Shown piece after piece: positions 1 through 64,000 of a stretch of DNA of 64,000 nt. The position numbers and the translations under genes are program-made. Source of the DNA: Planctomycetaceae bacterium (GTDB taxonomy: Bacteria > Planctomycetota > Planctomycetia > Pirellulales > Pirellulaceae); contig PBNZ01000029.1 of NCBI GenBank assembly GCA_002723275.1, positions 62,001-126,000 of the forward strand, in the 5' to 3' direction. The notes beneath the pieces are model-generated. The model worked only from the letters and a program-made list of their open reading frames with translations. It had not been told where the DNA came from and did no database searches. Position 1 is the first letter of the stretch. The number at the start of each line of letters is the position of its first letter.

Positions 1-1285
1 TGCACGCAGCGACACGTACCTCACTCGCTGGATCTGTCAGTTGCCGTATTGCAATTTCGACAACGGCGGCAGGATCCTCTCCGGCCTGCGTCAACGCCAA
101 TAGGGCGGTCGCACGTCGTCGTGGTGAATCGTTGGCTAACTCCTGCTCCAGACCCTTCGCCGCCCGAGGTCCCATCGCTCCAACAATCTCGGCAGCCTGC
201 TCGACCCCAATTTGTCCGTCGCTGACCGACTGAAACAACTGAGGAATCGCGAGCGGACCGATTCGACTAATCACCAAAGCCGCCTTGGAGGATGGATCGT
301 CAGAAACCGTTTCGATTAAGGCAGGCACGGCTTGAGTCGCATTGCCTCCAAAACCACCAAGTGCATAGGCGGCCAGAGATGCCGTTTCCTCGTCGTCCTT
401 CAATCGTTCGATTAAGGCGGGAATATTGTCGACTGCCCGCTGCCTCAATCGCAACGTCGCTGCGATCGCGGCGCGGCGCACCGTTGCGTCGTCATCTTCC
501 ATGGATTGCCGAAGCTGAGAGATCACCCGGGAATCATCACGCGCGACCAAAGCGAGAGAATTCAATGCGGTCGATCTTACCTGCGGAGAAACATCCTGCG
601 TGCCCTTCAACAAGACGTCCGTCGAAGCAATCGCCTGTGGCCCGATTCGCCCCAACGATTCGATCGCTTGCTGACGCAGCTTTTCGTTTTCCGCGGTACA
701 CTTCGCCATCAAGGCAGTCACCGCGGGTTCACCGATTCGCCAGAGCGATTCGGCGGCGGTGGCCGATACTTCTTCGTCCGCATCGGAAAGACGATCCACC
801 AACGGCCCTACGGCAGGCGCAGCCTCTTCTCTCATCCAGCCAAGCGCCTTCGCGACGCCGACCCGGCGGCGAACATCAGAATCAGCAAGGAGCTCTTTCA
901 GTTGCTCAACTCGTTGAGTCCCCACGCGCCCTAAGGCGAACGAAATTCGATAATGCCGCTGCCCGGTTGAGCCTTTTAATTGCTCCAGGAGAACAGGGAC
1001 TGCCTCATCGGCAGCGGTTCCCATCGCAGCGAGAACCCGAATCGAGTTGGCCCAGACCTGAGTGTCCTTATCACCGAGACTTTTAATGACGGCGGGGAGT
1101 GCCTCTTTGGCTTCGGGGCCAAGCTCTTTCAGTTCGAGCAAAGCCACTCGGCGTTTTTCAAGATCTCCGCCTTCAAGATCTGCCACCAGTTCAGTAACGG
1201 ACCTGGCTTCCTGTCCGAGAACGGGACTCGACGCCCCCATCAAGCAAGCGATGAGCGTGACGAGAATGAGCCGAATTGCGCGCAT
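1..1285 (-). CDS. HEAT-repeat protein, secreted (C-terminus beyond window)
   Basis: The minus-strand frame opens with ATG at 1285 and stays open to the window edge, so the C-terminus is missing. It begins with a signal peptide: a short basic start, a hydrophobic stretch and a likely cleavage after Val-Leu-Gly-Gln. About 400 residues of helical HEAT/PBS-lyase-like repeats follow, with the recurring pattern of a leucine-rich helix, a short Asp/Gly turn and 'VR..A..AL'-type helices about every 31-37 residues. HEAT solenoids are protein-binding scaffolds, so no catalytic role is implied. It lies 71 nt downstream of the DUF1552 gene on the same strand and may be the last gene of that unit. The start is the only ATG ahead of the signal peptide. 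Confidence 0.8.
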   Translation of the reverse strand, partial: MRAIRLILVTLIACLMGASSPVLGQEARSVTELVADLEGGDLEKRRVALLELKELGPEAKEALPAVIKSLGDKDTQVWANSIRVLAAMGTAADEAVPVLLEQLKGSTGQRHYRISFALGRVGTQRVEQLKELLADSDVRRRVGVAKALGWMREEAAPAVGPLVDRLSDADEEVSATAAESLWRIGEPAVTALMAKCTAENEKLRQQAIESLGRIGPQAIASTDVLLKGTQDVSPQVRSTALNSLALVARDDSRVISQLRQSMEDDDATVRRAAIAATLRLRQRAVDNIPALIERLKDDEETASLAAYALGGFGGNATQAVPALIETVSDDPSSKAALVISRIGPLAIPQLFQSVSDGQIGVEQAAEIVGAMGPRAAKGLEQELANDSPRRRATALLALTQAGEDPAAVVEIAIRQLTDPASEVRVAAC

Positions 1286-1356
1286 CAATCAACCTCGCTG
1301 AATGAACCGAGGTTCGCCGAAGGGGCACTCTCTCGGCGTCTGGCACTTAAAGACTG

Positions 1357-2697
1357 CTAACTGAGGAAAGGCAAGCGACCCGTGCTATCACCAAATCCGT
1401 CAATCGAGACTCCCATCCGATCAAGCAGAGACAGGAACAGATTGTTCATCGGCGTTTCAACGTCATAAACAATGTGACGTCCCGTCTCGATACTTCCTCC
1501 ACCTCGACCGGCCAACAACAACGGTAGATTCTCGTTGTTGTGTCGATTGCCATCACTGAGACCGCTGCCGTAAACAATCATGCAATTGTCCAGTAGCGTC
1601 CCGTCTCCCTCTGGAATCGCCTTCATGCGTTCCAGGAAGTAGGCGAACTGTTCCATGTGGTAACGATTAATGCGTTTGATCTTTTCAAGCTTGTCAGCGT
1701 TGCCACCGTGGTGAGAAAGATCATGGTGACCGTCACGGACACCGATTTCTCGATAGGATCGATTACTTCCGGCTCGCGAGAACATGCAAGTACTGACTCG
1801 AGTCATGTCCGTCTGGAAAGCGAGCACCATCATGTCACTCATTAAGCGGACATGAGCGGCATAGTCGTCCGGAATCCCTTCGGGCTTAGAATATGTGACT
1901 TTCTGCAATTCGAAATCACGCTCGCTATTATCGATACGTCGCTCGATTTCTCGGACGCTGGTGATGTACTGATCCAACTTCTGGCGATCCGATTGCCCAA
2001 GTCGGTCCTGCAACCGACGAGCGTCATCGCGAACATAATCGAGAAGACTCTTTTTCAATTCCTGTCGTTCGGCTCGCGCGACACGATCCTTTTGTGAGTC
2101 GCCACCGAAGAGCCGCTCGAAGACCAGCCGCGGATCAATCTCATTCGACATCGGCGTCGTGGGTGACGACCAGGAAACGTTGTGGGAATAAGCACAACTG
2201 TAACCGGAATCACAGTTGCCCGAATTTCGCGAGCGATCGCATCCCAATTCCAACGACGCAAACTTCGTCTGATTACCAACCGTCTGAGCAGCAATTTGAT
2301 CGACTGAAATGCCAACACGAATATTGCCGGCCGATGTTTTGCGGGGTTGAGCTCCCGTCAAAAAGGTCGATGCAGCTCGGGCATGATCCCCGGCACCATC
2401 TCCATTAGCTCGTCCCTTGTCCTGAGTCAATCCTGTCAGGACATTGACTTCATCTTTGACGCGATTCAAAGGCTGCAGGATCCAAGAGAGGTCGTAATCA
2501 TACCCGCCTCGCTTCGGGGTCCATTCCGGCAGGTTGACTCCGTTGGGAACAAAGAAGAAGGCCATGCGGCGGGGTGCTGCAGCGGTGGCCCCAGCTCCTA
2601 GGACACGCGAGACCTGCATCCCTTCCAACAAAGGCAACGACAAGGCCGCTCCCATACCACGGAGCAATGTTCGGCGAGATATTGACTGTCGCGTCAT
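1357..2697 (-). CDS. DUF1552 family protein with Tat-type signal
   Basis: This 446-residue protein starts with a twin-arginine-like signal (Ser-Arg-Arg-Thr-Leu-Leu-Arg) and a hydrophobic segment, so export in folded form is likely. The rest matches the DUF1552 family, which occurs in Planctomycetes next to DUF1592 cytochrome-like proteins. The family resembles sulfatase / DUF1501-type folds, with Gly- and His-rich motifs such as Asp-Gly-His-His-Asp-Leu-Ser-His-His near residue 325. Its biochemical function is unknown; a role in periplasmic degradation of complex organic matter is often assumed. Its ATG overlaps the stop of the upstream DUF1592 gene by 4 nt (ATGA), which points to translational coupling. 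Confidence 0.9.
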   Translation of the reverse strand: MTRQSISRRTLLRGMGAALSLPLLEGMQVSRVLGAGATAAAPRRMAFFFVPNGVNLPEWTPKRGGYDYDLSWILQPLNRVKDEVNVLTGLTQDKGRANGDGAGDHARAASTFLTGAQPRKTSAGNIRVGISVDQIAAQTVGNQTKFASLELGCDRSRNSGNCDSGYSCAYSHNVSWSSPTTPMSNEIDPRLVFERLFGGDSQKDRVARAERQELKKSLLDYVRDDARRLQDRLGQSDRQKLDQYITSVREIERRIDNSERDFELQKVTYSKPEGIPDDYAAHVRLMSDMMVLAFQTDMTRVSTCMFSRAGSNRSYREIGVRDGHHDLSHHGGNADKLEKIKRINRYHMEQFAYFLERMKAIPEGDGTLLDNCMIVYGSGLSDGNRHNNENLPLLLAGRGGGSIETGRHIVYDVETPMNNLFLSLLDRMGVSIDGFGDSTGRLPFLS

Positions 2698-4589
2698 TTG
2701 ACTTCTCCTCTAAAGCCACGCAAACGAAATGGTTCACTATTCACAACCGCCATCACCAAAGCGGAGAAGCGGTACTCATTCGACTCCATCGCCTTGACGA
2801 TTTCATCGACGGCGCAGCGATCATAGGATTCTAACCCACGGCCGACCGCGTATGTAAGCATTTTCTCGGCAATACAACGCACAAACTGGTCGCGTTGCAC
2901 GTCTTTCAACAAAACCCGCAGCTCTGCGGGGCTACGGAAAACCCGATCACCCGGCAACTTTCCGGACGGATCAATCTCAAAGCGACCGTCACGGTCTCTC
3001 CAGCTTCCGATACCATCAAAATTCTCAAAACCAAATCCAAGCACATCCATTTTACGATGGCAGACTGCACAAGACGGATCCTCTCGATGCTGCTCCATGC
3101 GCTCACGGAGCGTACCGAGTAGTTCGGTTTCTTCCTCTTCCATTAATTCTTCAACCCCAGGCGGCGGCGGAGGAGGGGGAGTTCCGAGGATGTTTTCTAG
3201 AATCCATTTCCCACGTTTCACCGGAGAAGTGCGAGTCGGATTTGAAGTGAGTGTCAAAATACTGGCATGTGTCAAAACACCGCCGCGACGATTATCCGTA
3301 ATCTTCACCTCACGAAACTCATCGCCGTCAACACCATCCATCCCGTAATGATTGGCGAGGCGTTCGTTCACAAAGGTGTAATCAGCATCAATCAGATCCA
3401 ACACACTACGATCTTGCCGGATCAACGCTGCGAAAAAGTGATCCGTTTCACGACGCATTGCGGTTCGAAGCTCTTCGTCAAACTTCGGGAATTTGACGGG
3501 ATCCGGTGCCGCCTTACTGAGATTCCTTAACTCGAGCCATTGTCCCGCAAAGTTATCGACCAACGCCTGAGACTTCTCGTCTTGAAGCATTCGGCGGACC
3601 TGCTTGTCGAGCACCTCAGGGTCGTCTAATCGATCCTCAGCCGCCAGCTCGATCAATTCTGCATCTGGCATACTACTCCAAAGGAAATAGGACAGACGAG
3701 TTGCTAACTCATAATCGTTGAGAGGGCGGGTCTGGTCATCGGCGTCAGGCTCTAAATCAAATTCAATACGATAGAGAAATTGTGGTGAAGCGAGGATGGC
3801 CTGAAGCGGAAGCCGCAAGCTGTCAACATAATCCAATTCGTTATCCCTACCGAGTTGATAGAGAGTGGTCAGTCGCTCGATTTCCGCGTCGTCAACTGGC
3901 CGTCGAAAAGCTCGTTCTGCAAATTGACAAATCACCTGCCGGGCTACATCTTGATGCGATTCGTTCTCGCCTGGAGTGGCGAAAATGATTTGTGCCCGAA
4001 CCTGCTCGTCGTCAAAGGCCTGATTCACGACGACCTCAGCAGCCTCGAGATATTTTTCCATCAGCAGAGGTGGCAGAGAGAGCACCTGGGCGATGTTGTC
4101 GAAGCCGTTGCCAACGTTGTCGGCCGGAAAATCCTCGGCGGGCCTGAAATCGATTCCCACGAGGTCTCGAATTGTATTGTTGTATTCAGCCCGATTCAGC
4201 TTTCGAATAGTCACGCGGCCAGGTTGGCTAATCTTGCGGCAATCGACCGACTCAAGTGCCGACTCAAGCCAAGTCACGAGCTGTTTTTTTTCTTCGGCGG
4301 TGGGCTGAGCCTCTTGTTCGGGGGGCATTTCCCCAGATTCGACCATCTCCAGGACGCGAGCCCAGACATCGGTCGCCTCTGAGACATCGACGGAATCGAT
4401 ATCGAAGCGGGCCAGATTGAGGGCAGCCTCTGGTTCATCGGCACCGTGACAATCCATGCAGTAAGCGCTGAGTGTCGTTTTGACGTGCTGATCGTAGGTC
4501 AGGTTACCGGCGTCGATTTCGTCGGCAAGTGTTGCAGACGCCATCCAGCCAACGTAACCGGCAATCAAGAACGGCACATAAGACGGCAT
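2694..4589 (-). CDS. DUF1592-family cytochrome c-like protein (DUF1587/1592/1588/1585 modules)
   Basis: About 631 residues with an N-terminal hydrophobic signal. A c-type heme site (C-x2-C-H, Cys44 to His48) lies just after the signal. The planctomycete module series follows: DUF1587 with a Leu-Asn-Arg-Ala-Glu-Tyr-Asn-Asn core near 145-205, DUF1595 near 230, DUF1592 near 270-390, and DUF1588 near 430-530 with a poly-proline linker and a second C-x2-C-H. DUF1585 closes the C-terminus with a Thr-Tyr-Ala-x-Gly-Arg motif. The architecture suggests a periplasmic heme-bearing oxidoreductase, but no substrate is established. I chose ATG at 4589 because GGGAG sits 8 nt upstream; a GTG at 4604 would put that site inside the gene. 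It is coupled to the DUF1552 gene. Confidence 0.9.
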   Translation of the reverse strand: MPSYVPFLIAGYVGWMASATLADEIDAGNLTYDQHVKTTLSAYCMDCHGADEPEAALNLARFDIDSVDVSEATDVWARVLEMVESGEMPPEQEAQPTAEEKKQLVTWLESALESVDCRKISQPGRVTIRKLNRAEYNNTIRDLVGIDFRPAEDFPADNVGNGFDNIAQVLSLPPLLMEKYLEAAEVVVNQAFDDEQVRAQIIFATPGENESHQDVARQVICQFAERAFRRPVDDAEIERLTTLYQLGRDNELDYVDSLRLPLQAILASPQFLYRIEFDLEPDADDQTRPLNDYELATRLSYFLWSSMPDAELIELAAEDRLDDPEVLDKQVRRMLQDEKSQALVDNFAGQWLELRNLSKAAPDPVKFPKFDEELRTAMRRETDHFFAALIRQDRSVLDLIDADYTFVNERLANHYGMDGVDGDEFREVKITDNRRGGVLTHASILTLTSNPTRTSPVKRGKWILENILGTPPPPPPPGVEELMEEEETELLGTLRERMEQHREDPSCAVCHRKMDVLGFGFENFDGIGSWRDRDGRFEIDPSGKLPGDRVFRSPAELRVLLKDVQRDQFVRCIAEKMLTYAVGRGLESYDRCAVDEIVKAMESNEYRFSALVMAVVNSEPFRLRGFRGEVK

Positions 4590-4795
4590 TCGTAAGGCTC
4601 CCACACGTACTGGGTGCTGGATTGTCAGGATGAAATAATCGGCTGGATGGTCGGCCGCTGCTTTGACAACAACCGAGTCTGGAAGCTGAACCTGCAGAGA
4701 CCCAGGCGGGACGCCGCATTATATCAGAGACCGCCGAAAATGGCATCCCAACTGTGAACCGGAAAAATTGCGATAACTCCTTTCACAGATTCGCC

Positions 4796-5578
4796 TTACT
4801 GTTTGTGCAAAGCTTCATTGGCCTGGTGCTTAGACTGAATTGGACTGAGAGATTCGGCAATTTGCCGTCCCGCGCCAAAGTATCGCGAGCCCTGGGGAGC
4901 CGCCCAACGAATTGCATTGGCCAAAATCTGCAGCACCTGGGGATGGCGGTAGATTGGAAAAGTCTCATGCCCCGGGCGAAAATAGAAAATGCGTCCCTTG
5001 CCGCGACGAAAGGTCATGCCGGACCGAAAGACCTCACCCCCTTCGAACCAGCTGATCGTAATCAATTCATCGGGAGGAGGAACGTCAAAGAATTCGCCAT
5101 ACATTTCAGTACTCGGCAATTCAAAGTACTCATCCTCAAGACCTTCGACGATCGGATGCGAGGGATTAACGATCCAGAGTCGCTCCATCTCACCGGCTTC
5201 TCGCCAGCGAAGCATACAGCTGGTTCCCATTAACTTGACAAAGATCTTTGAGAGGTGAGCGGAATGGAGCGGCATCAGCCCCATTCCTTTGAGCACTCGA
5301 CGATGGATCCGATCGACCACCTCATCCTGCACCTGATCATGCGCGGCGTGGCCCCACCAGAGCAAAACATCCGTGTCATCAAGTAGATCTTGACCGAGAC
5401 CATGCTCCGGTTGTTCCAAAGTGGCCGTTCGGAACTCGGCAGATTCTCCGAAAAATGGAGTTAATCCTTCGACGATGGCCGCATGAATACCTTGCGGATA
5501 GATATCGCGCACCTGCTGATGCTGTTGCTCATGAACGAATTCATTCCAAACGGTAATGCGAAGGGGTTGATCGGACAT
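4796..5578 (-). CDS. ThuA-like domain protein (trehalose utilization family)
   Basis: 260 residues with a ThuA-like glutamine-amidotransferase-type fold. It opens with a beta strand (Ile-Thr-Val-Trp-Asn-Glu-Phe), contains Leu-Leu-Trp-Trp-Gly-His near residue 75 and a His-Ser-Ala-His segment near 105, and ends in a Phe-Tyr-Phe-Arg-Pro-Gly-His-Glu-Thr-Phe-Pro block typical of the family. There is no signal peptide, so it is probably cytoplasmic. In other bacteria ThuA homologues sit with sugar dehydrogenases of trehalose catabolism; this copy has no sugar genes beside it, so the substrate is open. It is divergent from selB. Its ribosome-binding site is present twice in a 12-nt tandem repeat just upstream of the start. 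Confidence 0.85.
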   Translation of the reverse strand: MSDQPLRITVWNEFVHEQQHQQVRDIYPQGIHAAIVEGLTPFFGESAEFRTATLEQPEHGLGQDLLDDTDVLLWWGHAAHDQVQDEVVDRIHRRVLKGMGLMPLHSAHLSKIFVKLMGTSCMLRWREAGEMERLWIVNPSHPIVEGLEDEYFELPSTEMYGEFFDVPPPDELITISWFEGGEVFRSGMTFRRGKGRIFYFRPGHETFPIYRHPQVLQILANAIRWAAPQGSRYFGAGRQIAESLSPIQSKHQANEALHKQ

Positions 5579-5728
5579 CGAATGCTCCTGGCAATACTCC
5601 TGGCATAAATTAGGCGGGCCTACGGCGTTCCGGTTCTAATGGGTCAGGAGCAGAACTTCAATCCTTTTCGGCGGAGGTCCCTGGCGACGGGATGTTCCCC
5701 GTTCGTCAATCTCGAGTAAAATTAGGTC

Positions 5729-7657
5729 ATGATTACCGATCTTATTCTGGGAACCGCCGGGCACATCGACCACGGCAAAACTTCGCTGATTAAGGCACTC
5801 ACCGGTGTCGATACCGACCGCTTGCCGGAGGAAAAGCGACGCGGCATCACCATTGAGCTGGGATTCGCCGAACTTTGCCTGGGGGATTATCGGCTGGGTA
5901 TCGTGGACGTCCCAGGCCATGAGAAGTTTGTCCGGCAGATGTTGGCGGGCGCGACGGGCATGGATATCGCAATCCTGGTGATCGCCGCCGATGATTCGGT
6001 CAAAACCCAGACTCGAGAGCACTTCGAAGTGTTGCGGATGCTCGATCTTCCGGCGGGAATCATTGTCTTGACCAAGTGTGATGTGGCCGATCCGGACTGG
6101 ATCGAACTTGTCGAGCAAGAGGCACGTGAACTGGTTTCGGATTCATTCCTGAAAGACGCACCGATCATCCGTACGAGCGCGGCAACGGGTGAAGGCATTG
6201 AAGAACTCAAAACGGCATTGCTCTCAGCGGCGGAGCATGTTTCTCTGCAACGGACGAAGAACATCGATAGCCAGCCGTTTCGGATGGCCATCGACCGGGC
6301 CTTCACCATTGCCGGTCATGGCACGGTGGTCACGGGCAGCGTCTCCAGTGGCAAGGCAAGCCTCGGCGATCAATTGATGGTCGAACCCCATTCCATCGAA
6401 GTCCGCATCCGCGGGCTCCACAATCATGACCGCATCGTCGACACCGTTCACCGCGGTCAAAGAGCAGCGATCAACCTAGCTGGCATCCACCATGATCAGG
6501 TCATGCGTGGCCAAGAGCTTTCGTCGCAGGGACACCTGATCCCGACTCGCCTGGTCACGGCCCGCGTGGAACAGCTCGCCGCAGCCCATCGCCCGCTGAA
6601 GAATCGCTCACGAGTCAGACTGCACATCGGAACCGCCGAGGTCTTGGCCACCATCTCCATTTTGGAAGGTGAGTCGATTACCGCTGGCAGTCAATCTTTC
6701 GCTCAACTATTCCTGAGCGAACCGATCGTCGCGACCTGGAATCAACCGTTTATTCTTCGCAGTGAATCGCCCGTCATGACGATTGCCGGTGGGCGAATCC
6801 TAGTGCCGGTCGCGACGAAAATTCGGCGAGCCACGTCCAGGACGATCGACGCGTTAAAGGGTTTGCAAGTCGACGAGGCAAATGAGCGGGCATCGTCCGC
6901 CATTTACTTCGCGGCATCTTCATTCCGCGAGGCGAGCGACCTGGTTCGGATTGCAGAAATCGAAGACTACGACAACGTCTTCCAGAGTCTTGTAGAGACC
7001 AAGCAGTTGGTGGCGCTGCATCGCACGGGTCACCAAAAGCTGTACTTTCATACAACCCTCTTGGATGAAGCGGGCGACCGGATCTGTGCCGCCCTCACGC
7101 GACTCCACGACCAAGAGCCTCTCAAAAGCGTTTTCGATCGCTCCAGCATCGCCTCTCAATTTGCCTACCTAGGGCCGAATTCTGTGTTTGATGCGATTCT
7201 GCAGCGACTCGCCAAAAACAAACTCGTCCGACTCACGGAAAAAGGGGTGGGGCTGTCGGATCGGGGGCCAAAGCTTTCGAAGGGCGAACAGGAGCTCCTC
7301 AAGAATCTCATTCAGCGTTACCGAGAGGCGGCCTACCAACCGCCGACGGTCAAGGAATGCCAACAATCGGCGACAAAAAACCAGCAATCCGTCCCAGAAT
7401 TGATCAGTCTCGCCGCCACGGATGGGGATCTCGTCGAGATCGGCGACAAACTGTATCTGCATTGTGAAATCGAGCAACAGCTTCGAGAACAGCTCACCGA
7501 AGCACTCGGCGAGGGTATGACACTCAGCCAAATCCGCGAATTACTTGGTACAACCCGTAAATATGCAGTGCCCATTTGCGAATATTTGGACAGGATCGGT
7601 TTTACCGAACGCAACGGCGACATCCGACGACTTGCTCAGTCAAAAGCTACGGTATAA
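5729..7657 (+). CDS. selB: Selenocysteine-specific elongation factor SelB
   Basis: 642 residues, the usual SelB length. It is the GTPase that delivers Sec-tRNA(Sec) to the ribosome at UGA codons followed by a SECIS hairpin. The G1 loop is residues 11-18 (Gly-His-Ile-Asp-His-Gly-Lys-Thr), followed by the Arg-Arg-Gly-Ile-Thr-Ile switch I, a Asp-Val-Pro-Gly-His-Glu G3 and a Thr-Lys-Cys-Asp G4. EF-Tu-like beta-barrel domains follow. The last ~200 residues have the helix-rich character of the winged-helix domains that bind SECIS RNA. It lies 47 nt before selA on the same strand. No good Shine-Dalgarno precedes the ATG, and a TAAAAT box lies 6 nt before it. Confidence 0.96.
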
Positions 7658-7704
7658 ACAGCCGAAGCCCCTTTCACCTCCATTTTGTTGAAGACATCGA
7701 TACC

Positions 7705-9165
7705 ATGGCAAACAATCCGCTTCGCAACATCCCGTCGGTCAACGAGTTACTCGAGAATCCATCCTTGAAGAACCTCGTCGACAAAGTAAGCCATCACGTG
7801 GTTGTCTCGGAGGTCCGCACCTTTCTCGATACGCTCCGGACGGATCTGCAACAAAAAGCGTCGGAGCTCAATGTACCTACCGTAGGAGAACTGGCTGATC
7901 GGATTGCCACCTGGATTGTCACCGATCAAAAGCCGACGCTCCAACCCGTGATCAACGCCACGGGCATTCTCCTGCACACCGGTCTTGGACGATCTCCGCT
8001 GGCCGATGAGGCGATTGAAGAAATTGAAAAAGTATCGCGAGGTTATGCCAGCGTCGAGGTGGACCTGGACTCCGGTCAACGTTCACAACGCATCCTCGCT
8101 GTGGAAAAGTTGCTGCGAGAATTGACCGGAGCTGAAGCGGCCTTGGTGGTCAACAACAACGCCGGGGCAACATTGCTGGCTCTTGCCGCATTGGCCAAGG
8201 GCAAGGAAGTGATCGTTTCGCGTGGTCAGCTGGTCGAAATCGGGGGCAGTTACCGCTTACCTGAGGTGATGGAAGTCAGCGGAGCGATCCTTCGCGAAGT
8301 CGGAACCACCAATAAAACTCGCATTGGTGATTATGAGAATGCGATCGGTGAGGAAACCGGAGCACTCCTGAAGGTTCATCCCAGCAATTACGTCGTGACT
8401 GGATTCACGTCAGAGGCAAGTCTCCCGGAGCTTGTTGCCTTGGGGCGACAGCACGACCTGCCGGTCATTGACGATATTGGATCCGGAGCGCTCGTCGACT
8501 TCCAACAATTCGGATTGGCGGGTGAACCGATTGCCACGGAAAGCCTCGCTCAAGGTGCCGACGTGGTGCTCTTCAGCGGTGACAAACTACTGGGCGGGCC
8601 CCAATGCGGAATCATCGTAGGCAAGAAAGAGCTCATCACAAAGATTACCAAGCATCCGCTCACTCGAGCCCTTCGCGTCGACAAGATGACGCTGGCAAGC
8701 CTTGCGGCGACGCTGAGACTGTACCGTGACCCGGAAGTAGCAGGGGAAGCCATTCCCTTGTTGCGATTGCTGGGAACCTCAGCGGAGAATCTCAAAAACC
8801 GTGCCGAACGCTTGGCCCCAAGGATCGCCGAAATGCCCGCGATTGCCACCGCAGAAATCGTGGCCGATCACGCTTATCTGGGAGGCGGTTCCGTGCCCAG
8901 CCAACAACTTCCGACCTGGTGCATCGCATTGACGCCGAACGAACGGAGCGTTGACGAGTTGGCCGGTGAGCTTCGTACGGCGGACCGGGCCATCTTCGGC
9001 AGGATCCAGCAAGACCGCCTGCTTCTTGATCTCCGGGCAGTTTTTCCCCAGGAAGACATGATCATCCTGGAAACGCTTCAGAGTTTGCCCGGCAAGCCGG
9101 CCCTCCCGAATGAAGGCGAGGCAACCGAAGCCCCTGCGTCCTTAAGCGAAGAGACACCCGCCTGA
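7705..9165 (+). CDS. selA: L-seryl-tRNA(Sec) selenium transferase SelA
   Basis: 486 residues from ATG 7705; the frame is open further upstream, but a longer start would overlap selB and add a non-conserved leader. SelA is a PLP enzyme that converts Ser-tRNA(Sec) to Sec-tRNA(Sec) using selenophosphate. Visible features are an N-terminal Arg-Asn-Ile-Pro-Ser-Val motif, Asn-Ala-Thr-Gly-Ile-Leu-Leu-His-Thr-Gly-Leu-Gly-Arg near residue 87, and the PLP lysine Lys294 in Ser-Gly-Asp-Lys-Leu-Leu-Gly-Gly-Pro-Gln. The C-terminal ~20 residues are Glu/Ala/Pro-rich and probably disordered. With selB it forms a two-gene unit; selD and selC are not in the window. Confidence 0.96.
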   Translation: MANNPLRNIPSVNELLENPSLKNLVDKVSHHVVVSEVRTFLDTLRTDLQQKASELNVPTVGELADRIATWIVTDQKPTLQPVINATGILLHTGLGRSPLADEAIEEIEKVSRGYASVEVDLDSGQRSQRILAVEKLLRELTGAEAALVVNNNAGATLLALAALAKGKEVIVSRGQLVEIGGSYRLPEVMEVSGAILREVGTTNKTRIGDYENAIGEETGALLKVHPSNYVVTGFTSEASLPELVALGRQHDLPVIDDIGSGALVDFQQFGLAGEPIATESLAQGADVVLFSGDKLLGGPQCGIIVGKKELITKITKHPLTRALRVDKMTLASLAATLRLYRDPEVAGEAIPLLRLLGTSAENLKNRAERLAPRIAEMPAIATAEIVADHAYLGGGSVPSQQLPTWCIALTPNERSVDELAGELRTADRAIFGRIQQDRLLLDLRAVFPQEDMIILETLQSLPGKPALPNEGEATEAPASLSEETPA

Positions 9166-9273
9166 GCCGGCTCTGCCAGCAAAAGCCTTCTGCTTCTCAT
9201 CTTAAAGCCCTCGCGCTCGTGCTGATCCCTCCGCCAAATCGGATCCTGTCAGCCCCTCCATGACGCCAGTACA

Positions 9274-9302
9274 TTGCCAGAACCCTGAAGGAGAGCCATA
9301 AT
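9274..9302 (+). promoter_or_regulatory. Candidate sigma-70-type promoter for guaB
   Basis: TTGCCA (9274-9279) and CATAAT (9297-9302) are separated by 17 nt, each one mismatch from consensus. Transcription would start near 9309, giving a leader of about 43 nt before guaB. This is pattern matching only. Confidence 0.5.
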
Positions 9303-9351
9303 ACCGGATTCTCCCCGGACGGTTCGCTTCGCTCAGATCAGAAGGAGCAGC

Positions 9352-10833
9352 ATGATGCAGGACAAAATCACGACGCATGGAATCACCTTTGATGATGTTC
9401 TCCTGCAGCCTCGATACAGTGAAATTGTCCCGTCGGATACGGACGTCACCACAAAGCTCACACGCCGCATCAATTTAAACCTGCCGTTGCTGAGCTCTCC
9501 GATGGACACGGTGACCGAAAGTGCCATGGCGATCGCTCTCGGCCAGCAGGGCGGCCTGGGCGTGATTCACAAGAACATGTCGCTCGAACGTCAGACGGAA
9601 GAGGTCGACAAGGTCAAGCGAAGCGCCAACGGCATCATCATCGACCCCGTCACGCTACCACCGAATGCAACGGCAGCAGATGCCCAGGAGGTCATGGAGA
9701 AGCACAACGTCTCCGGAGTACCGATTATTCGAGCCGATGGGCACCTGGAAGGCATCTTAACTCGCCGTGACCTCAGGTTTTTGGAAGAGACGGAGCTGCC
9801 CGTTTCTGCCGTCATGACTCATGTTAATTTAGTGACGGCGACGGGGAAAGTAACGCTTGAGGAAGCCGAGAAGATTTTAACGGCTAAAAAGGTGGAGAAA
9901 CTTTTACTGGTTGACGACAATTACAAACTAACGGGACTGATCACGATCAAAGACATCGACATGCTCAAACGGTTCCCTAATGCTTGCAGAGATGAGCAGG
10001 GCCGTTTACGAGTCGGCGCAGCGATCGGAGTCTTCGACTTCGAACGAGCGGAAAGCCTGATCAATCAGGATGTAGACGTTTTAATCGTGGATAGTGCTCA
10101 CGGTCACTCGAAGAACGTCCTTGAGACGGTTCGAGAGACCAAGAAAAGATGGGACATTGACGTGGTTGCGGGCAACGTGGCCACTCGTGAGGGTGCAAAA
10201 GATCTGATTGATGCTGGCTGTGATGCTATCAAAGTCGGAATCGGTCCAGGTTCGATCTGCACCACTCGAGTGATCTCAGGAGTTGGCGTACCACAGATTA
10301 CAGCGATTTATGAAGCGGCGAATGTCGCGAAGGAATCGCAAACGCCAATCATCGCTGATGGAGGCATCCGCTTCTCAGGCGACCTGACCAAGGCAATTGC
10401 AGCCGGAGCGAACGTAGCCATGATTGGAGGATTGTTCGCGGGACTCGCCGAAAGTCCCGGTGAATTAATTCTCTACCAAGGACGAACTTTCAAGGTCTAC
10501 CGCGGAATGGGATCACTTGGAGCCATGGTCAAAGGATCAAGCGAACGTTACCGACAAGGGACGGGCGTTCAGGTTCCAGGCAAACTTGTTCCCGAAGGTG
10601 TTGAAGGGCGCGTCCCGTTCAAAGGTCCGTTGGGCCCATTCGTTTACCAACTCGTCGGGGGGCTGAGAGCTGGTATGGGTTACTGTGGAGCGAGAACGAT
10701 TGAAGAGCTGCGTACGGAAGCGCGGTTTATTCAAGTATCTGCGGCGAGTGTGAGAGAAAGCCACCCCCATGACATCGCCATTACGCAAGAAGCCCCCAAC
10801 TACAGCGAATACTCAGGCGGCGAGTCGGAATAA
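9352..10833 (+). CDS. guaB: Inosine-5'-monophosphate dehydrogenase
   Basis: 493 residues. The enzyme oxidises IMP to XMP with NAD+, the committed step of GMP synthesis. The N-terminal Thr-Phe-Asp-Asp-Val-Leu-Leu motif is followed by a tandem CBS (Bateman) domain at about 95-205. The catalytic loop is Gly-Pro-Gly-Ser-Ile-Cys-Thr-Thr-Arg with Cys303. The phosphate-binding Asp-Gly-Gly-Ile and Gly-Gly-Leu-Phe-Ala-Gly motifs and the Met-Gly-Ser-Leu-Gly-Ala-Met flap come next. Two ATG codons are adjacent at the start (9352, 9355); AAGGAG lies just upstream and serves either. The CBS pair suggests allosteric control by purine nucleotides. A recognisable promoter precedes it. Confidence 0.97.
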
Positions 10834-12607
10834 CCGACGCTCCTTTCGGAGCTCGTTGATCTCGCCAGTCCGATTGCGGAGCTATGGACTGCTCCTCGTA
10901 TTCGGCTGTGTCGCGACCTCTTTCGCCGAACAACCTCGGCCAACCAAGATGTCCGCCAAGACAGGCGCCGACGCCGTTGTTAGCGACAAACGCGCATCGG
11001 GCTGGACTCGTCCGAAGAAAATTGCGGACTCAGCAGACACTCTCAAATGGAAACGGCCGCGCCAAATTCGCATGGCGGAAATCCATCGACCACGTCCAAG
11101 CTATCTCAGATCGCCGGTCCAAGCAGCTCCGTTACGACAAACAGGGCAGTTAAACCGACAGCTTCAAGTTCGCAAGGCACCTCAAAAAACGACCACGACC
11201 AAGTCCGAAGCATCGGCTTACGTTGAAGAAACTCCCTTCAGCTTCGTGGCTCCTGCAACGTTTAGCGGTGAGATACAGGCTCCTGGTGACACCGAAGACA
11301 GTGGCTCGGATGAAGATCTCATTCTTTTGATCCAAGCCACGGAAGACGCCAACAATACCAACGACGTTTTTGACGATCTACTCGACGACATCCTGGGCGA
11401 TGAAGACGAAGAGATTAAGGAATCCGAACAAGAACTGCCTCCTAGTGATGAAGGGCTCGGCGGAAATGATCTCGGCGATGACGCCTTGGGCATTGACCTT
11501 GAGCCGACTCCAGCCGATCCGCTGGAGGCACTCCCCGACGATCTCTCGAGTGATGAGCTGCCCAGCTTCGGGGAGGATGAAGGCGACGGCAACGACTCGA
11601 TCGACTCTCTGTTAAGGGATGATGCAGATGCAGAGATCGCTGACGATACGATACCGCCTATCGATGCCTTACTGGGTGAGAACAGCAACACCGATGCTGA
11701 CAACTCCAATGCCGACAGCACGGATTCTGGCGATGCCGCGAGTGCGGATGGTTCACCGAGTCTGCCAGATCTTGGCCGCGACAGTGGCCAGCCTCTTCCG
11801 GCGATGGAAGAAGATCCCTCGATACCGAAACTCGAACCGACTCCGCTGGGTGACGATTCTGAGTTTGAATTGAACCAACCCTCTGCTCAGATCCTCTCGA
11901 CATACAATGGTCGTGACTGCCCGGAGGAGGAAAGAGTATTCCAGAGTGCCTGGGATGAACTACGACAGACACCTATCAGCTCCATCTCACTGGATATCAC
12001 TCCATCGATCCAACCCACCGCGCCGATCGAGCAGATCAACCGAGTACGGGAACGGAACATGTCGGAAGCTCCTGGAAGAGCCTGGCGTGATCGCAACGGA
12101 CGGCTGCTTGCGGACGGCAAGATGGTGAATTACGAGAACGGGCGGGTTGAAATCCAAACGCCTACCGGTCAACTCGACTATCTGTCCTGGTATGACTTGA
12201 GCAATGAGGACCTGTGCTTTGTGAGTGCCTGGTGGGAATTGCCGAGCGAATTCAGTGCGGCCACGAACAATTACGTGCCACGAAACTGGACGATGACCAC
12301 CTTTACGTGGACGGCGTCTGCCCTTTGTCACAAACCATTGTATTTCGAAGACGTGCAGCTAGAACGCTACGGTCATTCGGCAGGCCCGATGAAACAGGCA
12401 GCTTTGTCGGGGGTTCACTTCTTCGGCAACATTCTCTTCTTGCCCTATCACATGGGCCTGAATCCACCGAACGAATGCCAATACGCGCTGGGGTACTACC
12501 GACCGGGTAGCTGTGCTCCATGGCTCGTGCCTGCCGTGCCCTTAAGTGCACGCGGAGCCCGTTGGCAGCTTGCCGCACTTGTCGGCGGCTTATTGATTAT
12601 TCCGTAG
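10769..12607 (+). CDS. Secreted acidic protein of unknown function, planctomycete type
   Basis: Unrecognised outside Planctomycetes. From ATG 10769 it has 612 residues and overlaps the guaB end by 65 nt. A TTG at 10856 with GGAG 4 nt upstream would begin exactly at the signal peptide and remove the overlap, so the real start may be there. After the signal comes a basic, Pro/Lys/Arg-rich stretch, then about 200 residues extremely rich in Asp, Glu and Ser (roughly 165-370). The C-terminal ~230 residues look folded, with Trp, Cys and Tyr clusters including [10 protein letters not shown] and [10 protein letters not shown], ending in a hydrophobic segment. The acidic region could bind cations. A terminator follows. 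Confidence 0.75.
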
Positions 12608-12641
12608 CACGGAAAGATTCTTTGTCTGGGAGCGATTGGAG

Positions 12642-12680
12642 AAGCGGTCGGATCGCATGCGGTCCGGCCGCTTTCATCAT
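12642..12680 (+). terminator. Rho-independent terminator after the acidic secreted protein gene
   Basis: A 10-bp stem (12642-12651 with 12662-12671, one G-U pair), a 10-nt loop and a T-rich tail beginning TTTCATCATTT. It lies 35 nt past the stop codon. The opposite strand lacks a T tract, so it probably works only on the plus strand. Confidence 0.6.
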
Positions 12681-12698
12681 TTAATCACGGTTCTCAGC

Positions 12699-12920
12699 CT
12701 ACATTCCCTCGAGGCCAGCACAGCCAGAACCACATTGAGGGCGACCACAATTACCGGCCACCGGCAGGTCCGCCGAAAGATTGGTCGCTGCGGCCGGAAC
12801 GCTCAACTGCTTGTCCACATTCAGGCTTTCGCACTTGGGACAACAGGGCTTTTCCTGTCCTCGAATCAGCATTTCAAAGGCCGCTTGGCAGTCGGAGCAA
12901 ACATACTCGTAAATTGGCAT
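12699..12920 (-). CDS. FmdB-family zinc ribbon protein
   Basis: 73 residues starting Met-Pro-Ile-Tyr-Glu-Tyr-Val-Cys, the diagnostic beginning of the FmdB / CxxC-CxxC regulatory family. Two Cys pairs (C-x2-C near residue 8 and C-x2-C near 28) would hold one zinc. The C-terminal third is Gly/Cys-rich (Cys-Gly-Arg-Pro-Gln-Cys-Gly-Ser-Gly-Cys) and could hold a second metal. FmdB was named from formamidase operons, but most homologues have no known role. GAGGAG lies 7 nt before the ATG. It stands alone on the minus strand between convergent and unrelated genes. Confidence 0.88.
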   Translation of the reverse strand: MPIYEYVCSDCQAAFEMLIRGQEKPCCPKCESLNVDKQLSVPAAATNLSADLPVAGNCGRPQCGSGCAGLEGM

Positions 12921-13085
12921 CTTCTTTCTCCTCGGAAACAGCCCATCGGAGCGAACTCAACATTTCCATCGAGCTTGGGTCCCGTCACCGCACTTTGAAT
13001 TTTGGCGACGCTTCATCTTTCGGTCAATGACCTACCATTGTTCGCCCCATTCTCTTGCAATTTCTTCCTCAATAAAAGCTATCGC

Positions 13086-14441
13086 TTATGCGTCCGGATT
13101 GGAATAGAAATTCCGCTTGAGCTTCGAGCTGATTTCCGACCGAAGATGTTCCAGCACGGATTGCTTGTCGGTCTCATCAAGAATGCGGCGCACAACCTGC
13201 TTGGGCGATTCTCCTCCCCAGGAAGCGCCGTGTTCAAAATAGTATTTCGCAGCATTTCCGACGATATAGGATCCAAACCCAGCAGCCGCTCCCTGGGGAA
13301 CTGCGGTCAACACGGTACCGGCACCGAAGGTCAGCGCTTTCAAGGCATCGGCAGCAAGATGGGTGGCGACTTCAGCGGCGAAAACCATGCCGGCTGCACC
13401 GAGGATGGAGAGGGCAAGTTTTTGAGCGTTCGCCCAAGACATCTCTAATCCATAGATATGCGCGAGCGTTACCACCATCGTCACATCGACAGCACTTCCG
13501 CCGAGGATGTCTGCAACAGGCACGGGATTGACGGCCACGGCGATGGCTTTGGCGGCCGCAAAACTCCAAATCGTCTGGTTGGCACGTCGTTCTCGCAAAT
13601 CAATTCGAAGCTTGGCGATTCGATCGGTTTTATCCGCTGCATACATGGCGGCGTTTAAAGCGATCAGATCCATGCCGTCGTGTTCCAACACTTCGAGAAT
13701 ACGTGCCTTGAGATCGCTGACCTTCGGTTCTGGCTTGCGCCACTCTGTTCGTTCCTTTCCATGCTCATCAACGAATACAAATTCGACGTCTCGCGGATCT
13801 GCCGACGTCAGCAGGAAATTCTCGGGCGGCACCACGTCGCAGAGCCGGCGATCGCGTAACTGCGTCATTAATTGATCAAGTTCTTGCTGCGGGTACAGAT
13901 CGGTTTTGTTGAGCACAAAGAGGATTGGTTTGTGAACAGAAGCGAGCGCCATCACCGCTGAAAACTCAACTTCATTAATATCAGAGTCCGTGACGAAGAG
14001 GATAATATCACCTCGACGGACAGCTCTCTTGGCAATCGCATCGTGATCACTGTCACCGACTTCATTGATACCCGGAGTGTCAACGAGCACCAGTTCAGAA
14101 CCATCCAAGCCTGGAATCACATAGTCGGTCTCGGTCCAGGGCACGACCTTCGATTCCTTGGTCCATCCGCCTTGCACGTCCACTTCCGCGACATGCTCAC
14201 CAATCAGCGCATTAATCAGTGCCGACTTACCGGTACTAATCTCACCAAACAGCACGATTTCGACACGTCCCTGCGTCAGCTTCTTCTCCATATCTTGTAG
14301 CTGAGTGAGATCCGCACGGAGCTGATCCTTTTCTTCCGGCGTGCAATTCCGGAATTTTTCGACAGCATTCTGGACCGATGCCAACGCTTGTTGGTAACGG
14401 TTCAACGTGTCCTCTTTCGTCGAATCAGCAGAATCTGTCAT
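13086..14441 (-). CDS. Era/dynamin-like GTPase with DUF697-like C-terminal region
   Basis: 451 residues. An N-terminal helical region of about 55 residues precedes a small GTPase domain: P-loop Gly66-Ser73, G3 Asp-Thr-Pro-Gly at 121-124, G4 Asn-Lys-Thr-Asp at 178-181. After a linker, residues about 285-430 are Ala/Gly/Val-rich and amphipathic, with Asn-Pro-Val-Pro-Val-Ala-Asp near 305. This resembles the membrane-associating DUF697 domain of YcjF-type GTPases. There is no signal peptide, so it is probably a cytoplasmic protein that touches the inner membrane. It overlaps the paralogous GTPase gene by 1 nt (TAATG), so the pair is translated together. Function in this group is not established. 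Confidence 0.85.
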   Translation of the reverse strand: MTDSADSTKEDTLNRYQQALASVQNAVEKFRNCTPEEKDQLRADLTQLQDMEKKLTQGRVEIVLFGEISTGKSALINALIGEHVAEVDVQGGWTKESKVVPWTETDYVIPGLDGSELVLVDTPGINEVGDSDHDAIAKRAVRRGDIILFVTDSDINEVEFSAVMALASVHKPILFVLNKTDLYPQQELDQLMTQLRDRRLCDVVPPENFLLTSADPRDVEFVFVDEHGKERTEWRKPEPKVSDLKARILEVLEHDGMDLIALNAAMYAADKTDRIAKLRIDLRERRANQTIWSFAAAKAIAVAVNPVPVADILGGSAVDVTMVVTLAHIYGLEMSWANAQKLALSILGAAGMVFAAEVATHLAADALKALTFGAGTVLTAVPQGAAAGFGSYIVGNAAKYYFEHGASWGGESPKQVVRRILDETDKQSVLEHLRSEISSKLKRNFYSNPDA

Positions 14442-16042
14442 TACTCGCCTTTAGATGCATCTTTGGGTGCACCGAGATCAAGTCCAGGATCATTTTCTTT
14501 GAAATAACGCCGGGCAGCGGACACTAACTTTCGAATCTCATTCACACTCGTCACTCGTTCCCACTCTTGCCTGGCAAGTTCGACCATCCCTCCCACGGGA
14601 GTCTTCATTTCATTCCCGAAGTAGCGAATAAAAATGGCACCAATCCATCTTGTGATCAAGGCCTGGATGATGCCCTGCAAAACACCGCCGGCAACCGTCC
14701 CCACGCCAGGCACACTTTTGATCATCGACGCAATGCTGGAGGCAATCATCGGCGTCGCCACGGAACTGCCTAGGACTCCCAAAAGCGTTTTCCCTTGTTG
14801 CCCCAACAGGTTGACCGCAACATCCACGTCGATCTCTTGCTTGTAGACGCGCGCCAAATCAAGCACCATTTTGGTCGAGATCGCGCAGCCAGCAGCTAAA
14901 TCGACGACCGGCAACGGGCTTAAAGCCGCTGCCCCCGCTGCGCCCCACATGTATTTTTCGACGATTTCCCAAGCGCGGTCATCCAACGATTCCCGCACCC
15001 GGTCCTTCGCCTCATCGACAAGGCCTCGAGATTGAAGCAACAGGTTCGCCAACAACAGGTCACGGCCGTCATGTTTGACGATCTGAATCATGCATTGTGC
15101 CAAGGCCTGAATGTCCGGCGGCTCTTCAACCTGCTCGGCACTTTCACGACCATCTGCGAGGATTCGAATTCGTTCGCGGAATGTCGATCGTGAACGAACC
15201 GCCAACACGTTCGCCGGCTCCACGAACTCTGTGACCTGTCGTCGTATTTGGCCTAACAAAGCATCGCGATCACGATCGGTATACCAGTCTTCTTTATTCA
15301 GGCAAATCACAACCCGCTTTTCCATATCGGCAAGGGTTTGCAACAGCTGAAACTCAGAATCACGCAATGGGCCGTCGACGACGACCAGGACCAGATCGGC
15401 GTCTTTGGCGGCTTCGGCAGCCACATGCTGACGAGATCCGCCATCGACCTCGCTAAGCCCAGGCGTGTCGACCAACACCACCTGGTCATGACCGGGCCAG
15501 GGGATTGTGTTGCGTTCGATGGTCGTCCCGCCCTTGAGATCCGTGGCAAAGACATCGCGACCGGCCAAGGCATTTAATAATGAGGATTTCCCGCTGGAAA
15601 TCGTTCCGAAAACGACGATTTCCAGATGTTGTTCTTCTTGCTTTTCTTCGATCCAGCGAATCAGAGGCGTCAATTCGCCTCGCAGCTCTTCCGAAGTCGT
15701 TGCCGCATCGCGCAATTCCGTCACGGCGGACAAATTTCGGGCAACTTCTTTCTCGCGATCGACGAGGCTCATCTCACTCGGATTCAGAGCCCTTTGATCT
15801 TGTCGCTTTTGCTTTCGCTTCGATGCCGCAACTAAACGCCAAACCGTCCAAATCGACGCACCGAGCATTAAGAGACAACCGCCCCCCACACAAACTAGAT
15901 AGAGGGTGCCCCAGATTTGTCCCAGTTCTTTGGCTGAGCGATACTGCTCGACGGCCAGTTGTGGCAAGTAAACCAATAAAAAACCGATAAACGCCAGTGT
16001 CACGACCAGCATGACTCGCGAATATCGGCGTTTGATTCTCAT
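14441..16042 (-). CDS. Membrane-anchored GTPase, paralogue of the downstream one
   Basis: 533 residues. Two transmembrane helices lie at about 9-28 and 45-68, followed by a basic stretch. The GTPase core has P-loop Gly146-Ser153, Asp-Thr-Pro-Gly at 192-195 and Asn-Lys-Glu-Asp at 249-252. The G4 is thus NKED rather than the usual NKxD with a small residue. The C-terminal part has the same Pro-Leu-Pro-Val-Val-Asp motif and long Ala/Gly-rich helices as its neighbour (DUF697-like). The gene is first in a two-gene unit. A membrane-anchored and a soluble copy side by side suggest a hetero-oligomeric, dynamin-like machine; that is inference. Confidence 0.85.
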   Translation of the reverse strand: MRIKRRYSRVMLVVTLAFIGFLLVYLPQLAVEQYRSAKELGQIWGTLYLVCVGGGCLLMLGASIWTVWRLVAASKRKQKRQDQRALNPSEMSLVDREKEVARNLSAVTELRDAATTSEELRGELTPLIRWIEEKQEEQHLEIVVFGTISSGKSSLLNALAGRDVFATDLKGGTTIERNTIPWPGHDQVVLVDTPGLSEVDGGSRQHVAAEAAKDADLVLVVVDGPLRDSEFQLLQTLADMEKRVVICLNKEDWYTDRDRDALLGQIRRQVTEFVEPANVLAVRSRSTFRERIRILADGRESAEQVEEPPDIQALAQCMIQIVKHDGRDLLLANLLLQSRGLVDEAKDRVRESLDDRAWEIVEKYMWGAAGAAALSPLPVVDLAAGCAISTKMVLDLARVYKQEIDVDVAVNLLGQQGKTLLGVLGSSVATPMIASSIASMIKSVPGVGTVAGGVLQGIIQALITRWIGAIFIRYFGNEMKTPVGGMVELARQEWERVTSVNEIRKLVSAARRYFKENDPGLDLGAPKDASKGE

Positions 16043-16371
16043 AAACTTCTCCGAGGGACAGACCCTACCCGTACAACCGTTCTGCTCAGGCAGCCGTCAC
16101 GAACGCGAAGACGCTGCCTGAGATATTCGGGAACCCGACCATCATCTTACGAATCTTACAATTCTCGCTAGAAGTCGCTCCGACGTCACTAGGAGTTGGC
16201 ATCGCTTCGAAATGGGTGGGAAATCCCATCCGCAACGGGACTGACCGGCATTTCCCGCCGAATCCCGCAATTCTCCGCGTAAAAAGGCTTGAAACCGCAG
16301 GATGTTCGATTGGAGGCGGACCGGTATAATCGTCGGCAAATAAAAGGTCGTTTCTCCAAGTTGTCACTTCC
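16043..16371. other. Intergenic region between divergent genes
   Basis: 329 nt between the membrane GTPase (minus) and a small membrane protein (plus). A TATAAT box lies at 16325-16330, 41 nt before the plus-strand ATG, but no -35 box at a standard distance is evident. I see no convincing gene or hairpin; an open minus-strand frame here has no ribosome-binding site and no recognisable protein. Confidence 0.5.
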
Positions 16372-16941
16372 ATGACTCCCCACAAAAAGCCTCAACAAGA
16401 CGAGTCTACCCTGGGTTTGGCGCCGCCACGCTACGGACTCAAGACCTTTTTAGGATTGGTGGCGTTGGTTTGTGGGTGTTTGGCAGCCTTCGTTCATTTT
16501 GGGGCTCTGGTGGGATGTGCCGTGCTGCTGGCGTTGATCGCGATTATCGCTCACGTTGCCGGCAATGCGATCGGGACGGAATTACGTCAACGTAGCGACG
16601 AGAGTTCGTCGCTCCCGATGGAAACAGGCCTGAGCGACGACCCTCGACGCCGTCCCCACTCTTCCGAGTTCGCGCCACCAACGCAGCTCGGCCACAAGGC
16701 TCCGCTCGGCTGGTTCATGCGGATCATGACTTCACTGGGGGTGATTGCCGGGGCGATTGCCGGCGGGATGTTTCTGGTGAAGACCAGCGAAATACCGCTT
16801 CCCTATTCAACGATTGCATTCGGTTGCCTGGCAGCAGGCGTGTTGGGCGGAATGTTAGCCTTCTGGCTATTTAGCCTTGCTCAGGTATTCCTGTCGGCGT
16901 GGTGGCAAGCGCATTGGCATGGTTACAAAAAACATCGCTGA
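16372..16941 (+). CDS. Hypothetical integral membrane protein
   Basis: 189 residues, not recognised. The N-terminus is polar (Lys/Gln/Asp, to about residue 20). Two hydrophobic helices follow close together (about 25-65). A hydrophilic loop of some 45 residues rich in Ser, Arg and Pro spans 70-112, then two more helices lie at about 115-135 and 145-175. The tail is basic (Trp-His-Gly-Tyr-Lys-Lys-His-Arg), fitting the positive-inside rule for a cytoplasmic C-terminus. A four-helix inner-membrane protein is the most one can say. A TATAAT box is 41 nt upstream. It is convergent with pyruvate kinase, with only 4 nt between the stops. Confidence 0.7.
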   Translation: MTPHKKPQQDESTLGLAPPRYGLKTFLGLVALVCGCLAAFVHFGALVGCAVLLALIAIIAHVAGNAIGTELRQRSDESSSLPMETGLSDDPRRRPHSSEFAPPTQLGHKAPLGWFMRIMTSLGVIAGAIAGGMFLVKTSEIPLPYSTIAFGCLAAGVLGGMLAFWLFSLAQVFLSAWWQAHWHGYKKHR

Positions 16942-16945
16942 AAAA

Positions 16946-18388
16946 TTACTCGTGCACTTGATGGATGAGCACTAGATTGTGCACCTCGTCCTTGACGCCA
17001 GTTCCTCCGACCAGAACCACACGATCACCGGGCTGCAGTTGTCCCTGCTCTTGCCCCCATCGAGAGATGAAGGAGACGAGTTGCTGATCAAAGTCTTCCG
17101 GTGCGCCAGGTAATGGATGGATACCCCAATAGAGACACATTTGCCGAAGTGTTCGCTGGCAATCACTGACAGCGACCGTGGGAATAAAATCGCGTTGCTT
17201 GGCCTTTGTCAAAGCAGTGGCCCCGCTCTTCGTTACCACGACAACCATGCGGGCGTGAATTTCATCGGCAATTCTTCCAGCTCCGCGAACAACCGCAGAC
17301 GCGACGGGATTAACCTGCTCATCTTGATTCCCTTGAAGCTGCTCTCGACCGGACATGCACATCTGTTCGGTTGACTTCATAATGCGATTCATCATCGCCA
17401 CCGACTCGACCGGATAATCTCCGATCGCCGTTTCGCCCGACAACATACACGCATCGGTACCATCCAAAATTGCATTTGCGACGTCAGTGGCCTCAGCTCG
17501 TGTTGGCCGACTGCTACGTTGCATGCTATCGAGCATTTGTGTGGCGACGATCACTGGTTTGCTCCAAATAGAACAAGCGTCGATAATCTGTTTCTGCGCG
17601 ACGGGCATCGTGGCCACATCAATTTCAACTCCGAGATCTCCTCGAGCGACCATAATTCCGTCAGAGACCTTCACAATCTCTGTAAGATTCTCCAGAGCTT
17701 TCGGCTTTTCGATTTTCGCGATCGTAAGTGCGTTCGAATCATATTGATCCAACAACTGCCGCAACTCGACCATATCGTCGGGTTTTCTCACAAAACTGAG
17801 GCTCACGAAGTCGGCCCCTACCGAAGCGGCCCAGATCGCATTGTCTCGATCGACGTCGGAAAGCGTCGGCGCACTCAGCTCAACACCTGGCAGATTGATT
17901 CCCTGTCGACTGCGCAAGAGGCCACCCTGCAACACACGACAGCGAGCGTGCTCATCTGAGCGTTCCAACACCACCATCTCGATCGTGCCATCCGCCATGA
18001 GAACGCGATCGTCAACCTTGAGTTCATCGATCAGGCGTGTGTAATTGCAGGTCAATTGCCCCGGCTCAACTTGCTCACCACGAACAAACGTCAATTCAGT
18101 ATCAACCTCACAGGGCAGGGGATCCTCCGTCAGTTGACCAAGTCGAATCTTCGGACCCGCCAGATCGACAAGAATGCCGAGTGGCCTTCCCACCGCCTGC
18201 TCCACCTCACGGATGGTAGCCACGAATTGCTCGTGGACGGATCGGGATCCATGAGCCATATTCAGGCGACAAATATCGACACCTGCGAGAACGATTTTTT
18301 CCAGGATCGCCCGATCCTGACAGGCGGGACCAATCGTAGCGACGATTTTTGTCCGGGCGCGACTGCCCAGGACTTCTGATTCTGTCAT
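16946..18388 (-). CDS. pyk: Pyruvate kinase
   Basis: 480 residues from ATG 18388; GGGGAGC lies 7 nt upstream, and the open frame further upstream adds 52 non-conserved residues. It transfers phosphate from phosphoenolpyruvate to ADP. The N-terminal Arg-Thr-Lys-Ile-Val-Ala-Thr-Ile-Gly-Pro motif, the K+/Mg2+ and active-site Ile-Ala-Lys-Ile-Glu signature near residue 215, Ala-Arg-Gly-Asp-Leu-Gly-Val-Glu and Ser-Gly-Glu-Thr-Ala are all present. The C-terminal domain ends in a Gly-Gly-Thr-Gly-Val-Lys-Asp-Glu allosteric-type loop. It stands alone and is probably constitutive glycolytic housekeeping. Confidence 0.96.
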   Translation of the reverse strand: MTESEVLGSRARTKIVATIGPACQDRAILEKIVLAGVDICRLNMAHGSRSVHEQFVATIREVEQAVGRPLGILVDLAGPKIRLGQLTEDPLPCEVDTELTFVRGEQVEPGQLTCNYTRLIDELKVDDRVLMADGTIEMVVLERSDEHARCRVLQGGLLRSRQGINLPGVELSAPTLSDVDRDNAIWAASVGADFVSLSFVRKPDDMVELRQLLDQYDSNALTIAKIEKPKALENLTEIVKVSDGIMVARGDLGVEIDVATMPVAQKQIIDACSIWSKPVIVATQMLDSMQRSSRPTRAEATDVANAILDGTDACMLSGETAIGDYPVESVAMMNRIMKSTEQMCMSGREQLQGNQDEQVNPVASAVVRGAGRIADEIHARMVVVVTKSGATALTKAKQRDFIPTVAVSDCQRTLRQMCLYWGIHPLPGAPEDFDQQLVSFISRWGQEQGQLQPGDRVVLVGGTGVKDEVHNLVLIHQVHE

Positions 18389-18654
18389 CTGATAAGCTCC
18401 CCGACCGAGAATGCCCGATCTACATATTCTCGCCAGCCACACGTACATCGCGACCGATCCAGCGGTGGTGCCATCTGACATGCCTTGTTTCAACGTCGCC
18501 TTGTTTGACGGATTCGCGTTGCCTGACGAAGACGGTGACGGCAAAATACCACGCGTACAACATCATGTCGATTATGGCGGTGGACAATTGCCGGTACTTT
18601 GTCGAACATCAAGACTAGGGACCCGGTAAAACTTGAAGAAGGAACGCTTGCTGT

Positions 18655-19182
18655 ATGAACGGCGGAAAAGAAACTTCAAAACTCCAAAAACTTCGCATCC
18701 GTTTATTCGCACTGTGCCTGGGTGGAATCTTGGGGATCATCGTTGCCGTCATTGCAATGTCGCTGATGGGTCCTGGACAAATCCCGGAACTCAACGCGAG
18801 CAGCTTCAATCAAGCATTGAACCAATGGGACTCTAATCGACTCATGAACTACGAAATCGAGATTACTGTTCAGGGCCGACAGCCCGGTCGCTACCGGACC
18901 ACTGTGCAAGATGGAGAAGTCGTATCGGCGGAATTCAACAACAACGCCCTCACCAATCCAAGAACGATGTCGACCTGGACAGTCGACGGCATGTTTCGAA
19001 CGATCGATTACGACGTCCAAGATCAATTAAACCGAGATGCCCAAGATCCAGAACTGACGTTACGGGCCGAGTTCAATCCACAGTACGGATACCCCCAAAA
19101 ATACCAACGCATCCAATGGGGATCACTCAACGAATTGACCTGGGAAGTCACTCGCTTTGAAATAACGGCCCCGGAGCTGTAA
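18655..19182 (+). CDS. Membrane-anchored protein, DUF6174-like
   Basis: 175 residues. A basic N-terminus leads to one transmembrane or signal helix at about 18-40, followed by an extracytoplasmic domain. That domain begins with a Trp-Asp-Ser-Asn-Arg...Asn-Tyr-Glu-Ile-Glu-Ile pattern, then Arg-Tyr-Arg-Thr-Thr-Val-Gln-Asp-Gly-Glu-Val. It ends near Phe-Asn-Pro-Gln-Tyr-Gly-Tyr-Pro. The order resembles the DUF6174 family of small secreted domains, whose function is unknown; the match is from memory and only moderately secure. The start is the first ATG before the hydrophobic segment. A shared hairpin 18-54 nt downstream may end this transcript as well as the convergent one. Confidence 0.7.
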   Translation: MNGGKETSKLQKLRIRLFALCLGGILGIIVAVIAMSLMGPGQIPELNASSFNQALNQWDSNRLMNYEIEITVQGRQPGRYRTTVQDGEVVSAEFNNNALTNPRTMSTWTVDGMFRTIDYDVQDQLNRDAQDPELTLRAEFNPQYGYPQKYQRIQWGSLNELTWEVTRFEITAPEL

Positions 19183-19199
19183 GGATTAACAGGCACCCC

Positions 19200-19236
19200 A
19201 AAAAAAAGGGCGGCGAGATATCGCTCGCCAGCCCTT
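19200..19236 (-). terminator. Rho-independent terminator for the Cys-rich secreted protein
   Basis: On the minus strand the arms 19236-19224 and 19217-19206 form a 12-bp stem with one bulged base and a 6-nt loop. They are followed directly by a run of eight T residues (complement of 19200-19207). The plus strand has the same hairpin but no T run. It lies 28 nt past the stop of the minus-strand gene. Confidence 0.85.
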
Positions 19237-19264
19237 CTGTACTCAAACGGTGGTCACTGAGTCG

Positions 19265-19582
19265 TTATCGAACCCAATGATTTCCGCGATGGTTCACAAC
19301 CACGTCAAAGGAAAAGTCACAGCTCTTCCAAGTGTAGGTTGCAACGCGACGGCCGAAGATTCCATGCCGCCAAGTCACACAGGGTGCTTCATCGGCACAG
19401 CAGGCGGGAATGAGCGTGCAGACATCGTACTCACATTCCGTGCAGGGATCGACGGCGACAAGCTCAAGCTTGACCGGAGGCGGTGGACAACACTCGTCAT
19501 CACATCCAGCCAACGCAACGTTGCCAAAGGCAGCGGTCAACATTCCAAAGGTAAGAACAAGGGCGATCGTTCGAGGGCTCAT
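19265..19582 (-). CDS. Small cysteine-rich secreted protein
   Basis: 105 residues from ATG 19582, which has GGAG 8 nt upstream. A clear signal peptide ends in Ala-Leu-Ala-Gly. The mature ~80 residues contain ten cysteines, including an Asp-Asp-Glu-Cys-Cys-Pro-Pro-Pro-Pro start and a Cys-x2-Cys pair. They end in a Trp/His/Asn-rich stretch. No family is recognised. The cysteines could form disulfides or bind metal in the periplasm. The gene is monocistronic, closed by a strong terminator. It could be a structural or envelope component, but nothing in the sequence decides this. Confidence 0.75.
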   Translation of the reverse strand: MSPRTIALVLTFGMLTAAFGNVALAGCDDECCPPPPVKLELVAVDPCTECEYDVCTLIPACCADEAPCVTWRHGIFGRRVATYTWKSCDFSFDVVVNHRGNHWVR

Positions 19583-19693
19583 AGTCACTTCTCCATTTCT
19601 AAAGGTCATTTCAAAAACCGTAGTTCACAGCTGGCAAACTGGCAATTCTCCGAGGCCCGTTTCCACCTGCGATATCGTTTTCGAGGTGTTTAA

Positions 19694-21031
19694 TCAGCGG
19701 CATTCGTTTCCAACGAGATCGTTATATAGGCCTTCGTAACGGGCTGCAATGTGGGACAATTCAAACTCTCGTTCGATTCGTTGCCGTGCGGCTCTCGACA
19801 TTAAATGACGCTTTTCATCATCGGCAAATATTTCTCTTAGCGCCTCTGCATATTGAGTTGGCTCGTAGCCGTCGACTAGGATTCCATGAACACCGCTGGT
19901 GACTAAATCGGTGGTCACGCCTTCGATCTGCGAGGCGACCGCTGGCAATTGGGAGGCCATCGCTTCGGCCAAGGCATTAGGAAGTCCCTCACGCCGCGTT
20001 GGAAAGAAGAACACGCTTGCCACACGCAGATAGAGATCGACATCTTCGACTTCTCCGACCCAATGCACACGATCGGCGAGATGGAAGCGATCGAGTTTCT
20101 CCCTGAGCTCATCGACCAAACGCTTACGTTCGATTGGATGGCGTGTATGATCGCTGAAGTCGCAGGGTCCAACGATGAGTAAATCGACATTCGGATTATA
20201 TTCCGCCAACTCGATGAAGGCAGGGATCACAACGTCAATGCCTTTCCGGTGAATCGCCGAACCGACAAAAACAACAAATTGCTTCTGCGGATCCAACTTG
20301 AGTCGCTTACAGATCTGATCTCGGGTTTCAGGTTCAGCGCCCTTGAAACGTTGCGCATCGACACCATTAGGAATTTGTTGTAGCTGGCGATCGGGAAGCC
20401 CAAATTCTCGACAGCTATTCAGCAGTGCCGAGGAGAGGCTAATAACTCGGTGGACTGCAAAAAAGCAAGATTTCGTGAGACGAGAAGAGATCCCCAGGAA
20501 GCTTGATTTTATTGCAAGTGGATCATCAGCACCGCAGAGGGAGATCTGAATCACAGGTTTCATCCCTCGCAGGTTGGCATAGGCAATCACCAAGCGAGTC
20601 AATTCTCCGACGACGTAAAACTGAACGATATCGTTTCGACGACCGTGTCGCATTAAATGAAAGAGCACTCGGCAATCGAATGAGACGCGTCGAAAAAATT
20701 CATTGACGGAGCGAACCAACGATCGTCCGAAGGGCAACCAGCGCCAGCTAAAGCGGCGCAAAACGGGCAAATACTTGACTTGGAGTCCATCAACGCGAAC
20801 CTGTTTTCCGGCGAGAACTTTTGCATCCTGGTCAGCGGTCGTGAGCACACAAACCTGGTGACCACGATTAACAAGAGCACCAAGAATCCGATGTGCCTGA
20901 ATCGCGGCTCCGGAGAAATTCGGGAAATAGTACTCGCTAATTGCCCAGATGCGTAACGCGTTGGCAGGAGCTTCTTCGGAGGGCTGAGGCTGAGGCTTGG
21001 GAAGGGTACTGACTGTTTCCGAGTTGTGCAT
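19694..21031 (-). CDS. Glycosyltransferase family 4 protein
   Basis: About 445 residues from ATG 21031; a TTG at 21073 would add 14 residues, and neither start has a strong ribosome-binding site. The N-terminal Rossmann half begins Ile-Ser-Glu-Tyr-Tyr-Phe-Pro-Asn-Phe-Ser-Gly-Ala and contains a Gly-His-Gln-Val-x-Val-Leu-Thr strand. The C-terminal half has Val-Phe-Val-Gly-Ser-Ala-Ile-His-Arg-Lys-Gly and Phe-Pro-Thr-Arg-Arg-Glu-Gly-Leu-Pro-Asn-Ala-Leu-Ala-Glu-Ala-Met. The latter is the donor-binding E-x7-E signature of GT4 enzymes. It would transfer a sugar from a nucleotide donor in the synthesis of a surface glycan. No other glycan genes flank it, so the acceptor is unknown. Confidence 0.9.
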   Translation of the reverse strand: MHNSETVSTLPKPQPQPSEEAPANALRIWAISEYYFPNFSGAAIQAHRILGALVNRGHQVCVLTTADQDAKVLAGKQVRVDGLQVKYLPVLRRFSWRWLPFGRSLVRSVNEFFRRVSFDCRVLFHLMRHGRRNDIVQFYVVGELTRLVIAYANLRGMKPVIQISLCGADDPLAIKSSFLGISSRLTKSCFFAVHRVISLSSALLNSCREFGLPDRQLQQIPNGVDAQRFKGAEPETRDQICKRLKLDPQKQFVVFVGSAIHRKGIDVVIPAFIELAEYNPNVDLLIVGPCDFSDHTRHPIERKRLVDELREKLDRFHLADRVHWVGEVEDVDLYLRVASVFFFPTRREGLPNALAEAMASQLPAVASQIEGVTTDLVTSGVHGILVDGYEPTQYAEALREIFADDEKRHLMSRAARQRIEREFELSHIAARYEGLYNDLVGNECR

Positions 21032-21218
21032 CTTGTCGTCTTTAAACGGAGGTCTGCGGATCGCTTCTACCAAAGCTTAAGTATGGGATCTGTCTACCGA
21101 GCTTGCGCAAAATTGGGCGCGTGTACTTCGCGGCTTAACTCGGCTAAAATCTTAGTCCGACGGGCCACGAAAGGGGCTTTAAACAAGGCAGTTCCGTACA
21201 TTCAAGGGCGATTCGATC

Positions 21219-22646
21219 ATGCGTTACGAACCATTCATCGCTATCCTGCTATCGTCCATCTGTACGGTCTCTGTCGGTTGGGCCGATCCACCTCAGTATT
21301 TCCGGCACGCGGGTGGGCAATTCGACGCCGTGGATATCCCATCAAATTTCGATCTTCCGGGCACTTTGGCTTGGCGACAGCCCCTCGCGATAGGACACTC
21401 GACACCAACCATTACTGGCGATCGCATTTTCCTCACGACCTATTCAGCGGAGGATCAGAAGCTCGCCACGGTCGCACTCGACCGAGCGACCGGCCGTGTG
21501 CTTTGGGAACGATTTGCGAAAACAGACCACGTGGAAGAGGTCCATCGCGTCAGCAGTCCGGCGGCGGCAACCGTCGCCACGGACGGGGAGCGGGTCTATA
21601 CCTTCTTCGGAAGCTATGGGTTACTGTGCTATGACCTTTACGGCAATCGCGTCTGGTCTCACCCACTCGGACCATTCCAGGACGAGTTCGGCGCAGCGAG
21701 TTCCCCGATTCTCTGGAACGGCACCTTGTTTCTGAACGAGGATCACGACACCAACAACTACCTCTACGCGTTTCATGCCAAAACGGGCAAGCGCCAATGG
21801 CAGGTCCCCCGCAACGAATTCACGCGAAGTTATTCAACTCCCGTCATCTTCCAGCAACCGGGAAAATCTCCTGAAGTCGTTGTGGCAGGAGCGTTGACAC
21901 TGACGAGCTATGATCCTGCTTCTGGTGAACGGAACTGGTGGATCAATGGCCTCGCGAGGATTGTCAACACGACGCCTGCGGTCCACGACGGCACGCTTTA
22001 CGTGGCCACTTGGTCACCCGGCGGTGACGTCGGTGAGCGAATCGCGATGGACGCCTGGGAAAATGCAGCCCGCGAACTTGACAAAAACCGTGACCAAAAA
22101 ATCACGCGCGACGAACTGTCCCCCGGGCCGGTTCTGAACCGCTTCTTCCGGATCGATATCGATCAGGACCAGGGACTCGACCAAGAGGAATGGGAGAAGC
22201 ATGCTCGCGTATTCGAATTAGCTGAAAACGCGATCGTCGCCATACGTCCTCGCAACGAGGGGGAACTGGACGAGCGTAGTGTTCTCTGGCGTTATTCAAA
22301 AGGCATTCCCTACGTGGCGAGCCCCCTCTACCATGAGGACGTGATCTACCTCGTCAAAGACGGCGGCATCTTGACGGCGCTTGACGCTCGCACGGGCGAA
22401 GCTCACAAGCGAGGTCGTCTGAAAGGCCGCGGGAATTATTACGCATCTCCCATCTACGCAGATGGCAAGATTTACTTGGCGAGCGAGCAGGGCGTGATCA
22501 CGGTCGTCAGCGCGAGCGAAGAATGGCAGATTCTAGATTTTTTTGACTTCGGCGAGATGATCTATGCAACTCCCGTTGTCCACCAGGGTCGACTCTACGT
22601 CCGGACAGATGCTGCACTCTATTGTTTCAAGAGTTCCACGAACTAG
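21219..22646 (+). CDS. Secreted PQQ-type beta-propeller protein with inserted EF-hand pair
   Basis: 475 residues with a signal peptide ending near Gly-Trp-Ala-Asp. The body consists of PQQ-like (BamB-type) propeller repeats: Ala-Leu-Asp-Arg-Ala-Thr-Gly-Arg-Val-Leu-Trp, Ala-Lys-Thr-Gly-Lys-Arg-Gln-Trp, Asp-Ala-Arg-Thr-Gly-Glu. Around residues 285-335 two calcium loops interrupt the blades. The first is canonical (Asp-Lys-Asn-Arg-Asp with Glu at position 12); the second is Asp-Ile-Asp-Gln-Asp with Glu at position 12. A propeller of this kind is probably a periplasmic binding or quinoprotein-like scaffold. I see no evidence for bound PQQ or for dehydrogenase activity. Confidence 0.85.
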   Translation: MRYEPFIAILLSSICTVSVGWADPPQYFRHAGGQFDAVDIPSNFDLPGTLAWRQPLAIGHSTPTITGDRIFLTTYSAEDQKLATVALDRATGRVLWERFAKTDHVEEVHRVSSPAAATVATDGERVYTFFGSYGLLCYDLYGNRVWSHPLGPFQDEFGAASSPILWNGTLFLNEDHDTNNYLYAFHAKTGKRQWQVPRNEFTRSYSTPVIFQQPGKSPEVVVAGALTLTSYDPASGERNWWINGLARIVNTTPAVHDGTLYVATWSPGGDVGERIAMDAWENAARELDKNRDQKITRDELSPGPVLNRFFRIDIDQDQGLDQEEWEKHARVFELAENAIVAIRPRNEGELDERSVLWRYSKGIPYVASPLYHEDVIYLVKDGGILTALDARTGEAHKRGRLKGRGNYYASPIYADGKIYLASEQGVITVVSASEEWQILDFFDFGEMIYATPVVHQGRLYVRTDAALYCFKSSTN

Positions 22647-22724
22647 ACCGATCGAATCACGAACTTTGCAGCGCCTTTTGGCAAGGATCGATGACGAGCG
22701 AAAAGAAATTGTGACGGGCGAAAC

Positions 22725-23549
22725 ATGGAACAGTGGAACGACAAGACAATCGTTATTACCGGTGGATCATCGGGACTGGGCTATGCGATTGCAGAGGCAT
22801 TCGCTCGACGCCGCGCCAATCTCGTGATCTTGTCTCGCAACATTGAACAGCTTGAAAAGGCAGTGCAACAACTGCAAACGTTCGATGTTTCCGTTCAGGG
22901 GATTTCGACAGACATCACCAAGGACGACGATGTCGAACGAAGCTTCTCGCAGATCGAAGCAAAAACAGCATCGATCGATGGGCTCGTTAACGCGGCGGGA
23001 ATATCTGCTCGGCAGGCGATCCTCGATACGACCCCCGAGGATTTCCAAAAGCTTTGGGAACTCAACTTCCAGGGTCTCGTACGCTGCACACGTCGAGCCT
23101 CAACCGCGTTACTCCGCTCCCAAGGACACCTGGTCAACATCGGCTCACTCGCCAGTAAGACGGCTTCTCGCTATCTGGGCGCCTACCCAGCATCCAAATT
23201 CGCGGTTGCAGCTTACAGTCAACAGTTACGTCTGGAACTCGGGCCCGAGGGACTACATGTTCTCCTGGTCTGCCCAGGCCCCATCCGCCGCGAGGATGCC
23301 GGCATGCGTTATTCAGAAGCGGCAAAAGATCTACCTCCGGAGGCGATGCAACCGGGCGGAGCGACGCGAGTGAAGGCCATTGATCCCGCAAAACTTGCCG
23401 AGCGGATTATTTGGAGCTGTGAACATCGTCGGCCCGAGCTGATTATGCCCGCTTCAGCCCGCTGGCTGTTCGCGATCAGCCAACTGTGGCCAGCTCTCGG
23501 CGACCGCATCGTCTTGAACAAGACACGGGGCGGGAAATCCGCGACCTAG
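22725..23549 (+). CDS. Short-chain dehydrogenase/reductase (SDR)
   Basis: 274 residues, classical SDR. The nucleotide-binding motif is Thr-Gly-Gly-Ser-Ser-Gly-Leu-Gly (residues about 12-19). Arg near 39 after the second strand favours NADP(H). Asn-Ala-Ala-Gly is near 90. The catalytic Tyr-x3-Lys is in Tyr-Pro-Ala-Ser-Lys with the Ser of Asn-Ile-Gly-Ser-Leu upstream. The C-terminal tail (Trp-Leu-Phe-Ala-Ile-Ser-Gln-Leu-Trp-Pro) resembles the DHRS7 / 3-ketodihydrosphingosine-reductase-like branch, so a lipid substrate is possible but not shown. It lies 78 nt after the propeller gene on the same strand. Confidence 0.9.
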   Translation: MEQWNDKTIVITGGSSGLGYAIAEAFARRRANLVILSRNIEQLEKAVQQLQTFDVSVQGISTDITKDDDVERSFSQIEAKTASIDGLVNAAGISARQAILDTTPEDFQKLWELNFQGLVRCTRRASTALLRSQGHLVNIGSLASKTASRYLGAYPASKFAVAAYSQQLRLELGPEGLHVLLVCPGPIRREDAGMRYSEAAKDLPPEAMQPGGATRVKAIDPAKLAERIIWSCEHRRPELIMPASARWLFAISQLWPALGDRIVLNKTRGGKSAT

Positions 23550-23679
23550 ATCGGTCGCCAGGAACGAGCTCGAACAATCCGGATCGGAAGGACGGCGAGC
23601 CTTGCGTCTAAGGTCGACATGTGGCACGATGTCGCCTTACTGAATTTTTGGTGAGCCAAGCAAGACTGAGGAGCCGAAC

Positions 23680-24990
23680 ATGGCCGCATTTCCCGAAATC
23701 GAAAAGATTCGTTATGAAGGGCCAGAAAGCAAGAACCCTTTGGCGTTCAAATGGTACAACGAAGACGAGGTCGTTGAAGGTTTAACGATGAAGGACCACA
23801 TGCGTTTCAGCGTGGTCTACTGGCACACATTCCGCGGAAATGGAAGCGATCCCTTCGGTGCTCCCACCATGGTCCGCCCCTGGGAAGACGGAACAGATTC
23901 GGTGGAAAACGCTCAGAATCGAGCTCGCGTCGCCTTCGAATTCATCGAAAAGCTGGGCGCTCCCTACTACGCCTTCCACGACCGTGACGTCGCTCCCGAA
24001 GGCGCTACTCTCGCCGAATCCAATCGAAATTTTGACGCAGTCGTCCAGGTACTCAAGGAAGAACAAGAGCGAACAGGCATCAAGCTCCTCTGGGGCACGG
24101 CCAACATGTTCAGCAATCCTCGTTTCATGCATGGTGCCTCGACGACCTGCAACGCGGACGTTTATGCATACGCGGCCGCACAGGTTAAAAAATGTCTCGA
24201 GGTTACCAAGGAACTGGGCGGTGAGAACTATGTATTCTGGGGCGGTCGCGAAGGCTACCAGAATTTATTCAACACCGATCTCAAACGTGAAATCGACAAC
24301 CTGGGACGCTTCTTCCACATGGCTGTTGATTACGCCGACAAGATTGGCTTCAAGGGCACCTTCCTGATCGAACCCAAGCCCAAGGAACCCACCAAACATC
24401 AATACGACTCGGATGCAGCCGCTTGCATCAACTTTTTGCGTGCGTATGAGTTAACCGATCGCTTCAAGTTGAACATCGAAACGAATCACGCGACACTCGC
24501 AGGGCATACCATGATGCATGAACTGGACTATGCCGGCATGCAACATCTGCTCGGTTCGATCGACGCAAACACGGGTGACCTGTTGCTCGGCTGGGATACG
24601 GATCAATTCCCGACCAACGTGTATCTGACGACCGAGATCATGTTGACCCTCTTGAAGTATGGTGGTGTCGCTCCTGGCGGAGTCAACTTCGATGCGAAGG
24701 TACGTCGAGAGAGTTTTGAACCGATCGACCTATTCCATGCCCACATCGGTGGCATGGACGCCTTTGCTCGCGGCCTGAAGATCGCAGCGGCGATCCGAGC
24801 CGACGGAGCCTTGGCTGACATCGTGAAGGACCGTTACGAAAGCTGGGATACGGGCATCGGCGCTGAAATTGAGTCAGGCAACCACAATTTCGAATCGCTG
24901 GAATCGTACATGCTTGAAAAAGGCGAAGCGTCCCCCAACAAAAGCGGGCGCCAGGAATTGATTGAAAACCTGATCAACACCTACCTCTAA
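23680..24990 (+). CDS. xylA: Xylose isomerase
   Basis: 436 residues, the length of class II xylose isomerases. It interconverts D-xylose and D-xylulose (and glucose/fructose) in the cytoplasm with two divalent metals. Visible are the N-terminal [10 protein letters not shown] block and the catalytic Phe-His-Asp-Arg-Asp-Val near residue 103. Phe-Trp-Gly-Gly-Arg-Glu-Gly-Tyr, Ile-Glu-Pro-Lys-Pro-Lys-Glu-Pro and Asn-Ile-Glu-Thr-Asn-His-Ala are metal-site motifs. GAGGAG precedes the ATG by 6 nt. No xylB or xylose transporter is adjacent. It is convergent with a HAD phosphatase (11 nt between stops). Confidence 0.97.
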
Positions 24991-25001
24991 ACCGCTATCG
25001 C

Positions 25002-25628
25002 CTAACGAGGCAGTTCAATGCCGCGATGTGATAGCTCATGCGAGAGTTGCATCGCGGTCGTGAACAAGACGGCATCGATTCCCGCCTTGATTGCCGCCTC
25101 GACATTCTCAACTCGATCATCGGTGAAGAATATCTCGGACGGGTCACAATCGACCGCAGCGATCGCGGCTTCGTAAATCGTTGGATCGGGCTTCATCGAC
25201 TGAACTTCGTAGCTCAGAATCCGCGGCCCTTCAAAATATCCGACCAGCTCATATCGTCCGTCAGAGACAAATTCCCAGTGAGCCTCACAGGTGTTGGAAA
25301 GAATTCCGAGGTCGTACCCCTTTGCCTTGAGTTGAATCAGAATCGGAATCATCTCTGACTTCACTTCGAACATATCGCTTGCTGCATGAAGCAAATGGCT
25401 GTCCTCAACCTCAACTCCGAGATGCTCTCGGAAACGAGAACAAAACTGCTCCGATGACAACTGCCCACGTTCATAGGCTGCCTGCAGTGCAATGTCACCG
25501 AAAAGACACGCATGCACATCGTCGGTCGACCGTCCCGCAGCGTCTGCCATTTGCCGACAAGCCTTGCGATGATCGAAGGCAAGTAAGACATTTCCCAGAT
25601 CGAAGTAAATCGCGCAGGTTGTTTTCAT
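25002..25628 (-). CDS. HAD-IA family hydrolase, YihX-like
   Basis: 208 residues. Motif I is Phe-Asp-Leu-Gly-Asn-Val-Leu-Leu: the first nucleophilic Asp is present and the usual second Asp is Gly, as in YihX-type sugar-phosphate phosphatases. Motif II is Leu-Ser-Asn-Thr near 110. The lysine of motif III is about 145 in Ser-Met-Lys-Pro-Asp-Pro, and motif IV is Phe-Phe-Thr-Asp-Asp-Arg-Val-Glu-Asn-Val. A four-helix cap lies between. It probably dephosphorylates a small phospho-sugar such as glucose-1-phosphate; the substrate is inferred from the family. GAGAGG lies just before the ATG. It is 68 nt downstream of the DUF1080 gene on the same strand. Confidence 0.88.
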   Translation of the reverse strand: MKTTCAIYFDLGNVLLAFDHRKACRQMADAAGRSTDDVHACLFGDIALQAAYERGQLSSEQFCSRFREHLGVEVEDSHLLHAASDMFEVKSEMIPILIQLKAKGYDLGILSNTCEAHWEFVSDGRYELVGYFEGPRILSYEVQSMKPDPTIYEAAIAAVDCDPSEIFFTDDRVENVEAAIKAGIDAVLFTTAMQLSHELSHRGIELPR

Positions 25629-25696
25629 GATCCTCTCGAAAACTGAGAATGACCTGAAGGGCGATCAATCGCCACTTTCATTGAGAAGCCAGCGGT

Positions 25697-26326
25697 TCAA
25701 CGATCCAAGGAGCGGATCTGAATGTCCTTGTACCATGCCTCAGATGGCGGTCCGCCATGAATCTGCAGGGCGATCACGCCCGTCTGTTCAATCTCAAGAT
25801 CGGGTTCGACGTAGTCCACAGTCTTGGTTCCATTCAGAAACAATTGAACACGAGTGCCCTCACACCGAATAACATAGTCATTCCACTGTCCAACACGAAC
25901 AAGCTTTTTCATATCGACCGAAGAATCAGGTACGGCCAGCATTTTATTGCGACGCGATTCATCGTAGAGCTTGCCCCACCATTGACCGCCCACATCAGCC
26001 TGGTAACCGATCACTTCATGGTGATCAGGAATCCGTCGAGTTCGAAACTGGATTCCAGCGTTCACACCTTCGCCGAGAGCCTTGACCTTCAAACGAAGCT
26101 CAAAGTCGCCGTATTCTTTTTCGGTGCACAAAAACTCATTATGCGGAATGCGTTTTTTCAGATTACCTCCGACGATCGCACCGTCGTCGATACGAAACAT
26201 CTTCAGGTTACCCTCCCAACCTGAAAAATCTTTGCCGTTGAACAGCGACACAAAGTCTTCGGACACCCCGATTTGCGGAGCGATGAGGAAGGATGTCAAA
26301 ACTCCAATCAGCAAAGGCAATTTCAT
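25697..26326 (-). CDS. DUF1080 (3-keto-disaccharide hydrolase-like) secreted protein
   Basis: 209 residues from ATG 26326, which has GGGAG 9 nt upstream; the open frame continues upstream but without conserved sequence. A signal peptide (about 1-22) precedes a single concanavalin-like jelly-roll domain of the DUF1080 family. The opening Leu-Phe-Asn-Gly-Lys-Asp-Phe-Ser-Gly-Trp is diagnostic. Further hallmarks are Phe-Glu-Leu-Arg-Leu-Lys-Val, Gly-Ile-Gln-Phe-Arg-Thr and the C-terminal Leu-Gln-Ile-His-Gly-Gly-Pro-Pro-Ser-Glu-Ala. The domain is abundant in Planctomycetes and linked to glycan breakdown. It acts outside the cytoplasm. Substrate unknown. Confidence 0.92.
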   Translation of the reverse strand: MKLPLLIGVLTSFLIAPQIGVSEDFVSLFNGKDFSGWEGNLKMFRIDDGAIVGGNLKKRIPHNEFLCTEKEYGDFELRLKVKALGEGVNAGIQFRTRRIPDHHEVIGYQADVGGQWWGKLYDESRRNKMLAVPDSSVDMKKLVRVGQWNDYVIRCEGTRVQLFLNGTKTVDYVEPDLEIEQTGVIALQIHGGPPSEAWYKDIQIRSLDR

Positions 26327-26475
26327 CGACGGTGTCTCCCGTTTTAACTTTCTGATACACGGCAAGCTACCTTGATCGTCGCTCACCGGGCGATGAACTG
26401 GGGATCTCTCAATGAGATCTCGGCGAATTCCACCTAAATATCCGGCGCCTGATGTTAGCAGTTTGACCATCATCG

Positions 26476-26493
26476 CGAAAGCAAACGCTTTCG
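26476..26493 (+). promoter_or_regulatory. Hairpin in the ilvD leader
   Basis: A perfect 7-bp stem, CGAAAGC with GCTTTCG, around an AAAC loop. It lies 117 nt before the ilvD start and has no T tract. It could be a leader hairpin or a chance inverted repeat. Confidence 0.3.
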
Positions 26494-26609
26494 TCGCGGG
26501 CTCTACCCAGACCGCGGTGGTGGATTTAGAATGTGCGGTTTGTTCGACCCTTATTAACTCGACCCAAACTGGCCCAATCTCACCGAGCCCAACCTGCGGA
26601 GTATTCCCG

Positions 26610-28289
26610 ATGAGTGGCGACCTCAACAAATACAGCTCCCGTATCACCCAACCCAAGAGCCAGGGTGCATCCCAAGCGATGCTCTACGGAACAGGGATGA
26701 CCGAAGAAGACATGAAAAAGCCGCAAGTCGGAATCGCAAGCGTCTGGTACGAGGGCAACACTTGCAACATGCACCTGCTTAATCTTGCCAAGAAAGTTAA
26801 GGAGGGTGTCGCAGCATCAGATCTCATCGGATTTCGATTTAATACCGTCGGTGTCAGCGATGGCATGTCAATGGGCACGGAGGGCATGAGTTACTCGCTT
26901 CAGTCGCGGGATTTGATTGCTGACTCGATTGAAACTTTAGTTTGCGCGCAATGGTATGATGCTTGCGTGACAATTCCAGGTTGCGACAAAAATATGCCTG
27001 GCTGCATTATGGCTTTAGGGCGTTTGAATCGACCGGGTCTGATGGTTTACGGAGGCACAATTCGAGCAGGCTCTTGGAAAGGTCAAAAGCTGGATATCGT
27101 GTCAGCCTTCCAAAGCTATGGGGAATACCTTGCCGGCACGATTGACGAAGAAACCCGAAAGGAAATCGTCAAAAACTCATGTCCAGGAGCAGGCGCCTGT
27201 GGTGGCATGTACACCGCTAACACCATGGCCAGCGCCATCGAAGCTATGGGCATGGCACTGCCATACAGCGGTACTATTCCTGCCGAGGATCCAGCCAAAC
27301 AAGAAGAGTGCCTGGAAGTAGGTGCGGTGGTCAAAAAACTGCTCGAAAAAGATTTGAAGCCGCGAGATATCATGACTCGTGCAGCCTTCGAGAACGCGAT
27401 GGTGGTGATCATGGCTGTGGGTGGTTCCACAAACGCTGTACTTCACCTAATTGCAATGGCCCGCTCGGTCGATGTCGAACTTACGATCGACGATTTTCAA
27501 GCTGTGAGCGATCGTATTCCGCTCGTTGCCGATCTAAAACCGAGTGGGAAATTTGTTCAGGAGGACTTGCACTCAATTGGTGGAACACCGGCGGTAATGA
27601 AGTATCTTCTCGACCATGGATTGATCGACGGACATTGCATCACCGTTACAGGAAAATCACTTGGTGACAATCTAGAATCCTTACCCGGATTAGCATCCGG
27701 ACAGACAATTGTTCAACCAATTGATAAACCGATCAAGTCAACCGGCCACATTCAAATCCTCAAGGGTAACCTGGCTCCAGAAGGTTCCGTCGCAAAGATC
27801 ACCGGTAAAGAAGGCCTCTGTTTTACTGGTCGAGCCAACGTGTTTAACTCGGAGGAAGAAATGCTTGAGGCGCTTGAAGACGAAAAAATCTTGAAGGGTG
27901 ATGTGGTCATCATTCGCTACGAAGGACCGAAAGGTGGTCCCGGCATGCCTGAAATGTTGACTCCTACCTCAGCAATCATGGGTGCGGGACTCGGTTCTGA
28001 TGTCGCGCTGCTGACCGATGGCCGTTTTTCTGGAGGATCCCACGGGTTTATCGTCGGGCACGTCACTCCTGAGGCTCAGGTAGGAGGTCCGATCGCACTG
28101 GTTCAAACGGGTGATCGCGTAACGGTCGATGCCGAATCGCGACGAATCGACATGGACGTTTCCATCGAAGAGCTGGAGCAGCGTCGGCAAGCCTGGGTCG
28201 CCCCGGCACTGAAAGCCTATCGCGGTACACTTTTCAAGTATATCAAGAATGTGAAATCAGCCTCAGAGGGCTGTGTGACCGACGAATGA
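26610..28289 (+). CDS. ilvD: Dihydroxy-acid dehydratase
   Basis: 559 residues from ATG 26610, matching the family length; GGAG lies 9 nt upstream. The frame is open 66 codons further but that stretch is not conserved. IlvD dehydrates 2,3-dihydroxy-acids to 2-keto-acids in valine, leucine and isoleucine synthesis. Iron-sulfur ligands are visible: Asn-Thr-Cys-Asn-Met-His near residue 55, [10 protein letters not shown] near 125, and [10 protein letters not shown] near 195. The C-terminal [10 protein letters not shown] signature is intact. No other ilv gene is adjacent. Confidence 0.97.
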
Positions 28290-28371
28290 TGGACACCGAT
28301 GTTACCACCAAATCAGCCCCACACGTGATCGCCGACCGGTGTTGTCATCGTGCCTCTTGATGCGGCAGCGG

Positions 28372-28399
28372 TTGGCCGCAGCGCGGGACGCCCTATAAT
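28372..28399 (+). promoter_or_regulatory. Candidate promoter for the AAA+/VWA operon
   Basis: TTGGCC (28372-28377) and a perfect TATAAT (28394-28399) are 16 nt apart. The predicted start is about 30 nt before the AAA+ gene ATG. Pattern match only. Confidence 0.5.
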
Positions 28400-28435
28400 T
28401 GGCGGGTTAATCAAATCTGCAGGGAGTCCTTTGAT

Positions 28436-29854
28436 ATGTCCGTTACGTCGGCTCGTCCTACCAACCTTGAACAACTCCGTGATACTGGCTGGCAGTCCAA
28501 GACCGTCAAGCGGGAGATCTACGACAACTTCATCGCACAGCTCGGTGACGGCGAAGAGCTATTTCCGGGTGTGATCGGCTACGAAGATACCGTGATTCCA
28601 GAGATTAATCTGGCATTGATTGCGGGCCACGACATCCTTTTCCTCGGCGAAAAAGGGCAGGCCAAAAGTCGGCTGATGCGGAATCTGATCCGTTTCTTGG
28701 ATGAGGAGATTCCCTATCTTGCAATTCCGAACACTCCCTTCCACGAAGACCCGCTCAACCCGATGAGTGAGGTTGCAAGGCAGTTTGTTGACAGGCATGC
28801 GGACCATGAGATCCCGATCGGCTGGTGGCCGCGTGAGCAACGTTATGCCGAGCGGCTCGCACCGGGCACCAAATTCGCGGACATCATCGGTGAAATCGAC
28901 CCCGCAAAACTTGCAGGCGGAGCCAGTATGTCGACGGAGCAAGCTCTGCACTTCGGCCTGATTCCACGCATGCACCGCGGCATCTTTGCGATCAACGAAC
29001 TCCCTGAACTCGATGAATTGGTGCAAGTCGGCCTGTTCAACATTCTGGAGGAACGGGATGTACAAATCCGGGGTTACCCCGTTCGCTTCGACATCGACGT
29101 GCTGATTTTATTCTCCGCAAATCCGTCGACCTACAACCGCAGCGGCAAGGTCATTCCTCAGCTTAAAGATCGCATCGGGTCCATCATCCATACGCACTAT
29201 CCACGCGAGCGTGATCTAGGGATCCAGATCATGCATCAAGAAGCCGAACTGGAACTGGGCGGCACGCACCCCGTCAGCATTCCGTACTTCATGAAGGAAG
29301 TCATCGAGCAGATCACGATTCAAGCGAGGAAATCGAAATACATCGACCAACAGTCTGGAGTCAGTGCAAGGTTTTCGATCGCTAACTTCCGGACGATGGT
29401 GGCCAGCGCCCGACAACGCGCCGTCATCCACCAGGAAAAACCCGCGGTTCCTCGCATCAGCGACCTGGGACATCTCTACTCGTCCGCTCTCGGCAAACTA
29501 GAGCTTGACTTAATGGGCAGTAGCCAGATGAGCGAGCGGCAGGTGCTTGATGCGGTCATCGCGGAGGCCATCCGAACGGTCTTCGATGAGTATGTCGACC
29601 GCCACGGTCTCGAAGAAATCGCCGATATTTTTGCCAAGGGAGTGAGTATCGAAGTCGGCGACATGCTGCCGTCGGCTCGCTATGCCGAGATGCTACAGCG
29701 AGTCCCGCCCGTCTGGGACAAAGCCTTTGAGGTCAACGCAGCAGAGGATGAAGCAGTGCGAGCCTCATGCGTTGAATTCGTGCTCGCTGGCTTATACGCA
29801 CACGATCGCATTTCTCGCGCGCAACACCACGGAAAGATTCGCTATGAAACCTGA
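28436..29854 (+). CDS. MoxR / magnesium-chelatase-like AAA+ ATPase
   Basis: 472 residues. Walker A is Gly-Glu-Lys-Gly-Gln-Ala-Lys-Ser-Arg at 71-79. The acidic Walker B-like segment is Phe-Ala-Ile-Asn-Glu-Leu-Pro-Glu-Leu near 185. [11 protein letters not shown] is a sensor-1 region and Arg-Ile-Gly is near 250. The protein has the layout of chelatase I-subunit / MoxR ATPases, which act as chaperones or metal-insertion motors with a VWA partner. GGGAG precedes the ATG by 9 nt. The VWA gene starts inside its last codons, an overlap of 11 nt, so the two products are almost certainly made together. Client protein unknown. Confidence 0.92.
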
Positions 29855-31547
29855 GCGCAAACCCGTGGGAGGCATCATCCACACGTACCAGAAATACGAT
29901 CCAAAACGTTTCCCCAGCCCTTCGCAACCACAACCAGACCTGGTCTCGCATGCGTTTGACCACTGGCTGATGTACGGTAGTCGGCGCGAGTTGACTCCGG
30001 AAGAATTGGCCCGAGCGGTCCGGATCGACCCCAGCCAGATTCAGGGATTGGGTCCCAGCATCGACGCCATCATCGCCATGCTGCTGGAACGCAAACGGAA
30101 GATTCTGGAAACCTACGAAACGGAAAGCGTCCAAAAGGAAGCCGTCCACAGCTTCATCGACCTAAGCAAAACCATCAAGCCACCGCGGCCGTTTCGCGAA
30201 AAGTATCATCGTGCCGTGCAAGACCGTCAAATCTATCAATTAGAACGACTCTGGTACTCCGTTGGCGACGACCAGTCGGTCTTTGCCAGGCAACTTATCC
30301 AACTACTGGAACAGCTCGGAGCGAAATTCGAAGTCGACGAGCTCGCCGCTCGCTACACCTTCACAGGCAAGACCTCACTCGACATTCCTCAAGCGATTGC
30401 GATCAAAGAAGAACTCACCAAAATCGACGAGTTACTGGAACAACTCGAGGAGGCCAGAAAGACCGCTCAAATACAATTGGTCGATTTAGATGCGTTGTCG
30501 GAATTCGCAGAGCCGGGCGATCTTGCCAACCTTCAGGCGCTGCAACAGATGGTCGAGGATTACACTCGAGAAATGGCTGAGCGACAGGGACTCGAGGAAA
30601 ACAAAGGTCGATTTCGCTTGACCCCGCAGGCCTACCGAATGTTTCAGGGACATCTGCTGGAACGCATTTTCAGCGATCTGCAGGCCTCAAAGACCGGACG
30701 ACATCAGGGCCCCATCGATGGGGAGGGAGCGGTCGAGATCCCGGCGACCAAGCCGTACGAATTCGGAGATTCACTGGCAAATATCGATATTCCTCAAACT
30801 TTGATCAACGCGATGCTGCGAAATGGGACGCAGCTGCCAATCCAGCTTCACTCTGACGATATTGAGGTCCATCGAACTCGAAACACGCCGAAATGCGCGA
30901 CGATTGTCATCATGGACATGAGTGGGTCGATGCGATACGAAGGGCAATACATCAATGTCAAGCGGATGGCGCTTGCCTTAGATGGGCTTATCCGACGTGA
31001 ATACCCCGGGGATTATTTGCAGTTTATTGAAATGTACACTTTCGCGAAAGCACGAACGGCGGCTGAAATCATCGACTTAATGCCGAAACCCGTTACGATT
31101 CACGATCCCATCGTACAACTCCGGGCGGACATGAGTCGCGATGACCTGACTGAATCAATGGTCCACCCACATTTCACGAACATCCAGCACAGCCTCCAGT
31201 TAGCTCGTCGATTACTGGCCACGCAAGACACTCCCAACCGCCAAATCATCCTGATCACGGACGGATTGCCGACGGCCCATTTTGAAGACGAGTGGCTGTA
31301 CATGCTTTATCCACCTGATCCTCGCACCGAAGCAGCCACGATGCGTGAGGGACAACTCTGCCTACGGGAAGAGATCACGATCAATATGTTTTTGATCCCA
31401 AGTTGGTCTCAATCCGAAGAGGATATTCGATTCGCCCATCGTCTTGCCGAGGGCACGCAAGGACGTGTCTTCTTCACCGCAGGTCGTGACCTGGACCGTT
31501 TCGTCCTCTGGGATTACGTGCAACGCAAGAGAGAGATCATCGGTTAG
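29844..31547 (+). CDS. VWA-domain protein, partner of the AAA+ ATPase
   Basis: 567 residues from ATG 29844; GGAAAG lies upstream and the long open frame before it is a shadow of the ATPase gene. The N-terminal 330 residues are helical and charged, with a probable coiled coil around 175-250. The VWA domain begins near 350 with an intact MIDAS: Asp358, Ser360, Ser362 in Asp-Met-Ser-Gly-Ser. A conserved Thr in the MIDAS-like Asp-Asp-Leu-Thr-Glu follows, and Leu-Ile-Thr-Asp-Gly-Leu-Pro-Thr near 470. It should bind Mg2+ and a client. By analogy with MoxR/VWA and chelatase I/D pairs it works as adaptor for the ATPase; the client is not known. Confidence 0.92.
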
Positions 31548-31739
31548 GCGTTCCACGCAATTTCTTCTCATCGATCACTCGCGCCTCATCATTGCCGTTG
31601 ACTGTCGAACTTCGACGCGCCAGAAAATAGCTTTTGATCATTGCCTCGCGCAAAAGATAGCGTTAGTATTGTGTCGTGATCTTCACAAACAACTTCATGA
31701 CGTTGAGTCAACACCACAAACCTTGCCGAACAAGTTGCA

Positions 31740-32267
31740 ATGAGAAGCTCGAGAGTCGATGAGCGATTCGAACGCTTCATCGAGTCACCAGATCGGCATG
31801 GCTATCTGCTTGTTCGAGAGCAAATCCTTGAGCATCCGTCTTACGATCCGTACTCGGATGATCTACGATCGCTCGAGTCAGCCTTTGATCAAAACGACTA
31901 TGCTCAGGTATTGAAAATTGGGGCCGAAATCGAATCGGTATGGCAATTAAGTCCGCGTTTTCACTATCTTGTTGGCGTCTCCGCCCTTGAGAGCGGTCAT
32001 CGGGCCAAGGCCGACGAGGCGAGGAAACTGAGTCACTCCTGCATTGCAGGGCTTTTGGAAACGGGTAACGGCTCGAATCGGTCTCCCTTCCTCATCACCT
32101 ATTTCATCGACGAATATGACATCGCGGCTCATCGGGATATTGAAATCAGACAACAGCAACTGATTGAATGCGACGGTCGCCAGCTGGATGTTTTACGAGA
32201 CATCGAAGGACGTGAGCACTGGTTCGATGTGACCGACTTACTGGCCGTTGCTCGCCCCCAGCCTTGA
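31740..32267 (+). CDS. Hypothetical cytoplasmic protein
   Basis: 175 residues, no family recognised with confidence. The sequence is helical and lacks a signal or membrane segment. The middle part (about 45-100) reads like a TPR-type helical pair (Leu-Glu-Ser-Ala-Phe-Asp...Phe-His-Tyr-Leu-Val-Gly-Val-Ser-Ala-Leu-Glu-Ser-Gly). The C-terminal half looks like a small alpha/beta unit (Tyr-Asp-Ile-Ala-Ala...Phe-Asp-Val-Thr). It lies 192 nt after the VWA gene and has only a weak ribosome-binding site. Its stop abuts the stop of the next, convergent gene within 1 nt. The intervening 192 nt hold nothing I recognise. Confidence 0.6.
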   Translation: MRSSRVDERFERFIESPDRHGYLLVREQILEHPSYDPYSDDLRSLESAFDQNDYAQVLKIGAEIESVWQLSPRFHYLVGVSALESGHRAKADEARKLSHSCIAGLLETGNGSNRSPFLITYFIDEYDIAAHRDIEIRQQQLIECDGRQLDVLRDIEGREHWFDVTDLLAVARPQP

Positions 32268-32268
32268 C

Positions 32269-33057
32269 CTATGGCTGGGGCTCAAAAGCGACATCCCATG
32301 TCTCACCCGGGGTAACGGTAATCTTTTGCCATCGGTACTCATTGTTTTCGAGCAACCCCATTGCATCACTGAAATACCGACCAATCTGAGCAAGATCGCG
32401 TTTATTCCAGGGTTTATTCCAGGGAACGTCACGAAGCTCACGCGCTCGGCGAGGCAACACTAATACAAAGAACTCACCGGCCTCGTGAACCCGTAAACCA
32501 TAACGACCTTGATCGTCGGTCCGAGCAGAAGCGCCTCCGAGCAATCGCAGACCGGACAAGGATGGATGATCCGCTGGTGGCAAGTCGTCCTTGGGTCGTA
32601 GCCCGACAATCTCCATACGTTGCTCGGGGCGCCGTTCCGCAGGCAAAAAGATTACAACGGCATTTGCCAAGGCAACCTCTTCACCGTCTGCATTGATCGA
32701 TGTCACCCGACCACGAATCTCACATGGCCCCTGGGGTAACTGCCCGGGCGAATTCGAACTAGAGTAGATGCCTCCAAACCCTGCCCCCAGCACAAAGCCG
32801 CCCAGGGCGACTGCGCCCAACAAACAGGCTTGCAGGGAGAGTACAGAACGTGGAATTCGGACATACCTTCGATCACTCTCCGCAGCATTCGGAATCGTGT
32901 CTGGCGATTGCTCAGGCAGAGCAGGGGGGAGGATCGGTTGATGAGAGACAGTCCCCCGCTGAATCGCAGCACCGCAACTCGGACATGCGACAGGCAAGTC
33001 GCCAACACTCCCAACGTCAATCGCCTGATGGCATTCGGGGCAAACGTATTGATTCAT
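32269..33057 (-). CDS. Zinc-ribbon, single-TM protein with carboxypeptidase-regulatory-like domain
   Basis: 262 residues from ATG 33057 (a GTG at 33072 is possible; neither has a clear ribosome-binding site). An N-terminal zinc ribbon (C-x2-C near residue 7 and C-x2-C near 26) is cytoplasmic. A transmembrane helix lies at about 79-100. The outer part begins Gly-Arg-Val-Thr-Ser and has Ala-Arg-Thr-Asp-Asp-Gln-Gly-Arg-Tyr near 185-195, the pattern of CarboxypepD_reg / Gly-rich transthyretin-like domains common in planctomycete secreted proteins. A 12-nt exact tandem repeat at 32401-32424 duplicates a four-residue unit of Lys, Pro, Trp and Asn near residue 214. Function unknown. Confidence 0.75.
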   Translation of the reverse strand: MNQYVCPECHQAIDVGSVGDLPVACPSCGAAIQRGTVSHQPILPPALPEQSPDTIPNAAESDRRYVRIPRSVLSLQACLLGAVALGGFVLGAGFGGIYSSSNSPGQLPQGPCEIRGRVTSINADGEEVALANAVVIFLPAERRPEQRMEIVGLRPKDDLPPADHPSLSGLRLLGGASARTDDQGRYGLRVHEAGEFFVLVLPRRARELRDVPWNKPWNKRDLAQIGRYFSDAMGLLENNEYRWQKITVTPGETWDVAFEPQP

Positions 33058-33105
33058 GGGTGACGCGGTCACAGAGATGCATTAGGAAAAACAACGAATG
33101 CGAAC

Positions 33106-33360
33106 TCACTCGAGCTCGTCATCCCTATTCCCACCATACCTGTTTCTGGCAACATAGTCGAAGCCGAGGACGACGAGCAGCGCAATGGCATCCATCACGA
33201 GCAGCACGAGACAGGCTGCAGCCAACCACCAAAAGACCGTTCCCCCGTTCTTGTCGTCAGCGGTTACCGATACCGCATACCCCCCCATAAACACAGCAAA
33301 CGCCAACACCAGGGACGGCAGAGCAATTACCAATAGCTGCGCAATCTTAGGACCAACCAC
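33106..33360 (-). CDS. Small membrane protein
   Basis: 84 residues starting with GTG. Two hydrophobic helices lie at about 6-30 and 42-68, joined by a short polar loop. The tail is charged (Arg-Asn-Arg-Tyr-Gly-Gly-Asn-Arg-Asp-Asp-Glu-Leu-Glu). It lies 48 nt before the zinc-ribbon gene on the same strand and is probably cotranscribed with it. No family recognised. The ribosome-binding site is weak. The regular helix pattern and tail favour a real gene. Confidence 0.6.
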   Translation of the reverse strand: MVGPKIAQLLVIALPSLVLAFAVFMGGYAVSVTADDKNGGTVFWWLAAACLVLLVMDAIALLVVLGFDYVARNRYGGNRDDELE

Positions 33361-33601
33361 ACGATCAACTCACAAACGGACTAAGCGGAACGACCCGATT
33401 TTGCGTCCCCCTTCAACAGCTGTCAATGGTCATCGAAACTCCCAAACTCGAGTGAAAACCGAGGGATTCGGTTGACTTTATGAACCATCGAGCGGCAAAA
33501 TGGAGGTAAGGGGCGGCTTCAACCACATTCCCGATTCGAGGTGAATCGTTCGGAAGTCGGCTGAGGCGATACAGGGAACAGCATCCTAGGGAGCGGCATT
33601 T

Positions 33602-36022
33602 ATGGCGATTGCTCTGCTCAGGCCGTTTGATCGAGCGCTGGTGCGCTCACAATTCTTATCATTTTATCTGGCGTTCGCGTTTCTGGCGACGGTATCGGGC
33701 CTTCAACAGGCGACCGATGCTGCCGAATTAATGACGCGTAGCGGGATGATTCTGGATGGTCGCCTTGGTTCTTTGTCGACGGTCTCCGAAAATCCATTTG
33801 CCCCGAAAAATCCGGCGGGAGGTGTCGACGTCAAGCAGATCGTGCTGCTGGATGACGGGCTGCGGAGAACCTATCTGTCGTGGCATCAAGTTCAAGACGG
33901 ATCGTTGCGTGAAAGCGACGCCACCGCCAACGAACGAATTCGCATCAACCAGAATGTCGCCAAGGGTCGCCGTCGAGTTGGCAGCATTCGCTCGATCCTG
34001 GGAGCAACTCCATTCGATTCGTTCGGTCATCGTACCTTTTCGGTCCAGACTCCGAGGGGCCGCGTTGACATCGTCCAGGGAATCACTGAAATCACACCAC
34101 TCTATACGCGCCTTGAAGGGCTCACAGGTACGCCCGCAGTTCAATGGGATTCCAGAATCGCGACAAGTTCAATTCCCCGCGAAACATTAAGTCAATTACT
34201 TCGCAGGGCAGCCCCATCCGATGCGGAAGGCAGGCTCCAGATTGTGCGATTGCTATTCAGCTCTGAGCGTTACAACGACGCTCGCCTCGAGCTAGAGCAA
34301 GCGATGCAAGAGTTCCCGGAACTCGCCGAATTCGAGGAACTCCTCACGCAACTACGTCAAATGAGCGCTCAGCGACTCGTGGATGAGATTGAACTACGGA
34401 AGGCGTCGGGCCAGCACGATCGGGTCCAGGCGATCCTTGCCAATTTCCCAAGTGACCAGATTGCTACTCAGGTATTGCAGCAGGTCGATCAACTGCAAAC
34501 CGAATACCGAGAGGCAACCGCAAACATTCAGGGAATTAACCAAGCAGCACGAAGCCTCATCTCGGCCACTCAAAATCCTCGCTGGCGTGGCCAGTTGGAG
34601 TCAGTTCGCGATGAAATCGCCCAGGAACTGAACCTTCACGGCTTAAATCGATTCGTCGATTACAAACGATTTGCCAACGACTCGGACATGCCTTCCGAAA
34701 ACAAATTGGCCTTACTGGTGAGCGGCTGGGTCGTAGGCGCAGGCTCCGCATCTCAAAACCTATCGGAGGCGTTAAGCCTCGTAAGAAGCCGTGATCTCGT
34801 CACGGACTATCTGAACTCACAGACACCAGCAGCCCGAGTATCGATCCTTGAGCGATTAGCCCAAGAAGAAGGAGGCACGCCCAACCGTGTCGCCGAAATC
34901 CTGGAACAGCTCAAGCCACCGAAAGCAACCTTGCCGCAGGAAGGGCAGCCGCCTGGATTTTTCCAATTACAGACGGCTGGTAAGAATCCCGTCTCCTACG
35001 CAGTCCAACTGCCGAATCAATATGACCCCTACCGACGTTATCCAGTGATTGTGACGCTAAACGGTGCTGGACGGACACCAAGTCAACAGATTGATTGGTG
35101 GGCAGGTGTGTATCACGAAGGGGAGGGCATGCGTCTCGGCCAGGCTTCACGACATGGCTACATCGTCATCGCTCCGCACTGGGCGTCGCTGAATCAAATT
35201 CGATATGACTACAATCCTCGCGCTCACGTAGCCGTGCTGGCCACTCTTCGGGATGCATTCCGACGTTTCTCCATCGACAGTGATCGCATCTTTTTGAGCG
35301 GGCATTCGATGGGTGGAGATGCGGCCTGGGATATTGGTCTGTCTCATCCCGATCTCTGGGCAGGCGTCATGCCGATTGTGGCTGTCGCAGACCATGGTCC
35401 GAACGCCCCCAAATACGTCTCACGTTACTGGCCGAACGCTGAGTACGTCCCACTCTACTTCGTCGCCGGCGAATTAGATGGCGACAAAATGGCGATGAAT
35501 GGACGTGATCTCGATCGGTACATGACACGTCCTGGCTTCGACATGCTCTTAGTCGAATATATCGGACGTGGACATGAGCACTTCTACGACGAGATTCATC
35601 GACTCTTCGAATGGATGAAACTGCACCGTCGCGATTTTTACCGTCGTGAATTCGAGTGCGTTTCGATGCGTGAGAGCGACAGCTTCTTCTGGTGTCTGGA
35701 AATGTCTCAATTCCCCAAAAACTCAGTTGCCTCACACCTGGAGTGGCCGGTTGATCGCGGTACGCGACCGACAGAAATCAGCTTTAAGATCGACGCCAAT
35801 GGAGATATTCGAGTTCGAACCGGAGCACAGACAGCCACTCTTTGGTTAGCTCCGGAATGGAACAATCTCACGGAAGACTTGACCGTCTACATCAATGGAC
35901 GATCGCGAAAACATTCCCTATCGCCTGATCTCGAAACGATGCTCGAAGACGCCAGAACTCGTTGCGATCGGCAACACCCTTTTTGGGGCAAGCTAGAACT
36001 CGAAACAAACCGGCGTGGCTGA
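33602..36022 (+). CDS. Large secreted alpha/beta hydrolase with helical N-terminal region
   Basis: 806 residues with a signal peptide ending near Ala-Thr-Asp-Ala-Ala. Residues about 30-170 form a beta-rich domain. A TPR-like helical region (about 190-460) follows. The C-terminal catalytic domain has Tyr-Pro-Val-Ile-Val-Thr-Leu-Asn-Gly-Ala-Gly near 480 (oxyanion region), and the nucleophile elbow Gly-His-Ser-Met-Gly-Gly with Ser569. A His in Gly-Arg-Gly-His-Glu-His-Phe near 660 is the probable catalytic His. It is therefore a serine hydrolase (peptidase or esterase, phospholipase/feruloyl-esterase-like) acting outside the cytoplasm. GGGAG lies 8 nt before the ATG. The substrate cannot be read from the sequence. 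Confidence 0.85.
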   Translation: MAIALLRPFDRALVRSQFLSFYLAFAFLATVSGLQQATDAAELMTRSGMILDGRLGSLSTVSENPFAPKNPAGGVDVKQIVLLDDGLRRTYLSWHQVQDGSLRESDATANERIRINQNVAKGRRRVGSIRSILGATPFDSFGHRTFSVQTPRGRVDIVQGITEITPLYTRLEGLTGTPAVQWDSRIATSSIPRETLSQLLRRAAPSDAEGRLQIVRLLFSSERYNDARLELEQAMQEFPELAEFEELLTQLRQMSAQRLVDEIELRKASGQHDRVQAILANFPSDQIATQVLQQVDQLQTEYREATANIQGINQAARSLISATQNPRWRGQLESVRDEIAQELNLHGLNRFVDYKRFANDSDMPSENKLALLVSGWVVGAGSASQNLSEALSLVRSRDLVTDYLNSQTPAARVSILERLAQEEGGTPNRVAEILEQLKPPKATLPQEGQPPGFFQLQTAGKNPVSYAVQLPNQYDPYRRYPVIVTLNGAGRTPSQQIDWWAGVYHEGEGMRLGQASRHGYIVIAPHWASLNQIRYDYNPRAHVAVLATLRDAFRRFSIDSDRIFLSGHSMGGDAAWDIGLSHPDLWAGVMPIVAVADHGPNAPKYVSRYWPNAEYVPLYFVAGELDGDKMAMNGRDLDRYMTRPGFDMLLVEYIGRGHEHFYDEIHRLFEWMKLHRRDFYRREFECVSMRESDSFFWCLEMSQFPKNSVASHLEWPVDRGTRPTEISFKIDANGDIRVRTGAQTATLWLAPEWNNLTEDLTVYINGRSRKHSLSPDLETMLEDARTRCDRQHPFWGKLELETNRRG

Positions 36023-36026
36023 ATCG

Positions 36027-36224
36027 CTAGAAGTCGCGCGATTCAGCAAGGTCCGCACGCATTGATGACGGTGTCTCAAAGTCCGACCAACGATCCACCA
36101 GTGTCTCCAGGTCGCTGTCAATCTCCGCATTGAATTGCAGAAATGATTCGAGGTCGACGATAACTCGACTGCCACCAGCGCCCTTGGCCAAAACCAGCAT
36201 GAGTGATTCGGGTGTGTCGTGCAT
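36027..36224 (-). CDS. Small hypothetical protein with strong ribosome-binding site
   Basis: 65 residues from ATG 36224, preceded by a perfect AGGAGG 9 nt upstream. The longer open frame (to 36254) would put this site inside the gene. The protein has a hydrophobic N-terminal half (Glu-Ser-Leu-Met-Leu-Val-Leu-Ala-Lys-Gly) and an acidic C-terminal half (Asp-Leu-Glu-Thr-Leu-Val-Asp-Arg-Trp-Ser-Asp-Phe). There is no signal peptide. No family recognised. It is convergent with the large hydrolase (4 nt between stops) and reads out of the long non-coding region. Confidence 0.65.
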   Translation of the reverse strand: MHDTPESLMLVLAKGAGGSRVIVDLESFLQFNAEIDSDLETLVDRWSDFETPSSMRADLAESRDF

Positions 36225-37394
36225 AAATATTTGCCTCCTAAAATGCTGTACCATCCGCAGCGGGCAATATCGACGTATCCCTCGTACGAAACCTGATCTC
36301 CCACTTTCTTCTGTTGGTTTCGCATCCCGCGAATCTTCCGTTCACGTCAGACAGCGAGGCGACCCTGAGTTGCCTCACCTCCAAAGTGTCAGTTCCCTAA
36401 TCCGCGGTTGATGGAACCCTTTAGTCTAGTCATACGCGACAAATCCGATGCGTGTTCCGTCAGTCCGACAACCAAAAAAGAAAAAAGAAATCTATTCCGA
36501 ATCCGCTTTACTCTCGCAACATTTGAATTCCGTGAGAGTTACGTATCCCACTCAACCAGCAGCTAGCCACTTTGAAAGAGTCGAAAAAGAGAGTTTCGGT
36601 TCACGGAGAAATCAAACTTCTCCCGGATCCCGATTTAGCTCGCTGCGGACGGTGAATTTGGAACGGGCCCGAGAGACGCATGCATCGCAAGCAGGCCTTG
36701 CTACCCATGGGATTCTGGTCCAAGCTTATCCCCGATTTAGCGATAAAACTCTTGCAGGCATGCAAGAGTGCCTGCGGAGGCTGACATTGTGACCCAAGCA
36801 GGGATTTCCTATACTCCCAACCGCATTGAGTTGATCAGCTGTGCTTTCCGCGCGAGATATAACGCTTCCCCGGACCGAACCGGTCAAGGCTGACTCGCGT
36901 AAAGATGACGCACCACGTCAACTCCCGATTTGGGATCAGGCCTATTTTAGCGGCTGAAAAGGAGTGGATCAGCCTGTAAAGGGTCGGTAATCCAAGCGTT
37001 TTCACAAACCAACATGGAGGTTATTTCGCTTTCGACACTGCGATCCCGCAAAGTTGCTACAGTTGCGGAGACGTGTGATAACCGTACCAGGAGGTCGAGA
37101 GAAAGTTTTCTCGATGGAAATTGGCGAGACCGCCGATACCGTAGTCTACTTACCTCTGGTCCTCGCGATTGTCACATCTGACGCACGGAACGCTTCTCTT
37201 TGACACGGACCGCGACCCGACTCGAGAGCGAATATCAGGCTCTGAGATCGATGCTCTTATTCATCTGCGATGATGAACGATAGCAAGACTTCGGAAAAAC
37301 TACGGTAGATTCGCAGCCGATCGGCAAGTAGGATCTGATTGGCGCCAGTCAAATATCAAACACCAGATTCATAGCAATTTGGGGGAGAAGCGCA
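36225..37394. other. Long non-coding region before flgM
   Basis: 1170 nt with no convincing gene on either strand; the 114-codon open frame at 36448-36792 lacks a ribosome-binding site and has a random composition. Structure is visible. There is a perfect 9-bp hairpin at 36748-36769 with a GGCA loop. A competing inverted repeat at 36754-36774 has arms GCAGGCA and TGCCTGC. An 11-nt direct repeat CCCGATTTAGC occurs at 36629 and 36731. A hairpin lies at 37095-37114, and a GACCG/CGGTC dyad near 36875. I do not recognise RNase P RNA, SRP RNA, tmRNA or a tRNA. Confidence 0.6.
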
Positions 37395-37673
37395 ATGGAG
37401 ATTTACGGCCCTGGTCACATCGATGGACCTCAATCCATCAAGGCACCACACCGGGTTAGGGCAGCTGAGCCGAACACGACCACTGACGATGTTCAAAATC
37501 TGGATCAGGTGGATATTTCAGCGGAAGCTGATTTGGTAAGCCAAGTGAACAACATCGCTGACGTTCGTGCGGATCGAATTGCTGAAATTCGAGCTGAAAT
37601 CGAGGCTGGCACCTATGAAACGGATGAAAAGCTGGACGTTGCCGTCGGCAAACTTCTTGACGAAATCGGCTAG
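37395..37673 (+). CDS. flgM: FlgM-like anti-sigma-28 factor
   Basis: 92 residues. FlgM holds the flagellar sigma factor FliA inactive until the hook-basal body is complete and is then exported. The C-terminal half carries the family pattern: Asp-Gln-Val-Asp-Ile-Ser-Ala-Glu-Ala-Asp near residue 37, then Val-Arg-Ala-Asp-Arg-Ile-Ala-Glu-Ile-Arg-Ala-Glu-Ile-Glu-Ala-Gly-Thr-Tyr near 60-77. It ends in the sigma-binding helix (Lys-Leu-Asp-Val-Ala-Val-Gly-Lys-Leu-Leu). The N-terminus (Ile-Tyr-Gly-Pro-Gly-His-Ile-Asp-Gly-Pro-Gln) is of the planctomycete type and disordered. GGGGGAG lies 6 nt before the ATG. No other flagellar gene is present in the window. Confidence 0.85.
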   Translation: MEIYGPGHIDGPQSIKAPHRVRAAEPNTTTDDVQNLDQVDISAEADLVSQVNNIADVRADRIAEIRAEIEAGTYETDEKLDVAVGKLLDEIG

Positions 37674-37904
37674 ATTTTCGGAATTTAGCACCATTTGGCA
37701 AGGACGCTCGGTCGCCAGGGACGGCTCTAGACTGTTATTGAGCCTCTTAGGCGAAAGCCGAAATTGAAGCTCATCTCTTGATGACTTCCGCTGCAGAACT
37801 AGAATTTGAGCAGGACACATACGGACCGCATCAGCTCGCTTTGTGCTGGGTTGGCGGATTCACCGGATCTAGTGTCCGTTCGTTTTGCCGAAGTGAGCGT
37901 CGTT

Positions 37905-38402
37905 ATGTCGAATTATTCGCTGGGAACTGTCGAAGTCTCTCTTACCCCGATGCAACGCTTTGAGGAATTCCTGCAAAGCAAGGGGAAGCGAATTACTCAG
38001 CAACGTCGGATTCTGATCGACCACGTGTTCAAGCGTCATGAGCACTTTGATGCTGAAGATCTGATTGACGAGCTTTCCCGGACAAACAGTGGCCAGCGCG
38101 TGAGTCGCCCCACGGTTTACCGGACTCTGCGCGAACTGGTCGACGCTGGCCTTCTCAAGCAGATGGAATTGGGCGGTCGCTCAGTTTACGAGCATGATTA
38201 CGGGTACCCTCAGCATGATCACCTGCACTGCCAGAAATGCAACAAACTAATCGAGTTTCGCAGTGACGAGTTTCTTGAACTGCGTCAAAAAGTGGCAGGC
38301 GAGCATGGTTTTCGCGTCACGGGCCATCGGCTGATCATCTCTGGACTCTGTCAGGATTGCAGCAAAGTCCGCCGTCGAAAGCGGCCTCAAGATCTGATTT
38401 AG
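37905..38402 (+). CDS. fur: Fur-family transcriptional regulator
   Basis: 165 residues from ATG 37905, fitting the family; upstream in-frame codons are not Fur-like. The N-terminal winged helix contains Arg-Ile-Thr-Gln-Gln-Arg-Arg and the recognition helix Val-Ser-Arg-Pro-Thr-Val-Tyr-Arg-Thr-Leu (about 70-79). The metal-sensing part has Glu-His-Asp-Tyr-Gly-Tyr-Pro-Gln-His-Asp-His-Leu-His-Cys-x2-Cys and a second C-x2-C near 150, so a structural zinc and a regulatory site are both present. Iron (Fur) fits best, but PerR or Zur cannot be excluded by eye. It represses target genes when metal is bound. No obvious Fur box was found beside it. Confidence 0.9.
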   Translation: MSNYSLGTVEVSLTPMQRFEEFLQSKGKRITQQRRILIDHVFKRHEHFDAEDLIDELSRTNSGQRVSRPTVYRTLRELVDAGLLKQMELGGRSVYEHDYGYPQHDHLHCQKCNKLIEFRSDEFLELRQKVAGEHGFRVTGHRLIISGLCQDCSKVRRRKRPQDLI

Positions 38403-38503
38403 CCGTCCAGGGCCCTCTTTTCGCGACAACTCACGTTTACCCATCTCACCCAGCGGCATTAGAATTCGATCACGCCAAGAAACCTGCCTGGCGGGAGGAA
38501 TGC

Positions 38504-38824
38504 ATGTCGTCGGATCTCATTGCCGTATTTGTAATCGTGGGCGCCATCGGGATGCTCATCGGCTACACGCTGGGATATTCGGCGGGCCGGAAAACCGGTT
38601 TTAAAGAGGGCCACAAAGACGGCCGCAAAGAAGGGTCGGTCAAGGCTTATGCGGTCGGTTACGACCGAGGCCGTCACGACCGAGAAGCCCAGAAAAAGGA
38701 AGAGGAAGAGTCCTCCGACGGATCAGCATTTTCCTTCGGCCGCATCGGCTGCAGCATTTACCTCTGTCTCTTGTGGGTGCCCCTAATTACGATGCTTGTT
38801 CGGGTCATAACGAATAGATTCTAG
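38504..38824 (+). CDS. Small membrane protein with Gly/Lys-rich linker
   Basis: 106 residues from ATG 38504, with GGGAGG 6 nt upstream; the open frame before it overlaps the Fur gene in another frame and is not used. A first hydrophobic helix (about 4-24, with Gly-x3-Gly-Tyr-x2-Gly-Tyr spacing) is followed by Lys-Thr-Gly-Phe-Lys-Glu-Gly-His-Lys-Asp-Gly-Arg-Lys-Glu-Gly, a regular four-residue Gly repeat resembling YapH/Flj essential-protein 'GxxxG' helices. A Glu-rich stretch and a second hydrophobic helix (about 82-103) complete it. No function recognised. The linker may pack as a helix bundle. Confidence 0.75.
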   Translation: MSSDLIAVFVIVGAIGMLIGYTLGYSAGRKTGFKEGHKDGRKEGSVKAYAVGYDRGRHDREAQKKEEEESSDGSAFSFGRIGCSIYLCLLWVPLITMLVRVITNRF

Positions 38825-38912
38825 GTTCTTTGAGATTTCCCACAGACCGTCAACCGATATCTCCATCGACTCAACGTCGACATACTAATTTTCTCATAGT
38901 AGGGGCGGCGAC

Positions 38913-38928
38913 TTGATCCAGCGATCAA
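38913..38928. repeat. Perfect inverted repeat ahead of the Flp pilin gene
   Basis: TTGATC and GATCAA separated by CAGC, 42 nt before the pilin start. It could be an operator or a short leader hairpin; nothing distinguishes the two. Confidence 0.3.
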
Positions 38929-38969
38929 CTCGCACAAACTATTCCTGAGAATTGGTGGTTGAAAGCATC

Positions 38970-39152
38970 ATGATCCGCAAGCTCAAATCATTTATTCGTG
39001 ACGAAGAGGCCGCTACCGCGGTTGAATACTCGGTCCTTCTCGCATTAATACTGATGGCTATCATCGGAACCGTTACGATCGTCGGAACGGAGACCAACGA
39101 GATGTTGGGCGGTATTAATGACTCTCTTCAGAGCACTCTCTTCGGCAGTTAA
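38970..39152 (+). CDS. flp: Flp/Fap-type pilin
   Basis: 60 residues from ATG 38970; an upstream in-frame TTG (38952) would lengthen the leader. A basic leader ends in Asp-Glu-Glu-Ala, then Ala-Thr-Ala-Val-Glu-Tyr and a 20-residue hydrophobic helix. That is the class IVb Flp prepilin pattern with Glu at +5 and Tyr at +6 of the mature protein, cleavage being after Ala here instead of the more usual Gly. Flp subunits build the Tad (tight adherence) pilus at the cell surface. No tad genes are adjacent, but a prepilin peptidase gene occurs at 54.7 kb and could process it. Confidence 0.88.
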   Translation: MIRKLKSFIRDEEAATAVEYSVLLALILMAIIGTVTIVGTETNEMLGGINDSLQSTLFGS

Positions 39153-39193
39153 GCCCGCATTCACTAACGTCGTTGTTTCCGACGACAGCAGGC

Positions 39194-40303
39194 TCAAAGT
39201 CGGCGAATCTCACCCGGCCGCTTCGGCTCTCCCGAATCGGCACTTGCAATCGCGGCGAAGCACAACTCAAGGCCCACCAGGACATTTCGCGCCGAATTTT
39301 CAGGCTCACGTTTCTGCTCAATGGCACTCAACAATTCAGCCATCGTTCCCTGAAAACCATTTTCGAACCAACAGCCTTGCAGATCCAAGTGAGCCTGACC
39401 ATCTTCGTTCCAAAAATCAACAGACTGTTCGTTGAGACTTGGTCCCGTTGCTCGCAGCGTTCCTTCGTGACCTACCACGGTGGTTCGATCTAATTGTCCC
39501 CAAACAACATGAGCGTTCAAACCGAGGTGAGCTTGTGTATTCGGAAAATCAACAACAACCTGCCCAAGAAACGGAGGCTTGACCTGCTGATAGGAGGCAC
39601 GTTGAATCGACGCGAACACCCGTTCAGGTCGCTGACCACTCAAGAGAACAGTCATCATGTCGAACCAATGGATGGAAAAATCATAGAGCAACAGATGATG
39701 GATCTCTTCGAAGGGAGTCCCCGCCGTCCAAGTATGATCCCATTGCATGGAAAAATCGATCGAAGAAACGGGCCCCACGAGGCCCGCCCGGACAGCCTGA
39801 GTGAGATACCGAAAGTGGGGCGCCCATCGACCATTTTGGTTAACCGCCAAGATGAAACCTTTTTGCTCGGCTAGTTCGACAAGACGTTCACCGACATCGA
39901 GATCTTCCACGAACGGTTTTTGGCTAAGTACATGCTTGCCGGCTTCTAAGGCCTCGGTAACGATCTCCACACGCTCGGCAGGATGTGGAGTAATATCGAC
40001 GACCTCAATATCATCTCGCCGCAGAACATCCCGAAAGTCTTCATGCACTGACGACTCCGGATAAAACTCTTTTGCTCGAGATTCAGCGCGTGATCGATCG
40101 ATATCGCAGATCGCGACCACATCGAGCCCCATCGCCTGATAGGCCCTCAAATGGTACTCGGTAATTCCCCCAGCACCGATCAAACCAATCTTCGGCCGAT
40201 ATCCATCAGGAACTTTGGGAAGGTAGTCCAGTTTCGGAGCTTCAATCGAAGCCGCCTCTGGAACGTGACTCAATCCATAATCCGATTCTGATTCAGAGGA
40301 CAT
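39194..40303 (-). CDS. Gfo/Idh/MocA family oxidoreductase
   Basis: 369 residues from ATG 40303. A Rossmann NAD(P) motif, Gly-Leu-Ile-Gly-Ala-Gly-Gly-Ile, is near residue 40. The family signature Glu-Ala-Gly-Lys-His-Val-Leu-Ser-Gln-Lys-Pro-Phe is near 120; here a Gln precedes the catalytic Lys-Pro where most members have Glu. The C-terminal beta-sheet substrate domain follows (Asp-Phe-Ser-Met-Gln-Trp-Asp). It is a cytoplasmic dehydrogenase for sugars, inositols or their derivatives; the substrate is unknown. It lies 52 nt after a second MocA-type gene on the same strand, so both may act on one pathway. Confidence 0.9.
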   Translation of the reverse strand: MSSESESDYGLSHVPEAASIEAPKLDYLPKVPDGYRPKIGLIGAGGITEYHLRAYQAMGLDVVAICDIDRSRAESRAKEFYPESSVHEDFRDVLRRDDIEVVDITPHPAERVEIVTEALEAGKHVLSQKPFVEDLDVGERLVELAEQKGFILAVNQNGRWAPHFRYLTQAVRAGLVGPVSSIDFSMQWDHTWTAGTPFEEIHHLLLYDFSIHWFDMMTVLLSGQRPERVFASIQRASYQQVKPPFLGQVVVDFPNTQAHLGLNAHVVWGQLDRTTVVGHEGTLRATGPSLNEQSVDFWNEDGQAHLDLQGCWFENGFQGTMAELLSAIEQKREPENSARNVLVGLELCFAAIASADSGEPKRPGEIRRL

Positions 40304-40355
40304 TTGCTTTGCCGTTTCTTTGAAGGTTTCCAGAAGTGCAATTCGAGTTAACGAA

Positions 40356-41432
40356 TTAAGCGTCAAGCAACGGAAGTGTCCGACCGCACTGTGCGCTTTC
40401 AAAAGCCGTATCGACGATCTGTTGACCGATCCGAGAGACTTCAGGTGAAAGAGGACCTTCGACCGGTTTCCCAACGGTGAGATGATGCAGAAAATACTCG
40501 ACAGGGTTACGGCCAGGCGCAACCAACGGATCGGCCGTGATTTCTTGGCCCTCCGGATGCTCACGGGTTTGCATACGGACATGGGATTCCATGTCGTAAC
40601 TGCTGATCGTGCCCTCCGTTCCCTTAATCACAAAACCACATTTAGGTTGCGGCTGATGGGTCCAAGGATCAGTAAAGGTTCCCCAGCGAGTTTCAAATTT
40701 AGAGAGTCCCGTTTCGTAACGTGCGATGGTGACGCTGTGCTCATCCACCTCTAGGCCCGCTGACTGATCCGTCATACAGGTAACTTCGAGCGGTTTTTGA
40801 TTGCCATGAAACCAGGTTCCAAGTGTTGTTCCATAGCCCAAATAATCGAGCAAAGAACCGCCGCCTGACGCCTTTTTGTAAAACCAACTCGAGTCTTTCT
40901 CTGCAGCCGTTGGCTCTCGCTCAATTTTATCAGCCCCATGCCACAGTGGACCGCGATTTCCATCGTAATAATGCACCTCTAGCACGTTCCCAATGCGTCC
41001 CTCAGACACTAGGCGATGCGCCATCACATGGGATGGATACCACCGCAATGGCCAATTGATGGCGAGCTGTTTGCCATGGGCTTGCATCGCCTCAATGATA
41101 CGATCCGCGTCGTTGATCGATGCAGCAAAGGGCTTTTCAAGAAGCACGTGCGTCCCGAACGGAGCGACCATTTCGACCCATCGGGCGTGGTCCGCCGTCG
41201 CAGGACACAGGATGACGAGATCCGGTCGGGTTTCAGACAGACAGGTTTCGACATCGGTATAAACAGCGGACTCGGGAATCTGAAAATTCCCAATCGCCTC
41301 CTGCATTCGCTCAGGCTGGTCGTCGCAAATCCCGACAATCTCAGCTTCCGGATGGTCATCAACCATCCGTAGCAAATCCCCCATGTGAAAATGATCGAAG
41401 TTAACGCCGACAACTCTCCATATTTTGCTCAT
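40356..41432 (-). CDS. Gfo/Idh/MocA family oxidoreductase
   Basis: 358 residues. An N-terminal Rossmann fold begins Val-Val-Gly-Val-Asn-Phe-Asp-His-Phe-His-Met-Gly-Asp, so the usual Gly-x-Gly motif is replaced by Gly-Val-Asn-Phe-Asp-His. The Gly-Thr-His-Val-Leu-Leu-Glu-Lys-Pro-Phe-Ala signature near residue 93 is intact. The C-terminal substrate domain contains Gly-Ser-Leu-Leu-Asp-Tyr-Leu-Gly-Tyr-Gly-Thr. The altered nucleotide loop resembles the planctomycete group that begins with a His-rich 'VNFDHFHMGD' strand. Substrate unknown. It lies between another MocA-type gene and a small unknown gene, all on the minus strand. Confidence 0.9.
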   Translation of the reverse strand: MSKIWRVVGVNFDHFHMGDLLRMVDDHPEAEIVGICDDQPERMQEAIGNFQIPESAVYTDVETCLSETRPDLVILCPATADHARWVEMVAPFGTHVLLEKPFAASINDADRIIEAMQAHGKQLAINWPLRWYPSHVMAHRLVSEGRIGNVLEVHYYDGNRGPLWHGADKIEREPTAAEKDSSWFYKKASGGGSLLDYLGYGTTLGTWFHGNQKPLEVTCMTDQSAGLEVDEHSVTIARYETGLSKFETRWGTFTDPWTHQPQPKCGFVIKGTEGTISSYDMESHVRMQTREHPEGQEITADPLVAPGRNPVEYFLHHLTVGKPVEGPLSPEVSRIGQQIVDTAFESAQCGRTLPLLDA

Positions 41433-41468
41433 TCGTTTCCTCTACGAATCGAGACCGACAGGGCCAGC

Positions 41469-41789
41469 TCATTCCAGCTGACGCCCCTCCGTCTCGCGGC
41501 TAGATTCCTTGACGATGTTTCCCTGTGGATCCATTACTCCAACGTTGGTGCCCGCCACCAATCGTAATGCCTCACGCACACCGTCCTTGTTGGTCAATGC
41601 AACGTAGTTTCGTCCCTCGGCATCGAGCAAACGTTGTATGCCCATTTCCACCGTTGCCGTGGTCTCAACTTCAATCACCATGCCATCAAACTCGATGTCG
41701 TGACCCTCACCCGCATTGTATTTAACCCCAAACACCTGGGCGATGCGATTGGCCGTAGCCGTATGCGCCTTATTCTCTCCGTGTATCAT
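41469..41789 (-). CDS. Small protein of unknown function, possible nuclease-like fold
   Basis: 106 residues, not recognised by name. The N-terminus (Ile-His-Gly-Glu-Asn-Lys-Ala-His-Thr-Ala-Thr-Ala) is helical. The centre reads Gly-His-Asp-Ile-Glu-Phe-Asp-Gly-Met-Val-Ile-Glu-Val-Glu-Thr, acidic residues on adjacent strands, which resembles the Asp...Glu-x-Glu arrangement of restriction-endonuclease-like folds. A Tyr-Val-Ala-Leu-Thr-Asn strand and Val-Gly-Val-Met-Asp-Pro-Gln-Gly-Asn-Ile-Val-Lys follow. No signal peptide. The nuclease idea is inference from pattern only. It sits 36 nt upstream of the MocA gene on the same strand and is divergent from comEC. Confidence 0.65.
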   Translation of the reverse strand: MIHGENKAHTATANRIAQVFGVKYNAGEGHDIEFDGMVIEVETTATVEMGIQRLLDAEGRNYVALTNKDGVREALRLVAGTNVGVMDPQGNIVKESSRETEGRQLE

Positions 41790-41893
41790 AAGATTGCCTC
41801 TCGATAACCTGTTCTCTTGTTCTTCTAGAAGTTTCGAGGGAGAACGCTTCCCGCGTCAAGAAGCCTTGAGCCCTCTAAGACGATGAAACTCAG

Positions 41894-41920
41894 ATAATTG
41901 TTCCGTGAGAATTATTGGAA
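41894..41920. promoter_or_regulatory. Overlapping dyads between divergent genes
   Basis: ATAATT (41894) and AATTAT (41910) form one inverted repeat; TTCC and GGAA inside and just outside form a second, offset one. The site lies about 70-90 nt before comEC and about 105 nt before the divergent small gene. An operator is possible but unproven. Confidence 0.25.
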
Positions 41921-41985
41921 CCGAGGAGAGTGCCCCACAAAATGAAGGCAACAAGGCGGGAAACAGCTAATTTTACGGGTAGCTT

Positions 41986-44481
41986 ATGGCCAAACGGTGG
42001 AATGATCTGCTGCTGCTCCCAAAACCGCCCCCGATGGTCGTCCTCCTTTTCGCCTTCAGCGGTGGAATCTTGGCGGCATCCTGGCTGGAGATCCCGGTGG
42101 CAGCCTGGTGGCTGATCGGCGCGCTCTGCCTGACCGCCTGCTGGGGGGTAAGCCGTCACCCCCTAAGCCGTACTCTCTTAATACTGCTAGCTTTCGTTTG
42201 TGGCGGCGGAGCCCTGGCCCAAGTTGATTGGCATTTTTTTTCAATCAAGGACATCGCGGTCTATGAGCGGGGCATGCAAACGGCGCCGTTTCAAAATCGG
42301 CTACCCGTCTGCATACGCGGCGAACTGCTTGAAGAACCGATACGATTCCAGGCTGAGACCGAACGTAACCAGGCTCGCAACCAGCTCCAATTGCAGCTGA
42401 CCGGGATTCGCATCTCTCCGCACCGCTGGCAACCCGCACAAGGCGTTCGGACTTTGACCGTGATTGGTGAACTCCCTCACTACCGAGCGGGTGACGGAGT
42501 CGAAGTGTGGGGTCATCTGACACAACCGAATTCGCCTCGCAATCCGGGCGAGCGAGATCGCGTCTGGTCGCTACGTGCGAAGCACAGGCTGGGCCGCCTT
42601 GTCAGCCCTCACCCGGATTGCGTCAAGCTTCTTACATCTGCTGATGATTGGCGACATCCAGTCCAAAGGCTTCGCAGTTGGTGCCGCAGGGTAATCCGTC
42701 GATACATCACAAATCGTTCAGATCTAGCGGAGGCTTTATTCCTGGGAAACCGCTTGCAGTTATCGCCACAATTGGTTGAAACGTTTGAGCAAACGGGGAC
42801 GGCACATCTGCTGGCGGTCTCTGGCCTCCATGTAGGCATCCTGGCTGCATTGGTACTTTTCTTGGCGAGAGGCAGTCCCAGGATTCCGTTCCGAGTCGCG
42901 ATCCTGGCGACCGTATCCATGATCGTGATCTATGCAGGGCTAACCGGCGGACGTGCCCCCGTATTCCGCGCCACAACCTTGATTGTGTTGGCCAGCGTTA
43001 GTCGAGTCACTCGACGACGACTATCTCCGTTCAATAGTTTGGCCACGGCGGGACTCGCGATTCTTGTCGGCAGACCGAGCGAGCTATTCCAAACGGGAAC
43101 TCAGCTCTCATTTCTGGCAGTAGCCACGTTGATTCACGTTGGCCATCTGTTTTCGAAGGAGGAAGATCCGGACCCAATCACCCGCTTGATCTGCAAAAGT
43201 CGCCCTCGTTGGATCCAGTCTGTACGAGGAGTCCTCCGATCTTTTCAGATCATTTTTACAGCAAGCCTCGCGGTGTGGCTAACCACCTTACCCATTACAA
43301 CTCGATCGTTTCATCTACTAACCCCCGCGGCACCGGTACTGAACAGTTTTCTGTGGATCCCCCTGTCGCTCGCCATCTACTCAATCGTTGGCATCTTGTT
43401 TTTCCACCTTGCGTGCCCACCGTTAGCGGAAGTCTTAGGCGGGTTCGGCGATAAAGCTCTTCAGGGCCTGGTCGCCCCCCTGCAAATGGCACAATCCTGG
43501 AGCGGCACTCATTATTGGGTAGCCGGCCCGGACCTGATCTACTTGATCAGCTTTTACGCCACATTGCCCCTGATGGTGACACACTCAAAACTCCGTGTAA
43601 GCAAAGGCTCATGGGGAATCTTCAGCCTGCTGGCCATCGGAGCGCTTTATCTGCCGACTGCGAAAGCGTTGCCCCACGACGCGGTTCGAACAACGATTTT
43701 TTCGGTGGGCCACGGTGCCTGTGCCTTGATCGAGTATCCCAATGACGAGGTGTGGTTGATTGACGCCGGCAGCTTAGCAGCGAGATCCAGCGTGGAGACG
43801 GTCTCCCAAGCACTCTGGCACCGTCGTATTCGGGAAATCGATACCGTCATTATTTCTCATGCCGACCTCGACCACTACAACCTGATCCCGTCGCTCCAGG
43901 AGAGATTCCCCATCCATCAAATTATCGCAAGCCGCCGAACGTTTGCAGCGAAAGAACTTCGCCAACTGCTCGCTACCATGCAGCCTTTGCCCCAGCTCAA
44001 AAGCGTTGCTCAGGGTGATCGATTGACCGTCGGTCCATGTCAAATTCGCCTGTATCAACCCTCCCAACAAACTCTGAATACCGCCAAAACAGACAACGAC
44101 AGCAGTCTTGTTTTCACAATCGAATGCCATGAACATTCGTTGCTTTTCCCAGGAGACATTGACGGAACAGGGCTCGACGAATTACTGCGCAGTCCCCGCC
44201 AAGATGTCGATGTCACCCTGGCTCCTCATCATGGCAGCCCAGGATCACGGCCCATTCCATTCGCTCAATGGTCGACACCGGAGTACGTGATCATCAGTGG
44301 CGGTAAACCAGGTTACGCTCGGCACTATCTCTCCGCTGTTGAAGACCATTCCCACATTATGCACACCGAAACAAACGGCGCGATTACCGTCACGTTTGGA
44401 CGTGAATGCCTGCGGGTTACTCCAACAAATCCCAACTGCATTAACGATTCCCGCCCCCACTGGCGAAAAGCCGGGAGATGA
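41986..44481 (+). CDS. comEC: ComEC/Rec2 DNA-uptake channel protein
   Basis: 831 residues, full length. It is the inner-membrane channel that takes single-stranded DNA into the cytoplasm in natural transformation. N-terminal membrane helices and an OB-type periplasmic domain (about 60-190) come first. The competence core near 265-300 carries Gly-Thr-Ala-His-Leu-Leu-Ala-Val-Ser-Gly-Leu-His-Val-Gly, and many membrane helices follow to about 555. The C-terminal metallo-beta-lactamase domain starts Phe-Ser-Val-Gly-His-Gly-Ala-Cys-Ala-Leu-Ile near 570. It has Ser-His-Ala-Asp-Leu-Asp-His-Tyr-Asn and Pro-His-His-Gly-Ser, so its metal ligands are kept. The upstream ribosome-binding site is weak. Confidence 0.94.
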   Translation: MAKRWNDLLLLPKPPPMVVLLFAFSGGILAASWLEIPVAAWWLIGALCLTACWGVSRHPLSRTLLILLAFVCGGGALAQVDWHFFSIKDIAVYERGMQTAPFQNRLPVCIRGELLEEPIRFQAETERNQARNQLQLQLTGIRISPHRWQPAQGVRTLTVIGELPHYRAGDGVEVWGHLTQPNSPRNPGERDRVWSLRAKHRLGRLVSPHPDCVKLLTSADDWRHPVQRLRSWCRRVIRRYITNRSDLAEALFLGNRLQLSPQLVETFEQTGTAHLLAVSGLHVGILAALVLFLARGSPRIPFRVAILATVSMIVIYAGLTGGRAPVFRATTLIVLASVSRVTRRRLSPFNSLATAGLAILVGRPSELFQTGTQLSFLAVATLIHVGHLFSKEEDPDPITRLICKSRPRWIQSVRGVLRSFQIIFTASLAVWLTTLPITTRSFHLLTPAAPVLNSFLWIPLSLAIYSIVGILFFHLACPPLAEVLGGFGDKALQGLVAPLQMAQSWSGTHYWVAGPDLIYLISFYATLPLMVTHSKLRVSKGSWGIFSLLAIGALYLPTAKALPHDAVRTTIFSVGHGACALIEYPNDEVWLIDAGSLAARSSVETVSQALWHRRIREIDTVIISHADLDHYNLIPSLQERFPIHQIIASRRTFAAKELRQLLATMQPLPQLKSVAQGDRLTVGPCQIRLYQPSQQTLNTAKTDNDSSLVFTIECHEHSLLFPGDIDGTGLDELLRSPRQDVDVTLAPHHGSPGSRPIPFAQWSTPEYVIISGGKPGYARHYLSAVEDHSHIMHTETNGAITVTFGRECLRVTPTNPNCINDSRPHWRKAGR

Positions 44482-44532
44482 GCCGCGCGACGGAAGAGTT
44501 TCTCAAGTCGTTACAACCAAGCGCTAGCGGTC

Positions 44533-44655
44533 ATGACATCAGACTACTTCCGGTCGATAGGCGACGTCTTGGTTGTCGCCATTGTTGGGTGCGGCTATGT
44601 TCGATTTCGTGGTGCGCTTACCAACATGATGCTCGGATTATTTTGTCAGCGTTAA
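44533..44655 (+). CDS. Possible 40-residue membrane peptide
   Basis: A short open frame from ATG 44533 to TAA 44655. Residues about 9-22 are hydrophobic (Ile-Gly-Asp-Val-Leu-Val-Val-Ala-Ile-Val-Gly) and a second apolar patch is near the end. No clear ribosome-binding site, so translation is doubtful. It lies between comEC and the next small membrane gene. Confidence 0.2.
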   Translation: MTSDYFRSIGDVLVVAIVGCGYVRFRGALTNMMLGLFCQR

Positions 44656-44699
44656 CCGAGAGCGTTAACGGAAAAACGGGAGACGAGAAGGTCGATCCC

Positions 44700-44975
44700 A
44701 TGAGCCTTTACGAAATTCTGACAATCGTCACCTGCGTGACTTCGACCGCCACCATGCTCATGGTTGGCGTGGCGATCCTGCCGCACGTAAAGAACGGATG
44801 TGCCGTCGTTCGCGATGCTGTTCTCTGGGCGTCGCTAATCGCGGTCCTGATGCTCATGGGCTGGCTGGGCATTCAACAATTTACGAATCGATCAGCAACC
44901 GTCGAGGAAACCGAGCCAGAAAACTATTCGACCAACGTAGAAACCACAACGCTCCCTATCCAATCTGACCGTTAA
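44700..44975 (+). CDS. Small membrane protein
   Basis: 91 residues from ATG 44700, with GAGAAGG 8 nt upstream; an in-frame start at 44478 overlapping comEC would add 74 residues of unlikely composition. Two hydrophobic helices lie at about 3-24 (Tyr-Glu-Ile-Leu-Thr-Ile-Val-Thr-Cys-Val) and 36-58, joined by a short loop. A polar Glu/Thr-rich C-terminal tail of about 30 residues follows. No family recognised. It is in the same orientation as comEC but 218 nt downstream. Confidence 0.6.
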   Translation: MSLYEILTIVTCVTSTATMLMVGVAILPHVKNGCAVVRDAVLWASLIAVLMLMGWLGIQQFTNRSATVEETEPENYSTNVETTTLPIQSDR

Positions 44976-45106
44976 AATAAACCACCCTGGAAGAATAAAA
45001 GGATTAGTCAAAAAGAGCGGCTCAAGTTGTTTTTGGGCAGCCGACGATACTTTCGAGAGAGACTCTCATTCAACCGTCATGCGTATCCGCCAAGGGGGCA
45101 CGCGCC

Positions 45107-45529
45107 ATGGATCCGTTTTTCTCGGAAGATATCCAAAAATGGTTTGAAATCCTGCTGTTATGGATAGGATTCGGAACTTGCGTCGGATTACTGGCAAAGG
45201 CGTTGATGCCCGGACGGGATCCTGGGGGAGCCCTGGCAACACTCTTGATGGGAATCACGGGTGTGATCATCGGTTGCGGTGTTTATTCGTTGATTGCAGA
45301 GCAGCGAGTCTCGCCGATCACCTCGGTGGGCCTCGTGTGCGGCACGCTGGGAGCTCTGACAATTCTTCTGTTTTACCGGCTATTGGGAGGATTCCTGATC
45401 GACGAAGCAGGCAGTTCAGTCCATCGTCGCAACTCCCATCGCCACGGATTCAACGACCGGCGTGGCCGACGCGTGCGACGTTCTCGTCGCCGTCGAGAGC
45501 TGGAATACGATTACGACGACCACCACTAG
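45107..45529 (+). CDS. GlsB/YeaQ/YmgE-type membrane protein with basic tail
   Basis: 140 residues. Three hydrophobic helices lie at about 14-31, 40-62 and 73-97. The first loop reads Gly-Leu-Leu-Ala-Lys-Ala-Leu-Met-Pro-Gly-Arg-Asp-Pro-Gly-Gly. It matches the transglycosylase-associated (GlsB/YeaQ/YmgE) family of small stress-related membrane proteins, whose mechanism is unknown. The C-terminal 35 residues are extremely Arg- and His-rich, then Asp/Tyr-rich, an extension not usual in the family. This tail may bind nucleic acid or an acidic membrane surface; that is inference. Confidence 0.82.
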   Translation: MDPFFSEDIQKWFEILLLWIGFGTCVGLLAKALMPGRDPGGALATLLMGITGVIIGCGVYSLIAEQRVSPITSVGLVCGTLGALTILLFYRLLGGFLIDEAGSSVHRRNSHRHGFNDRRGRRVRRSRRRRELEYDYDDHH

Positions 45530-45589
45530 TCAACAGCAACCAAATCTGTAGGATTTCTGATTCGGCACAGGCCTCCACTCCAACTGCGG

Positions 45590-45617
45590 TTGCAAAAAGA
45601 ACCCAGAGTGGTAGTAT
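45590..45617 (+). promoter_or_regulatory. Candidate promoter for rpsO-pnp
   Basis: TTGCAA (45590-45595) and TAGTAT (45612-45617) with a 16-nt spacer. A leader of about 140 nt to rpsO would result, long enough for the S15 autoregulatory structures known in other bacteria. I did not resolve such a fold. Confidence 0.45.
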
Positions 45618-45763
45618 TACGGTTTGTTAATGACTGTGTCAGGGTTAATTGTAGGAGTGAGAACGCAAGACTGACCGTAGGGAAATGCGGTACCTCACGA
45701 CGTTGTTATCGAACACTGGACGTGAAACGGCTGGCGGGCTAAGAGTACATTGGGTGTAAGTGA

Positions 45764-46033
45764 ATGACCATCACGAAAGAGCGTAAGCAAGAAATCATTC
45801 GGGATCACATGAAGAACGACGGTGACACAGGGTCGCCGGAAGTTCAGATTGCTATTTTGACCACCCGAATCAATGGACTCACCGAGCATATGCGGACGCA
45901 TAGTAAGGACTATGCTAGTCGGCGTGGACTCTTGATGATGGTAAGTCGTCGTCGTCGCTTGTTGGATTATTTGAAGAAAATTGATCCACAGCGATATCTA
46001 GCCATCATTGGGCGGCTTGAGATTCGCAAGTAA
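45764..46033 (+). CDS. rpsO: 30S ribosomal protein S15
   Basis: 89 residues, the standard length. S15 binds 16S rRNA early in assembly of the 30S platform and contacts 23S rRNA in the intersubunit bridge. The family signature is present: [11 protein letters not shown] near residue 25, then [11 protein letters not shown] and Ser-Arg-Arg-Gly-Leu near 50. Arg-Arg-Arg-Leu-Leu-Asp-Tyr-Leu follows. It is followed by pnp in the order conserved across bacteria. The upstream Shine-Dalgarno is poor (GGGTGTAAGTG). Confidence 0.98.
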
Positions 46034-46069
46034 GCTAATTTCTGGCCATCTAACAGCCATCTTTTCGTC

Positions 46070-46106
46070 AACGGCGTCCCACCCATAGTTGGGTGTGGAC
46101 AGCGTT
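46070..46106 (+). promoter_or_regulatory. Large hairpin between rpsO and pnp
   Basis: GTCCCACCC (46076-46084) pairs with GGGTG-GGAC (46091-46100, one bulged T) around an ATAGTT loop. The flanking AACG (46070) and CGTT (46103-46106) extend the stem beyond a small internal loop. No T run follows, so it is not a terminator. Its place matches the hairpin that RNase III cuts in the Escherichia coli rpsO-pnp leader. Confidence 0.55.
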
Positions 46107-46245
46107 ATCGGCGCGGTGCGGTATTGGTTTTTGTTGAATCCGCATTCTATTGTCTGCGCGTACTCACGCATCAACGGTCCTGTAGGTCGATGCCTGTTTT
46201 GTTGGTTCAATTTTGTTGGCTGTGTAGTAGTTGAGGAAAGAACAA

Positions 46246-48381
46246 GTGAAAATTCGAGTCGAGAAAAAAATTGGTAAGGAAGTTCTATCGTTAGAAACAG
46301 GCCAATTGGCCAAGCAAGCTGCAGGATCGGTCATCATTCAATACGGCGACACAGTCGTGCTCAACGCGTGCACCACAGGATCGCCTCGCCCCGGAACCGA
46401 CTTTTTCCCACTGACCTGTGATTACCGCGAACGAACCTCTGCTGCGGGCAAGTTCCCGGGCGGATTCATCAAGCGAGAGGGGCGTCCCAGTACGAAGGAA
46501 ATCCTGACGGCTCGGTTGATCGACCGACCGATTCGCCCACTCTTCCCGAAGGGCTTCATTGACGAAGTACAGGTTCAATCGTTTGTTATGTCCAGCGATC
46601 GGCAGAACGACGCCGACGTTTTGGCAATGAACGGAGCTGCTGCCTGCGTGCATATTTCCTCGCTTCCGTTCGATGGCCCTGTGGCTTCGGTTCGCATGGG
46701 TCGTGTCAACGACGAACTGATTCCCTTCCCAACTTTTGAAGTGCTCGAGGAAAGCGACCTGGATCTCATCGTTTCTGGAAACGATGCATCCGTCTTAATG
46801 ATTGAGGGCTTCGCTCGAGAGATGCCCGAACAGCAGATGTACGAAGCCATTGAAGAATGCCATCGCTACATCAAAGAGATTTGCCAACTTCAGAATGAGC
46901 TTCGCGAGAAGGTCAACGTCACGAAGGTCGAATTCACCGCTCCTGATGACGATGGACTGTTCGACCGACTGCTAGGATCGTACTACGATGCTCTCAAGTC
47001 AGCTCAACAGATCGAAGGCAAGCAAGCTCGCCGTGACGCCTGCTCGGAACTTCACGATCGAGTTGTCTCGGAAGTGATTCCAGACCCAGAAGCGGAAGGT
47101 GCGGTTTGCAGCAATGCCTTGTCAACCGCTTGGCATGACCTGGAACAACGTGTCGTCCGAGATCTGATTCTGGCCGGTACTCGTTCGGACGGTCGCGACG
47201 GAAAAACACTGCGAGACATTGAGTGCCACGTGAGCGTCTTACCACGAACTCATGGCTCGGCAGTCTTCCAACGAGGTGAAACTCAATCGCTGATTTCAGT
47301 GACTCTGGGTACCTCCCGTGATGAACAAAAGGTGGATGGCCTGGGCGAAGAGTATTCGAAGCGATTCATGCTCGACTATAACTTCCCTCCATTCTCTGTT
47401 GGCGAGTGCCGTCCTATTCGGGGTCCTGGACGTCGAGAGATTGGCCACGGTGCATTGGCCGAGCGATCCGTGAACCCGGTGCTTCCCGATGGCGATGACT
47501 TCCCTTATACCGTCCGCGTTATCTCGGACATTCTTGAATCGAACGGTTCGAGCTCAATGGCCTCAGTATGCGGAGCCACGCTTGGCCTGATGGATGCGGG
47601 CGTACCGATCACGAATCCGGTAGCCGGCATCTCGATCGGCCTCGTCAAAGAATCCGAAGATAACTGGGTGCTGCTGACCGATATTCTCGGTAGCGAAGAT
47701 CACTTCGGCGACATGGACTTCAAGATTGCTGGCACGCAGAACGGGATTACGGGCATCCAACTCGACCTCAAGATTGACGGAATCAGTGGCGAAATGATTC
47801 GCGCCACGATGGCTCAGTCCCGAGAGGCTCGTATGGAAATTTTGCGTTCGATGTTGACGGTCATTTCTAGACCTCGAGAAGAAACCTCACGTTATGCACC
47901 GCGACTGCTTCGCACCTCCATCGATCCCGAGAAGATTGGCCTGTTGATTGGACCGGGTGGCAAGACGATCCGTTCGATCCAAGAGACGACCGGAGCCGTG
48001 ATTGAAGTCGACGATGATGGCGGTATCACGATCGCCAGCAACAATGCGGACTGGGCCCAGGCAGCCTTAGCCCAGGTTGAAGCGTTGACCGCTACCGTTC
48101 AGATCGGCAAGGTGTACGAAGGTCGCGTCACCAGCGTGAAAGATTTTGGTGCCTTTGTCGAAATCCTGCCCGGACGTGACGGCCTCTGCCACATTAGTGA
48201 GCTGTCTAACGACTACGTGACGAATGTCTCAGACATTTGTCGAGTGGGTGACATGATGAAAGTGCTCGTCATCGACATCGATGATCACGACCGCGTCAAG
48301 CTGAGCCGCCGTCGCGCGATGGAAGGCGAAGAAGGCGAAGGCGAGGGCGGTGAAGATTCGAAAGACGATGCTCAAGAATAA
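46246..48381 (+). CDS. pnp: Polyribonucleotide nucleotidyltransferase (PNPase)
   Basis: 711 residues from GTG 46246, which has GAGGAAAG just upstream; a TTG at 46231 would sit on that site. PNPase degrades RNA 3' to 5' with phosphate and can run in reverse. The two RNase PH core domains are separated by a helical linker; core residues include Arg-Pro-Ile-Arg-Pro-Leu-Phe-Pro near 93 and a Gly-Arg-Arg-Glu-Ile-Gly-His-Gly-Ala-Leu-Ala block near 400. A KH domain (Ile-Gly-Pro-Gly-Gly-Lys-Thr-Ile near 570) and an S1 domain (Val-Lys-Asp-Phe-Gly-Ala-Phe-Val near 640) follow. The C-terminal tail is acidic. A terminator follows. Confidence 0.98.
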   Translation: MKIRVEKKIGKEVLSLETGQLAKQAAGSVIIQYGDTVVLNACTTGSPRPGTDFFPLTCDYRERTSAAGKFPGGFIKREGRPSTKEILTARLIDRPIRPLFPKGFIDEVQVQSFVMSSDRQNDADVLAMNGAAACVHISSLPFDGPVASVRMGRVNDELIPFPTFEVLEESDLDLIVSGNDASVLMIEGFAREMPEQQMYEAIEECHRYIKEICQLQNELREKVNVTKVEFTAPDDDGLFDRLLGSYYDALKSAQQIEGKQARRDACSELHDRVVSEVIPDPEAEGAVCSNALSTAWHDLEQRVVRDLILAGTRSDGRDGKTLRDIECHVSVLPRTHGSAVFQRGETQSLISVTLGTSRDEQKVDGLGEEYSKRFMLDYNFPPFSVGECRPIRGPGRREIGHGALAERSVNPVLPDGDDFPYTVRVISDILESNGSSSMASVCGATLGLMDAGVPITNPVAGISIGLVKESEDNWVLLTDILGSEDHFGDMDFKIAGTQNGITGIQLDLKIDGISGEMIRATMAQSREARMEILRSMLTVISRPREETSRYAPRLLRTSIDPEKIGLLIGPGGKTIRSIQETTGAVIEVDDDGGITIASNNADWAQAALAQVEALTATVQIGKVYEGRVTSVKDFGAFVEILPGRDGLCHISELSNDYVTNVSDICRVGDMMKVLVIDIDDHDRVKLSRRRAMEGEEGEGEGGEDSKDDAQE

Positions 48382-48418
48382 GACGCTTGAAGCTGTCTAG
48401 CTGTTTCGAAACCCAAGG

Positions 48419-48455
48419 CGCCCGCCGGCTCCACTTTGAGCTGTCGGGCGTTTAC
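48419..48455 (+). terminator. Terminator-like hairpin after pnp
   Basis: CGCCCG (48419-48424) pairs with CGGGCG (48445-48450) and GCTC with GAGC inside, across a 3x3 internal loop. TTTACGTTTG follows. The T tract is short, so termination may be partial and the kinase gene beyond could receive some read-through. Confidence 0.5.
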
Positions 48456-48475
48456 GTTTGCAAGAGACGTCGGCG

Positions 48476-49249
48476 ATGAGTGACCACGATCAACCCGATT
48501 ACGACGCATTCACGCAACAGCTGGTGCAGCAATACAACGAGATCGCACAGCTGGCGGGCGCTCTGGCGCACGAAATCAAAAATCCACTCAGCGTGATTCG
48601 GATGAACGTGGATCTGCTCACCGAAGACCTGCATGAGGATGAGCAGCCGGTCAATCGCCGACGCGCCTTGCAAAAAATCCAGATCGTTCAGCGACAATGC
48701 GAACGGCTTCAAAACCTCCTGAACGACTTTCTAAAGTTTGCACGAGTCCGAAAACTCGACCTCACCCCCGGGAACTTGAACGAACAAATTGAGCGAGTTC
48801 TGGATCTATTCGAGGCCCAGGCTTCTGAATACGAGGTCGAGATCATCCGCTATCTCGACCCGGAGCTGCCGAGCATCATGTTGGACGAGCAGCCCCTCGA
48901 AGCATCCCTGGTAAATCTGGTCAAGAATTCGCTCGAGGCGATGCAGGAGGGCGGTGAACTCACGGCTCGAACTCGTCAAACTCGTTCCGGCGTTGCCCTT
49001 GATTTGATCGATACGGGATGCGGGATGGACCAGAACACCGCGTTGCATATGTTCGACGCTTTTTTTTCAACCAAAGACGGAGGTTCTGGGCTGGGGTTAC
49101 CCACAGCTCGCAAGGTCATCGAGGCTCATGGAGCACGTATCCACGTGCAGAGCGAGGTCGGGCGGGGAACCCAGTTTACGCTCGAATTCCCGATGCCAGC
49201 TCGTCTGGAAGGTGAAAAAAAAGATGATTCGCAAAATGCAACTTCATGA
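48476..49249 (+). CDS. Soluble histidine kinase without sensor domain
   Basis: 257 residues from ATG 48476. A HisKA domain opens almost at once: Ala-Leu-Ala-His-Glu-Ile-Lys-Asn-Pro-Leu-Ser, with phospho-acceptor His32. The ATPase domain has an N-box Asn-Leu-Val-Lys-Asn-Ser-Leu-Glu-Ala, a G1 Asp-Thr-Gly-Cys-Gly-Met, an F-box Phe-Phe-Ser-Thr-Lys and a G2 Gly-Ser-Gly-Leu-Gly-Leu. No membrane helix or PAS domain is present, so an input must come from a partner or from N-terminal residues. The sequence resembles NtrB/AtoS-class kinases. It sits 57 nt before a sigma-54-dependent response regulator, its probable partner. Confidence 0.92.
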   Translation: MSDHDQPDYDAFTQQLVQQYNEIAQLAGALAHEIKNPLSVIRMNVDLLTEDLHEDEQPVNRRRALQKIQIVQRQCERLQNLLNDFLKFARVRKLDLTPGNLNEQIERVLDLFEAQASEYEVEIIRYLDPELPSIMLDEQPLEASLVNLVKNSLEAMQEGGELTARTRQTRSGVALDLIDTGCGMDQNTALHMFDAFFSTKDGGSGLGLPTARKVIEAHGARIHVQSEVGRGTQFTLEFPMPARLEGEKKDDSQNATS

Positions 49250-49306
49250 CGTCCGATTACCAAGCCCCTGATCGACCATAACGATGCGATCCGGTATCAT
49301 CCGGAC

Positions 49307-50707
49307 ATGTCTGAGACCCAAGAATCAACTGGTAATTCAGCGAACAGCCCAATTCGCGTGCTGGTCGTCGACAACGACAAAAGTCATGCTCAAGCGATGG
49401 CGGAAACGCTTGAGCGCGTCGACTACGACTGCACCGTGGCAACTTCGGGACCTGATGGAGCTCAATTCATCGATCAGGATTCGTTCGACGTCGTCATCAC
49501 CGACCTGGTCATGAACGAAGTCGATGGCGAAGAGATTCTAAGGCGATCGAAAGAGGCCTTGCCGGACTGCGAAGTCATTGTCGTCACTGGCCATGCCTCC
49601 GTCCCCAAGGCCGTCGAGGCGATGCAACAAGGTGCGTTTAATTTCCTCGAGAAGCCGCTCACGCCGGATCGCCTACGGGCGGTCACAGAAAAGGCAGCGG
49701 ATGCCGTCCGGCTTAAGCTCGCCAATGTGGATCTTCACCAACGATTGGACGAGCGATTTGGTTTTGAGGGAATCATCTACGCCAGCGACAAGATGAAGGC
49801 CGTCATCGAGCGAGTAAAACGGCTTGCTCCAACGGACGCAAGTGTCTTGATTACCGGCGAGACCGGTACTGGCAAGGAACTCATCGCTCAGGCATTGCAT
49901 CAAAACAGTCCCCGCAGAAAAAAACCGTTCGTCGCCCTCAACTGCGCCGCTCTGAGCGAACACTTGCTCGAAAGCGAACTCTTTGGGCATGTGCGAGGAG
50001 CCTACACAGACGCTCAAACCGACCGCGTTGGGCGTTTCGAATATGCTCATGGTGGAACGTTATTTCTCGACGAAGTTGGCGATATGCCAATGCCCACTCA
50101 AATCAAATTATTGCGTGTCCTGGAAAGCGGCGAAATTGTTCGCGTTGGTGAAAATAAACCGGTCAACGTCAACGTACGAGTCTTATCAGCAACCAACCGC
50201 GACCTGGAAGTTGCCATTGAAGAAGGCCGTTTCCGACACGATCTTTACCATCGATTGAAAGTCATCACCGTCGATCTGCCTCGACTCGCCGACCGTCGTG
50301 ATGACATCATCCCGCTCTGTGACCATTTCCGAAAGCAGTTCACCAAGCGGCACAAGAAAACCGTCCGCGGAATCTCAGGGGCTGCCAGCCGAAAACTATT
50401 TGCCTTCGACTGGCCAGGCAATGTTCGCCAATTACGAAATGTCGTTGAGAGCATGGTCGTCATCGACACGGACGAGATCCTGGATGTTGATGATCTACCG
50501 ATGGAATTGGAGGAGAGTCGTTCGCCGGTGGAAACAACGCCGGAGAGCGGGCCGGCGGGCCTGATCGGTCAACCGCTAAGTGAAATCGAGCGTTGGGCGG
50601 TCGAGCAAACTCTCAAGCTCACCGGTGGAAACCGAGAAGAGTCCGCCAAGATTCTCGAAATCGGTGCCCGCACGTTGTATCGCAAAATCAAAGAATATGG
50701 ACTCTGA
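49307..50707 (+). CDS. Sigma-54-dependent response regulator (NtrC family)
   Basis: 466 residues. The receiver domain has acidic Asp22/Asp24, phospho-acceptor Asp66 (Val-Ile-Thr-Asp-Leu-Val-Met) and a Lys in Glu-Lys-Pro-Leu near 116. The AAA+ domain has Walker A at 184-191 (Gly-Glu-Thr-Gly-Thr-Gly-Lys-Glu), Walker B in Gly-Gly-Thr-Leu-Phe-Leu-Asp-Glu and a complete Arg-finger region. The sigma-54-contacting loop reads Gly-Ala-Tyr-Thr-Asp-Ala at 231-236 in place of the consensus GAFTGA. A Fis-type helix-turn-helix ends the protein (about 425-466). It should activate RpoN promoters once phosphorylated by the kinase 57 nt upstream. Confidence 0.95.
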   Translation: MSETQESTGNSANSPIRVLVVDNDKSHAQAMAETLERVDYDCTVATSGPDGAQFIDQDSFDVVITDLVMNEVDGEEILRRSKEALPDCEVIVVTGHASVPKAVEAMQQGAFNFLEKPLTPDRLRAVTEKAADAVRLKLANVDLHQRLDERFGFEGIIYASDKMKAVIERVKRLAPTDASVLITGETGTGKELIAQALHQNSPRRKKPFVALNCAALSEHLLESELFGHVRGAYTDAQTDRVGRFEYAHGGTLFLDEVGDMPMPTQIKLLRVLESGEIVRVGENKPVNVNVRVLSATNRDLEVAIEEGRFRHDLYHRLKVITVDLPRLADRRDDIIPLCDHFRKQFTKRHKKTVRGISGAASRKLFAFDWPGNVRQLRNVVESMVVIDTDEILDVDDLPMELEESRSPVETTPESGPAGLIGQPLSEIERWAVEQTLKLTGGNREESAKILEIGARTLYRKIKEYGL

Positions 50708-50724
50708 ACCGCAGGCTTGCCACG

Positions 50725-52563
50725 ATGAGAACGGATTCACCGCCACGCATCCAACAGCTTAGTACAAGCGTGATCAACAAGATCGCAGCAGGCGAGGTTA
50801 TCGAACGGCCTGCCAGCGTCGTTAAGGAACTCCTGGAAAACGCCGTCGACGCCGGCTCCGATCGAATCGAGGCACACCTGGAAAAGGGCGGAGCCGATTT
50901 AATCCGGGTCTCCGACAATGGCTGGGGGATCTCCTCCGACCAGCTTTTATTGTCGGTGGCGAGTCACGCTACGAGCAAAATCCGATCGGCCGACGATCTG
51001 TTCGCAGTGAACACTCTGGGATTCCGTGGGGAGGCCCTCGCATCGATTGCTGAGGTCAGTCAATTTCGCATTCGCAGTCGCACACAGACAGCCGATGCCG
51101 GATATGAGTTGAACGTCAATGGAGGAAAGATCAGCGAAGTGATGCCATGTGCCTGCGGTCCTGGCACGTCGATCGAAGTTCGCAATTTATTCTTCAATAC
51201 GCCGGTTCGGCGGAAATTCATGCGAACAACTCAAACCGAGTTAGCCCACGCAACCGAGGCTTTCACGCGCATCGCTTTGTCGAATCCTGCGATTCGCTTC
51301 TCATTACAGCACAATCAACGCACACTCTTTGATCTCCCACCCACCACTGACTGGCGTGAGCGAATTGGAGCGATTTATGGCCGGGAGATTGCTGATTCAT
51401 TGATTTGGATCGAAAGCGATGAGGGCAATTTGAAGCTCAGCGGATACGTGGCAAATCCAACTCATAGCCGCAGCAGCAACAAAATGCAGTATCTGTATTT
51501 AAACGGACGCCATATCAAAGACCGAGCTCTGCAACACGCTCTCGGTGAAGCCTATCGAGGCCTGCTCTTGACGGGACGTTATCCCATTTCTTTCTTACGT
51601 CTCGAAATGTCCCCGGAATCGGTGGACGTCAATGTGCATCCTTGCAAACTGGAAGTGCGATTTCAAAACGGCGGCCAAATCTACAGTCAACTCTTAGGCA
51701 CGTTGCGTTCGCGTTTTTTGTCGAGCGACCTGACTGCTCGCGTCGACGCCCCAACGGAGCCTACCGACTCGCCGGTGATCGATCCTCAGCAAGCCGCTGC
51801 AGTAAGAACCGAATTCAGCGATTGGGCTCGAGGCAATCAAACGGCGTCCACGGCCCCAAGGGAACACCAACGGCAGTCCGACTTGCGTTTCGATTCACCT
51901 CCACCGCCATCTCTGCCGGTCCGTCACGAACCCCAGCCCTTTGCGACACCCACTGGATCCTCAGCCTCATCCACCGCTGAGCCAGACGTGCGTCGCCTTC
52001 AGGCTTTGCAGGCACACAACCGCTACCTGGTAACGGCTAGTGAAGAGGGGCTGGTGATCATCGACCAACATGCATTACATGAACGCATCCTGTATGAGCA
52101 GCTTCGCGAAAAGGCATCGGCCGGTTCGGTCGAAGTACAACGATTGTTGAGCCCTGAACCGGTGGATCTCGCCCCTTCCGAGTCGGCGGCGATCCTGGAA
52201 CACCAGGAAATCCTGATGAACCTAGGCATCGAAGTCGCTCCTTTTGGAGGCGATACGGTTTTGATTTCGGGATACCCTGCGATGCTCGGTACCGTCGATC
52301 CGGTGGAATTGCTTCAGCAAGTGGCAAGACAATTGGCAATCGACGAGAAGCAACTGGAACGCCGCGACGTGCTCGACGAACTATTGCACATGATGAGCTG
52401 CAAAGCAGCGATTAAGTCGGGAGATCCGCTTTCGCCGGAAGAGATCAACACCTTAATTGAGCACCGAGCCCTCGTTCAGGACTCTCATCATTGCCCTCAT
52501 GGGCGTCCCACAACCCTGGTGTTTACTCAACAAGAACTTGATCGGCGATTCAAACGCATTTGA
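50725..52563 (+). CDS. mutL: DNA mismatch repair protein MutL
   Basis: 612 residues from ATG 50725, 17 nt after the regulator stop. The upstream in-frame region overlaps the regulator and is not used. The GHKL ATPase head has Ile-Ala-Ala-Gly-Glu-Val-Ile-Glu-Arg-Pro with Glu-Asn in Leu-Leu-Glu-Asn-Ala, Asp-Asn-Gly-x-Gly-Ile and Gly-Phe-Arg-Gly-Glu-Ala-Leu. A Pro/Ser-rich linker spans about 360-430. The C-terminal dimer domain carries the endonuclease motif Asp-Gln-His-Ala-x2-Glu-x4-Glu near 450, plus Ser-Cys-Lys-Ala-Ala-Ile-Lys and Cys-Pro-His-Gly-Arg-Pro-Thr. It should nick DNA as in organisms without MutH. No mutS is near. Confidence 0.96.
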   Translation: MRTDSPPRIQQLSTSVINKIAAGEVIERPASVVKELLENAVDAGSDRIEAHLEKGGADLIRVSDNGWGISSDQLLLSVASHATSKIRSADDLFAVNTLGFRGEALASIAEVSQFRIRSRTQTADAGYELNVNGGKISEVMPCACGPGTSIEVRNLFFNTPVRRKFMRTTQTELAHATEAFTRIALSNPAIRFSLQHNQRTLFDLPPTTDWRERIGAIYGREIADSLIWIESDEGNLKLSGYVANPTHSRSSNKMQYLYLNGRHIKDRALQHALGEAYRGLLLTGRYPISFLRLEMSPESVDVNVHPCKLEVRFQNGGQIYSQLLGTLRSRFLSSDLTARVDAPTEPTDSPVIDPQQAAAVRTEFSDWARGNQTASTAPREHQRQSDLRFDSPPPPSLPVRHEPQPFATPTGSSASSTAEPDVRRLQALQAHNRYLVTASEEGLVIIDQHALHERILYEQLREKASAGSVEVQRLLSPEPVDLAPSESAAILEHQEILMNLGIEVAPFGGDTVLISGYPAMLGTVDPVELLQQVARQLAIDEKQLERRDVLDELLHMMSCKAAIKSGDPLSPEEINTLIEHRALVQDSHHCPHGRPTTLVFTQQELDRRFKRI

Positions 52564-52689
52564 TCCGCAGGGTAATGTGCGTCAAAATAGGACCATTGGC
52601 AAAGTCCCCGAAATCCTACTCAGCAAGACTTGGGGCCGAACCGTAGCCATTACCGTCTTCCTCAAATTGCGTGGCAGGCAAAGAAACTT

Positions 52690-54174
52690 ATGATCTGTGT
52701 TTGTATCGGCCGCGGCCGACATCGACATATGCGGGCCGAACATGCTCACCTGGTCGAGCAGGGGGCGAAACTGGTCGAACTACGATTGGACTACATCTCC
52801 GGTGAGGTGAATCTGAAGCGACTGCTCGACAACCGACCTGGTCCAGTTCTGATCAGCTGCCGGCGTCCTGCCGATGGTGGCAAATGGAGCGGCAGTGAAG
52901 CTGAACGATTAGTGTTGCTGCGATCGGCGATCGCCGAAGGCGCCGACTATATCGACCTGGAAGATGATGTTGCTTCATCGATTCCACGTTACGGCAAGAC
53001 GAAAAGAGTGATCAGTCTTCACGACTTCACGAAAACTCCGGACGACATCGAGCAGATCCATGCTCGTCTTGCCAGCCTGGAAGCGGACATCGTCAAGTTG
53101 GCAACGATGGCAAATCGCCCTCATGACAACGTTCGCATGCTCAATTTGATCAAAAACAGTGATGTGCCAACGGTGGCGATGTGTATGGGCGACATGGGAA
53201 CGCCAACACGTGTACTGGCGGCGAAATTTGGCGCCCCCTTCACCTACGCGACGTTCCACCACGAACGCGCGCTTGCTCCCGGGCAGCTCAGCTTCAAACA
53301 GATGACGGAGATGTACCGGTACCAGGAAATCACTGAAAACACGGAGATCTACGGCGTCATCGCAGACCCGATCGGACACAGCATGAGTCCGCTGATCCAC
53401 AATGCCGGCTTTAGCGAAAGTAACTTGGACAAGGTCTATCTGCCCTTCCGCGTTCCTCGCGAAGAACTCGTCCAATTTCTCAAGGACTGCCCCGCCATCG
53501 GAGTCCGCGGATTAAGCGTGACGATTCCGCACAAAGAATCTGTCTTGGCTCACTGTACGAAGGTCGACCGTGCCGTGCAGGGCATTGGCGCCGCTAACAC
53601 GCTCGTCTTCCAGGATGGCGAGATCCTGGGCTACAATACCGACTACCGAGCGGCCATGGACAGTCTCTCGGAGGTCATGAAACTACCGGCCAACGACAAA
53701 CCACTGAGTGGATCTACCGCGTTGTTGCTGGGCGCCGGGGGAGTGGCCAAGGCGATCGCCTATGGCCTCATCCGTCGTGGAGCCAAAGTTTTTGTCGCAG
53801 CTCGTAATACCGCTCGCGCGAATGTCTTCGCAGAAGACCTCGGCTGCAGCGCGGTCGAATGGGATAGTCGCCACACCATTAATGCAGCAATCCTCGTCAA
53901 TTGCACTCCGATTGGGATGCATCCCAATGTCGATGAAACCCCCTACGATAAAAATCGCTTAAGGCCGACGATGACCGTCTTCGACACTGTCTACAATCCG
54001 GAACAGACGCTGTTGATCAAGCACGCTAAGGAAAAACATGCTGAAGTGGTCACCGGGGTCGACATGTTCATTCGCCAGGCCGCCCTACAATACCAATACT
54101 TCACGGGAAAACCGGCACCTAATCAGCTGATGCGAGACGTCCTCAAACGTACCATTGGCCCGGCCAAGTACTAG
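52690..54174 (+). CDS. aroDE: Bifunctional 3-dehydroquinate dehydratase / shikimate dehydrogenase
   Basis: 494 residues from ATG 52690. The N-terminal ~220 residues are a type I dehydroquinase: Val-Glu-Leu-Arg-Leu-Asp-Tyr at the first strand, His-Asp-Phe near 130 and the Schiff-base Lys in Asp-Ile-Val-Lys-Leu-Ala near 150. The C-terminal ~270 residues are shikimate dehydrogenase: Gly-Val-Ile-Ala-Asp-Pro-Ile-Gly-His-Ser-Met-Ser-Pro, the catalytic Lys of Thr-Ile-Pro-His-Lys-Glu, Gly-Ala-Ala-Asn-Thr and the NADP loop Gly-Ala-Gly-Gly-Val-Ala. The fusion does shikimate-pathway steps three and four. Such fusions are known from plants and some bacteria. It is followed 8 nt later by aroK (step five). 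Confidence 0.95.
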   Translation: MICVCIGRGRHRHMRAEHAHLVEQGAKLVELRLDYISGEVNLKRLLDNRPGPVLISCRRPADGGKWSGSEAERLVLLRSAIAEGADYIDLEDDVASSIPRYGKTKRVISLHDFTKTPDDIEQIHARLASLEADIVKLATMANRPHDNVRMLNLIKNSDVPTVAMCMGDMGTPTRVLAAKFGAPFTYATFHHERALAPGQLSFKQMTEMYRYQEITENTEIYGVIADPIGHSMSPLIHNAGFSESNLDKVYLPFRVPREELVQFLKDCPAIGVRGLSVTIPHKESVLAHCTKVDRAVQGIGAANTLVFQDGEILGYNTDYRAAMDSLSEVMKLPANDKPLSGSTALLLGAGGVAKAIAYGLIRRGAKVFVAARNTARANVFAEDLGCSAVEWDSRHTINAAILVNCTPIGMHPNVDETPYDKNRLRPTMTVFDTVYNPEQTLLIKHAKEKHAEVVTGVDMFIRQAALQYQYFTGKPAPNQLMRDVLKRTIGPAKY

Positions 54175-54182
54175 TTTCGAGC

Positions 54183-54716
54183 ATGCTAATTGCACTGACA
54201 GGATATCGGGGAACAGGCAAAACGACGGTTGGCCAACTCTTGGCTGAACGGCTTGGTTGGCGTTGCGTCGATACAGATGCTGAGATCGAAACGCTTGCTG
54301 GACAATCCATCCGGCAGCTATTTGACAACGATGGAGAAGAAAGATTCCGGGACCTGGAAAGCCAAGTGATTCACCACCTCACTCGCCAGCACAAGTTGGT
54401 GCTCGCCTTGGGAGGTGGAGCCGTCTTACGTGAAGACAATCGCCAAGCCCTGAGTGTGGCCGGTCCTGTCGTCTGGCTACGAGCGACTCCCGACACGATC
54501 TTCCGCAGAATCTGTGACGATCCAATCTCCACGGAACAACGTCCTAACCTGACGCAACAGGGAGGGCTTTCCGAAATCGAACAGCTGCTCAAGGAACGCT
54601 TGCCGATCTACGAATCGTGTGCCGACTGCACCATCGATACCGACGAGATGACACCTGCTCAGATCGCAGACGCCATCCTGGACGCCTTGGACATTCGCCC
54701 ACAGGCCAACCTTTAG
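54183..54716 (+). CDS. aroK: Shikimate kinase
   Basis: 177 residues. It phosphorylates shikimate to shikimate-3-phosphate with ATP. The P-loop is Gly-Tyr-Arg-Gly-Thr-Gly-Lys-Thr-Thr at 7-15. The shikimate-binding Asp-Thr-Asp-Ala-Glu-Ile (about 32-37) and Glu-x-Phe-Arg-Asp-Leu-Glu near 58-64 are present, as is Leu-Gly-Gly-Gly-Ala-Val near 79 and a LID Arg in Arg-Pro-Asn-Leu near 120. It starts 8 nt after aroDE, ends 3 nt before the prepilin peptidase gene, and is surely cotranscribed with both. Confidence 0.96.
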   Translation: MLIALTGYRGTGKTTVGQLLAERLGWRCVDTDAEIETLAGQSIRQLFDNDGEERFRDLESQVIHHLTRQHKLVLALGGGAVLREDNRQALSVAGPVVWLRATPDTIFRRICDDPISTEQRPNLTQQGGLSEIEQLLKERLPIYESCADCTIDTDEMTPAQIADAILDALDIRPQANL

Positions 54717-54719
54717 CCA

Positions 54720-55922
54720 ATGACGTTAACGCTCATCTTCATCGCGATCGCTGCCGCCTGTATCGGAGGCCAAGTTAACCGAGGCATCTATCGACTGGCC
54801 TGGAACAAACGTCAGATCAGCCCCTGGTCAAAAGCCCCCTCCGAGGCAGCCCCTCGAACTTGGCTGGATTGCATTCCGATCTATGGTTGGTTGCGATTAC
54901 GACGCGAATCGAATTTGCATGGCCAGGCGTTTTGGCTTCGTCCCTTGATGATCGAACTTTGCCTGGCGACAGGGCTTGCCGCACTTTATTGGTTTGAAAT
55001 GAATCTGGGAATTTACCCCATCGGCGCAATTCCACCCGCCGAGTCAGTCATTCAAATCCAATTTCTCAGCCATGCCTGCCTTATCTGTTTGCTGACGGTT
55101 GCCACGTTCATCGACTTCGATGAGCAAACGATCCCTGATGAAATCACGATCCCCGGCATGCTGCTCGGTTTTGTGCTTGGAGCATTCCTTCCGATGAGTT
55201 TGCTTCCAGCCTGGTCAACCTTTGAACCACCTCACGCGATTGCTCCACTCTGGCTGACTCAGCCTCAACCCTGGAGTGACTTCTTAGATGGAAATTGGGG
55301 AATCGGCATTGCAATCATGTGCATTGTCGGCTGGTGGTATGCCCTGGTACCCAAGCGACTCTGGTACCGAAGTGGACTCGCTCGCTTCTTACGATACCTC
55401 GCCGTGAGCATTCGACGCAGTCCGGGAACTCCCCTCGTCTCAGCACTCGCCATGGCTTTATTGGTTTTCACGTTGATCATTTGGTGGTTGGGCGGCTCGC
55501 GATGGCATGGCCTTTTGACCACGTTAGGCGGGATGGCCGCGGGAGGTGGTGTCATCTGGGCTGTTCGCGTGATTGCCAACGTTGCGTTGGGCGAAGAGGC
55601 GATGGGATTCGGCGACGTCACGTTAATGGGTATGATTGGGGCTTTCATGGGCTGGCAACCCGCCCTAGTCGTCTTCTTCTTGGCGCCGTTTACTGGAATA
55701 TTCCTCTCTCTCGGACGATTTCTTTTCTGGGGTCGCAAAGATATCGCTTACGGCCCCTTCCTGAGCCTGGCAGCACTGCTTGCAATCTTCTTTTGGCCTC
55801 CGATCTGGGATCGGTGGGGACTCACAGTCTTCAGCATGGGCTGGTTGATCCCGGCCATTTTTGGTGTTTGCCTGCTCCTGATGGGCCTGATGCTCGCCGC
55901 CATTCGTCGCTTTCGGTCATGA
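54720..55922 (+). CDS. A24-family prepilin peptidase (PilD/TadV-like)
   Basis: 400 residues with about eight hydrophobic helices. The aspartyl-protease motifs are Phe-Ile-Asp-Phe-Asp-Glu-Gln-Thr-Ile-Pro-Asp near 138-148 and Met-Gly-Phe-Gly-Asp-Val-Thr-Leu-Met-Gly near 298-307. These two Asp form the active site in the membrane. The N-terminal region (Trp-Ser-Lys-Ala-Pro...Asp-Cys-Ile-Pro-Ile-Tyr-Gly-Trp-Leu) resembles the A24 N-terminal domain but lacks its four zinc-type cysteines. It would cleave leaders of type IV pilins and pseudopilins, possibly including the Flp pilin at 39.0 kb. It begins 3 nt after aroK. Confidence 0.9.
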   Translation: MTLTLIFIAIAAACIGGQVNRGIYRLAWNKRQISPWSKAPSEAAPRTWLDCIPIYGWLRLRRESNLHGQAFWLRPLMIELCLATGLAALYWFEMNLGIYPIGAIPPAESVIQIQFLSHACLICLLTVATFIDFDEQTIPDEITIPGMLLGFVLGAFLPMSLLPAWSTFEPPHAIAPLWLTQPQPWSDFLDGNWGIGIAIMCIVGWWYALVPKRLWYRSGLARFLRYLAVSIRRSPGTPLVSALAMALLVFTLIIWWLGGSRWHGLLTTLGGMAAGGGVIWAVRVIANVALGEEAMGFGDVTLMGMIGAFMGWQPALVVFFLAPFTGIFLSLGRFLFWGRKDIAYGPFLSLAALLAIFFWPPIWDRWGLTVFSMGWLIPAIFGVCLLLMGLMLAAIRRFRS

Positions 55923-56043
55923 CCGCCGATTCGACCGAGGGTTGGCCTTGCAGCCCGCTCCTCCCCTCGATACTATCTCGCCACGGAATATTGATCCTGT
56001 TCCAGAAAACATGCATGCAGGCGTTCGTGCGTCAGGTCAACTT

Positions 56044-57111
56044 ATGCGTTCTGAATTCTTCCATCTAAGCAATGCGATCGTGCGTAGCTTGATCCTCAGC
56101 TGTCTACTCTGGGCCATCGTCGGTTGCAATCAAAATCAGGCAGGCGCACCCGCGGGTGCCGCGCCCTACAACAGTTTCGGGGCGGCAGCTCCATCATCCT
56201 CCTATGCGGTTGACATGCAAGCTCGTGCAAACGAACAAATTCGGCTTGCCAACGAACAACAGCGGATGATCGAATCGATGAAGGCAGAACAGGCTCGAAC
56301 GAATGAACAATTACTGGCGCTCCAAAAGCAACAGGAACAATCGCAACAGAGCAAAGTGGACGAGCAAAAAGCCCAAGAAACGATGCTGGCCAATCAGGCT
56401 CGCGAAGCCTTGGGGCGCTATGACGAATTAGGACGTCGCGCGAAAAGCCTCGACGCACGAAACCAGGATCTCTACGCCGAGTTCTCTCAGGTGCAGCAGC
56501 GAATTCAACTGCTAGAAGACCAGAATCACCTTCTTCAACAACGCTTGAAGGACACGTCGGCGCAGCTGGCGGAAGCACTGAAAAGTGGCGAAGAGGCAAA
56601 GAACCAATACGACTCGTTGTTAACATCGACGCGGCAGCGCAGCGGCGCGTCGATTACGGCCAACAACAGTTACAGTGCTGGACTCACGGCAGTAACCGTT
56701 GATGGTTTGAATGTCCGCCAAGACGGCGATTTAGTTCGCATCGAGATTCCATCGGACCGGCTGTTCCAATCCGATGGAGCCACTCTTCGGCCTGAAGCCA
56801 GTGACACGATGAACAAAGTTTCGGACGTGATTCTTCGCACTTACCCGAGACAGGTGATCGGCGTAGAATCTCACACCGACCGTGATCCGAACGGGGCGGG
56901 TGGCTGGCGGAGCGCCCACCAACTTACGGCAGCTCAATCAATGGCGGTGTTCGAAGCGTTGAGCGCCAAGCATCAATCACTACGCAACCAGCTCTTCATT
57001 CTGGGTCACGCCAACAATTACCCATTAGCCTCCAACGGCACCGTGGCGGGACAGGCCAAAAATCGCCGGGTCGAGATCGTGATTTACCCGGAGTCGGCAG
57101 GCAATCGATAA
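56044..57111 (+). CDS. OmpA-family lipoprotein with coiled coil
   Basis: 355 residues from ATG 56044. A hydrophobic signal ends in Ala-Ile-Val-Gly-Cys, a lipobox, so the protein is lipid-anchored. A Gln/Ala/Glu-rich segment (about 60-190) is a long coiled coil with repeated Asn-Glu-Gln and Gln-Gln motifs. The C-terminal OmpA-like domain follows: Val-Arg-Ile-Glu-Ile-Pro-Ser-Asp-Arg-Leu-Phe, then Val-Glu-Ser-His-Thr-Asp-Arg (diaminopimelate-binding region) and Asn-Arg-Arg-Val-Glu-Ile. It would tie the outer membrane to peptidoglycan. An upstream in-frame start (55942) would add 34 residues with no signal character. Confidence 0.88.
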   Translation: MRSEFFHLSNAIVRSLILSCLLWAIVGCNQNQAGAPAGAAPYNSFGAAAPSSSYAVDMQARANEQIRLANEQQRMIESMKAEQARTNEQLLALQKQQEQSQQSKVDEQKAQETMLANQAREALGRYDELGRRAKSLDARNQDLYAEFSQVQQRIQLLEDQNHLLQQRLKDTSAQLAEALKSGEEAKNQYDSLLTSTRQRSGASITANNSYSAGLTAVTVDGLNVRQDGDLVRIEIPSDRLFQSDGATLRPEASDTMNKVSDVILRTYPRQVIGVESHTDRDPNGAGGWRSAHQLTAAQSMAVFEALSAKHQSLRNQLFILGHANNYPLASNGTVAGQAKNRRVEIVIYPESAGNR

Positions 57112-57278
57112 CTCCCCCCCTCAGCCCCACTGCTTCTCAGAACGGCGAGTCGCTACAATACGTCTGGGTGCAACTGCTGTAGCACGTCACTGATTCCGTA
57201 ATGGATCTTCACGCGCGGACGTTCTTTAACGCAAGCAGCCCTGAACTAACTTCGAAGATACGAGAATGCATTGGCTCC

Positions 57279-57887
57279 ATGATTGCGATCATTGACTACG
57301 AAATGGGCAACCTGCGGTCTGTGCAAAAAGGCTTCGAAAAAGTCGGCCACTCAGCCATCGTCACCAGCGATGCGGCTCAAATCCGTTCGGCATCCCGTGT
57401 CGTCTTGCCAGGTGTAGGAGCCTTTGAAGACGCGATGGACGCATTGAAGCGGCGTGATTTGATCGAACCGATCTTGGAGCAGATCCAATCCGGCAAACCT
57501 TTTCTGGGCATTTGTCTCGGCCTACAACTGCTCTTTGAAAAAGGATTTGAGGGAGGCGAACATGAGGGTCTGGGCTTATTAGCAGGAACGGTCAATCGTT
57601 TTGAGCTACCCGAATCCTACAAAGTACCCCACATGGGATGGAATCAGATCAAAATACGTCAATCAGCGCCGATTCTCGAAACGATTGCGGATGGCGGCTA
57701 TTTCTATTTTGTGCATTCGTACTTCGTCGCCCCGAGCGATGATTCCTGTGTCGCACTGGAAACCGATTATGGTGTCGATTTCTGTTCGATGATCTGGCGA
57801 GACAACCTGTATGCAACTCAGTTCCATCCTGAAAAAAGTCAGGAGCTGGGACTTCGTATCCTCAAGAATTTCGCCGAACTGAGCTGA
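57279..57887 (+). CDS. hisH: Imidazole glycerol phosphate synthase, glutaminase subunit
   Basis: 202 residues from ATG 57279, the usual HisH length. It hydrolyses glutamine and passes ammonia to HisF in histidine synthesis. The class I amidotransferase triad is visible: Cys79 in Leu-Gly-Ile-Cys-Leu-Gly, and His and Glu in Phe-His-Pro-Glu-Lys-Ser near 186-189. The N-terminal Ile-Asp-Tyr-Glu-Met-Gly-Asn-Leu is typical. No hisF or other his gene is next to it; a 249-nt gap and an EF-G gene follow. The Shine-Dalgarno is weak. Confidence 0.95.
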   Translation: MIAIIDYEMGNLRSVQKGFEKVGHSAIVTSDAAQIRSASRVVLPGVGAFEDAMDALKRRDLIEPILEQIQSGKPFLGICLGLQLLFEKGFEGGEHEGLGLLAGTVNRFELPESYKVPHMGWNQIKIRQSAPILETIADGGYFYFVHSYFVAPSDDSCVALETDYGVDFCSMIWRDNLYATQFHPEKSQELGLRILKNFAELS

Positions 57888-58062
57888 GCGGTTGCAACAC
57901 TTGCTTCTCGCCAAATTCTGTGCGATATTGATGGTTTTTGCAGGTCCCTCCGGCCCTCCGTGGGGGGGTCTCAGCTCTCGGGCTAAATCTCAAGTGCTTG
58001 ACGATTCCGTGAGGTATTCCTGAGCGAGAGCGACTAAACCAAAGAGAAAGACAAGGCGGATC

Positions 58063-58088
58063 AAAGCCAGCCTCGTGAGCGTGGCTTT
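58063..58088 (+). promoter_or_regulatory. Hairpin in the leader of the EF-G-like gene
   Basis: AAAGCCA (58063-58069) pairs with TGGCTTT (58082-58088); CTC and GAG inside the loop can add three pairs. It lies about 50 nt before the start. No T run, so a leader hairpin rather than a terminator. Confidence 0.35.
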
Positions 58089-58136
58089 GTCCAGACTTAA
58101 CACTTACGCACCGAGGCAGGAAAAAGGATTACTGGC

Positions 58137-60236
58137 ATGGCGAAGGCAAAGGTCGCGGATATTCGAAACGTAGCATTTTGTGGTCACGGTTCCGCCGGAA
58201 AGACCACCCTCGTTGACAAGATCTTGATTAAGACTGGCACCGCCAGCGGCCAGCCCAGCGTTGACGACGGCACGAGTATCTGCGACTTCGATGCAGAAGA
58301 AAAGTCTCACCAATACACGGTTGAAGCATCCGTCGTACACTTCGACCATGGTGGCAAGTCGTATCACGCCATCGACACCCCCGGTTACCCCGAATTTATT
58401 GGACAAACGATTGGGGCCTTGCAGGGCGTCGATAACGCGGCCATTGTGATCAACGCTCAGTCGGGGATCGAAGTCAATACGCGACGCGTCTTCGATGAGG
58501 CTGGCAAGGCAGGCCTTGGACGCGTCATCGTGATCAACAAGCTGGACGGAGACAACATTGACTTCCCGGCCTTGCTCGCGAGCATTCAAGAGTTGTGGGG
58601 AACCAAGTGTGCCCTACTCACGGTTCCAGTAGGTGTCGGCGCCGACTTCAAAGGTGTCGTCAATACGCTAAAGCCTGCGGGAGACACAAGCGGTGCGGTG
58701 ATGGATCCCGAGGAAATTCGGGAGCCGCTTGTTGAATCGATCATTGAAGTTGATGAAGAAGTAATGGAACGATACTTCGAAGGCACTCAGCCGACGGATG
58801 CAGAACTCTCCCGTCTGATCGTTAAAGCGGTTGCTGAGGGTTCTTTGGTACCCGTTCTTTGCTGTTCTGGCAAATCAGACATTGGTGTGGATGAAATGCT
58901 GGACGCGATCAACATGTGCTGTCTCTCACCTGCAGATATCACACGTGTCGGTAACAAGGATGGCAACGAGGTTGAGATTGGCAGCGACGCCGGCGGCGAA
59001 CTTGTCGCTCAAGTCTTTAAGACCCGCATCGACCCGTTTGTCCAGAAGCTGAGCTTTATTCGTGTTTTCAGTGGAACGCTCAAGAAAGATTCGAATGTCC
59101 CCGCATCCTCAGCGCGTAAGGGGGTCAAACTCGGCCAACTACTGAAGGTTCAAGCATCGGAGACATCTCCGGTGGACGATGCTGGTCCGGGTGAAATCGT
59201 CGCCATTGCGAAGATGGAAGAGCTTCACACAGGTACCAGCATTGGTGAAGTGACACTGCCCAAAATTCCATTCCCAACTCCCATGGTTGGTTTGGCAGTC
59301 AGCCCGAAGAGTCGTGGTGACGAGACCAAGCTTTCCGGCGCACTCAACAAGGTCGTGGAAGAAGATCCAACCTTCCGTCTGGATCGTGACGCACAGACGA
59401 AAGAGTTGGTCATGACTGGAATGAGCGAGCTACATTTATCGGTCATTCAAGAGCGACTCGTACGGCGCGACAAGCTGGAAGTCGATACCAAAGAACCTAA
59501 GATTCCCTATCGCGAGACGATTCAAGCCGACTCGGATGGTAGCTACCGTCACAAGAAGCAATCCGGTGGACGCGGTCAGTTCGGCGAGGTCCACATTCGT
59601 ATGTGGCCGCTGCCACGTGACGTGAATCTGGAGGAATACGTTACCAAGGGACGTTTCCCTCAGCTGAAGGAATACCACTACAACGAGAACAACAACTTCC
59701 TTTGGGTGGACTCCGTCGTCGGCGGTGTTATCCCGGGTAACTTCATGCCGGCCATCGCCAAAGGTTTCAATGAGCGAATGGACCGCGGCGTTATCGCTGG
59801 CTACAACGTGCAAGACGTTTGTGTCGAAGTCCACTTCGGAAAGCATCACCCCGTCGATAGTTCCGAAACGGCCTTCAAGATGGCCGCATCGATGGCCTTC
59901 CGAAATGTCTTCCAGCAGTCAAAACCGAGTCTTCTGGAACCGGTCGTTAAGTTAGCCATCACCGTTCCCGAGGACAACGTCGGTGATGTCTACAGTGACA
60001 TGTCGGGCCGTCGTGGAAGAGTGCTTGGAAGTGATTCGGCTGGTGGAAATCTCCAAACCGTGCATGCCGAAGCGCCACTCGCTGAGGTAACGACCTACGC
60101 TCGCAGCCTATCCAGCATGACGGGAGGGCAGGGGAGTTACGCGATGGAATTCAGCCACTACGATGTCGTGCCTCCCAACGTGCAACAAGAGATTTTGGCC
60201 AAGGCCAAGATGGAAGAAGAAGAAGAAGAAGAGTAG
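58137..60236 (+). CDS. fusA2: EF-G-like translation factor GTPase (second-copy type)
   Basis: 699 residues. G1 is Gly-His-Gly-Ser-Ala-Gly-Lys-Thr-Thr near 16-24, G3 is Asp-Thr-Pro-Gly-Tyr near 83 and G4 is Asn-Lys-Leu-Asp near 129. Domains II to V of the elongation factor G fold follow, with Gly-Met-Ser-Glu-Leu-His-Leu in domain III and a Gly-Arg-Arg-Gly-Arg-Val-Leu-Gly loop in domain V. The switch I region lacks the Arg-Gly-Ile-Thr-Ile motif of canonical EF-G and reads Asp-Phe-Asp-Ala-Glu-Glu-Lys instead. It thus belongs to the fusA2-type group. The last residues are a run of Glu. Role: translocation- or recycling-related, not proven. GGAAAAAGGA lies upstream. Confidence 0.9.
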   Translation: MAKAKVADIRNVAFCGHGSAGKTTLVDKILIKTGTASGQPSVDDGTSICDFDAEEKSHQYTVEASVVHFDHGGKSYHAIDTPGYPEFIGQTIGALQGVDNAAIVINAQSGIEVNTRRVFDEAGKAGLGRVIVINKLDGDNIDFPALLASIQELWGTKCALLTVPVGVGADFKGVVNTLKPAGDTSGAVMDPEEIREPLVESIIEVDEEVMERYFEGTQPTDAELSRLIVKAVAEGSLVPVLCCSGKSDIGVDEMLDAINMCCLSPADITRVGNKDGNEVEIGSDAGGELVAQVFKTRIDPFVQKLSFIRVFSGTLKKDSNVPASSARKGVKLGQLLKVQASETSPVDDAGPGEIVAIAKMEELHTGTSIGEVTLPKIPFPTPMVGLAVSPKSRGDETKLSGALNKVVEEDPTFRLDRDAQTKELVMTGMSELHLSVIQERLVRRDKLEVDTKEPKIPYRETIQADSDGSYRHKKQSGGRGQFGEVHIRMWPLPRDVNLEEYVTKGRFPQLKEYHYNENNNFLWVDSVVGGVIPGNFMPAIAKGFNERMDRGVIAGYNVQDVCVEVHFGKHHPVDSSETAFKMAASMAFRNVFQQSKPSLLEPVVKLAITVPEDNVGDVYSDMSGRRGRVLGSDSAGGNLQTVHAEAPLAEVTTYARSLSSMTGGQGSYAMEFSHYDVVPPNVQQEILAKAKMEEEEEEE

Positions 60237-60274
60237 ACTTCGACAGTCATCCTTTCTGGCCTTATAAGCAGTGT

Positions 60275-60296
60275 CGAGCCGCCACAGGGCGGCTCG
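60275..60296 (+). terminator. Perfect 9-bp hairpin after the EF-G-like gene
   Basis: CGAGCCGCC pairs with GGCGGCTCG around an ACAG loop, 38 nt past the stop codon. It is very GC-rich and stable. No T run follows, so it may stabilise the 3' end or work with other factors rather than as a standard terminator. Confidence 0.45.
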
Positions 60297-60388
60297 TGAT
60301 AGCAGTCGACAGCCAAACGTCCCGTTTTTGCTGGAGACCGCTTCGAAATCTGTCCGAAGACAATGATGGACGCTTGCCTTACAGGTGT

Positions 60389-60527
60389 TGGGGGTCTAGC
60401 ATTGTCCGCAGAGGAATTTCTCCCTGGGCCGAGAGTCACTGTGATGAATCATCATCTGAATCCCAGCATCGATCTGTGTCTCTGTAGCTGTCCGGCCATT
60501 GTGTCGGACAGCAAAATCTAGCCCCCA
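60389..60527 (+). ncRNA. Candidate multi-stem structured RNA upstream of cysE
   Basis: A long-range closing stem pairs TGGGGG and CTAG (60389-60399, one bulged T) with CTAG and CCCCCA (60518-60527), 10 bp. Inside are CTGGG/CCCAG (60424 and 60462) enclosing GATGA/TCATC with an ATCA loop, and CTGTCCG/CGGACAG (60488-60494 and 60505-60511). Together they make a closed junction of about 139 nt. It occupies the 394-nt gap between the EF-G-like gene and cysE, which has no other gene. I do not recognise a known riboswitch class. A promoter-like TTGCGT...TATTTT (60569-60595) lies between it and cysE, so it may not be part of that mRNA. Confidence 0.45.
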
Positions 60528-60630
60528 TCCCGCCGATCCCTCCATCGCACTGAATCGCCAGCGTCTTATTGCGTTTTTGTTTCGGAGCGTATTTTCCTAA
60601 ACGCGCTTGAATTCCTGAAAGGAGAGCAGC

Positions 60631-61599
60631 ATGGCCTCCGACTTTCGCCTCAAAGAGCAACTTCCGAATCTAACCAACGAAGTTGTGCGCACCTACACCG
60701 AGATCGGTACGATCAATCACTTGGGACACTTCCCCTTACCCAGTTACGCAGTGATCACTTCGGCCATCGAGGACCTTCGGGAAATCATCTATCCTGGCTA
60801 CCATCGTCGTGAGCGGCTTCATCTGGGAAATATTTCCTACCATGTTGGCGATCTCATCGACGGCCTGCATGACAAACTGACGATGCAAATTGCTCGCGCC
60901 CTGCATCATGAAGAGCGTTTGCAGAGCAATGCGGAACCAAGCGAAGACAAGTATGACTTCGAAGCCAAGGGACAGTCGATGGCGATCATGTTTCTGGAAT
61001 CACTCCCAAGGTTGCGAAAACTCCTAGCCACCGATGTACAAGCCGCATTCGAGGGTGATCCAGCTTGCCGTAGCCGAGACGAAGTGATCTTTTGCTATCC
61101 AGGGCTCCAGGCGATCACCGTCTTTCGGATGGCGCATGAATTGCATCGTCTAGGCGTACCCTTCATTCCACGCATGATGACCGAATGGGCTCATAAAGAA
61201 ACGGGCATCGACATTCATCCGGGAGCACAAGTCGGTGAATATTTCTTTATTGATCATGGCACCGGTGTCGTGATCGGCGAGACCTGTGAAATTGGCGACT
61301 ACGTTAAACTCTATCAGGGCGTAACTCTCGGAGCTCTTAGTTTCGATACCGATGCCGATGGAAATATTGTTCGAGGCACGAAACGACACCCAACCATCGG
61401 AGATCGCGTTGTCGTTTACGCAAACGCAACGGTCTTAGGTGGAAAGACCCACATTGGAAATGATTCGGTGATTGGTTCGAGTGTCTGGCTGACTCATAGC
61501 GTCGATCCGCACACCACTGTGCTCCTCGAAAAACCCAGCCTCAGAATGCGTGCGGATCACCCCGATGAATTAGATGCTTCCTCCAACTATCGCATTTAA
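60631..61599 (+). CDS. cysE: Serine O-acetyltransferase
   Basis: 322 residues, longer than the 270-residue enterobacterial form and similar to the SrpH/EpsC-like type. It makes O-acetylserine from serine and acetyl-CoA for cysteine synthesis. The N-terminal ~180 residues are helical. The C-terminal left-handed beta helix has hexapeptide repeats beginning [10 protein letters not shown] near 190. The catalytic His is in [13 protein letters not shown]. A [10 protein letters not shown] loop follows. AAAGGAG precedes the ATG by 6 nt. Feedback inhibition by cysteine is usual for the family. Confidence 0.94.
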
Positions 61600-61605
61600 G
61601 CTTCG

Positions 61606-64000
61606 TCATTCATGGGTCGCTTTCGCCAATCGATCCGTTTGACGTTCCGATCGAACCTGACGGTACAAGATCACGAGCAGAGCAAACCAACAGAATGCAC
61701 TCACCGTGATCCCCACCGAAACACTCATCGGTCGGTACTCCATGCTCAACGAATGTCGGCCTGCGGGAAGAGCCACCGCTCTCATTAATTCATTGGCCTG
61801 CACCACAGGCATTGATTCCCCGGTGTCCAGTTGAGTGCAACGCCAGCCCGGCGCGTACGAATCTCTCAAGACCACAAATCCGTCGGTTGCGAGTTCGGCT
61901 TCGATTCGAAGCCTTGCCGGCGATTCTTCGATGACTTGGCACCACTCAGATTCCATGTCTTGTTTACTCTCGCCACCACCATGATTCACGGGCCTCGCAT
62001 CCGGGGACAAGAACACCATTTGCGACAGGTCATGGTTGAGTAACAAATCCTTCAGTGCAGACTTCCCCTGGCGTCCGTTCTTGCCATGAGTTTGTGGCAC
62101 CCATTGATGCACGATCCAGCCACGAGAAAAGGGATTTGGGGTTTTCCACAACCTGGCCTCCATCCGGTTGGAATCTTGCTCCGGGGAAACCGGTTCCAAC
62201 GCGTGCTCGAGTTCTACCGTGGCGGGTGCCACGACGTAATCGACTCCCATCAGCTTGATTAAACGTACAAAGTCGTCGTTGGCGCCACTCATCGAGGTAT
62301 CCCGCAGTAATTCGAGCAAGTCACGATGGCTAGCGGCCGAAAAGGACGTGGAACTGTTCAACGCGCAAATCTCATCGCGCAAATTGCATTTGGGTCGGAG
62401 AGTATGAACATCCCACGCGACAACTTCTTGCAGGCGCGAAGGGTTGGATTCATGCGACCATCTTTCTGGATACCAGCCCCCCACCTGCCACCGATAGGTG
62501 ACCGCGTTCTCGGATTGGAGCATTGAGACGAAACGGCTCTCCTCGGGAACGACAACCGCTGGAGCCAACCAGCGGTTTGCAATGGAAATATCGACGACAG
62601 TCAACACAACGATCGCAAATCGCATCCAAGCACGCCCTTCCGTTCCTCGAAGAATCAGCCATGCGAAAGCGCCCACCACGAGCGACGAGATAAACGTCCA
62701 ACGCAATCCCCACAAGGCATTCTGCAGATCGAGTGGACCAAACACCGAGTCCGTTGCCTCAGCCAACCACTCGGCATTCTCCGGGGGTCTGTAGATCATC
62801 GACACCAACAACATGATCAATGAGCCACCAACGTAAAAAGCGATCGTTTTTTGCATCGGACGTCGAGAGTCGCCAACATTGTCTAAGGACTTGGCAGCCA
62901 GCAAGCTCAAACCAAGCGCGACCAGAGTCCATAATTTTGCCGGATATCGAAACAGGGCAAATCCTGGGAGCAATAGATTCATCAGCCAATACCCACCCCC
63001 TAAGGGCCCCCAAACCTGAGTTGGAGGCTGGCCCAACCAAATTGAAATCTCATTACGAAGCCAGCCGAGGCCATATTCCCCGAGGGATACGCCGGCAAAT
63101 ATCAGCACGCACCAACTCAACCAACGTTGCTCAGAGCTTGCTTTGCGCAAACGAAATGCGAAGAGCCCGAATAGGAACGGCAAAATTCCCATGTAAAGTG
63201 TGGGGCTCCAAAAACGTCCTTCCGCGGGAATCAATTTGCTCCATCGCGTATTCACAGGAAAAGCGCGGCCACTGAAATTTGGCCACAAAAGCTCTGGCCA
63301 ACGCCAGGGGCCGATACTGAAGTTGTATTGAGAAGCGCGATGGCTCCCGGTAGCAGGAGCCGTCAACATCGCCTGCCAATCAGCAACGCGATCTTCCGAT
63401 GACCACGCCAGCCCATAGATGCTCTGCGGCACCTCAACTTGCTTGCGGTCGCTCACCTGCGTCCACTCCAAGGCAGGCAACAGCTGCATTGCGGATAGAC
63501 CGGCAGCCATCCAACAGGCACATCCGAGCTGTAACAAGACCTTCAAGCGGCCTGGCATCACCGATGGGGATCCGTGCTCTCCTTGACCCTCAGCACCATC
63601 TCGGAGGCAAAACCTGATCACAGCCAACAATCCAAGCAAATAGGCGGATTGAGGATTGCCCCCAAGGACGCACATCGCCATCACAATCCCAAGCTGGATG
63701 GCATCGCGAAATCGTGCATATCGCATCAACTTTAGGATCGCAGCGACTCCCCAGGGCAGCCAGGCGGCGCCGACCAGATAGATTGGATTGCAATACTGAA
63801 AGACAATACTGCCGCCAAAGGCATAGGCCAGCGAGGCAAAGACACTTGCGAGCGGTGAGCGTCCAAAGCTACGAGCCGCTGCATACATGCAGATCACGGC
63901 AAGGCCGAGATGGAGCACCAAGAAGAGCTTTAACGCCGTCGAAAAAGAGAACGGTAGAAAGAACGGTAGCTTACCCGGATAAAAGACGCCTGCCGTCGGA
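61606..64000 (-). CDS. YfhO-like membrane protein (N-terminus beyond window)
   Basis: At least 797 residues; the frame stays open through the window edge, so the start lies outside. A TTG at 63921 is not the true start, because the in-frame residues before it (Phe-Tyr-Pro-Gly-Lys-Leu-Pro-Phe) continue the membrane region. About ten or more hydrophobic helices are followed by an extracytoplasmic domain and a final helix near the C-terminus. The family motif Pro-Gly-Phe-Ala-Leu-Phe-Arg-Tyr-Pro-Ala-Lys is present in the middle. YfhO proteins resemble polyprenyl-linked glycosyltransferases of the GT-C type and glycosylate lipoteichoic acid in Bacillus; the role here is unknown. Its stop lies 6 nt from that of cysE. 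Confidence 0.85.
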   Translation of the reverse strand, partial: PTAGVFYPGKLPFFLPFSFSTALKLFLVLHLGLAVICMYAAARSFGRSPLASVFASLAYAFGGSIVFQYCNPIYLVGAAWLPWGVAAILKLMRYARFRDAIQLGIVMAMCVLGGNPQSAYLLGLLAVIRFCLRDGAEGQGEHGSPSVMPGRLKVLLQLGCACWMAAGLSAMQLLPALEWTQVSDRKQVEVPQSIYGLAWSSEDRVADWQAMLTAPATGSHRASQYNFSIGPWRWPELLWPNFSGRAFPVNTRWSKLIPAEGRFWSPTLYMGILPFLFGLFAFRLRKASSEQRWLSWCVLIFAGVSLGEYGLGWLRNEISIWLGQPPTQVWGPLGGGYWLMNLLLPGFALFRYPAKLWTLVALGLSLLAAKSLDNVGDSRRPMQKTIAFYVGGSLIMLLVSMIYRPPENAEWLAEATDSVFGPLDLQNALWGLRWTFISSLVVGAFAWLILRGTEGRAWMRFAIVVLTVVDISIANRWLAPAVVVPEESRFVSMLQSENAVTYRWQVGGWYPERWSHESNPSRLQEVVAWDVHTLRPKCNLRDEICALNSSTSFSAASHRDLLELLRDTSMSGANDDFVRLIKLMGVDYVVAPATVELEHALEPVSPEQDSNRMEARLWKTPNPFSRGWIVHQWVPQTHGKNGRQGKSALKDLLLNHDLSQMVFLSPDARPVNHGGGESKQDMESEWCQVIEESPARLRIEAELATDGFVVLRDSYAPGWRCTQLDTGESMPVVQANELMRAVALPAGRHSLSMEYRPMSVSVGITVSAFCWFALLVILYRQVRSERQTDRLAKATHE

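Follow-up and report, generated by a model that had tools for sequence, protein, structure and literature searches.

A folded stretch upstream of a planctomycete cysE-like gene looks like a cysteine leader with a tiny Cys-rich peptide and a hairpin

Main finding

We analyzed a stretch of Planctomycetaceae DNA of 64,000 nucleotides (hereafter, the window), in which a folded segment upstream of a cysE-like gene looks like the leader of a cysteine-synthesis gene, with a tiny Cys-rich peptide and a hairpin, and not like a new riboswitch. From comparison of the sequence with its relatives, we consider it highly probable that the cysE-like gene is governed by cysteine leader-peptide attenuation, whatever the effector; the best reading is that attenuation would act by cysteinyl-tRNA supply. 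Leader-peptide attenuation is already known in kind, and this would be a planctomycete version with a hairpin at the leader stop. A cysteine leader of this sort, with its codons, promoter, and hairpin, is readable across many genera of the family and, beyond the order, in two genomes or more, and planctomycetes could use it to sense cysteine shortage via the ribosome. A hairpin that holds the stop codon in its loop and has no alternative partner is a minimal layout that can be tested directly, and it bears on the cooperation of leader translation and Rho outside model bacteria. Sequence comparison shows five things, namely an ORF bearing Cys codons, a hairpin, a recurrent promoter layout, an association with cysE, and an excess of C over G in the spacer, and we set these out before turning to the effector.

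The cysE-like locus

The leader occupies the gap downstream of an EF-G gene at 58137-60236 (NF009381, 769.5 bits, above the cut-off), and its features are collected in Table 1. The product of 60631-61599 scored 167 bits with TIGR01172 against a cut-off of 210.65, i.e., below the curated cysE threshold. It also fell below the EpsC cut-off (146.9 vs. 150 bits), and the match begins at residue 133, with a long N-terminal part outside the match. Across the family, cysE was found in 221 of 241 genomes at E <= 1e-60, and the CysE of a same-genus relative (locus L012 of genome G001) is 90% identical to that of the window. At 60276-60295, downstream of the EF-G gene, there is a GC-rich hairpin, GAGCCGCC-ACAG-GGCGGCTC, without a U-run, which is perhaps the terminator of that gene.

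Table 1. Features of the predicted cysteine leader and its cysE-like gene, in window coordinates
Feature	Positions	Strand	Basis
CCGAAGA element, 13 nt upstream of the -35 box; may be an activator site or part of the promoter	60354-60360	+	Recurrent layout
-35 box TTGCCT	60374-60379	+	Comparison with leader loci and same-genus relative
-10 box TAGCAT; predicted transcription start about 60408-60410	60397-60402	+	Comparison
Predicted leader ORF, 25 codons plus stop, MNHHLNPSIDLCLCSCPAIVSDSKI	60444-60521	+	ATG at 60444, TAG ending at 60521
Putative regulatory Cys codons, TGT at 60477, 60483, and 60489 (C-x-C-x-C)	60477-60491	+	Cys positions across leaders
Hairpin, 10 pairs, 6-nt loop; 5′ arm holds the last Cys codon	60487-60512	+	Folding and counterparts in relatives
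Spacer to cysE, C-rich/G-poor mainly in its first part; candidate Rho-loading region; GGAG near the end	60522-60630	+	Composition
cysE-like serine O-acetyltransferase, presumed controlled gene	60631-61599	+	TIGR01172, E 3.4e-49

A Cys-rich leader ORF upstream of cysE

The ORF at 60444-60521 has two hallmarks of a leader-peptide attenuator, being a short ORF rich in one amino acid and standing before a gene that makes this amino acid, with the caveat that the window protein lies below the TIGR01172 cut-off. Other leader peptides upstream of cysE read MTRHSSAAATCICRCPA, MCPASHRFCCRCCCLS, and MKNRPNRCLCICPV, each up to its stop codon. Altogether, 62 Cys-rich leaders upstream of cysE were curated, 41 of them kept by eye from 110 upstream regions and 21 taken from model matches (see below), and many end in C-x-C-P-[AGV]-stop with the stop inside a hairpin loop. 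The 110 regions were drawn from the listed places in the 221 cysE-bearing family genomes, those nearest to the window first, with short-flank places among those skipped; the filters behind the choice by eye required a start codon and Cys codons. The 69 regions without a curated leader, many from Rhodopirellula-like genomes, include four in which a leader may be present, L032, L082, L094 (the same place as L170), and L113 (the place of the G004 model match).

An automatic filter detected a Cys-rich leader ORF in 46 of the 110 regions, compared with 8 when the 110 were reverse-complemented and, in 20 shuffling rounds, 6.85 on average and 13 at most; this filter admits a number of false positives, and it passes over the window because the Cys codons there are slightly too distant from the stop. 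Since the leaders were selected partly on Cys content and start codon, there is some circularity in the figures for codons, frame, and ATG: an in-frame ATG lies 14-31 codons upstream of the stop in 62 of 62 curated leaders, TGY triplets number 243, 40, and 13 by frame, and Cys occupies codons -3, -5, and -7 in 52, 48, and 40, respectively, of 57 leaders (five of the 62, with extended or shifted tails, being excluded), TGT and TGC both being used.

An earlier note on this DNA had proposed a cis element before cysE tied to cysteine, and the leader comparison supports this proposal. The Cys-rich leader ORF, which in relatives accompanies the last hairpin of the fold, was absent from that note. 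In the same-genus relative L012, we saw by eye a 14-codon ORF with one Cys, with no Cys cluster and no hairpin, and the leader model finds no match there at E <= 1; apparently, this relative has lost its leader or let it wear down while the promoter was kept.

A promoter recognized by comparison

A consensus promoter and terminator scan of the window reported nothing, and the promoter was recognized by comparison, with the layout CCGAAGA-N13-TTGCCT-N17-TAGCAT at 60354-60402. Within 130 nt upstream of the leader ATG, TTGnnn-N16-18-TAnnnT was present at 44 of 61 leader loci (one of the 62 was dropped from this count) vs. 3.2 expected from shuffles, and the promoter spacer was 17 nt in 35 of these 44. 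The longer layout CGAAGA-N12-14-TTGnnn-N16-18-TAnnnT occurred at 18 of 62 leader loci, the window included, vs. 1 of the 69 loci without a curated leader. The predicted distance from the -10 box to the leader ATG is 41 nt in the window and 17-102 nt across the 44 loci. The promoter hexamers are kept in the same-genus relative as TTGCCC-N17-TAGCAT.

The closed fold

A closed multi-stem RNA had been read into positions 60389-60527. The stems themselves are present: this 139-nt span folds at -54.3 kcal/mol (z -3.71), with 0 of 200 shuffles equally good, and the closing stem TGGGGGTCTAG/CTAGCCCCCA is there as sequence, with a duplex of -16.9 kcal/mol. However, the 5′ arm of the closing stem (60389-60398) overlaps the promoter spacer and the -10 box. 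Because this arm lies within the promoter, before the start site predicted from sequence, the closed form is unlikely to be made from the 60374-60402 promoter. The span expected in the transcript, 60405-60521, gave a z of -2.32, with 7 of 200 shuffles as good, and an extension into cysE (60405-60660) gave -0.92, with 33 of 200 as good. The closing stem also fails under the refuting condition set by the earlier note, since the same-genus relative keeps the genes but not the stem, its best equivalent reaching -4.8 kcal/mol vs. -16.9 in the window. Among the stems of the earlier note, the last hairpin (60487-60512) does have counterparts in relatives, whereas the other stems have none.

At the gathering score, no Rfam family was found in the window or in eight relative loci, in line with the suggestion that the element falls outside known families, and a search at a permissive threshold returned six matches, none with an E better than 1.4. 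When the fold was used as a DNA query, it yielded, in its own genome, the site itself plus chance-level matches and no second copy and, between the two genomes of the genus, nothing at the other genome's locus. When 241 family genomes were searched with 60300-60640, short scattered matches only were found outside the own genome. These negative DNA searches thus give no indication that the fold is repetitive, has a mobile copy, or is an RNA whose primary sequence is conserved. Metabolite sensing or a small RNA, the functions suggested for the fold, did not find support. A metabolite-binding riboswitch or small RNA with the closed fold could draw on the z of -3.71 for the 139-nt span, and we nevertheless hold it to be barely credible, given the closing arm inside the promoter, the closing stem missing from the same-genus relative, the lack of any Rfam match, and the lack of a homologous stretch in the DNA search of the 241 family genomes.

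A hairpin at the leader stop

The stop codon of the window leader begins 7 nt after the hairpin, whereas most type-A relatives have theirs within the loop. Twenty-seven leaders fit a main register, chosen for six pairs, in which the loop contains the stop codon; all 27 share the 5′ arm GTCCGG and 26 of 27 the 3′ arm CCGGAC, the 27 including leaders found by a model that scores this very sequence. With shuffling of the 3′ side as the control, 39 of 42 type-A leaders had a stop-anchored stem significant at 0.05, as did 7 of the 20 others. The window does not pass (p 1.0) because the stop codon of its leader is outside the hairpin. In the genomes that we labeled g9, significant stems have other arms (TGTTGTTGT/ACGACAACG, GTTGCT/AGCAAC, GTTGCTG/CAGCAAC, and TGTCG/CGACA) while the peptides are nearly the same, and in four other g9 leaders (L070, L072, L078, and L080) the stem was not significant; these differing arms point, though not strongly, to RNA structure. 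A Cys run without a significant hairpin was seen in four g8 leaders (L020, L022, L037, and L061), of which L022 is the place of L204, from Blastopirellula marina DSM 3645.

Identity of the arms in 27 of 27 and 26 of 27 leaders, model-found ones among them, goes beyond what pairing needs and would suit an inverted repeat bound by a protein. The conserved thing could also be a small functional Cys-rich peptide, since CxCxCP of the leader peptides resembles metal-binding motifs. That either of these, and not an attenuator, accounts for the conservation is in our view highly improbable. Against this reading, little is shared outside the Cys codons, with 50 different last-8 tails in 57 leaders; the arms that make up the stop-anchored stem differ in other relatives; and the best 26 places found by the leader model all stand before cysE.

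Spread of the leader

The 45-nt covariance model, comprising the Cys codons and a 7-bp hairpin, was built from 15 leaders. Alignment A1 had 22 rows, of which seven were omitted from A2 because MAFFT left their hairpins out of register, and L035 is imperfectly placed in A2; Infernal was run with its stricter filters whenever a search covered more than 40 genomes. In 239 family genomes, the best 26 places (E <= 4.1e-4) were all upstream of cysE, on the same strand and within ~330 nt. Fifteen of them were in the model and 11 were not (G058, G197, G198, G201, G219, G220, G240, G063, G054, G053, and G075), with G063, G054, and G053 having already been seen by eye before the model search. Weaker places were inspected in part: the next four family places fetched (L171-L174) had no cysE alongside, and some weaker ones (G004, G055, G046, and G080) do adjoin cysE.

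A search of the class (397 genomes) placed 17 of its 20 best matches (E <= 4.7e-4) before cysE. Outside the family, 16 places scored best, and all but G257, G494, and G490 (hence 13) were before cysE. The place in G525 spans 752-798, with cysE at 907, and G365 and G504, whose class-search places stand before cysE, belong to the same class and a different order. Weaker class-search places (L191-L200) had no cysE alongside. Among 80 named loci, not all of them planctomycete, the model reached E < 0.01 in 13, each before a cysE match, and the named Rhodopirellula, Rubripirellula, and Stieleria loci gave no match at this threshold. The distribution of the leader element is patchy. In its own genome, the window site was the best model place, but with an E of 0.476 (0.911 for the next place), a match that would not convince if taken alone.

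How the leader may act

We propose that transcription from the promoter at 60374-60402 would produce a leader 5′ of the cysE-like gene, which would encode the 25-codon peptide and whose Cys codons would run into the hairpin. When cysteinyl-tRNA is scarce, the leading ribosome would stall on the Cys codons and hold the hairpin open; the stalled ribosome would mask the start of the C-rich spacer, and RNA polymerase would reach cysE. When cysteine is plentiful, the ribosome would complete the leader and depart, the hairpin would close, and Rho would load on the spacer and terminate transcription upstream of cysE. Translation of the leader, stalling, the direction of control, and the role of Rho are what we infer from the layout, and the weakest step is how stalling at the Cys codons would prevent Rho from loading.

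The candidate Rho-loading region was assessed by its composition. Taken per 40 nt, the difference between C and G is largest (0.28-0.38) across 60503-60562, and a Shine-Dalgarno (SD)-like GGAG lies close to the 3′ end of the spacer. C exceeds G in the spacers of 58 of 62 leader loci (median C/G 1.64) and in 41 of 69 orthologues without a curated leader (median 1.10), the p value of 9.5e-12 ignoring relatedness and comparing a variable span with a fixed one. Upstream of the leader at the same loci, C exceeds G in 29 of 62 (median C/G 1.0), and the spacers fold like shuffles (mean z -0.13). By composition, the leader is followed by the C-rich, G-poor, weakly structured stretch expected of a Rho attenuator, which suggests Rho as the factor involved. 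The gene rho is present in the own genome (648 bits, above the TIGR00767 cut-off). This genome holds two Rho homologues (G000:C30:312668-313915 and G000:C35:95103-96200), the second at 470 bits, below the cut-off.

With the same cysteine leader peptide, the effector might instead be intrinsic termination at the leader hairpin, prevented by a ribosome on the Cys codons. We regard this as unlikely. U-runs do follow some hairpins, e.g., those of L035 and L177, and terminator-like sites between the leader stop and cysE were present at 13 of 62 loci vs. 4.5 expected from shuffles, an excess that is biased upward because the shuffles destroy the hairpin. Yet a U-rich tail (>=5 T in 8, counted without a shuffle control) follows only 7 of 48 hairpins, the terminator scan gave no terminator-like site in the window, and, where the stop codon is part of the hairpin, the ribosome terminating there would sit on the hairpin. 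An alternative pairing was also sought, and the 3′ arm of the hairpin pairs downstream no better than shuffles (mean z +0.58, 48 hairpins). A classical trp-type attenuator was rejected on the absence of an exclusive pairing with a terminator and on the same U-rich tail count, with none in the window.

A second alternative retains the cysteine leader peptide and has RNA pairing hide the ribosome-binding site of cysE unless a ribosome stalls on the Cys codons; we judge it decidedly unlikely. For the Cys segments, pairing is stronger with the cysE start region of the same species (-12.06) than when start regions are taken from other species (-11.17, sd 0.25), but shuffled Cys segments pair equally well (-12.30, sd 0.26). 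No masked SD was found over the 62 leaders, in which SD accessibility was unchanged by ribosome position (0.422 free and 0.417, 0.425, and 0.412 with the ribosome placed), and in the window masking lowers SD accessibility, from 0.239 to 0.120-0.187.

Since intrinsic termination, SD masking, and downstream pairing of the hairpin arm are not generally supported, we favor Rho-coupled attenuation. Provided that the leader is an attenuator, the sequence comparisons give Rho a chance of being its effector that we would place just short of even. A bolder reading, which we hold to be less likely than not, is that Planctomycetia have a cysteine attenuator that is coupled to Rho and made of one hairpin: a near-invariant GTCCGG-nnTRA-CCGGAC stem-loop, built on the last Cys codon, would enclose the leader stop in its loop, and opening of this hairpin by the ribosome would be the whole switch, without alternative pairing.

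Relation to known systems

In the trp-type attenuators of Escherichia coli, the regulatory codons lie in the 5′ arm of the first (1:2) hairpin, and the leader stop is near its loop. The leader described here likewise has putative regulatory codons in the 5′ arm and a stop near the loop, but its 3′ arm is without a partner, and no general terminator hairpin was found. In E. coli tnaC, the ribosome is retained at the end of the leader, next to a region where Rho loads, TnaC being an arrest peptide that senses tryptophan. We propose a similar arrangement, although, unlike in tnaC, repeated Cys codons and little other conservation point here to tRNA supply. Mycobacterial polycysteine uORFs, the subject of Canestrari et al. 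2020, reportedly have a leaderless start, with the ATG at the 5′ end. By contrast, the predicted 5′ UTR in the window is about 34 nt, and the leader ORF is thus not leaderless.

Canestrari et al. 2020 is cited in PMC13236596, and the tnaC leader is named in PMC1262725. The latter describes Cys leader peptides upstream of cys operons in Mycobacterium and Propionibacterium acnes and upstream of cbs in Bifidobacterium longum, reporting no conserved hairpins for them and suggesting Rho. Like these actinobacterial leaders, ours have clustered Cys codons near the stop of a short ORF before a cysteine-synthesis gene, no general intrinsic terminator, and a pyrimidine-rich region that suggests Rho; unlike them, ours have a hairpin that spans or follows the leader stop, the codons are often C-x-C-x-C, the gene is cysE, and the group is Planctomycetia.

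The uORFC-8-2 motif upstream of cysS in Rhodobacterales, for which ribosome-mediated attenuation has been proposed (PMC8632094), resembles our leader in that the conserved Cys codons of its uORF lie within or close to a stem. It differs in its gene, cysS, its two tandem Cys codons, and its consensus, which ends in a U-run terminator. Membership of the window leader in uORFC-8-2 was rejected because its gene is cysE-like and the scan gave no terminator. Leader genes in Planctomycetes are counted among others in PMC4833913, with cysteine absent from the occurrences listed, and the open-licence literature searched yielded no description of a leader-peptide attenuator in Planctomycetes.

A box pair before the promoter

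Upstream of the promoter, a TAAACT-like box and CGAAGA stand ~30 nt apart, resembling an inverted repeat CTTCG/CGAAG. This pair was found at 17 of 62 leader loci, at 2 of the 69 loci without a curated leader, and in 0 shuffles. Elsewhere in the own genome, it is nearly absent (1 match; control, 4), and we consider it a candidate activator site.
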